Of a stretch of 35,275 nucleotides of DNA, positions 1 through 35,275 are shown piece after piece; the stretch's first letter is position 1, and each line of letters begins with the position of its first letter. The notes below the pieces were generated by a model. It had not been told where the DNA came from and searched no databases. It worked only from the letters and a program-made list of their open reading frames with translations. Origin of the DNA: Candidatus Flavonifractor merdipullorum (lineage in GTDB: Bacteria > Bacillota > Clostridia > Oscillospirales > Oscillospiraceae); assembly GCA_019114165.1 (NCBI GenBank), contig DXGA01000105.1, forward strand, positions 1-35,275, written 5' to 3'. The translations under genes were made by a program, and so were the position numbers.

Positions 1-27
1 GGGGGCTATATTGATTTTTATCTTTCT

Positions 28-55
28 ATCCGCCTGTAATGGCGGATTTTTTGTT
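28..55 (+). terminator. Intrinsic terminator of an upstream gene outside the window
   Basis: ATCCGCC-tgtaat-GGCGGAT perfect 7-bp stem followed by a T-rich run (TTTTTTGTTTT). Confidence 0.8.
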
Positions 56-89
56 TTCTATTCTGTCAAATAACTGTGGAAATTGAATG

Positions 90-118
90 TATACATTGCC
101 GTTCGTTTGTGTTATACT
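90..118 (+). promoter_or_regulatory. Candidate sigma-A promoter of rnj leader
   Basis: TATACA - 17 bp - TATACT with TG extended -10 (TGTTATACT). Confidence 0.55.
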
Positions 119-124
119 ATGTTT

Positions 125-365
125 ATCTGCGTAGCGGAGCCCGGGGGCTTCGGCGCATTCGCAAGCTGTTCCGTGCTTTTCAGGCACTGAATCATGACAC
201 GGTTTGAATCAGGGTACGCAAATCGGAGGATACGTCCCATTTTTCCGGCGAGGCAGGGCCGGAAAGAGGTTGGACCTTCCACCGCTCTTTTGTCGTGCGC
301 AAATTTGGTTGATCCGTGCCCATATACCATCCACACATCGTAAAAAAGGAGTGTTGAATCAGTTC
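125..365 (+). promoter_or_regulatory. Long structured 5' leader of the RNase J gene
   Basis: About 240 nt between predicted TSS and the rnj ATG. Contains perfect hairpin TTTCCGGC-gaggcagg-GCCGGAAA and a duplicated motif CGCAAATyngGnnGATnCGTnCCCA at 217-239 and 298-322. Confidence 0.5.
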
Positions 366-2024
366 ATGGCTGAAAAATTGAAAATTATTGCCCTTGGCGG
401 TCTCAACGAGATCGGCAAGAACCTGACCGTCTATGAGTACGGCAACGACATCATCATTGTTGACGTGGGCATGGGCTTTCCCGATGACGATATGTACGGC
501 ATCGATGTAGTCATCCCCGATTTCACCTATCTCATCAAAAACCAGAACAAGATCCGGGGTATTTTCCTCACCCACGGCCACGAGGACCACATCGGTTCCA
601 TCCCCTATCTTCTGCGGAGCATCAACGTGCCCATCTACGCCACCCGCATGACCGCGGGTCTGGTCAAGCTCAAGCTGGAGGAGCACCGCCTGCTGGACAA
701 GACCGAGCTCATCACCTGTGAGGCGGGCAACGTCATCAAGGCCGGCAAGTTCTCGGTGGAGTTCATCCACGTGAACCACTCCATCGCCGACGCGGTGGCC
801 TTTGCCATCAAGTGCCCGGTGGGCACCGTCATCCACACCGGCGACTTCAAGATCGACCCCACCCCCATCCAGGGCGGCATGACCGATCTGGCCCGTCTGG
901 GCGAGCTGGGCAAGAAGGGCGTTCTGGCCCTGCTGGCCGACTCCACCAACGTGGAGCGCCCCGGCTTTACCAAGAGCGAGCAGTGCGTGGGCGCCTCCTT
1001 CGACGCCCTCTTCCGCGGCTGTGAAAACCGCATCATCATCACCACCTTTGCCTCCAACGTGGACCGCATCCAGCAGATCATCAATGTGGCCGCCCGCTAC
1101 GGCCGCAAGGTGGCCGTCACCGGCCGGTCCATGGAGAACATCATGAAGGTGTCCACCGAGCTGGGCTATATGAACATCCCCGACGGGGTGCTGATGGACC
1201 TGAATCACATCAAGTCCCTGCCCAAGCACAAGGTGTGCATCATCACCACCGGCAGCCAGGGCGAGACCATGTCGGCCCTCACCCGTATGGCCTTCAACAC
1301 CCACCGGCAGGTGGAGATCAAGGCCGGCGACCGTGTCATCCTCTCCGCCTCCGCCATTCCCGGCAATGAAAACGCCATCGGCAACGTCATCAACGAGCTT
1401 TACCGCCGGGACGCCGAGGTCATCAACGAGCGCAGCGGCTCCCTCCATGTGTCGGGCCACGCCTGCCAGGACGAGCTGAAGATCGTCCACGCCCTGGTGA
1501 AACCCAAGTTCTTCATCCCCATCCACGGCGAGCAGCGGATGCTCAAGACCCACTCCAAGCTGGCTCAGGAGATGGGCATGGATCCCCGCCGGGTGCTCAT
1601 CAGCGACATTGGCAAGGTGATGGAGCTCACCCCCAACTCCGCCAAGATCAACGGCACCGTCCCCGCCGGCAAGGTCTTTGTGGACGGCTACGGCGTGGGC
1701 GACGTGGGCAGCGTGGTGCTGCGCGACCGCAAGCACCTGGCCGAAGACGGCATGATCGTGGTGGTGGTATCCATGTCCAGCCTGGACGGCGGCGTGGTCT
1801 CCGGCCCCGACATCATCACCCGCGGCTTTGTGTATGTGAAGGAGTCGGAGGGTCTGATGGAAGAGCTCCGTTCCGTGGCGGTGAAGGCCCTGGAGCACTG
1901 CTCGGCCGAGCACTGCACCGACTGGTCCTCCATCAAGGCGGAGATGAAGAACGAGCTTTCCAACTTCCTCTACAAGAAGACCAAGCGCAATCCCATGATC
2001 CTGCCTGTCATCATGGAAGTGTAA
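366..2024 (+). CDS. rnj: Ribonuclease J (metallo-beta-lactamase/beta-CASP family)
   Basis: Protein MAEKLKIIALGGLNEIGKNLTVYEYGNDIIIVDVG...; HGHEDHIG metal-binding motif. The ATG at 366 is preferred over the 204 extension. Confidence 0.95.
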   Translation: MAEKLKIIALGGLNEIGKNLTVYEYGNDIIIVDVGMGFPDDDMYGIDVVIPDFTYLIKNQNKIRGIFLTHGHEDHIGSIPYLLRSINVPIYATRMTAGLVKLKLEEHRLLDKTELITCEAGNVIKAGKFSVEFIHVNHSIADAVAFAIKCPVGTVIHTGDFKIDPTPIQGGMTDLARLGELGKKGVLALLADSTNVERPGFTKSEQCVGASFDALFRGCENRIIITTFASNVDRIQQIINVAARYGRKVAVTGRSMENIMKVSTELGYMNIPDGVLMDLNHIKSLPKHKVCIITTGSQGETMSALTRMAFNTHRQVEIKAGDRVILSASAIPGNENAIGNVINELYRRDAEVINERSGSLHVSGHACQDELKIVHALVKPKFFIPIHGEQRMLKTHSKLAQEMGMDPRRVLISDIGKVMELTPNSAKINGTVPAGKVFVDGYGVGDVGSVVLRDRKHLAEDGMIVVVVSMSSLDGGVVSGPDIITRGFVYVKESEGLMEELRSVAVKALEHCSAEHCTDWSSIKAEMKNELSNFLYKKTKRNPMILPVIMEV

Positions 2025-2081
2025 CGCCATACGGCGCGTCCTCCGGCGGGGACGCGCCGTTTTTTCAGGAGGTATTGATCC

Positions 2082-2303
2082 ATGACGGAATCCATCCGGC
2101 CGGGACGTTACCGGCATTTCAAGGGCGGCGAGTACCGGGTGCTCTTCACCGCCAGACACTCGGAGACCGAGGAACCCATGGTGGTCTATCAGCCGCTGTA
2201 CGGCGAAGGAGGCTACTGGGTGCGCCCTCTCTCCATGTGGAACCAGCAAGTGGAGCGGGACGGCTACTGCGGGCCCCGCTTCCGCTACATCGGGGAGGAA
2301 TAA
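2082..2303 (+). CDS. DUF1653 domain protein
   Basis: MTESIRPGRYRHFKGGEYRVLFTARHSETEEPMVVYQPLYGEGGYWVRPLSMW is typical of DUF1653; RBS aggaggt upstream. Confidence 0.85.
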   Translation: MTESIRPGRYRHFKGGEYRVLFTARHSETEEPMVVYQPLYGEGGYWVRPLSMWNQQVERDGYCGPRFRYIGEE

Positions 2304-2306
2304 CGG

Positions 2307-2639
2307 TTGAACATTCAGATTTTCGGCAAGTCCAAGTGTTTTGACACCAAAAAGGCGGAGCGCTATTTCAAAGAACGGCGCATCAAGTTCCAGGCGGTGG
2401 ATCTGAAAAAGTACGGCATGAGCAAGGGAGAGCTGACCAGCGTGAAAAACGCGGTGGGCCTTGCCAACCTCATCGACCCCAAGCACCCCGACGCCCCCCT
2501 CCTCCAGTATCTGGCCTACGACGCCGACAAGCTGGAAAAGCTGCTGGACGATCCCACCCTGTTGCGCACCCCCATCGTGCGCAACGGCAAACAGGCCACC
2601 GTGGGCTACTGCCCCGAGGTGTGGGAGACCTGGACATAA
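2307..2639 (+). CDS. ArsC/Spx family thioredoxin-fold protein
   Basis: TTG start; MNIQIFGKSKCFDTKKAERYFKERRIKFQAVDLKKYGMSKGEL resembles the arsenate reductase (ArsC)-like family, single-Cys variant. Confidence 0.8.
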   Translation: MNIQIFGKSKCFDTKKAERYFKERRIKFQAVDLKKYGMSKGELTSVKNAVGLANLIDPKHPDAPLLQYLAYDADKLEKLLDDPTLLRTPIVRNGKQATVGYCPEVWETWT

Positions 2640-2654
2640 CCCCCTTGGGGGCAT

Positions 2655-2696
2655 AAAAGAGCGAGGTCAGGAATGGGCTCCCGACCTCGCTCTTTT
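2655..2696. terminator. Bidirectional intrinsic terminator
   Basis: AAAAGAGCGAGGTC ... GACCTCGCTCTTTT between convergent genes. Confidence 0.85.
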
Positions 2697-2697
2697 G

Positions 2698-3459
2698 TTA
2701 TCCTTCCTGGAACTCTTTGAGGTAATAGGCCTTTTTCAGGCTCTTTTCCTCTTTGTACGTCTCTTCCACTTCCTTGGCCAGGCTGTCGTCCTTGCCGGCC
2801 TGCTTGAGCAGCTCCCGCAGCTTGGAAACCACCTCCGCCACCTTGGCGTCGCATTCCTTTTCCAGAGCGGTCAGCTCTTCCACCTTGCTGTACACCACTG
2901 CTGTGCGGTTTTCATCGGTGTGCTCCCCGGCCACATACTCATCAATGGCCGACTGCACGATGCCCTCCAGCTGGGCCACATAGGTGGCCTGCAGGACGTA
3001 CATTTTGGCGATCTGCTCTCTGATCTGCTGCTCCACATCGGAAGAAGCAGAAGAACCGGCGTTACTGCCGGACGAACTGCCCGGCTGTGTGGGGGCTGTG
3101 GTGGGCGCGGATGTGCTGGGTGCGGTGCTGCTGTCCGGTGTGGTCTCTTCCTCCGGCGGCGCGGAGACCGCCGTGTCACCCTCCAGAAGCTTCTTGGCCG
3201 CGTCGTCGGCCGACAGAGAACCGTCCACCAGGGCGCTGATCTCCTCGGGGGAGAAGGTATAGCTGCTGATATCGTAGTCCTCCATGGCCTTGTTGAGCAC
3301 CTGGCTGTTTTCCTCCAGTCTGGTACTGATGGTGTCGCCGTCCATGGTCAGCATATAGCGGGCGGCGTTGAGGTTGTTCCACTGCCAGGCTGCCACCGCA
3401 GCGCCGGCCACGATGAGCACACCCACTACGCCAATGGCAATCTTTGCTCCTTTTTTCAC
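2698..3459 (-). CDS. Single-pass membrane protein with Ser/Thr/Pro linker, unknown function
   Basis: N-terminal MKKGAKIAIGVVGVLIVAGAAVAAW TM segment, STAPSTSAPTTAPTQPGSSSGSN linker, helical C-terminus. Confidence 0.75.
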   Translation of the reverse strand: MKKGAKIAIGVVGVLIVAGAAVAAWQWNNLNAARYMLTMDGDTISTRLEENSQVLNKAMEDYDISSYTFSPEEISALVDGSLSADDAAKKLLEGDTAVSAPPEEETTPDSSTAPSTSAPTTAPTQPGSSSGSNAGSSASSDVEQQIREQIAKMYVLQATYVAQLEGIVQSAIDEYVAGEHTDENRTAVVYSKVEELTALEKECDAKVAEVVSKLRELLKQAGKDDSLAKEVEETYKEEKSLKKAYYLKEFQEG

Positions 3460-3485
3460 AGTTGGACCTCCTTGGTCAGATGGGC

Positions 3486-5414
3486 TCAGGCGCCCATCGC
3501 GCTGTAATCGTCCTTTTTTGTCTCTCCGGCCTCTTCCCGCTTCCGGCGCTCTGCTTCCTCCAGCGCCTGACGGTTGACTTCCTCCGGCTCCCGGAAGGTG
3601 GGCACCAGCTGGTGGAGCACTTCAAAGATATCCTCCCGCTTCCCCTGCTGCACAGTGTCGGAAAGGGTGCTCAGCCAAGAGGAAAGCTGAGCATAGGGGA
3701 GGGGCTTCCGCTCTTCCACAAAGATCTTCTCGTTTTCGGTACGGTGGAGGTCGGCGTTTTTGGTCAGCAGCTCTTCATAGAGCTTTTCGCCGGGACGCAG
3801 ACCCACTTCCTCGATCTTGATGTCTACATAAGGGGTATACCCGGACAGTCGGATGAGGTTTTCCGCCAGCTCCAGAATGTGGACCGGCTGGCCCATATCC
3901 AGCACGAAGACTTCGCCGCTGCGGGCAAAGGACCCGGCCTCCAGCACCAGAGAGACGGCCTCCGGGATGGTCATGAAGTAGCGCACGATCCGCTTATCGG
4001 TGATGGTCACCGGTCCGCCGTAGGCGATCTGCTTTTGGAAGAGGGGTATCACCGAACCGTTGGAGCCCAGCACATTGCCAAAGCGTACGGCGGCAAACTC
4101 GGTGCTTCCCTTTTCCCGCAGACCCTGGAGGACCTGTTCGCAGAGGTATTTGGTGGTGCCCATGATATTGGTGGGGTTGACCGCCTTGTCGGTGGAAATG
4201 AGGACGAATTTCTCCGTCTTATATTTCAGCGCCGCCAGCGCGGTATGGTATGTACCGAAGACATTGTTTTTGATGGCCTCTTCCGGGCAGTGTTCCATCA
4301 GCGGCACATGCTTGTGGGCGGCCGCATGGAACACCAGGTCGGGGCGGTAACGGTTGAAGAGCCGGTCGATTTTATTATAATCCCGCACCGAACCAATCTC
4401 AATGACTAAATCCAGTGTTTTGCCGAACCGGTGGATGAGATCCTGCTGGAGGTCATAGACGGAGTTTTCGGCAATGTCCAGCACCACCAGACGCTTGGGG
4501 CGGTACTGGGCGATCTGGCGGCAGAGCTCTGAGCCAATGGACCCGCCGCCGCCGGTGACCAAAACGGTCTTGCCCGCCAGAAAGGTGGCAATACGGGGGT
4601 TATCCAGCCGTACGGCGGGACGGCCCAGCAGGTCCTCGATGCAGACCTGGCGCACATTGCCGGCAAAGGAGGTGTTGCCCCGTTCCAGCTGCATCACGGG
4701 ATCGGACAAAATATGCAGCCGGCAGTTGGTCTTGGAACACACCTTGAGGATCTCCGCCTTGCGCTCCGCCGTCAGGGTGGGAATGGCCAGAATGATGTCG
4801 GTCACATCAGTATGCTCCAGGATCATGGGCAAATGATCAATGGGGCCCTTGACCGGAATGCCGGAGACCAGCTTTCCGATCTTGTCGCTGGCGTCATCCA
4901 GCATGCAGTAGGGCACATAGTGTCCGTCCGGGTTATGCTGGATCTCGTGGAGCAGGGAGACGCCAGCCGTACCGGTACCGATAATGGCCACCCGGCTGCG
5001 TCCCGCCGTGCTCTGCCCGGACACTTTTTGCCGGTAAAGGCGATAGAGGAAGCGGACGGTCAGCATGGCCAGCAAGGCAAAGATCAGGCCAAACAGCGCC
5101 CGGATATTCCAGATCCCGTTGGTGTCCAGCAGCAGATTGAAGGCGCAGTAGAGCAGATAGCCGCAGCCGACACCGGCCAGCAAAACCAGATATTCCCGAC
5201 TCTCGGCGTAGCGCCAGAGACTGTCGTAGGTCTTGAAGCGCAGCTGAAAAAGAAGCACACACACCGTCAGAAATCCAATATGCATCAGCAAATTGGACAG
5301 ACGCACATCTTTTTCAAGGTATTCCCGCAAAAAGACCAGCATATTAAACGTGAAAATAAAAAATACGTCGATACACAGCACAATCCAGCCGCGGTATTTC
5401 GAAAGATTCATCAT
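3486..5414 (-). CDS. Membrane-bound nucleotide-sugar 4,6-dehydratase/epimerase (CapD/PglF/WbpM-like polysaccharide biosynthesis protein)
   Basis: Four N-terminal TM segments, Rossmann motif VLVTGGGGSIGSELCRQI, NVFGTYHT, STDKAVNPTNIMGTTK. Confidence 0.93.
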   Translation of the reverse strand: MMNLSKYRGWIVLCIDVFFIFTFNMLVFLREYLEKDVRLSNLLMHIGFLTVCVLLFQLRFKTYDSLWRYAESREYLVLLAGVGCGYLLYCAFNLLLDTNGIWNIRALFGLIFALLAMLTVRFLYRLYRQKVSGQSTAGRSRVAIIGTGTAGVSLLHEIQHNPDGHYVPYCMLDDASDKIGKLVSGIPVKGPIDHLPMILEHTDVTDIILAIPTLTAERKAEILKVCSKTNCRLHILSDPVMQLERGNTSFAGNVRQVCIEDLLGRPAVRLDNPRIATFLAGKTVLVTGGGGSIGSELCRQIAQYRPKRLVVLDIAENSVYDLQQDLIHRFGKTLDLVIEIGSVRDYNKIDRLFNRYRPDLVFHAAAHKHVPLMEHCPEEAIKNNVFGTYHTALAALKYKTEKFVLISTDKAVNPTNIMGTTKYLCEQVLQGLREKGSTEFAAVRFGNVLGSNGSVIPLFQKQIAYGGPVTITDKRIVRYFMTIPEAVSLVLEAGSFARSGEVFVLDMGQPVHILELAENLIRLSGYTPYVDIKIEEVGLRPGEKLYEELLTKNADLHRTENEKIFVEERKPLPYAQLSSWLSTLSDTVQQGKREDIFEVLHQLVPTFREPEEVNRQALEEAERRKREEAGETKKDDYSAMGA

Positions 5415-5467
5415 ACCCTCGTTTCCAAACGTTCCCTTACATTTCCTGTCCTTTTTACACTTTCATC

Positions 5468-5496
5468 ATTTTACCATTTCCTTTCCAGGAAGTCAA
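5468..5496 (-). promoter_or_regulatory. Sigma-A promoter of the CapD-like gene
   Basis: On minus strand: TTGACT - 17 bp - TAAAAT. Confidence 0.7.
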
Positions 5497-5609
5497 ACCA
5501 CATAGTATGGTAAAAAGGGTGAAAAAGCGGTCTGAATGTGGTTATGTTGCTCATTTTATATGTCATATTTACTGTCATTTTTCCAATGAACAAAGTCACG
5601 CATTTTCTC

Positions 5610-5637
5610 TTGACTTTTTCTGCGGATGGTATAAAAT
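5610..5637 (+). promoter_or_regulatory. Sigma-A promoter of psuK-psuG
   Basis: TTGACT - 16 bp - TAAAAT. Confidence 0.65.
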
Positions 5638-5688
5638 AAACATAGGATTACGTTATAAGGTTTTGTTTATAAAAGGAGGGCGTTTCCT

Positions 5689-6768
5689 ATGACCCAGCGG
5701 GAACGGCAGATCCTGCGTTGGATCGAAGAAAACCCCATGATCTCCCAGCAGGAGCTGGCCGAAAAGGCCGGGATCGCCCGGTCCTCGGTGGCGGTCCACA
5801 TCTCCAACCTGATGAAAAAGGGGTGTATCCTGGGAAAGGGATACATCGTCCACACCGCGCCCTATGCGGTGGTGGTGGGAGGGGTCAACATGGACATCGG
5901 CGGACGGCCCAACGCGCCGCTGGTGGCCCGGGATTCCAACCCCGGACAAGTGCGGATGAGTCTGGGCGGCGTGGGGCGCAACATTGCCCACAATATGAGC
6001 CTTCTGGGGGTGGATACCCGGATGCTCACCGCCTTCGGCGACGACCTCTATGCCCAGCGCATTGCCGCTTCCTGCGGCGAACTGGGCATCGACATCTCCC
6101 AGGCGCTCCAGGTCCCCGGCGGCGCGACCTCCACTTATCTCTTCATCGCCGACCAGCAGGGGGATATGGCCCTGGCCATCTCCGACATGGCCATCTATGA
6201 CCACATGACCCCCGCCTTTCTCCGCAGCCGTCAGGGCCTGCTGGATAACGCCCAGCTCATCGTGCTGGACACCAACATCCCCGCCGACTCCATCGCCGAG
6301 CTGGCCCGCACCAGCAAGGTCCCCCTCTTTGCCGACCCGGTCTCCACCGCCAAAGCCGTCAAGCTCAAGCCGGTGCTGGGTTCCATCCACACCCTCAAGC
6401 CCAACCGGCTGGAAGCGGAGCTTCTGTCCGGCGTGACCATCACCGACGAAAAGAGCCTCAACCGGGCGGCGGACGCGCTCCTCTCCACCGGCCTGCGGCG
6501 GGTGCTCATCAGCCTGGGCGGAGACGGTATTTTTGCCGCCGACCACAACGAGCGGTGCCATCTCCCCTGTCTGCCCGGCCGGATGGTCAACACCACCGGC
6601 TGCGGCGACGCCGCCATGGCGGCGGTGGCCTGGGCCTATCTGGAGGGCACCGACCTGCGGGGCACCACCATGGCCGCCCTGGCGGCCGGCGCCATTGCCA
6701 TGGAAAGCGCCGAGACCATCAACCCCGGACTGAGTGTGGAGACCCTCAAAGCCCGGGCCGGATTCTGA
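5689..6768 (+). CDS. psuK: PfkB-family sugar kinase with N-terminal winged HTH; probable pseudouridine kinase
   Basis: N-terminal MTQRERQILRWIEENPMISQQELAEKAGIARSSVAVHISNL HTH; C-terminal MVNTTGCGDAAMAAVAWAYLEG PfkB signature; adjacent to psuG. Confidence 0.85.
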   Translation: MTQRERQILRWIEENPMISQQELAEKAGIARSSVAVHISNLMKKGCILGKGYIVHTAPYAVVVGGVNMDIGGRPNAPLVARDSNPGQVRMSLGGVGRNIAHNMSLLGVDTRMLTAFGDDLYAQRIAASCGELGIDISQALQVPGGATSTYLFIADQQGDMALAISDMAIYDHMTPAFLRSRQGLLDNAQLIVLDTNIPADSIAELARTSKVPLFADPVSTAKAVKLKPVLGSIHTLKPNRLEAELLSGVTITDEKSLNRAADALLSTGLRRVLISLGGDGIFAADHNERCHLPCLPGRMVNTTGCGDAAMAAVAWAYLEGTDLRGTTMAALAAGAIAMESAETINPGLSVETLKARAGF

Positions 6769-6805
6769 TTGCTCTGATTTTGATTTTATATGGAGGTAAG
6801 CTGTT

Positions 6806-7732
<927 letters not shown>

Positions 7733-7760
7733 AAGATAAGAGATAGAAAAGACAGAAAAG

Positions 7761-7805
7761 GCCCTGGACCGGCTGCAAAAACGGTCCAGGGCTTTCTTGT
7801 TTTTT
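7761..7805 (+). terminator. Intrinsic terminator after psuG
   Basis: GCCCTGGACC ... GGTCCAGGGC then TTTCTTGTTTTTT. Confidence 0.85.
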
Positions 7806-7807
7806 AT

Positions 7808-8020
7808 TTACTCCAGGTCCAATTCCGGGGGAACGTCGATTTCGTCGGAGACGTATTTTCCGTTTTTCTTACGCTGGCGGACACATTCGGTGAGAAGATA
7901 TTCGATCTGCCCGTTTACCGAGCGGAAGTCATCCTCCGCCCAGGCCGCAATGGCCGCGTAAAGCTTTGGGGAAAGACGCAGCGGGATCTGCTTCTTTCCG
8001 TCCTTCTTGCCATCCGCCAT
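7808..8020 (-). CDS. Small Arc/ribbon-helix-helix-like protein
   Basis: [52 protein letters not shown]; start overlaps the upstream SPFH stop (TGATG). Confidence 0.8.
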
Positions 8021-9039
8021 CAGTACAGGCTGCCGGAGTTGACCACCGGCTGGGCGTCGTGGTTGCCGCACAGGACCACCAGCAAGTTGGACACCATGGC
8101 CGCCTTGCGCTCCTCGTCCAGCTCCACGATCTGGTTCTCATTGAGCCGCTCCAGCGCCATTTCCACCATGCCGACCGCGCCGTCCACGATCATCTTACGG
8201 GCGTCAATGATGGCGCTGGCCTGCTGCCGCTGGAGCATGACCGCCGCGATCTCGGGCGCATAGGCCAGATAGGTGATGCGGGCTTCCAGAATCTCCAGAC
8301 CGGCGTCGGCCACCTTGCTCTGGATCTCGTCCCGGATGCGCCCGGCCACCACCTCGCTGGAGCCCCGGAGACTGCCTTCGTCGGCAATGCCGTCGCCGGT
8401 GGTGTCCACATTGGGGGCCACATCGTAGGGATAGATACGTACGATGTTGCGCAGGGCGCTGTCACACTGGAGGGAGAGGTATTCCTTATAGTTATCCACG
8501 TTGAAGGCCGCCTTGGCCGTGTCCACCACCCGCCACATGACCGCGATGCCGATCTCCACGGGATTGCCCAGGCAGTCGTTGATTTTCTGGCGGTTATTGT
8601 TGAGGGTCATGATTTTCAGGGAGATCTTTTTACTGCTGCCCTCCACGTCCGTCTTGAGCTCCGGAGTCTTGCCGCCGCCGTTCACGTCGCCGCTCTGGTT
8701 GAGCCGGGTCCTGGCCGCCGGATTCACCGCCGAGCAGAAAGGATTGACGAAATAAAATCCTTCCCCCTTCAGGGTGCCGATGTACCGGCCGAACAGGGTG
8801 AGGACCAGCGCCTCCTGAGGCTTAAGCACCTTCAGGCCGCACAGCAAGATCCAGCCCAGCGCCAGCCAGGCAATACACACCACCAGAAGGGCCACACCGC
8901 CATACACCACGCCCACGCTGTCCCCTTCCGTCATGGACGCGCCTGCCACGCAGCCCAGCACCGCCGCCACATAGAGCACCAGCACCAGAAGCAATACGGG
9001 CATACCGTTTTTCCGATTGGACAAAAGCTTTTCTTCCAT
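8020..9039 (-). CDS. SPFH/Band 7 domain membrane protein
   Basis: Two N-terminal TM segments, [50 protein letters not shown]. Confidence 0.92.
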
Positions 9040-9071
9040 CTCTGTCCCTCCGTTCTTTATTTGATATTAAA

Positions 9072-9100
9072 ATGATATCACTTGGATATATGCCTGTCAA
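9072..9100 (-). promoter_or_regulatory. Sigma-A promoter of SPFH-RHH operon
   Basis: Minus strand TTGACA - 17 bp - TATCAT. Confidence 0.75.
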
Positions 9101-9110
9101 TCCCCCTCCC

Positions 9111-9139
9111 TTGCTTTTTTTCTCCCTGGCGATTATAAT
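9111..9139 (+). promoter_or_regulatory. Sigma-A promoter of YheO-like regulator
   Basis: TTGCTT - 17 bp - TATAAT. Confidence 0.7.
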
Positions 9140-9196
9140 ATTTCTGCTGTGGAAACACAGCGTGTACCACCGGTTTGAAAGGAGCATCTGACCACC

Positions 9197-9832
9197 GTGA
9201 CCCGAGAAGAGGCCTTTGAATTTCTGGACCGCACCGCCCGAGGCATTGCCGAAATGTTCGGCTCCTCCTGTGAGACCCTGGTCCATGACATGGGGGACCC
9301 GAAACACCCCATTTTGTCCATCTATAACGGCCATGTCTCCGGCCGTTCGGTGGGTTCCACCATGGATATCCTGGGTACCGCCAAGGAACTGGACGCCACA
9401 GGTCTGGTCACCGACTTTGTCAACCTCTACGCCACCACCCCCTCCGGCCAGCAGATCAAAAGCAGCACGTTCCATCTCATCGGAGATGGGTATAATTTAG
9501 CCCTGGGCATCAACTTTGACTATACCTCTCTGGTATACGCCAACCGCATTCTTGTGGATCTGATGAACGCCGAGGCCGATCTGCAAAGCGCCATGTGGCA
9601 GGGAGGCGACAGCCGTCTGGCGGACATTTTCGACGAATGTCTGGCGGCGGTGGGTAAGCCGGTGAATGCCCTGACCAAAAAGGACCGGATGAAGATCATT
9701 GCGCTCCTGGACCAGAAGAACGCCTTTTCCTTCCGGAAATCGGTGCCCTTTGTGTCCAAGCGGCTGCAAGTTTCCCGGTACACCATCTACAAATATTTAG
9801 GCGAACTGGCCGAGCAGGGAGAGCAGGGCTGA
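9197..9832 (+). CDS. YheO/DauR-like transcriptional regulator (PAS-like domain plus C-terminal HTH)
   Basis: GTG start with upstream AAAGGAG; N-terminal AEMFGSSCETLVHDMGDPKHPILSIYNGHVSGRSVGS; C-terminal VSKRLQVSRYTIYKYLGEL HTH. Confidence 0.88.
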   Translation: MTREEAFEFLDRTARGIAEMFGSSCETLVHDMGDPKHPILSIYNGHVSGRSVGSTMDILGTAKELDATGLVTDFVNLYATTPSGQQIKSSTFHLIGDGYNLALGINFDYTSLVYANRILVDLMNAEADLQSAMWQGGDSRLADIFDECLAAVGKPVNALTKKDRMKIIALLDQKNAFSFRKSVPFVSKRLQVSRYTIYKYLGELAEQGEQG

Positions 9833-9874
9833 AGGCTTCTTCCGGCAGCGCCTTGAAAGAAAGGAATGTTTTTT

Positions 9875-11284
9875 ATGCAGCAGCGTATCGACGCTTATTT
9901 CAACGACCCGGCCCGCCGGGCCCAGCTCATCGCCGCCATTTCCCGTCTGGTGGCGGTGAAGAGCGTCCGTGAGGACGCCGCCCCCGGTCAGCCTTACGGC
10001 CCCGGTCCCGCCGCCGCCCTGGCGGAGGGCGTGGCGCTGGCCAGGGAGATGGGTTTTCAGGCGGAAAACCTGGAAAACTATGTGGCCACCGCTGACCTGA
10101 ACGACAAGGACACCGCCCTTCACATCCTGGGCCACCTGGACGTGGTGGGCGAAGGCAAGGGCTGGGATACCGATCCCTACACCTGCGTGGAAAAGGACGG
10201 GATGCTCTACGGCCGCGGCGTGTCGGACGACAAGGGCCCGGTGGTGTGCGCCCTGATGGCCATGCAGGCCATCCGCGATCTGGAGATCCCCCTCCAGCAC
10301 AACGTCAAGCTCATCATGGGCGGCGACGAGGAAAGCGGTTCTTCCGATCTGGAGTGGTACTACGCCAACCATCCCTATGCCCCCTACACCTTCACCCCCG
10401 ACGCCAACTTCCCCCTCATCAACATTGAAAAGGGCCACTATCGCCCCGACTTCGGCAAGAACTGGGCCAGCGAGAACGTGCTGCCCCGGGTGACCGAGCT
10501 GCAGGGCGGCTTCCGCACCAACGTGGTGCCCCCCGAGGCCAGCTGTGTGATCGCCGGTCTGGCGGCGGAGGACTTCGCCGGCCACGCCCGTCAGGTACAG
10601 GAGGAGACCGGCGCGGTCTTTACCCTCACCGACACTGCAGGCGGTCTGGCCATCCACTGCGCCGGACGCAACGCCCACGCCGCCTCTCCCGACGACGGCC
10701 TCAACGCCATTTCCGCTCTGCTGACTCTGCTGGCCCGGTTGCCGCTGGCCGACTGTGAGAGCACCCGCACCCTCAACGCCATGCACACCCTCTTCCCCTT
10801 CGGCGACAACCGGGGCAAGGCCCTGGGCATTGGTCAGGAGGACGAGGAGAGCGGCCCTCTCACCCTGAATCTGGCCCTTATGACCCTGACCGACACCGGC
10901 TTTACCGGCAAATTCGACGTGCGCTTCCCCCTGTGCGCCAACGAGGAAAACTGCAAAAACGCCTGTGAAGCCAGCTTCGCCCGCTACGGCATCGCCGTCA
11001 CCGGCGACGCCGGCATGGTGCCTCCCCACCATGTCCCCGCCGACTCTCCCCTGGTGCGCACCCTGCTGGACTGCTACCAGGTCTACACCGGCGACACCGA
11101 TGCAAAGCCCCTGGCCATCGGCGGCGGCACTTACGTCCACGACATCCCCGGCGGCGTGGCCTTCGGCTGCGAGTTCCCCGGCTTCGATCCCAGGATGCAC
11201 GCCGCCAATGAGCAGGCCAGCGTGGAACAGCTCCTCACTTCCTGCAAGATCTTTACCATGGCCATCGCCCGTCTGTGCGGCTGA
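9875..11284 (+). CDS. pepV: M20-family dipeptidase, PepV/Sapep type
   Basis: HILGHLDVVGEGKGWDTDPYTCVEKDGMLYGRGVSDDKGP, GGDEESGSSDLEWYY motifs; ATG at 9875 has better RBS spacing than 9866. Confidence 0.9.
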   Translation: MQQRIDAYFNDPARRAQLIAAISRLVAVKSVREDAAPGQPYGPGPAAALAEGVALAREMGFQAENLENYVATADLNDKDTALHILGHLDVVGEGKGWDTDPYTCVEKDGMLYGRGVSDDKGPVVCALMAMQAIRDLEIPLQHNVKLIMGGDEESGSSDLEWYYANHPYAPYTFTPDANFPLINIEKGHYRPDFGKNWASENVLPRVTELQGGFRTNVVPPEASCVIAGLAAEDFAGHARQVQEETGAVFTLTDTAGGLAIHCAGRNAHAASPDDGLNAISALLTLLARLPLADCESTRTLNAMHTLFPFGDNRGKALGIGQEDEESGPLTLNLALMTLTDTGFTGKFDVRFPLCANEENCKNACEASFARYGIAVTGDAGMVPPHHVPADSPLVRTLLDCYQVYTGDTDAKPLAIGGGTYVHDIPGGVAFGCEFPGFDPRMHAANEQASVEQLLTSCKIFTMAIARLCG

Positions 11285-11310
11285 ACCAATTCCATTTTTT
11301 CATAAAAATA

Positions 11311-11345
11311 CCCCGGACCGTTTTGGATGCGGTCCGGGGTTGCTT
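11311..11345 (+). terminator. Intrinsic terminator after pepV
   Basis: CCCCGGACC ... GGTCCGGGG then TTGCTTTTT. Confidence 0.75.
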
Positions 11346-11404
11346 TTTGCCGATATATATTTATATTATCTTCGTCAGAACGGCCCTCCGCGGGCGGCGG
11401 GGTT

Positions 11405-11490
11405 GGCCTACGCGGCCAGCGCCAGGCCCCGCAGCGTTAAGAAAATGTGCCAGTGGCACATTTTTAGCGTAGGCCGAGCGGCTATGCCGC
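11405..11490. repeat. Nested palindromic element
   Basis: Outer stem GGCCTACGC (11405-11413)/GCGTAGGCC (11467-11475) enclosing AAAATGTGCC-AGT-GGCACATTTT (11442-11464); followed by GCGGC-TAT-GCCGC (11478-11490). Confidence 0.7.
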
Positions 11491-11570
11491 GAGGAGGGAA
11501 CCAAAGGCAGAAATGGGATACCCCCCTTTGCATTCCCCCAGGCGCCACAACGGTTACTTCTGCGCTGTGT

Positions 11571-11666
11571 AGGGGGCGGACACTGGCCGCCCCGTCTTTC
11601 CTTCCTGTAGGCCCCGCCGCCCTCGGCGGGGCAATCCTTCTCGTAGGGGCGCCATATATGGCGCCC
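11571..11666. repeat. Three GTAGG-prefixed palindromic modules
   Basis: GTAG-GGGGCGG..CCGCCCC, GTAG-GCCCCGCCG..CGGCGGGGC, GTAGG-GGCGCCATATATGGCGCC (20-bp perfect palindrome GGGCGCCATATATGGCGCCC at 11647-11666). Confidence 0.75.
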
Positions 11667-11720
11667 GCCGTCCGGTTCTGCACAACTTACCAGGCGAGCG
11701 CTCTATGAAAGCTTTCTTTG

Positions 11721-11748
11721 CTTACTTTCTTTCTCGAAAGAAAGTAAG
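11721..11748. repeat. Long A/T-rich palindrome abutting the DHHW stop codon
   Basis: CTTACTTTCTTTC-TC-GAAAGAAAGTAAG, 13-bp perfect arms, no T-tract in the gene's transcription direction. Confidence 0.8.
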
Positions 11749-12885
11749 TTACTGAGTGATCCAGACCAGGTTTTTGTCGGTGACGAAGTTGGGGACGCTG
11801 TACAGGACCAGCGCCTGGTCGATGTCGTTGTCCTGGATATACTGGGACACCGAGAGCTTATAGTAGCGGGGGTCCACCAGGTGGATCTCGGAAAAATGGG
11901 CGGTGAGGAAAGGCACCAGGGAATCGGTATAGGAATCCCGGATGATCAGCAGCTTGGGGGCGTCGGTATTGGCCGTCTTCACCACGCCAAGGGGCTGGTT
12001 GCCACCCAGGAAGAAGGAATACTTGTCCTTCACTTCCAGGAAGCTGTAATCATAGAGGGAACGGGGCTCTTCCACCGGGTTGCCCTTCTGATCGTAGGTG
12101 TGAGACACCACAGAGATCCCGGTATCAGGGACGTAAATGTCGATCTGGTCGGGCTGCACCCAGCGCACGCCGGAAGAGGAAAACACCGTGCCGTAGAAAG
12201 AATCGGAGACGGTGGTCTTCTCATAGTCGGACAGGGGCACCGGAGTGATGCCCATGGCCTTCATGATCGCCTCATAGCCGTAATAAGCGCCCAGACTGGT
12301 CCAGTGATGGTCGGTGCGGTAATAGATCTCCTCGTCCTTGTGGGCCATCATGGCGCTGTACAAATCGATCTGATCGGCGCTGGTCACGGCAGAGGAGGCC
12401 TGATCTATAATTTCCTTCTGGCTGGCGTTGGGCGCGCCCTCGGGCAGGCGGTCGGCCCACACCTCGGCGGAGCCGGGAATCAGTCCAAAGGAGACCGGCA
12501 CGCCGGCGTTCTGGGCAAACTGCTCCACATAGCTCAGATTGGTGCTCACCTGCTGGGCATCGGGGGCGTCAAAACGGGTGATCAGGGTGTCCTCCTTGCA
12601 GAAATACACGCCGTTGTTCTCCTGCTTGCCCATGAGTGCCTCCAGCCGGGCCTTGGCGCCCACCCAGAAGTCGCGGCCGATGAACTGATCGGTGGTGTAG
12701 GTCTCAAAGTCGCGCATAAACTGGCCGCTGGCCAGGGTCTTGAGACTCAGCTCAGGCCGCTGCTCCAGCACCCGGTTCTCCATCTGGGAGAACTCCTGAT
12801 CGGGCGTGAGGGCGTTGGCGGTGAGGAACACGCCCAGGAAACAGCAAAAGAGCGCGGTGATGAAAATAGCGTATTTCTTGCTCAT
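11749..12885 (-). CDS. DHHW-family / AlgJ-AlgX-like SGNH acyltransferase-associated protein
   Basis: N-terminal signal/TM; YYRTDHHWTSLGAYYGYEAIMKAMG DHHW motif; LLIIRDSYTDSLVPFLTAHFSEIHLVDPRYY. Confidence 0.9.
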   Translation of the reverse strand: MSKKYAIFITALFCCFLGVFLTANALTPDQEFSQMENRVLEQRPELSLKTLASGQFMRDFETYTTDQFIGRDFWVGAKARLEALMGKQENNGVYFCKEDTLITRFDAPDAQQVSTNLSYVEQFAQNAGVPVSFGLIPGSAEVWADRLPEGAPNASQKEIIDQASSAVTSADQIDLYSAMMAHKDEEIYYRTDHHWTSLGAYYGYEAIMKAMGITPVPLSDYEKTTVSDSFYGTVFSSSGVRWVQPDQIDIYVPDTGISVVSHTYDQKGNPVEEPRSLYDYSFLEVKDKYSFFLGGNQPLGVVKTANTDAPKLLIIRDSYTDSLVPFLTAHFSEIHLVDPRYYKLSVSQYIQDNDIDQALVLYSVPNFVTDKNLVWITQ

Positions 12886-12905
12886 AACGAAAAAGTCCTC
12901 CTTTG

Positions 12906-14324
12906 TCAGAATCGGAAATACAGGAAGGGATTATAAGTGGCGTCTACCAGATAGGCCGTGCACAGCAGCAGTCCGCCCATGAGCAGCACCGGCAGGGCCA
13001 CACGCAGGGCTTTCCGGCCGGACTGCCGCTCCTCCAGACCGCGCCACAGATTGCTCCACACAGGCACAGCCGCCAGAATGCCGATCACCAGGGTGGGCAG
13101 GTAAGAGCGGAGATAGTATCCAAAAGCGGGGTCGGCAAGACCGCCGCCGGCAGCGCCGAACATGGCCGCCAGATAGGACCGCATCTGTCCAAAATCCTCC
13201 ACGGCAAAGATGGCCCAGCTCACCAGCACCACAAAGAGCGCATACACATGCTGCACAAAGGCGGGAAGCTTTTTCAGCCGCTCCAGCAGGAAGAATTTTT
13301 CGATGATGATGAGCACCGCAAAATAAAGACCCCAGAACATGAAGTTCCAGCTGGCGCCGTGCCAGATGCCGGTCAGCGCCCACACCACCAGCAGATTGAT
13401 GAGGTGCCGTCCCTTGGACACCCGGTTGCCGCCCAGCGGAATGTAGACATAATCGCGGAACCAGTTACCCAGGGAGATGTGCCACCGTCTCCAGAACTCG
13501 GTGACCGATTTGGAGATATAGGGATAGTTGAAGTTGCGCATAAACTCAAAGCCCAGCATCCGGCCCATACCCACGGCCATATCGGAATAGCCGGAGAAGT
13601 CGAAGTAGAGCTGGAGGGAAAAGGCCAGGATGCCCAGCCAGGCCCCGGCGGTGGTCAGCTGATCCACCGGCATGGCCTTATAGGTATCCCAGAGCATGCC
13701 CAGGTTGTTGGCCAGCAGGACCTTTTTGGCCATGCCCACCACAAAGACCTGCACGCCGGAGGCAAACCGCTCTGGGCTGTGGGTGCGCTTCTCCAGCTGC
13801 CGGTCCAGGTCCTTATACTGGATGATGGGTCCGGCAATGAGCTGGGGGAAGATGGTGACGAAGGTACCGAAGGTCACAAAATTGCGCTGACAGTGTCCGT
13901 CGCCCCGGTAGACGTCCACGGTATAGCTCATGGTCTGGAAGGTGTAGAAGGAAATGCCGATGGGCAGCTCCAGCCCCAGCTTGGGCATAAAGGTCAGGCC
14001 CACCGCCTCCAGAGAACCGGCAATGAAGTCCCAGTACTTGAAGAAGAAGAGAATGGCCAAATTGATGACCACAGACGAGGCTACGGCGATCCGTGCCCCT
14101 TTGTCATTGTCCCGTTGTTTGCATCGCTCCACCACCAGACCCAGCAGATAGTTGATGGTGATGGAGGCCAGCATCACAAAGAGATAGACCGGCTCGCCCC
14201 AGCCGTAGAAAATCAGGCTGACGATGAGCAACGGCACGTTACGCCATTTCAGGGGCGTAACATAGTACAGAAAGAGAACGATGGGAAGGTACAGAAAGAG
14301 AAAATAAATGGTGGAAAAAATCAA
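12906..14324 (-). CDS. MBOAT family O-acyltransferase (AlgI-like)
   Basis: Polytopic; GYSDMAVGMGRMLGFEFMRNFNYPYISKSVTEFWRRWHISLGNWFRDYVYIPLGG ... LTGIWHGASWNFMFWGLYF with conserved His. Confidence 0.95.
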   Translation of the reverse strand: MIFSTIYFLFLYLPIVLFLYYVTPLKWRNVPLLIVSLIFYGWGEPVYLFVMLASITINYLLGLVVERCKQRDNDKGARIAVASSVVINLAILFFFKYWDFIAGSLEAVGLTFMPKLGLELPIGISFYTFQTMSYTVDVYRGDGHCQRNFVTFGTFVTIFPQLIAGPIIQYKDLDRQLEKRTHSPERFASGVQVFVVGMAKKVLLANNLGMLWDTYKAMPVDQLTTAGAWLGILAFSLQLYFDFSGYSDMAVGMGRMLGFEFMRNFNYPYISKSVTEFWRRWHISLGNWFRDYVYIPLGGNRVSKGRHLINLLVVWALTGIWHGASWNFMFWGLYFAVLIIIEKFFLLERLKKLPAFVQHVYALFVVLVSWAIFAVEDFGQMRSYLAAMFGAAGGGLADPAFGYYLRSYLPTLVIGILAAVPVWSNLWRGLEERQSGRKALRVALPVLLMGGLLLCTAYLVDATYNPFLYFRF

Positions 14325-14399
14325 TCCATGTCACCTGCGTTCTTTGGCGGTATTACCGCCCGGAAAAGCAGGCGGCTTTCTGATTATATCAAATCAGTC

Positions 14400-15155
14400 T
14401 CACTTTGCATAGGTATTGAAGGCCGAAACTGCCTCGTCGGCCTGGTCGCTGATCACAAAGATTACATAGTTTCCGCTGGTCACCAGCTGATAATTCTGCA
14501 CCAGCTCATACTGTTCGGGGAGGTACTTGCTCCACTCCTCGTCCAGAGCGTCCTGACGGGCTTCCAGAGCGGCCTTGACGGTATCCATCTTGCCGTCCTT
14601 CACCTCACCGATGAAGAATTCGGTGGCGGTGGTGTTCATAGCGGGCATCTTGCAGACATACTCCACCAGATCGGAGGCATTGATGCCGTAGATGGAGGAG
14701 AGCAGGGCGTCATTGACGGTGGTCATCATGGGCATGTCCAGAGCGGAGATCTCATTCCACACGGACTGCACCACCGAAGTCTCAGGGGTAGGCGCGGGAG
14801 TGGCAGTGGGCGCAGCGGTAGGCTTGGGAGTTGCGGTGGGCTTGGCAGTCGGTTTGGTGGTGGGGGCGGCGGAAGGCTTGGCAGAAGGTTTCGCGGAAGG
14901 GGTGGCGGTGGGCTTGGCGCTGGGCTGGGCGGAAGGGGTCTCCTCGGGCTGCTCAGAGGGCTGGATGCTCTCTTCGGGCTGCTGGCTCTCCTCCGGCAGG
15001 ATGCTCTCCTCCGGCTGAGGGGTCACGCTCTCCGAGACGGCAGGCAGAGAGGCGCTTACGTCGGGGGTGGCGGTGGGCTGGGTGTCAGAGGCGCAGCCGG
15101 CCAGCAGAGCCGCGGACAGAAGGCCGGAAAGGGCCATGGCAAACAGTTTCTTCAT
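14400..15155 (-). CDS. DUF4358-like lipoprotein with Pro/Thr/Ala/Lys-rich spacer
   Basis: Lipobox LLAGC; long low-complexity (KPTATPSAKPSAKPSA) region; C-terminal domain ending YVIFVISDQADEAVSAFNTYAK. Confidence 0.8.
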   Translation of the reverse strand: MKKLFAMALSGLLSAALLAGCASDTQPTATPDVSASLPAVSESVTPQPEESILPEESQQPEESIQPSEQPEETPSAQPSAKPTATPSAKPSAKPSAAPTTKPTAKPTATPKPTAAPTATPAPTPETSVVQSVWNEISALDMPMMTTVNDALLSSIYGINASDLVEYVCKMPAMNTTATEFFIGEVKDGKMDTVKAALEARQDALDEEWSKYLPEQYELVQNYQLVTSGNYVIFVISDQADEAVSAFNTYAK

Positions 15156-15299
15156 AAAAAATTGCTCCTTTTATGTAAAGTCGTATCCGTTCCGGTATAC
15201 GGCGGTCAGGCTCCTTCCCTTCCGCCGTATTCTTTGACGGCGGAGCAGGGGAAAAGTTCCCGCTCAAACGCAATTTTTCGTTTTTGTCATCCGGACGGC

Positions 15300-15341
15300 A
15301 AAAAAACCGCCGGGTTCTGTACCTGCTGCACAGAACCCGGC
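15300..15341 (-). terminator. Intrinsic terminator after the histidine kinase
   Basis: Minus strand GCCGGGTTCTGT ... ACAGAACCCGGC then GGTTTTTTT. Confidence 0.9.
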
Positions 15342-15355
15342 GTGGATTTTCTGTC

Positions 15356-16831
15356 TCATGCGCTTTTCTGTCCGGGAGAGGTCTCTTCTACGGTGGAATC
15401 CAGTGGGAGCACCATGGACATCCGGGTGCCCACCCCCTCCCAGGAGGTCACCTCCAGCCACCCGCCGTGGCGCTCCACGATCCACCGGGCAATGGACAGG
15501 CCCAGGCCTGTGCCTCCGGTCTGGCGGGTGCGGGACTGATCGGTCCGGTAGAACCGGTCAAAAATGTGGGGCAGGTCGTCGGCTCTCATGCCCTGTCCCT
15601 CGTCCTGCACCGACAAAATGGCCGCGCCGTCCCGTATCCCGGCAGAGAGGATGATCTTTCCACCGGCAGGGGTATACTTGACGCTGTTGTCCACCAGAAT
15701 GCGCAGTGCCTGTTTGGTCAGGCCGATATCCGCCCGCACCGGCACCGGCAAGCTCCACTTTCCCTCAAAGACGTGGGTCTTGTCGATCATCTCGGTTTCG
15801 CGGAATACCTCGCCCGCCACTTCGGTCAGGTCGAAGAGCTCCAGCTCGATGTGCATGGAGTCGTTGTCTCCCCGGGCCAGGAACAAAAGCTGCTCCACCA
15901 GTTCTTTCATGGACGCCGCCTCCTGCCGGATGGCGTCGATGGCCTCCTGCCGGGTCTCCGGGTCATCCTTGCCCCAGCGGTCCAGGAGATTGGCATAGCC
16001 CTGGATGACCGCAATGGGGGTACGCAGCTCATGACTGGCGTCGGAGACAAAGCGCATCTGGGACCGATACGCCTCGTTGATACGGTCCAGCATGGCGTTG
16101 ATGGCGGAAGCCAGGGTTTGCAGCTCCTTCTGGGTGCCCTTTACCGAGATCCGCTCGTCCAGATGGGTGGCGTTGATCTGATCCAGCTTTCCGGCCAGGG
16201 CACGCAGCTCTTCGGGGGACATCTGGTCGGCGTGGCCCAACCGGCTGGCAGCGGCGGCCAGTTCCTGAATGGGCCGGAGGGTTTTCCGGATGGTTCCGGC
16301 ATTTTTGAAGAGGTTACAGATGAGGCTGATCACCTGACAGACCATCATGATCTGAAGGGCCGCCGTCATGACCCGCACCGGACCGTTGATGTCCAGGGTA
16401 ATGGCATATGGCGTGCCGCTGCTGTCGGAGAGTTCCACCGTATAGGAAGCGCGGTTCACCGTCAGTCCGTCCGGGGTGAGTCCGCCGCCAAAATCAATGG
16501 TATGCTTTGCCTCTTCCAAGCCTTCCAGGGGCGTGAAGAAGGGGTAGTAAAACCCTTGGGTGGGACGGTCCAGGGCGGTCACGGTGTAATCTCCCGCCGC
16601 CATCCAGACCGTGGCCTCGGCGGAGGGCACTCCCCGCTCCTCCACCAGCGCGGCAATGTCGGCACACTGGTTTTCGCTCCACACCATCAGCCCGCCGAAG
16701 GCCAGCACCGAGAGAAGCAGATCCATAAACACATAGATCCCCAATAACCGGAGAAACAGCCGGGAATTGAGCCGCAGCACAATGGAGGACTTGATCCGTC
16801 CCACGGTGTTTTCCTTCTTTTGTCTGGACAC
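15356..16831 (-). CDS. HAMP-containing sensor histidine kinase
   Basis: FVSDASHELRTPIAVIQGYANLL H-box; LRILVDNSVKYTPAGGKI N-box; GTGLGLSIARWIVERHGG. GTG start at 16831 with GGGGGAGG RBS. Confidence 0.93.
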   Translation of the reverse strand: MSRQKKENTVGRIKSSIVLRLNSRLFLRLLGIYVFMDLLLSVLAFGGLMVWSENQCADIAALVEERGVPSAEATVWMAAGDYTVTALDRPTQGFYYPFFTPLEGLEEAKHTIDFGGGLTPDGLTVNRASYTVELSDSSGTPYAITLDINGPVRVMTAALQIMMVCQVISLICNLFKNAGTIRKTLRPIQELAAAASRLGHADQMSPEELRALAGKLDQINATHLDERISVKGTQKELQTLASAINAMLDRINEAYRSQMRFVSDASHELRTPIAVIQGYANLLDRWGKDDPETRQEAIDAIRQEAASMKELVEQLLFLARGDNDSMHIELELFDLTEVAGEVFRETEMIDKTHVFEGKWSLPVPVRADIGLTKQALRILVDNSVKYTPAGGKIILSAGIRDGAAILSVQDEGQGMRADDLPHIFDRFYRTDQSRTRQTGGTGLGLSIARWIVERHGGWLEVTSWEGVGTRMSMVLPLDSTVEETSPGQKSA

Positions 16832-16857
16832 GGAATATCCTCCCCCTTTCGGTTGCC

Positions 16858-17361
16858 TCACTGCCGGTTCAGCCACTGCTCCACCGGCGCAAGGGCCTCC
16901 GGCGCGACCCAGTTGGCCCCCTTTTTCATGGTCTCCAGCAGCAGCCGGGCGCGCGCGTCCTGGGCGGCCTTTTTCTCCATGGACTTGCCCATGGCGTTCA
17001 TCATCAGGCGGTAGATCCCTTTGACCTTCTGGTGGTCATACCCGCCCCGAAGATAGAAAAAGGGCATCTCCTCCAGCCGGTTTTCCTTGCGAATGTGCGC
17101 CATAGTCTCCCCTTCTTCGGGGGCCATGCCTACCGCGCACACCGCCCGGACGTCATACTGTCTTCTGGCCCGTCCAAGCCCCTTGATTTTGCCGGCGCAC
17201 ACCCAGCCCAGATAGATCACCGCCGTCCCTTTGGGCAGGTGCTCCCGGATGTCGTTGGTGTCATAGGCCGGGATCCGGGACATCCGGGCCAGCATGGAGG
17301 CATACCGGGCGGTGAAACCGGTATGGGATGTATATAAAATGGCAGTGGGTCGATGCTGCAT
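16858..17361 (-). CDS. Flavodoxin-domain protein
   Basis: MQHRPTAILYTSHTGFTARYASMLARMSRIPAYDTNDI...VIYLGWVCAGKIKGL resembles flavodoxin-like/HemG-type folds; RBS GGAGG upstream of ATG. Confidence 0.7.
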   Translation of the reverse strand: MQHRPTAILYTSHTGFTARYASMLARMSRIPAYDTNDIREHLPKGTAVIYLGWVCAGKIKGLGRARRQYDVRAVCAVGMAPEEGETMAHIRKENRLEEMPFFYLRGGYDHQKVKGIYRLMMNAMGKSMEKKAAQDARARLLLETMKKGANWVAPEALAPVEQWLNRQ

Positions 17362-17394
17362 GGCAAATGCCTCCTTTTCTTCTCCCGCGCCGCA

Positions 17395-17423
17395 TTGACA
17401 CGGGAACATAATGGGGTTACACT
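17395..17423 (+). promoter_or_regulatory. Sigma-A promoter of cupin gene
   Basis: TTGACA - 17 bp - TACACT. Confidence 0.75.
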
Positions 17424-17469
17424 GTACGCAAGAGCCGCTCTCAGCGGCAATTTTACGGAGGTGCTCAGT

Positions 17470-17799
17470 ATGATAATTCCTTATAACACCATGGAAGAGG
17501 AACATTTCCCCAATTTCAAGGGCGGCGAAGGCGCTTTAGAGGCCAAGATGTTCTTTGACGGACTCAACCGCATCCTGCATGGGCGGCTGGTCCCCGGCGC
17601 CTCCATCGGGCTGCACACCCACGAGACGGGCAGCGAGATCATCTATATCCTCTCCGGTACCGGCAAGGTGCTCTTTGACGACGGAGAAGAGACGGTCACC
17701 GCCGGTCAGTGCCACTACTGCCCCAAGGGTCACACCCACAGTCTCATCAACAACAGCGACGCGGACCTGGTCTTCTTCGCCGTGGTGCCCGAGCAGTAA
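17470..17799 (+). CDS. Cupin domain protein
   Basis: GASIGLHTHETGSEIIYILSGTGKVLFDDGEETVTAGQCHYCPKGHTHSLINNSD; RBS CGGAGGT. Confidence 0.92.
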   Translation: MIIPYNTMEEEHFPNFKGGEGALEAKMFFDGLNRILHGRLVPGASIGLHTHETGSEIIYILSGTGKVLFDDGEETVTAGQCHYCPKGHTHSLINNSDADLVFFAVVPEQ

Positions 17800-17801
17800 A
17801 C

Positions 17802-18485
17802 TCAGCTCTCCCGCAGCACATAGCCCACGCCGCGGACGGTGTGGATGAGCTTGATGCCGAAAGGCTCCTCCAGCTTGGCCCGGAGAAAGCGGATATAGAC
17901 GTCTACCGCGTTGGTCTCCCCCACATAGTCATAGCCCCACACATGGTCCAGCAGGGACTCCCGGGTGACCACCTTTTCCTTGTTCTCCAGAAGGTAGTGC
18001 AAAAGGTCGAATTCCCGCCGGGTCAGCTCCACCGGCGTCTCGCCCACCGTGACGGTGTGCCGCTCGGTGTCCATGGTGAGGACGCCGGCGGTGAGGAGCG
18101 CGCTGTGGTTTTGCACCGCCGTCCGTCCTTTGCGCAGGGCCGCCCGGATGCGGGCCAGTAATTCCTCGATGGCAAAGGGCTTTGTGATGTAGTCGTCGGC
18201 GCCGGAATCCAGCCCGGCCACCTTATCCACCACCGTGTCCCGGGCGGTGAGCATGATGACCGGCAGGTCGCTTTCCCGCCGCAGACGGCGCAGCACTTCC
18301 ATTCCCGACAGAGCGGGCAGCATGATATCCAGTAAAACCAGGTCAAAATTGCCGGAGAGCGCCTTTTCCAGGCCGCTCCGTCCGTCAAAGGCTTTTTCCA
18401 CTTCATAGCCCTCATAGCGCAGCTCCAGCTCCACCATGCGGGCCAGTTTTTCCTCATCCTCCACCAGAAGGATCCGCTCTGCCAT
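17802..18485 (-). CDS. OmpR/PhoB-family response regulator
   Basis: ILLVEDEEKLARMVELELRYEGYEV, LVLLDIMLP, ADDYITKPF, C-terminal winged helix ...IHTVRGVGYVLRES. Confidence 0.95.
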   Translation of the reverse strand: MAERILLVEDEEKLARMVELELRYEGYEVEKAFDGRSGLEKALSGNFDLVLLDIMLPALSGMEVLRRLRRESDLPVIMLTARDTVVDKVAGLDSGADDYITKPFAIEELLARIRAALRKGRTAVQNHSALLTAGVLTMDTERHTVTVGETPVELTRREFDLLHYLLENKEKVVTRESLLDHVWGYDYVGETNAVDVYIRFLRAKLEEPFGIKLIHTVRGVGYVLRES

Positions 18486-18524
18486 ATTCTTCCCCCCTGA
18501 GTCCGGCCCTATGGCCGGGCTTTT

Positions 18525-19100
18525 TTATGTTTTTCCGCCGCTCCGCCGGACCTGGTCCTTCATGTCCTCCACGGTGTCCGACATACTGTTCATGGCGTCG
18601 TTCAGGTCCTTGCGGCCCAGATCGGGGCCGGAAAACTGATACCGGCACCCCAAAAAGAGTCCCATGATGAGTAACGGCACCGTGATATAAAAGACACAGA
18701 TCACCGCAATGATGAGGATGAGCAGCGGCATGGAGGTCAACAGCTTTCCCTGCCGCCATACCTCGAAGCGGTTATGGGTGGACGGGTCCAGGGCATGGAA
18801 AAGAGCGCTGAACAGCTCCTTGACGCTCTCCCATAACCCGTTCCATCCGCCGCTCCGGGTCCCTTGCGCCTCATTATATCCGGCCGTCTCTTTTCCGGGC
18901 GCGGAGGGCGGTATGTTAGCCCCCGGACGGGTGGAGTAGGTCCCGCCGCTTCCCGGCGTCCTGGTCTTTCCCCGCCGCTCCAGATCAATGAGAGCGTCCA
19001 GCAAATCGCCGTTGCTGCGCTCCAGCGCCGCCTTGGCCTCTTCATAGGTGACGTCCGCCTTTTCCCGCAGACGTTCCACATCTTCCAGCGTAACCGCCAT
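18525..19100 (-). CDS. DUF4342-like protein with N-terminal UBA-like domain and C-terminal TM segment
   Basis: MAVTLEDVERLREKADVTYEEAKAALERSNGDLLDALIDLERRG; hydrophobic LLTSMPLLILIIAVICVFYITVPLLIMGLFLG. Confidence 0.75.
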   Translation of the reverse strand: MAVTLEDVERLREKADVTYEEAKAALERSNGDLLDALIDLERRGKTRTPGSGGTYSTRPGANIPPSAPGKETAGYNEAQGTRSGGWNGLWESVKELFSALFHALDPSTHNRFEVWRQGKLLTSMPLLILIIAVICVFYITVPLLIMGLFLGCRYQFSGPDLGRKDLNDAMNSMSDTVEDMKDQVRRSGGKT

Positions 19101-19175
19101 TTCTCGAAACTCCTTTCACCCGCGTTTCTTTGCTACCAGTATAGCCGCACAAGAACAAACAGGCATTGGAAGCAG

Positions 19176-19192
19176 GTTAAAAGCACATTAAA
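19176..19192 (-). promoter_or_regulatory. Tandem direct-repeat site, possible OmpR-family response regulator box
   Basis: Minus strand TTTAAT-GTGCT-TTTAAC, exact 11-bp phase, upstream of a -10 TATACT (19138-19143). Confidence 0.45.
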
Positions 19193-19248
19193 AATTTCAC
19201 GTTACCGTCATTGTACCCCATGGATACCGGCGGCGCAAGGGGAAAAGA

Positions 19249-19278
19249 AAGGGGCGCAGCCGTTGGGCTGCACCCCTT
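19249..19278 (-). terminator. Intrinsic terminator after Na/Pi cotransporter
   Basis: Minus strand AAGGGGTGCAGCC-CAAC-GGCTGCGCCCCTT then TCTTTT. Confidence 0.8.
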
Positions 19279-19291
19279 GAGAGGATGTGAT

Positions 19292-20905
19292 TTACTTTTC
19301 GTAAAGGGCCTGGGCGATGTTGAGGGCATGGTCCAGAATACGCTCGATATCCGTGAGGATCTCGCTGTACAGGATGCTCACCTCGGGATCGGTCTTGCCG
19401 GCCCGCATACGCTTGATCTGGGCGGTGCGGTAACGGCTGTTCTTGTCGTCGCTGTCCGCCTCCAGCACGGCCACAGTGGCCAGATTGCGCTTTTTCTCGG
19501 CCTCTCCCTCTTCGGTGAAGTCGATGGCGCCCAGCGCGTGGGTGGCAAGAGTGCGCAGCTTCACCAGCTCTTCGGTGGTCTCCTCGTCCATGTACAGGTT
19601 CCGCTTCTCCAGCTGCTGGAGATACTCGGCCATGTTCATGGCGTGGTCGCCGATGCGCTCGATGTTGCCGCAGACGATGAGCAGACGGTTGAGCCGGTCG
19701 GAATCGGTCTCCGACATCTCGCGGATGGAGATGTGGCTGACGCAGCGGGTGATCTCGGCGTTGTTCAGGTCGATCTGGTCTTCCTGCTTGGCCACTTCCT
19801 CCAGCTTCTTCTGGTCCCGATCCAGCAGGGCGTCAAAGGCCATTTCCACGTTCTTGCAGGCCATCTGGAACATGACGTTTTCCTGCTTCTTCAGGTCGCT
19901 CAGGGCGATGGAGGTGGAGCCCATGCGCACGGAGTCGGCGAAGCTGTGCTCCTTGCCGTTCTCGCCCTTATCGGGCAGGATGCGGCAGGCAGCGGCAGCC
20001 AGCAGGTTACCGGCGGGCAGCAGAATAGCGGTGGTGACCACGTTGAAGATCACATGGGTAATGGCGATTTGGCTGACCACGTTGCCGGGGATCAGGTTCT
20101 GAATCAGGGAGACAAAGGGGGTGAAAATGCAGATCAGGGTAAAGATCACCGTACCGATGACATTGAACATCAGGTGGATGACGGTGGTGCGCTTGGCGTT
20201 GAGATTGCCGCCCAGCGCAGCGATGACGGCGGTGATGCAGGTGCCGATGTTCTGTCCAAAGAGGACGTAGACGGCGCTGTCCAGACCGATGACGCCGGTG
20301 CTGGCCAGGGCCTGAAGGATGCCGATGCTGGCCGAAGAACTCTGGATGATGGCGGTAAAGACCGCGCCTACCAGGATGCCCAGCAGCGGGTTGGCGGAGA
20401 AGCGGGTGAGCAGATCGATGAAGGGCTGATACTCCTGGAGGGGCGCCATGGAGGAGCTCATCAGCTCCATGCCGATGAAGAGGATGCCCAGGCCGGCGAT
20501 GATCTGTCCGACGCAGGTCACCTTCTGGCTCTTCTTCATCATCATGATGACTACGCCCACAAAGGCAATGATGGGGGCAATCAGGCCAATGTCCAGCGCG
20601 ATGAGCAAGCCGGTCACCGTGGTTCCGATATTGGCGCCCATGATGACGCCCACGGCCTGGCCCAGGGTCATCAGCCCGGCGTTGACGAAGCCCACCACCA
20701 TGACGGTCGTGGCCGATGAGCTCTGGATGACGGCGGTGATGCCGGCGCCCACCAGCATCCCCAGGAAACGGTTGGAGGTCAGCTTTTCCAAAATGGATTT
20801 TAGTCGGTCGCCTGCGGCCACTTCCAGGCCGCCGCTCATCAGCTGCATGCCATAGAGGAACAGGGCAAGGCCGCCGAAGAGCATGAAAATGTCTTCTAAC
20901 TGCAT
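19292..20905 (-). CDS. Na+/phosphate cotransporter family protein with PhoU-like C-terminus
   Basis: GLALFLYGMQLMSGGLEVAAGDRLKSILEKLTSNRFLGMLVGAGITAVIQSSSATTVMVVGFVNAG, second QSSSASIGI repeat, helical C-terminus. Confidence 0.95.
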   Translation of the reverse strand: MQLEDIFMLFGGLALFLYGMQLMSGGLEVAAGDRLKSILEKLTSNRFLGMLVGAGITAVIQSSSATTVMVVGFVNAGLMTLGQAVGVIMGANIGTTVTGLLIALDIGLIAPIIAFVGVVIMMMKKSQKVTCVGQIIAGLGILFIGMELMSSSMAPLQEYQPFIDLLTRFSANPLLGILVGAVFTAIIQSSSASIGILQALASTGVIGLDSAVYVLFGQNIGTCITAVIAALGGNLNAKRTTVIHLMFNVIGTVIFTLICIFTPFVSLIQNLIPGNVVSQIAITHVIFNVVTTAILLPAGNLLAAAACRILPDKGENGKEHSFADSVRMGSTSIALSDLKKQENVMFQMACKNVEMAFDALLDRDQKKLEEVAKQEDQIDLNNAEITRCVSHISIREMSETDSDRLNRLLIVCGNIERIGDHAMNMAEYLQQLEKRNLYMDEETTEELVKLRTLATHALGAIDFTEEGEAEKKRNLATVAVLEADSDDKNSRYRTAQIKRMRAGKTDPEVSILYSEILTDIERILDHALNIAQALYEK

Positions 20906-20951
20906 TTCTCTCTTTCTCCTTCTCGGCCGGGCAGGACCGGCATCCCGATTT

Positions 20952-20990
20952 TGTAAAAAATGGGTATTGTCTTTGTATTTCTTTTGTAAA
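20952..20990 (-). promoter_or_regulatory. Pho-box-like array upstream of the Na/Pi cotransporter
   Basis: Minus strand TTTACA-AAAGA-AATACA-AAGAC-AATACC-CATTT-TTTACA: four 6-mers with exact 5-bp spacers. Confidence 0.6.
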
Positions 20991-21093
20991 ATACCTGCGT
21001 CTTAATTATTACAAATTTTCCCCATTCCTGCAATCCCTTTTTCTCGGACAAAAGAGAGAATTTTTTCCCTGTGGGAAGAACAGTTCTGTAGGT

Positions 21094-21807
21094 TCAGTCC
21101 TCCCCGCCGGAGGGCTGGCCGCCTCTGGGCTTGTCCAGCGGGTCGATCCACCCCGCCATTTCGGCGGGCAGCGCCTCCCGCACCGCCACGCAGCGGCAGA
21201 TGGGCATTCCCTGATGGTGGAATTTCTCTTCATAGTCGGTCATGATGCCGCAGACGCCGTCCCTGTGCAGGTCGCGGGTGACCTGCTCCAGCCGGAAGCC
21301 CGCCTTGGGAAACTGAAAGAGGGACCACTCAAACAGGTCCTGATTGTCGGTCTTCATATGGATCTCGCCCTTTTCCGGCAGGATCTGCCGGTAACGCATC
21401 AAAAAGTCCGTGTGGGTCAAACGGCGCTTGGCGTGGCGGTTGGAGGGCCAGGGATCGCTGAAATTCAGGTAAATGCGGCTGACCTCGCCGGGCGCGAAGT
21501 ACGCGGGCAGACGCTCGGCATCGGCGTCGATGAAGCGGACATTGGCAATGCCCTGCTCATTGGCCCGCTCCATGGCAATGACCATGGCGTCGGCCACCCG
21601 CTCGATGGCCACGAAAAGCACGTCCGGCTCCGCCGCCGCCGTCTCTACCGTAAATCGTCCCTTGCCGCAGCCGATCTCCAGACGAATCTCCCGGGCCTCC
21701 GGCATTTCGTCTTTCCAATGGCCCCGCATGGACGCCGGGTCGGGGATGAGCATGGCGGCACAGCGCTCCATCCGGGGCGCCAGGTTGGGTTTTTTTCTCA
21801 TTCTCAT
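21094..21807 (-). CDS. trmB: tRNA (guanine46-N7)-methyltransferase
   Basis: IRLEIGCGKGRFTVETA, IYLNFSDPWPSNRHAKRRLTHTDFLMRYRQIL, LHMKTDN-like motif. Confidence 0.95.
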   Translation of the reverse strand: MRMRKKPNLAPRMERCAAMLIPDPASMRGHWKDEMPEAREIRLEIGCGKGRFTVETAAAEPDVLFVAIERVADAMVIAMERANEQGIANVRFIDADAERLPAYFAPGEVSRIYLNFSDPWPSNRHAKRRLTHTDFLMRYRQILPEKGEIHMKTDNQDLFEWSLFQFPKAGFRLEQVTRDLHRDGVCGIMTDYEEKFHHQGMPICRCVAVREALPAEMAGWIDPLDKPRGGQPSGGED

Positions 21808-21863
21808 GGTTTTGGTTCACCTCACGGTCATCATACCATATGCCATGCCCGGCGTAAACCGCT

Positions 21864-22244
21864 TTACTTGCTTTTTGACCGCTTCTCAATGGCCCAGGCC
21901 CCCCATCCGGCCAGACAGCCCAGGACCGGCGGCACGCACCAGATGCCAAAGAAGAACCAGGCCATCAGATACCATTCCGCCGTGCTGAGGAACCAGAGCC
22001 CCACCAGTACCAGTGGCAAAAGGGGCAGGAGGATCCGCCAGCGGAGCTTTGCCGTCCGGCACAGCAGCCACTCCAGGAAAAACATGGGGACAAAGTGGAA
22101 GTAGAGCAGCAAAAACTGATGCCACGGCGGAATATTTAAGGGAAGATCTGCAAAAGCAACATAGAAGCTCACGGCGTACACTACAAAGGACAAGAGGAAG
22201 AGGAGCAACAAAATCCGATTGCGTTTTTCTTTCCAGGTTTCCAT
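21864..22244 (-). CDS. Small integral membrane protein, unknown function
   Basis: METWKEKRNRILLLLFLLSFVVYAVSFYVAFADLPLN...; about four TM segments; GGAGGTGTTACC RBS. Confidence 0.7.
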   Translation of the reverse strand: METWKEKRNRILLLLFLLSFVVYAVSFYVAFADLPLNIPPWHQFLLLYFHFVPMFFLEWLLCRTAKLRWRILLPLLPLVLVGLWFLSTAEWYLMAWFFFGIWCVPPVLGCLAGWGAWAIEKRSKSK

Positions 22245-22260
22245 GGTAACACCTCCTTGG

Positions 22261-23811
22261 TTACGCTGCATCCGGTTTTTTATCCTTCCAAAGCCGCCCT
22301 GCCAGCGCCCCCAACGTGAAGAGGACCGGCGGACACAGGCAGCAAAGGGCCGTGATGGCAGTCCGGCTCAGGGTGTGGACGCCGTCATAATAGGCCACGT
22401 CGTAAGTGCCCAGCACCACGCAGGCGGGCAGATCGAGCCGTCCCAGTACCATCCCCGCCGCGGAGTCCATCACTCGTTCGGTGTATCCGGCCATATAGTT
22501 CCCGCCGTATTCCGCCGCCCACTGGGCGTCCCGGGCGTCCAGCGCCAGGCACCGGCTCAGTCCCAGCGCCAGAAAAACAAGCGTCAGAATCAGGCACCAT
22601 ATCAGCAGCCAGCCCGCCGACGGGCGGCGTTTTTTCCCCCACAGGAAGCTCAAAATCAGATAGGAGGCCGCCAACAGGGCCACATAGCCCCAGATGGGCA
22701 AAAACCGGATGCCGTACGGGTAGAGCACCCCCAGCGTTCCCAAGAGGATGACTCCCAGCACCAACGCGCTCTGCACGGCGAAAAATCCACACACCGGCTG
22801 CCAGAAGGGGGGCAGCTCCGGCCAATGGGGACGGCTCTTCCGGGCATAGAGAATGGTGGGAACGAGAAAGCCCGCCATCCACACGCCCCACACCACGCAG
22901 TCGATCCAGGGAGAGAAACTGAGAAAGCCGCTTCCATCATCCCAGCCCGGCACACCGGCCCACAGAACCGCCGCCAGATTGTACGCGCCCACAAAAAAGA
23001 GGATCAAAAACACCCAGAAGGCCCGGTGACGCACGCCCGCCTGCTTGGTTTCATCCCGCTCCCGCCGGAGAAAAACTCCGATCCCCTCACCGACGGCGGT
23101 AAAGAGCACGCCCACCACTGCCATATAAAGGGCGCTGTCGTTCAATAGACCCAGGGCAAAGACCGTCAGGCACACGGCGCACAGCAGGAGATACAAAGGG
23201 CAAAACCCCTGTCGCTTACCCAGGGCCACGCCGGAGGCGATACTGCCCAAAGGCAGGAGGAGGCAGGGATAGATCAGGGCGGTGAGGGCCGGGACCACCT
23301 CGCCGGTGAGCCGTTCCGCGCCGCAGAGTGCCGCGGGCAGGAGGAGATAGATCAGGATACCCACCGGCACAAAGGGCAGTGTCTCCTTCCATCGGAGGGG
23401 CGTGGGGGCGCTCCGGGCAAGGCCCAGCTTTTCCCGGATGGCCTCTAATTCCATCCACCAGCCCGCATAGCGGGAGAGCCAGATGGTCAGGTAGCCGGCG
23501 GTATACAGTCCCACCCACAAAAGAACGCTGTCCCAGCGGTAGAGGTGGGAGAGAAACACCACGGCTCCCACAAAAAGTACCATGGAAATGAGATAGTGCA
23601 GCACCGAACGTCTGGCCACAGACCGTCCGTCGTCGGCAAAGGGCAAGGTGGACACTCCCACCGACGCGCCAAAGGCGGTGGCAAGGAAGATGCCGTACCA
23701 GTGATACACCGTCCAGATACCGTCTCCCAGACTGAAGAGCACACCCACGCCGGTCCCCAGTACGCCGCCGATGAGAATGCGGATCAGCCACGCTTTTTTC
23801 CGCTCGTTCAT
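22261..23811 (-). CDS. Polytopic membrane protein with N-terminal DUF3021-like region
   Basis: MNERKKAWLIRILIGGVLGTGVGVLFSLGDGIWTVYHWYGIFLATAFGASVGVSTLPFADD..., many hydrophobic segments; follows a LytTR gene. Confidence 0.7.
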   Translation of the reverse strand: MNERKKAWLIRILIGGVLGTGVGVLFSLGDGIWTVYHWYGIFLATAFGASVGVSTLPFADDGRSVARRSVLHYLISMVLFVGAVVFLSHLYRWDSVLLWVGLYTAGYLTIWLSRYAGWWMELEAIREKLGLARSAPTPLRWKETLPFVPVGILIYLLLPAALCGAERLTGEVVPALTALIYPCLLLPLGSIASGVALGKRQGFCPLYLLLCAVCLTVFALGLLNDSALYMAVVGVLFTAVGEGIGVFLRRERDETKQAGVRHRAFWVFLILFFVGAYNLAAVLWAGVPGWDDGSGFLSFSPWIDCVVWGVWMAGFLVPTILYARKSRPHWPELPPFWQPVCGFFAVQSALVLGVILLGTLGVLYPYGIRFLPIWGYVALLAASYLILSFLWGKKRRPSAGWLLIWCLILTLVFLALGLSRCLALDARDAQWAAEYGGNYMAGYTERVMDSAAGMVLGRLDLPACVVLGTYDVAYYDGVHTLSRTAITALCCLCPPVLFTLGALAGRLWKDKKPDAA

Positions 23812-23825
23812 GGTTTTCCCTCCTT

Positions 23826-24266
23826 TCAAAGGTCCAGGGCTTCTTTGATCTTTTTCACATAGCGTCGGGAGACGTAAACCTTTGTTCCGCCCTCCAACGT
23901 CATACAGATGGTACCGGTGAGAGACAGATCCAGCCCGGTCACCTTCCGTAAATTGACGATCTCCGAGTGGGAGATGCGGACGAAGGTATGGCGGTCCAGC
24001 TGCTCTTCCAGCTCATAGAGCCGCTGTTCCACCGTCCAGACGCCGGCGCCGGTCTGGGCCTTCACCAGCTTCTGCTCCCCGTAAAAGCGGAGCACCTCTT
24101 CCGGGGCAAGAAACACCGCCTGCTCCCCCTGCCGGGCGGTGAGCAGTCCGCTTTTCTGCCGGGATAACGCCCTGGCCAGGGCTTCCACCTCCGGCGTCCG
24201 CTCCGCCGCTTCGATGACCACCGCCGGTTCCCTCCGCTCGGGTACGATGCGGATCTCTACCTTCAT
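23826..24266 (-). CDS. LytTR-domain DNA-binding transcriptional regulator
   Basis: LYELEEQLDRHTFVRISHSEIVNLRKVTGLDLSLTGTICMTLEGGTKVYVSRRYVKKIKEAL. Confidence 0.92.
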   Translation of the reverse strand: MKVEIRIVPERREPAVVIEAAERTPEVEALARALSRQKSGLLTARQGEQAVFLAPEEVLRFYGEQKLVKAQTGAGVWTVEQRLYELEEQLDRHTFVRISHSEIVNLRKVTGLDLSLTGTICMTLEGGTKVYVSRRYVKKIKEALDL

Positions 24267-24301
24267 CCCTCTCCCTCCCTTCTGCCCTCAGTATAAGGAA
24301 A

Positions 24302-24342
24302 AAAAGACCGTCCGTCCACACATTCGGGACAGACGGTCTTTT
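24302..24342. terminator. Intrinsic terminator (palindromic, A/T flanked on both sides)
   Basis: AAAAGACCGTC-cGTCC...GGACa-GACGGTCTTTT. Confidence 0.8.
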
Positions 24343-24359
24343 CTCACGGACAGTCGGAC

Positions 24360-25223
24360 TCACTGGAGCAGGTCGGGGCCGGGCAGGTCCATCTGACGCT
24401 TTCGTCCGGCCGACCAGGCCAGCTTTTCGGCCAGCGCCTGGTCGTCGCCCTGGGCCAGCACCTGACGGTAGGCCTGCAAGTTGGCTTCCAGCCGGTCCAC
24501 CGCTTCTATCAGCGCCGGACGGTTCATGGAGAAGAGCTGGGTCCACAGCCCCACATCCAGCGCCGCCACCCGGGTACAGCCGCGGAAGGAGGAGCCCTCA
24601 AAGCCCCGGCACTCAAAGAGCTTTTCGTCGTCGCAGACGCTGACGGCGATGATGTGCATCATCTGGCTGGTATAGGCGATCATGGCGTCGTGGGCCTCCG
24701 GGGTGGTGGGGCACACGTCCCGGCAGCCCAGATGGTCCGCCATGCGGCCCATCAGGTCCATGTGTTCCTTGGTGCTCTCCTTTCGGGGGGTGAGGATCAG
24801 GTGGGAGCCCTGGAACATCTCCCCAAAGGCGTGTTCCACGCCGGAAAATTCGGTACCCGCCATGGGGTGACAGCCGATGAAATCCACCTCGGGGGGCAGA
24901 CATTTGGCCGCTTCCATCACGGCGGTCTTGACGCCGCACACGTCGGTGACCAGAGAGCCGGGCTTGAACCGGTCCTTGAACTGCTCCAGATAGCGGACGA
25001 TTCCCTTGGGATGGAGGGCAAGAATGGTGACGTCGGCCTGGGGAATGACGGCGTCGGGGTCGTCGGTGACCCGGTCGCCCACTCCGTGCTCCCGGGCAAA
25101 GCGCAAGGTCGGCTCGGAGACGTCCACACCCACGATCTCGTAGCCCTCAAAGCCTTTCAGGCCCAGCGCCAGAGAGCCGCCGATGAGACCGAGACCCACA
25201 ATGACAATGGTCTTCTTGTCCAT
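24360..25223 (-). CDS. tyrA: Prephenate dehydrogenase
   Basis: TIVIVGLGLIGGSLALGLKGFEGYEIVGVD; DFIGCHPMAGTEFSGVEHAFGEMFQGSHLILTP. Confidence 0.95.
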   Translation of the reverse strand: MDKKTIVIVGLGLIGGSLALGLKGFEGYEIVGVDVSEPTLRFAREHGVGDRVTDDPDAVIPQADVTILALHPKGIVRYLEQFKDRFKPGSLVTDVCGVKTAVMEAAKCLPPEVDFIGCHPMAGTEFSGVEHAFGEMFQGSHLILTPRKESTKEHMDLMGRMADHLGCRDVCPTTPEAHDAMIAYTSQMMHIIAVSVCDDEKLFECRGFEGSSFRGCTRVAALDVGLWTQLFSMNRPALIEAVDRLEANLQAYRQVLAQGDDQALAEKLAWSAGRKRQMDLPGPDLLQ

Positions 25224-25226
25224 CTC

Positions 25227-26246
25227 TTACACCTCCCGGCCCACGGCCTGGGCGATGGGGACCAGTTTATCCATCACGTTCTGGAACTGCTCGGGGGTGA
25301 TGGACTGCGCGCCGTCACACAGGGCGTTTTTGGGGTCGTTGTGGACCTCGATGATGAGGCCGTCCGCCCCGGCGGCCACCGCCGCCATGGCCATCCGCTC
25401 CACCATCCAGGCCTTGCCGCAGGCGTGGGAGGGGTCCACCACCACCGGCAGGTGGGACAGCTGCTTCACCGCCAGCACGGCGGACAGGTCCAGGGTGTTG
25501 CGGGTGAAGGTCTCAAAGGTGCGGATGCCACGCTCGCAGAGGATGACGTTCTGATTGCCCCCGGCCATGATGTACTCGGCGGACATGAGCCACTCTTCGA
25601 TGGTGGAGGAGAGGCCCCGCTTGAGCAAAATGGGTTTATTGGTCTCCCGGCCCAGCTTTTTGAGGAGGTCGAAGTTCTGCATATTCCGGGCCCCCACCTG
25701 GATCACGTCCACGCACTCCTGGAAGAGGTCGATGTACTCGGTGCTCATGATCTCGGTGACCACCGGCAGGCCGGTCTCCCTGCGGGCGCGGCGGAGCAGC
25801 TCCAGCCCCTCGCACTCCAGCCCCTGGAAGGAGTAAGGAGAAGTACGGGGCTTGAACGCGCCGCCCCGCAGGGCGCAGGCCCCGCTCTTCTGCACTTCTT
25901 TGGCGATGCCCACGATTTGATTTTCACTCTCCACCGAACAGGGTCCGGCGATGACGGCCAGCTTTTTGCCGCCGATGGCCGCCCCGTTGGGCAGGGAGAT
26001 CACGGTATCATCCGGGTGGTATTTGCGGTTGGCCTTCTTGTACGGCTCGCTGACCCGCATGACCCGCTCCACGCCGGGCAGCTGCTCCAGCATCTCCTGG
26101 TCAATGTTGGCGGCGTTACCCTCCGCGCCCAGGATGGTGGTCTCCGAGCCCTTGGAGACCATCACGTTGACCCCGCCGGCCTTCATAGCGGCAATGGCTT
26201 CCTGAAGCTGCTGGGCGGTAAAATCCGGTTTCATAATGACGACCAT
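25227..26246 (-). CDS. aroF: 3-deoxy-7-phosphoheptulonate (DAHP) synthase
   Basis: KLAVIAGPCSVESENQIVGIAKEVQKSGACALRGGAFKPRTSPYSFQGL; HLPVVVDPSHACGKAWMV; ATG 26246 after AAGGAGGAATTTTACC. Confidence 0.96.
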   Translation of the reverse strand: MVVIMKPDFTAQQLQEAIAAMKAGGVNVMVSKGSETTILGAEGNAANIDQEMLEQLPGVERVMRVSEPYKKANRKYHPDDTVISLPNGAAIGGKKLAVIAGPCSVESENQIVGIAKEVQKSGACALRGGAFKPRTSPYSFQGLECEGLELLRRARRETGLPVVTEIMSTEYIDLFQECVDVIQVGARNMQNFDLLKKLGRETNKPILLKRGLSSTIEEWLMSAEYIMAGGNQNVILCERGIRTFETFTRNTLDLSAVLAVKQLSHLPVVVDPSHACGKAWMVERMAMAAVAAGADGLIIEVHNDPKNALCDGAQSITPEQFQNVMDKLVPIAQAVGREV

Positions 26247-26280
26247 GGTAAAATTCCTCCTTGACGGTGCGGGAAAACAG

Positions 26281-26315
26281 AAAAAACCGCGGCGGCCCAA
26301 TGGGCTGCCGCGGTT
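26281..26315 (-). terminator. Attenuator terminator upstream of aroF
   Basis: Minus strand ACCGCGGC-A-GCCC-ATT-GGGC-C-GCCGCGGT followed by TTTTT; lies between leader ORF and aroF RBS. Confidence 0.85.
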
Positions 26316-26365
26316 CCAGGTTCCCAGATATCACATTGGGGGCTTGGACCTTTCCTGACAGGCCG

Positions 26366-26443
26366 TTATGGGCACGAACCATCGCCGGTGCTGACATAAT
26401 AGCAACGGTAATAGTCGTATCCATAAGCAAAGCGGCTGGTCAT
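26366..26443 (-). CDS. Tyr-rich attenuator leader peptide, MTSRFAYGYDYYRCYYVSTGDGSCP
   Basis: 25 codons with RBS GGGGAGG; Tyr at residues 7, 9, 11, 12, 15, 16; precedes terminator and aroF-tyrA. Confidence 0.8.
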   Translation of the reverse strand: MTSRFAYGYDYYRCYYVSTGDGSCP

Positions 26444-26477
26444 GGTCCGTGTCCTCCCCTCTTTTGACGTTATCGCA

Positions 26478-26506
26478 ACTTTAGCACTTTTTGGTGGTAA
26501 AGTCAA
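26478..26506 (-). promoter_or_regulatory. Promoter of aroF leader transcript
   Basis: Minus strand TTGACT - 17 bp - TAAAGT with TG extended -10 (TGCTAAAGT). Confidence 0.65.
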
Positions 26507-26517
26507 GAGGGAATTTT

Positions 26518-27444
26518 TCAGTCCTGCCGGTCCTGATAGATGCCGGTGGAGAGGTAGCGCTCGCCGGTGTCGGGCAGGACGGCCACGATGGTTTTGCCTG
26601 CAAACTCCGGCCGCTGGGCCAGGGTACGGGCCGCCCAGGCCGCCGCGCCGGAGGAGATGCCCACCAAAAGGCCCTCGGTGCGGGCCAGCTTCCACGCCGC
26701 GGCGCAGGCCTCCTCGCCGGGGACGGTGAAGACCTCGTCGATGACGCTCCGGTCCAGCACGCCGGGCACAAAGCCCGCGCCGATGCCCTGGATGCGGTGG
26801 GGTCCGCCCTTGCCCCCCGACAGCACGGGAGATTCGGCAGGCTCCACGGCGATGATCTTGATGTTGGGGTTATGCTCCTTGAGGTAACGGCCCGCTCCGG
26901 TGAGGGTGCCGCCCGAGCCCACGCCGGCCACCAGCACGTCGATGGTCCCCTCGGTGTCCCGCCACAGCTCGGGGCCGGTGGTCTCATAGTGGGCCTTGGC
27001 GTTGGCGGGGTTGTTGAACTGGTCGGGCATCCAGGCCCCAGGGGTGGAATCCAGCAGCTCCTTGGCCTTGGCGATGGCGCCGCCCATGCCCTTGGCCCCT
27101 TCGGTGAGGACCAGCTGGGCGCCCAGAGCGGAGAGAAGGGCGCGGCGCTCGGCGCTCATGGTCTCCGGCATGGTGAGGATCACCCGGTAGCCCAGTACCA
27201 CCGCCTGCCAGGCCAGTCCCACGCCGGTGTTGCCGCTGGTGGGTTCGATGATGACCCCGCCGGGCTTGAGCTTGCCGCACGCTTCGGCGTCCCGGATCAT
27301 GTAAAGCGCGGCCCGGTCCTTGGCCGACGAGAGGGGATTGAACGCTTCCACCTTGGCCAGTACGTTGGTACCCGGCGCATACCGCCCCAGACGCAGCAGC
27401 GGGGTATTGCCCACCAGGGCGGTGAGATCGTTGGCAATGTGCAT
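26518..27444 (-). CDS. cysK: Cysteine synthase (O-acetylserine sulfhydrylase)
   Basis: VGNTPLLRLGRYAPGTNVLAKVEAFNPLSSAKDRAALYMI; EPTSGNTGVGLAWQAV; GVGSGGTLTGAGRYLKE. Confidence 0.95.
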   Translation of the reverse strand: MHIANDLTALVGNTPLLRLGRYAPGTNVLAKVEAFNPLSSAKDRAALYMIRDAEACGKLKPGGVIIEPTSGNTGVGLAWQAVVLGYRVILTMPETMSAERRALLSALGAQLVLTEGAKGMGGAIAKAKELLDSTPGAWMPDQFNNPANAKAHYETTGPELWRDTEGTIDVLVAGVGSGGTLTGAGRYLKEHNPNIKIIAVEPAESPVLSGGKGGPHRIQGIGAGFVPGVLDRSVIDEVFTVPGEEACAAAWKLARTEGLLVGISSGAAAWAARTLAQRPEFAGKTIVAVLPDTGERYLSTGIYQDRQD

Positions 27445-27474
27445 TGTGATGCCTCCTTCTGTTTGGTTGCACCC

Positions 27475-27503
27475 AGTATAACACCTATTTTCCCACCTGT
27501 CCA
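27475..27503 (-). promoter_or_regulatory. cysK promoter
   Basis: Minus strand TGGACA - 17 bp - TATACT, TG extended -10. Confidence 0.65.
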
Positions 27504-27510
27504 GTGGGAA
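27490..27510. promoter_or_regulatory. Inverted repeat overlapping cysK -35, candidate operator
   Basis: TTCCCAC-ctgtcca-GTGGGAA. Confidence 0.5.
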
Positions 27511-27521
27511 TTTTCAGCCCC

Positions 27522-27550
27522 TTGCTTTTTCCGGGCGCTTTGTATATACT
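27522..27550 (+). promoter_or_regulatory. Promoter of homocysteine S-methyltransferase gene
   Basis: TTGCTT - 17 bp - TATACT. Confidence 0.65.
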
Positions 27551-27610
27551 GGGTAGGATTCCGATCATTCTAAATTGAGATGAACATGTTTCAGGAGGAT
27601 TTTTTCAATT

Positions 27611-28846
27611 ATGGACACCATTCCCTTGTGTCTGCCCCTGGTGCTGGACGGCGCCACCGGCAGCGAACTTCTGCGCCGCGGCATGCCCGCCGGCGTATGT
27701 ACCGAACAGTGGGTGCTGGAGCACCCGGAAACGCTGCTGGAACTCCAGCGCGCCTATGTGGAGGCCGGCGCTCAGGTGCTGCTGGCCCCCACCTTCGGCG
27801 CCAATGCCCTCAGACTCAAGGCCCACGGCCTCGCCGACGCGGTGGCCGACTATAACCGCCGACTGGTGGCCCTCACCCGTCAGGCCGCAGGTCCCTCCGT
27901 GCTGGTGGCCGGCGACCTGGCCCCCACCGGCAAGCGTATCCTTCCCTTTGGCCACGTCTCCTTCGAGCGCTTGGTGGAGGTCTACACCCAGCAGGCCGCC
28001 GCTCTGGAGGAGGCCGGGGTGGACCTCTACGTCATCGAGACCATGGTCTCCATGGCCGAAGCCAGAGCCGCCGTGCTGGCCGTCCGGTCGGTGTCACAAA
28101 AACCGGTGCTGGTCACCTTCACCTGTGACGACGACGGCCGCACCCCCTACGGCACCGACGTGCTGGCCGCCCTCATCGTCATGCAGGGCATGGGGGTGTC
28201 CGCCTTTGGCATCAACTGCTCCGAAGGCCCCGCCGTGGTCGCTCAGCAGCTGGAACGCCTGACCCCTTACGCTTCCATTCCCCTCATTGCCAAGCCCTCT
28301 GCCGGGCTGCCTGACGCCCAGGGCGCCTATCCCTGCTCCGCCGCTGATTTCGTTGCCGCCGTGCCCGCCATGGCCCAGGCCGGGGTACGCCTCTTCGGCG
28401 GCTGCTGCGGCGCAGGTCCCGACGTGATTGCTTCCCTCCGCCAGGCGGTTGGGCAGGTGGACTTCTCTTCCTTCACCCCCCCGGAGCATGACCCAGACGT
28501 CATCCCCTGCGCCAGCGAGACCGAAGCCCGCTTCATCACCCCAGACGTGGACGTGGGCGAGACCATCGAGTGCACCCCCGACCTGCTGGAGGACATTCTG
28601 GAGGCCGAGGAGGACTGCCCCCAGGGCGCGCTGAAGATCGCCATTCTGGAGGAGGACGACCTGGCCCTCTTTGCGGAAAACCAGTACGCCGTCAAAGACG
28701 CCCTGTGCCTCTGGTCGGACGTGCCCGAGCTGCTGGAAGGCGCCCTGCGGGTCTATCAGGGCCGCGCCTTCTGGGACGGCACCGGCGAGCTGGAAGAGGA
28801 TTTTCTGGCGTCCATGCGGGAAAAATACGGCCTGGTGCTCCTTTGA
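27611..28846 (+). CDS. Homocysteine S-methyltransferase-family protein with ~110-aa C-terminal extension
   Basis: LVLDGATGSELLRRGMPAGVCTEQWVLEHPE; GINCSEGP; VRLFGGCCGAGPDVI zinc Cys pair. Confidence 0.9.
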   Translation: MDTIPLCLPLVLDGATGSELLRRGMPAGVCTEQWVLEHPETLLELQRAYVEAGAQVLLAPTFGANALRLKAHGLADAVADYNRRLVALTRQAAGPSVLVAGDLAPTGKRILPFGHVSFERLVEVYTQQAAALEEAGVDLYVIETMVSMAEARAAVLAVRSVSQKPVLVTFTCDDDGRTPYGTDVLAALIVMQGMGVSAFGINCSEGPAVVAQQLERLTPYASIPLIAKPSAGLPDAQGAYPCSAADFVAAVPAMAQAGVRLFGGCCGAGPDVIASLRQAVGQVDFSSFTPPEHDPDVIPCASETEARFITPDVDVGETIECTPDLLEDILEAEEDCPQGALKIAILEEDDLALFAENQYAVKDALCLWSDVPELLEGALRVYQGRAFWDGTGELEEDFLASMREKYGLVLL

Positions 28847-28890
28847 TTTGACAGCCTGCAATCCCACGCACGGCATGAGAAACAGCCCTT

Positions 28891-28922
28891 CCGTCCCCCG
28901 ATTTTGGGGGACGGATTTTTTT
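28891..28922 (+). terminator. Intrinsic terminator
   Basis: CCGTCCCCC-gatttt-GGGGGACGG-ATTTTTTT. Confidence 0.9.
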
Positions 28923-28942
28923 CCTCTTGTCCAAATTGCCAA

Positions 28943-28972
28943 TTGACGAACCCGGTGGTTTTGTTTTACCAT
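28943..28972 (+). promoter_or_regulatory. Candidate nrdD promoter
   Basis: TTGACG - 18 bp - TACCAT. Confidence 0.5.
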
Positions 28973-28995
28973 AGAGTCCGCCGAATTGTGCCGGA

Positions 28996-29011
28996 ACACA
29001 ATATCTTGTGG
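28996..29011 (+). promoter_or_regulatory. Candidate NrdR box
   Basis: ACACAATATCTTGTGG versus consensus acaCwAtATaTwGtgt; upstream of nrdD. Confidence 0.65.
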
Positions 29012-29073
29012 GTCCATTTTTTTAGACTACAAAATCCCGGATGTTTCCCGGGGAGAGAGGAGCACTGATTTTC

Positions 29074-31401
29074 ATGACGGTCAGTTCCATTCGCAAGCGT
29101 GACGGACGTCTGATGGCTTTCCACGAGGAGAAGATCGCTTCCGCCATTGGCCGGGCGTTCCACGCCTCCTACACCGACGGTCTGGACCAGGAGGAGGCCG
29201 CCCAGCGTCTGGCCGACCAGGTCTGTTCCATTCTGGACCGGGAAGGAGAACCGGAGCCTGACGTGGAGCACATCCAGGATCTGGTGGAACAGGTCCTGAT
29301 GGACAACGGTTACGACCAGACCGCCAAAGCCTACATCCTCTACCGGGAAGAGCGCAGCCGCGCCCGGGAGATGAATACCCGTCTCATGAAGACCTATGAG
29401 GACATCACCTTCTCCAAGGCCAAGGATTCCGACATCAAGCGGGAAAACGCCAACATCGACGGCGACACCGCCATGGGCTCCATGCTCAAGTTTGGCTCCG
29501 AGGGCGCCAAGCAGTTTTACGACATGTTCGTCCTCAACCCCGACCATGCCCGGGCCCACCGGGAGGGCGACATCCACATCCATGACCTGGACTTTCTGAC
29601 CCTCACCACCACCTGCTGCCAGATCGACATCAAAAAACTCTTCCACGGCGGCTTTTCCACCGGTCACGGCACCCTGCGGGAGCCCAACGACATCGCCTCC
29701 TATGCCGCTCTGGCCTGCATCGCCATCCAGTCCAACCAGAACGACCAGCACGGCGGACAGGCCATCGTCAACTTTGACTACGGCATGGCCGACGGCGTGC
29801 GCAAGACCTTCCAGCGCCTCTACCGGCAGGATATGGCCCGCGCCCTCACCCTGCTGTGCGACCTGCCCGACCCCGAGCAGACGCTGAAGGAGATCATGGC
29901 CCGGATCAAGGAGGAAACCGGCCTTTATCCCACGCTGGAGGGCTGCGAAGCCTACTGCAAGGTGGAAAAAGAGGTGCTGGTGGAGCGCTTCGGCCACGCC
30001 GACGAGATCGAAAAGGCCCAGAAGTTCTCTCACGTCCGCGCCGTGAAGGAGACCGACCGCGCCACCTATCAGGCCATGGAAGCCCTCATCCACAACCTCA
30101 ACACCATGCACTCCCGGGCCGGCGCTCAGACCCCCTTCTCCTCCATCAACTACGGTATGGATACCTCTCCCGAAGGCCGCATGGTGATGAAGAACATCCT
30201 TCTCACCACCGAGGCCGGTCTGGGCGGCGGCGAGACCCCCATCTTCCCCATCCAGATCTTCCGCGTCAAAGAGGGAGTCAACTATAATCCCGGCGAGCCC
30301 AACTACGATCTCTTCCAGCTGGCCATCCGCTGCTCGGCCAAGCGGCTCTTCCCCAACTTCTCCTTTATCGACGCCCCCTTTAACCTCCAGTACTACGATC
30401 CCAAGCGTCCCGAGACCGAGATCGCCTACATGGGCTGCCGTACCCGGGTCATCGGCAACGTCTGCGACCCCAGCCGTGAGATCTGCAACGGCCGCGGCAA
30501 CCTGTCCTTCACCACCATCAACCTGCCCCGTCTGGCCATTCTGGCCAACGGCGATCTGGACGTCTTTTTCTCCAGCCTGGACAAGATGATGGATCTGTGC
30601 GTGGACCAGCTGCTGGAGCGCTTTGAGATCCAGTGCCGCAAGCACGTCTATAACTTCCCCTTCCTCATGGGACAGGGGGTGTGGCTGGACTCCGACAAGC
30701 TCCATTGGGAGGACGAGGTGCGCCAGGTGCTGCGCCACGGCACCCTGTCTGTGGGCTTTATCGGCCTTGCCGAGACCCTGGTCTCCCTGATGGGGGTCCA
30801 CCACGGTCAGAGCGCCGAGGCCCAGGCCCTGGGTCTGCGCATCATCAGCCACATGAGAGAGCGGATGGACCAGGAGAGCGAAAAGCGCAACCTGAATTTC
30901 TCCCTGCTGGCCACTCCGGCGGAAGGCCTCTCCGGCCGCTTCATCCGCATGGACAAGGAGCGCTTCGGCGTGCTGCCCGGCATCACCGACCGGGAGTATT
31001 ACACCAACTCCTTCCATGTCCCCGTCTACTTCCCCATCTCCGCCTATGACAAGATCCGCATCGAGGCCCCCTATCACGCCCTCACCAACGCCGGTCACAT
31101 CAGCTACATTGAGATGGACGGCGACCCCACCGACAATCTGGAGGCCTTTGAAAAGGTCATCCGCTGCATGAAGGAGAGCGGCATCGGCTACGGCTCGGTC
31201 AACCATCCGGTGGACCGGGACCCGGTGTGCGGCTTCTCGGGCATCATCGGCGACCGCTGCCCCGGCTGCGGCCGCACCGAAGCCGACGGCGTGCCCTTTG
31301 AGCGCATCCGCCGCATCACCGGCTATCTGGTGGGCACCCTGGACCGCTTCAACAACGCCAAGCGGGCCGAGGAGCGGGACCGGGTCAAGCACGGTATCTG
31401 A
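29074..31401 (+). CDS. nrdD: Anaerobic (class III) ribonucleoside-triphosphate reductase
   Basis: ATP-cone N-terminus SIRKRDGRLMAFHEEKIASAIGRAF; HIHDLDFL; C-terminal DPVCGFSGIIGDRCPGCGR; RRITGYLVGTLDRFNNAK. Confidence 0.97.
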   Translation: MTVSSIRKRDGRLMAFHEEKIASAIGRAFHASYTDGLDQEEAAQRLADQVCSILDREGEPEPDVEHIQDLVEQVLMDNGYDQTAKAYILYREERSRAREMNTRLMKTYEDITFSKAKDSDIKRENANIDGDTAMGSMLKFGSEGAKQFYDMFVLNPDHARAHREGDIHIHDLDFLTLTTTCCQIDIKKLFHGGFSTGHGTLREPNDIASYAALACIAIQSNQNDQHGGQAIVNFDYGMADGVRKTFQRLYRQDMARALTLLCDLPDPEQTLKEIMARIKEETGLYPTLEGCEAYCKVEKEVLVERFGHADEIEKAQKFSHVRAVKETDRATYQAMEALIHNLNTMHSRAGAQTPFSSINYGMDTSPEGRMVMKNILLTTEAGLGGGETPIFPIQIFRVKEGVNYNPGEPNYDLFQLAIRCSAKRLFPNFSFIDAPFNLQYYDPKRPETEIAYMGCRTRVIGNVCDPSREICNGRGNLSFTTINLPRLAILANGDLDVFFSSLDKMMDLCVDQLLERFEIQCRKHVYNFPFLMGQGVWLDSDKLHWEDEVRQVLRHGTLSVGFIGLAETLVSLMGVHHGQSAEAQALGLRIISHMRERMDQESEKRNLNFSLLATPAEGLSGRFIRMDKERFGVLPGITDREYYTNSFHVPVYFPISAYDKIRIEAPYHALTNAGHISYIEMDGDPTDNLEAFEKVIRCMKESGIGYGSVNHPVDRDPVCGFSGIIGDRCPGCGRTEADGVPFERIRRITGYLVGTLDRFNNAKRAEERDRVKHGI

Positions 31402-31434
31402 TTTTTTCTGTTTTTTCAAACTTTTTTCTTTTTC

Positions 31435-31468
31435 AGTGCGTCCAAGGCATATCTGCCCTGGACGCACT
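31435..31468 (+). terminator. Strong hairpin after nrdD, weak-U terminator
   Basis: AGTGCGTCCAaGGCA-tatc-TGCCcTGGACGCACT followed by TCCCTTTTCC. Confidence 0.55.
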
Positions 31469-31604
31469 TCCCTTTTCCTCCACTTGAGGGTCATTTTGCT
31501 CTGGGAACGAGGTATTTGTTCATTCAAATTCCATTATTATACCATTTGGGGCCTTGCTTTGATTATCTGTTATAAAAAGAAGTTCCGATATATGAAACAT
31601 TTGC

Positions 31605-31633
31605 TTGCTTTTTCGACACATATGCATTATAAT
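31605..31633 (+). promoter_or_regulatory. Sigma-A promoter of CAT-like gene/nrdG
   Basis: TTGCTT - 17 bp - TATAAT. Confidence 0.75.
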
Positions 31634-31683
31634 GTTGATTCCGAATGGGCGCGCTCCCTATATGTGGGAAAGGAGGAAACGAC

Positions 31684-32319
31684 GTGCAGACACTGTGTAT
31701 GGATACCTGGTCCCGCCGGACTCAGTACGCATTTTTCGCCTCCATGAGCGATCCCTTTTATACCCTGACCTTTCCAGTGGAAGTAGGTCCTCTGCTTTCC
31801 TATACCAGGAGCAAGCAGTGCTCTTTTTACCGCGGTATGGTGTGGTGCGTCACCAAGGCCATGGAGAAGACCGAGGCCTTTCGTTGGAAAGACCGGAACG
31901 GCACCATCGTCCTCCACGATACCCTGATCCCCAGCTTTACCGATCTCCATCCGGGCAGCGATACCTTTCACATCACCACCGTGGAGGCGGGAGACGACAT
32001 GGAGGACTTCTGCCGCCGGGCGGCCCAAACAAGCGCCGCGCAGACGGAATTTCTTTCCCCTTCTCCCTGGCCGGAAGATCAGCTCATCTATTTTACCTGT
32101 CTCCCCTGGTTTCCGGTGACTGCCCTGAAAAACGAGCGGGATCTGGACCCGGGCGACTCCATTCCCCGGGTGGCCTGGGGCAAATATGAGCCCCACGGAC
32201 AGGGGGTAAGGCTGCTGCTCTCTCTGGAGCTCAATCACCGGCTGATTGACGGCGTCCATGTGGGACAGTTTTATCAGGCCCTTTGCGCCCAGATTTCCCG
32301 ATGGGAGGGATTGAGATGA
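31684..32319 (+). CDS. Chloramphenicol acetyltransferase-family protein
   Basis: GTG start after AAAGGAGGAAACGAC; FTCLPWFPVTAL, LLLSLELNHRLIDGVHVGQFYQAL (catalytic HxxxDG). Confidence 0.85.
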   Translation: MQTLCMDTWSRRTQYAFFASMSDPFYTLTFPVEVGPLLSYTRSKQCSFYRGMVWCVTKAMEKTEAFRWKDRNGTIVLHDTLIPSFTDLHPGSDTFHITTVEAGDDMEDFCRRAAQTSAAQTEFLSPSPWPEDQLIYFTCLPWFPVTALKNERDLDPGDSIPRVAWGKYEPHGQGVRLLLSLELNHRLIDGVHVGQFYQALCAQISRWEGLR

Positions 32320-32843
32320 AAATTGCCGGTACGGTTTCCGACTCCATTGTGGATGGTCCCGGCCTTCGCTTCACTGTCTTCACCCAGGGCTGTCCCCATC
32401 ACTGCCCGGGATGCCACAATCCCGAGACCCACGACCCCAACGGCGGGCAGGTCCGCTCCGTAGAGGAACTGGCACAAATGCTCTCCGCCAATCCCCTCAT
32501 TGATGGACTCACTCTGTCGGGCGGCGACCCCTTTTTGCAGGCGGAGGAGTGCGCCGCGCTGGCGGCGCTGGCCCACGATATGGGCAAAAACGTCTGGACC
32601 TATACCGGATACACCTGGGAGACTCTCTCCGCCGCCGGACGGCCGGACTGGGACGCCCTTCTGGCCCAGACCGATGTGCTGGTGGACGGTCCTTTTGTGG
32701 AGGCGCTGAAATCGTACAGCGCCACCTTCCGGGGCAGCTCCAACCAGCGGCTCATTGACCTGCGGGAGACCCGCCGGACCGGACAGCTGGTGCTCTGGAC
32801 CCGTCCCGATCCGCTGTCCCATTTTACCGTTCCATTCTCCTGA
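32316..32843 (+). CDS. nrdG: Anaerobic ribonucleotide reductase activating protein (radical SAM)
   Basis: DGPGLRFTVFTQGCPHHCPGCHNPETHDPNGG; ATGA overlap with the upstream gene. Confidence 0.95.
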   Translation: MKIAGTVSDSIVDGPGLRFTVFTQGCPHHCPGCHNPETHDPNGGQVRSVEELAQMLSANPLIDGLTLSGGDPFLQAEECAALAALAHDMGKNVWTYTGYTWETLSAAGRPDWDALLAQTDVLVDGPFVEALKSYSATFRGSSNQRLIDLRETRRTGQLVLWTRPDPLSHFTVPFS

Positions 32844-32870
32844 TTTTCCTGGGAAGAAAGGAGCCTTGCG

Positions 32871-33476
32871 ATGGATCTTTCTGCATTTGAAGCCCGCTGG
32901 ACCGGTCATGTCCCCAAACCCATGGGCAATGGTGGCTCCTTTGCGGTACTGGTACCGCTGGTCCGGCAGAAAACCGGGCTGTCTCTCCTTTTTGAGGTTC
33001 GCGCCTCCTCCCTCCACCAGCAGCCCGGTGAGGTCTGCTTCCCCGGCGGTCGGATGGAAGCGGGCGAGACCCCCGTCCAATGCGCTCTGCGGGAGACCGA
33101 AGAGGAACTGGGGCTTTCTCCTGAACAGGTCCGGGTCATCGGGCCCATGGACTTTCTGGTCCATCAGAGCGGCTTTTTGCTCTATCCGGTGCTGGCCGAG
33201 GTGAACGAAGAAGCCCTCTCCCATCTGACCCTCAGTCAGGCGGAAGTGGCCGAGACCTTTCTGGTACCGGTGGACTGGTTTCTCTCCCATCCGCCGGAGC
33301 GGTATGTGTGCCGCATGATCCCCCAGCTGCCCGACGGTTTCCCCTATGAACGTATCGGCTTCCCCCAGGGCTATCCCTGGCGGCAGGGCAAGGCCGACGT
33401 GCCCATCTATTCCTGGCCGGAGCATCCCGTGTGGGGCATCACGGGGCGCATCGTGGCCCAGCTGCTGGACCAATGA
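32871..33476 (+). CDS. Nudix hydrolase, CoA pyrophosphatase-like
   Basis: GEVCFPGGRMEAGETPVQCALRETEEELGL Nudix box. Confidence 0.92.
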   Translation: MDLSAFEARWTGHVPKPMGNGGSFAVLVPLVRQKTGLSLLFEVRASSLHQQPGEVCFPGGRMEAGETPVQCALRETEEELGLSPEQVRVIGPMDFLVHQSGFLLYPVLAEVNEEALSHLTLSQAEVAETFLVPVDWFLSHPPERYVCRMIPQLPDGFPYERIGFPQGYPWRQGKADVPIYSWPEHPVWGITGRIVAQLLDQ

Positions 33477-34111
33477 GCCGCACGGAATTTCTGCCCCCCT
33501 ATCGGTACACCCTGCCCGAAGGCTGCTTCCCGCTGGGGCGGGACAGTCTGGCATTGGGGGAGTTTGTCACGGTCCGTCCCCGGCAGAAGGTCTGCGACCT
33601 GGGCTGTGGAGGCGGGCTGCTCCTCCTGCTGCTCTCCCGCCGGGCGGAAGGTCTGGCGCTCCACGGCGTGGAGCTGGACCCCGTGGCGGCTCAGGCTGCC
33701 CGGGATAACCTGACCGCCAACGGTCTGGAAGGCCAAATTCTCACCGGCGATCTCCGCCTCCTCCCCTACCCCGCCGGCAGTTTTCCACTGGTGGTGTCCA
33801 ATCCGCCCTATTTTGCCGCCGGTTCGGGGCGGTCCGGCGGGCCCACCCGCATGGAAGACGGGTGTACTCTGGCGGAATTATGCACATCGGCAGGCCGTCT
33901 GGTGCAAAACGGCGGACGCTTTGCCCTGGTTCACCGGCCGGAGCGGCTCACCGATTTGCTCTGCGCCCTGCGCGCTGCCCGCCTGGAGCCAAAACGCCTT
34001 TGTTTTTTACAGCATGATGCGGCTCATCCCCCCTCTGCCGTGCTGGTGGAGGCGGTCAAAAACGGCCGTCCCGGTGTGGAGGTCCTTCCGGTCCGTCTGA
34101 CCGGCGGGTGA
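33473..34111 (+). CDS. tRNA1(Val) adenine-37-N6 methyltransferase-like SAM methyltransferase (TrmN6/YfiC family)
   Basis: VCDLGCGGGLLLLLL, VVSNPPYF motif; ATGA overlap with Nudix stop. Confidence 0.85.
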   Translation: MSRTEFLPPYRYTLPEGCFPLGRDSLALGEFVTVRPRQKVCDLGCGGGLLLLLLSRRAEGLALHGVELDPVAAQAARDNLTANGLEGQILTGDLRLLPYPAGSFPLVVSNPPYFAAGSGRSGGPTRMEDGCTLAELCTSAGRLVQNGGRFALVHRPERLTDLLCALRAARLEPKRLCFLQHDAAHPPSAVLVEAVKNGRPGVEVLPVRLTGG

Positions 34112-34148
34112 ATCATTCCACCCTTTCATTCTGACTGGAGGTTTTCCT

Positions 34149-34985
34149 ATGGCTGGTATCCTCTACCTTGTCCCCACGCCCATCGGCAACCTGGGTGACA
34201 TCTCCCCCCGCTGCGCCGACATTCTGGCCCAGGTGGACTTCATCGCCGCCGAAGACACCCGGGTATCCATGAAGCTCCTCAACCACCTGGGCATCAAAAA
34301 GCCGCTGGTGAGTTACTATCGCCACAACACCGACGCCGCCGGGCGCTCCATCCTGGCCAAACTCCTGGAGGGGCAGTCCGCCGCCCTGGTCACCGACGCT
34401 GGCACCCCCGCCGTCAGCGATCCCGGCGAGGAGCTGGTGGCCCTGTGCGCCGAGGCCGGGGTGGATGTGGTGGCCATTCCCGGTCCCTGCGCCCTCATCA
34501 CCGCCCTGGCCCTCTCCGGATTGCCCACCGGACGCTTCACCTTTGAAGGCTTTCTGGCCATGAACAAGAAAAACCGCCGGGCCCATCTGGCCCAGCTCCG
34601 GCAGGAAAGCCGCACCATGATCTTCTATGAAGCCCCCCACAAACTGACCGCCACCCTGGCCGATCTGACCGACGCTTTCGGCCCGGAGCGCCGCATCTCT
34701 CTGTGCCGGGAGCTGACCAAGCTCCACGAGGAGGTGCGCCGCACCACCTTGGGCGAGGCCTGTCAGTGGTACGGGGAAAACGCACCCAAGGGGGAGTTCG
34801 TGCTGGTGGTGGAAGGGGCGCCGGAACAGGCGCCCGAAGAGGCCACGCTGGAGGACGGTCTGGCCCGTGCGCTGGCCCTTCAGGCGGAGGGCGCTTCCCT
34901 GCGCGACGCGGTACGCCAGGCCGCCAAGGAGCTCTCGCTCCCCCGCAGCGCTCTCTATGATCTGGCCCTCCGGAGCCGGGAATAA
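34149..34985 (+). CDS. rsmI: 16S rRNA (cytidine1402-2'-O)-methyltransferase
   Basis: GILYLVPTPIGNLGDISPRCADIL, FIAAEDTRVSMKLLNHLGI, ALVTDAGTPAVSDPG. Confidence 0.96.
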   Translation: MAGILYLVPTPIGNLGDISPRCADILAQVDFIAAEDTRVSMKLLNHLGIKKPLVSYYRHNTDAAGRSILAKLLEGQSAALVTDAGTPAVSDPGEELVALCAEAGVDVVAIPGPCALITALALSGLPTGRFTFEGFLAMNKKNRRAHLAQLRQESRTMIFYEAPHKLTATLADLTDAFGPERRISLCRELTKLHEEVRRTTLGEACQWYGENAPKGEFVLVVEGAPEQAPEEATLEDGLARALALQAEGASLRDAVRQAAKELSLPRSALYDLALRSRE

Positions 34986-35105
34986 CCTATTTCTTTTTTA
35001 CTTTTCTGAAATCCTTTTTTTCAAAAAACTGTAATTCCAAATTATACTATTTGTATAATTATTCCGGTCAACCGCACCCTCCATTCCAGCGGGAAAACCG
35101 CACGA

Positions 35106-35144
35106 AAAAAACCCCTCTCTTTCGACAGAAAGAGAGGGGTTTTT
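35106..35144. terminator. Bidirectional intrinsic terminator
   Basis: AAAACCCCTCTCTTTC-gaca-GAAAGAGAGGGGTTTT. Confidence 0.9.
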
Positions 35145-35170
35145 ATTATGTTCACTCAGGGGAGGAAGGC

Positions 35171-35275
35171 TTACTTGCCCTGCAGCTCCCGCAGGCAGTT
35201 GGGGCAGATATTCTTACCGCGGAAGTTGACCACATCCTTGGCGTCATCGCAGAAAATACAAGCGGGCTGATACTT
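35171..35275 (-). CDS. Partial CDS (3' end): Gin-like (sigma-G inhibitor/CsfB) zinc-finger protein
   Basis: Reverse-strand translation ...KYQPACIFCDDAKDVVNFRGKNICPNCLRELQGK*; two CxxC pairs. Not in the ORF track because truncated. Confidence 0.6.
   Translation of the reverse strand, partial: KYQPACIFCDDAKDVVNFRGKNICPNCLRELQGK

Follow-up and report, generated by a model that had tools for sequence, protein, structure and literature searches.

The window analyzed here, a 35,275-nt stretch of the genome of Candidatus Flavonifractor merdipullorum, carries the Na+/phosphate cotransporter gene nptA on its minus strand, preceded by a trmB-type methyltransferase gene. The space between the two genes holds a predicted promoter, followed by a leader in which four hexamers are arrayed in tandem. 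The features are as follows.

19292..20905, minus strand: nptA, Na+/phosphate cotransporter with a C-terminal PhoU domain, 537 aa (Pfam PF02690 and PF01895; TIGR00704)
20906..20998, minus strand: predicted nptA 5' leader, deduced from the conserved promoter and holding the entire array
20916..20921, minus strand: ribosome-binding site AAGGAG, read from the sequence
20926..20941, minus strand: leader hairpin GCCGG-TCCTGC-CCGGC, just 5' of the ribosome-binding site; same place, other sequence, in seven species
20952..20957, minus strand: array unit 4, TTTACA, 6/6 matches; CTTACA and 2 bp out of phase in the closest relative, Pseudoflavonifractor phocaeensis (L007)
20963..20968, minus strand: array unit 3, AATACC, 3/6 matches, without the leading TT
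20974..20979, minus strand: array unit 2, AATACA, 4/6 matches, without the leading TT; negative on the family matrix
20985..20990, minus strand: array unit 1, TTTACA, 6/6 matches to the genus Pho half-site; kept in L007
21005..21010, minus strand: predicted -10 AATAAT with extended -10 TG and a 17-bp spacer to the -35; CATAAT or AATAAT with TGn in 7/7 genus members and the outgroup
21028..21033, minus strand: predicted -35 TTGCAG; TTG[CA]A[GTA] in other genus members, Heteroruminococcus and Anaerofilum
21094..21807, minus strand: upstream neighbour, trmB-type methyltransferase gene, which adjoins nptA in sister species too

The sequence-only reading of this stretch had placed the array upstream of an NptA/PhoU-like phosphate transporter, and this identification was borne out by the presence of Na_Pi_cotrans and PhoU domains. 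No TTTACA pair precedes the second NptA-PhoU paralogue of the genome (G000:C16:21970-23595), although some related genomes do have such a pair before their paralogues. On the 3' side of nptA, a response regulator and a histidine kinase are encoded (15356-18485, minus strand), an arrangement found only in the window and P. phocaeensis among the genus members compared. The same side also contains a gene for a 191-aa protein (18525-19100, minus strand) with a hydrophobic segment and no Pfam match. The N-terminal part of this protein bears a weak likeness, short of the TIGR00264 cut-off, to the UBA-type domain of the nascent-polypeptide-associated complex. Hairpins ahead of the ribosome-binding site occur in the nptA leaders of all seven species (the window and L007-L012), with stems that vary (GCCGG/CCGGC, GCGGC/GCCGC, GCGGTAAA/TTTACCGC); judged from these sequences, the leader hairpin is possibly an mRNA stability or translation element.

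The array itself is a confirmed observation: its letters, strand, exact steps and distance of 47-85 bp to the ATG were all correct when the sequence was read again. The minus strand from 20990 to 20952 reads TTTACA-AAAGA-AATACA-AAGAC-AATACC-CATTT-TTTACA, that is, four hexamers in tandem direct repeats at exact 11-bp steps, located at -85 to -47 relative to the nptA start (ATG at 20905). The resemblance to the Bacillus subtilis PhoP consensus TT[ACT]A[CT]A, previously suggested for the array as a whole, holds for the outer units 1 and 4 and breaks down for units 2 and 3, which begin with AA and miss TTTACA by 2 and 3 of 6 positions, respectively. Scored over its four units, the array reaches 19/24, the highest value in the whole 35-kb window on both strands. 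With hexamer and period preset, both being fixed independently from other genes, the 188-bp intergenic region was shuffled 20,000 times with its dinucleotides preserved and never scored as high; 1 in 3,000 shuffles equaled the score when any period from 8 to 15 was permitted. In the real intergenic sequence, period 11 yielded 19, versus 12-16 for the remaining periods from 7 to 17. A search of the 2.07-Mb, 83% complete genome for the degenerate form of the array (WWTACM x4, at most 3 mismatches) returned no second copy apart from shifted self-overlap, and exact three-unit TTTACA arrays occurred genome-wide at chance level (3 vs 2 in a reversed control).

As defined by sequence comparison, TTTACA-N5-TTTACA is the Pho box of the genus. 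Ten genus genomes contained 17 exact pairs, compared with 3 for the reversed pattern, and 13 of the 17 precede Pho-type targets, namely six nptA-family genes, six pstS genes and one ppx gene (ppx-ppk). In the genome under study, pstS is preceded by the near-exact form TTTACG-N5-TTTACA, and the pstS promoter of most genus members can be written as TTTACA-N5-TTTACM-N17-TTTACA-N9/10-TATACT. The third TTTACA of this promoter is conserved at L036, L049-L051, L053, L055 and L056, where it follows the second after a fixed 17-bp gap, 9-10 bp before TATACT, and so stands outside the simple 11-bp register. The ppx gene of the same genome carries TTTACA-GAAAG-TTTACC (G000:C184:5985-6001), and a pair or near form was present in 6/8 genomes, this one included. 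Such boxes thus occur at ppx in most genus members (L263-L270), with ppk next in the single locus that was read through (L074). Together with the boxes of sister-species nptA genes described below, these occurrences at pstS and ppx gave a positive answer to the earlier proposal that the same element be sought at pst and other Pho genes.

The candidate regulator is encoded on contig C205, where genes for a two-component pair come directly after pstS-pstC-pstA-pstB-phoU; the best models for its response regulator and histidine kinase are TIGR02154 PhoB and NF046044 PnpS, both matched below the equivalog cut-offs. The response regulator and kinase of the window were rejected as the first choice for the phosphate pair; the pst operon has a pair of its own, and their synteny with nptA is confined to two species. 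The array might still serve another OmpR-family regulator. One example is the response regulator at 17802-18485, whose gene lies 0.8 kb 3' of nptA; its completeness, together with that of the kinase (15356-16876), in just the two species with a leader array is in keeping with such a role. However, the pair was not found near nptA in other sister species, and pstS and ppx have the same hexamer as the array, so that we regard this assignment as very improbable.

We also surveyed 129 upstream regions of NptA homologues in the order, in which same-strand TTTACA-like pairs peaked sharply at a distance of 11 bp (63 vs a mean of 9.9, SD 3.6), with a smaller peak at 22 bp (28 pairs). The 11-bp peak persisted among 185 non-redundant NptA loci, with 36 loci having it far from the start and 24 near it, compared with 1-7 at other distances. 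A half-site spacing of 33 bp showed no enrichment in the order-wide NptA upstream regions (13 vs 9.9). These distributions indicate that phosphate control of NptA via a TTTACA element is, across the whole group, well supported, in agreement with the activation of Staphylococcus aureus nptA by PhoPR at low phosphate (PMC13170248).

An alignment of upstream sequences from seven genus species revealed a core promoter of the form TTG[CA]A[GT]-N17-CATAAT with an extended -10 TG, which Anaerofilum shares; its copy in the window (TTGCAG, 17 bp, AATAAT) is found 5' of the entire array. With the start site placed approximately 7 nt past the -10, the array occupies 14 to 52 nt past the -10, or approximately +9 to +47 of the predicted mRNA. 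A second promoter 3' of the array was considered and rejected, no -10-like sequence being present there. If the array were a classical activating Pho box, array-bound PhoB~P would recruit RNA polymerase under phosphate starvation, as might be expected from a hexamer and step identical to those of pstS, whose box ends approximately 10 bp before the TATACT -10, and from the PhoPR-dependent activation of nptA in S. aureus (PMC13170248). The array, however, is followed by no -10, the 46 bp from array to ATG being taken up by the G+C-rich hairpin and the ribosome-binding site, and the conserved promoter is located on its other side. This role is accordingly improbable.

Five sister species carry TGTAAA units, i.e. 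TTTACA on the other strand, in 11-bp steps upstream of the -35, at -73/-62/-51 or -72/-61/-50 from the end of the -10. Of these units the third is weaker, and two species have it in degenerate form or displaced by 1 bp from the step. Two of the sister species have the stop codon of trmB overlapping the first TGTAAA unit, which places this upstream box at the extreme edge of the intergenic region. The same five species also possess a leader half-site exactly 11 nt past the -10 (TGTAAA in four, AGTAAA in the fifth). The window species and P. phocaeensis are without the upstream box and have TTTACA, with the strand reversed, 13-14 nt past the -10. Since the NptA proteins of these two species are sisters (support 1.000; deeper nodes less well supported, at 0.63-0.96) and Anaerofilum, outside the genus, has an upstream box, the loss is derived. 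P. phocaeensis, the closest relative with 91% protein identity, retains the first TTTACA; its last unit is CTTACA, 31 rather than 33 bp from the first, and the middle units are not conserved. Leader sites were seen at other loci as well, where a simple score or visual inspection was used to assign the promoters: TGTAAA-N5-CATAAA-N5-GGTAAA at L008 and L010, three units at L013 and two at L014 past the -10, and exact pairs directly past TATAAT at L133 and L139.

We then evaluated the array with a family matrix built from 38 pairs, excluding the window and P. phocaeensis; as the training pairs were picked for closeness to TTTACA, the matrix is strict. Units 1 and 4 scored +14.5 and +13.0, and units 2 and 3 scored -6.1 and -6.0. 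The best adjacent pair of the array (11.0) ranked first in the window, yet fell under all 38 training pairs (11.8-30.1); the pstS pair of the same genome scored 22.4. The array thus shares with Pho boxes the 11-bp tandem repeats, a motif found at other Pho genes of the genome and a PhoB/PhoR-type pair in the genome, and departs from them in per-unit consensus, in adjacent-pair quality and in position, activating Pho boxes lying upstream of or over the -35. Because its units and its promoter position do not conform, we do not class it as a canonical Pho box.

A functionless relic, or chance, is a serious rival explanation, and a possible one. Under this explanation, the upstream box was lost, the A/T-rich leader merely contains two TTTACA words and near misses, and nptA left phosphate control in this lineage. 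The failure of the middle units, the loss of phase in the sister species and the disappearance of the upstream box from both the window species and P. phocaeensis are all consistent with this possibility, and many Escherichia coli PhoB sites are transcriptionally inert (PMC10294691). Decay or chance agrees poorly, however, with the score reached in 0/20,000 shuffles, with a period of 11 that stands out alone and with the recurrence of leader half-sites among relatives. It is far less probable, and indeed the least probable of the explanations considered, that the sequence acts as RNA, as a leader hairpin or an A-rich ribosome standby site with incidental hexamers. Pairing of GTATTT with AAATAC is possible across units 1-2, and all seven species have a further hairpin ahead of the ribosome-binding site, but leader folding did not go beyond that of shuffles (z -1.25), and an RNA function leaves the 11-bp step unexplained. 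No Rfam match was found in the window.

We tentatively favor the reading of the array as a divergent PhoB/PhoP operator in the nptA leader, 3' of a conserved sigma-A-type promoter and probably damping nptA, to which we assign a probability of about 0.45. The regulator would be the phosphate response regulator (PhoB/PhoP) of the genome, encoded in the pst operon. PhoB~P may bind the outer TTTACA sites cooperatively, with assistance from the degenerate middle units, and when bound at approximately +9 to +47 it could hinder promoter escape or elongation. Expression of nptA would then be damped at high PhoB~P, with activation likely in relatives that have the upstream box. The operator is favored by a score beyond chance at period 11, a half-site established independently at other genes of the genus, the pair encoded in the pst operon, the order-wide 11-bp peak and the repeated occurrence of leader sites. 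The negative scores of units 2 and 3, a best pair below the training range, the loss of phase and middle units in L007 and the unenriched 33-bp spacing count against the operator.

The direction of control is suggested by position and analogy. In B. subtilis, PhoP can repress Pho promoters with PhoP sites within coding regions (PMC13403408), and tagAB is repressed by PhoP~P (PMC6232261). In Sinorhizobium meliloti, low-affinity Pit is among the genes most repressed under phosphate stress (PMC8829014). Given these precedents and the leader position of the array, damping by PhoB~P would be its most likely action. The activation of S. aureus nptA by PhoPR at low phosphate (PMC13170248) points the other way. 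The phosphate-starvation control originally proposed for nptA was right in kind and is partly supported for this gene, as the same element or a near form of it is found at pstS, ppx and sister nptA genes. Its details were mistaken or lacked support: the array is not a four-unit consensus box and lies in the leader, not upstream of the promoter, the upstream box of the relatives is absent here, and the closest relative does not keep the phasing. For these reasons, plain activation under phosphate starvation from the array is unlikely. Phosphate-linked control of nptA is plausible.

The array can be compared with several known systems. The half-site of the PhoB PHO box is CTGTCA. The array has in common with that box its direct repeats, the 11-nt step (PMC4415409) and PhoB/PhoR genes, here in the pst operon, whereas its half-site is TTTACA and it lies outside the -35 region. 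PhoP operators of B. subtilis (TT[ACT]A[CT]A, approximately 5-bp spacers) share with it the outer-unit hexamer, the 11-bp step and the tandem direct repeats; in the array, in contrast, 2/4 units miss the consensus, and it is a candidate site, known from sequence, in an untranslated leader. The upstream boxes of Pseudoflavonifractor/Flavonifractor sister nptA genes have the same gene, half-site and step, but they run on the opposite strand with up to three units, stand upstream of the -35 and are absent in the window species. The nptA of S. aureus likewise encodes an NptA with a PhoU domain under phosphate two-component control, and differs in being activated at low phosphate (PMC13170248). The literature searched, for the most part outside subscription journals, yielded no description of a PhoP box for either Oscillospiraceae or Clostridium.

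A consensus Pho box, TTTACA-N5-TTTACA, and its target genes can now be given for a group of gut Oscillospiraceae, and its occurrence at ppx would tie polyphosphate metabolism to the same control. The family may further possess a dual PhoB arrangement, with an activating box upstream of the -35 and an operator in the leader, such that nptA flipped from starvation-induced to starvation-repressed when the lineage leading to the window species and P. phocaeensis lost its upstream box. We consider this scenario unlikely; if true, it would mean that the sign of regulation of one gene is reversed between sister species. With its box upstream in some species and in the leader in others, this transporter gene offers a natural comparison for asking how the position of an operator determines whether PhoB activates or represses.
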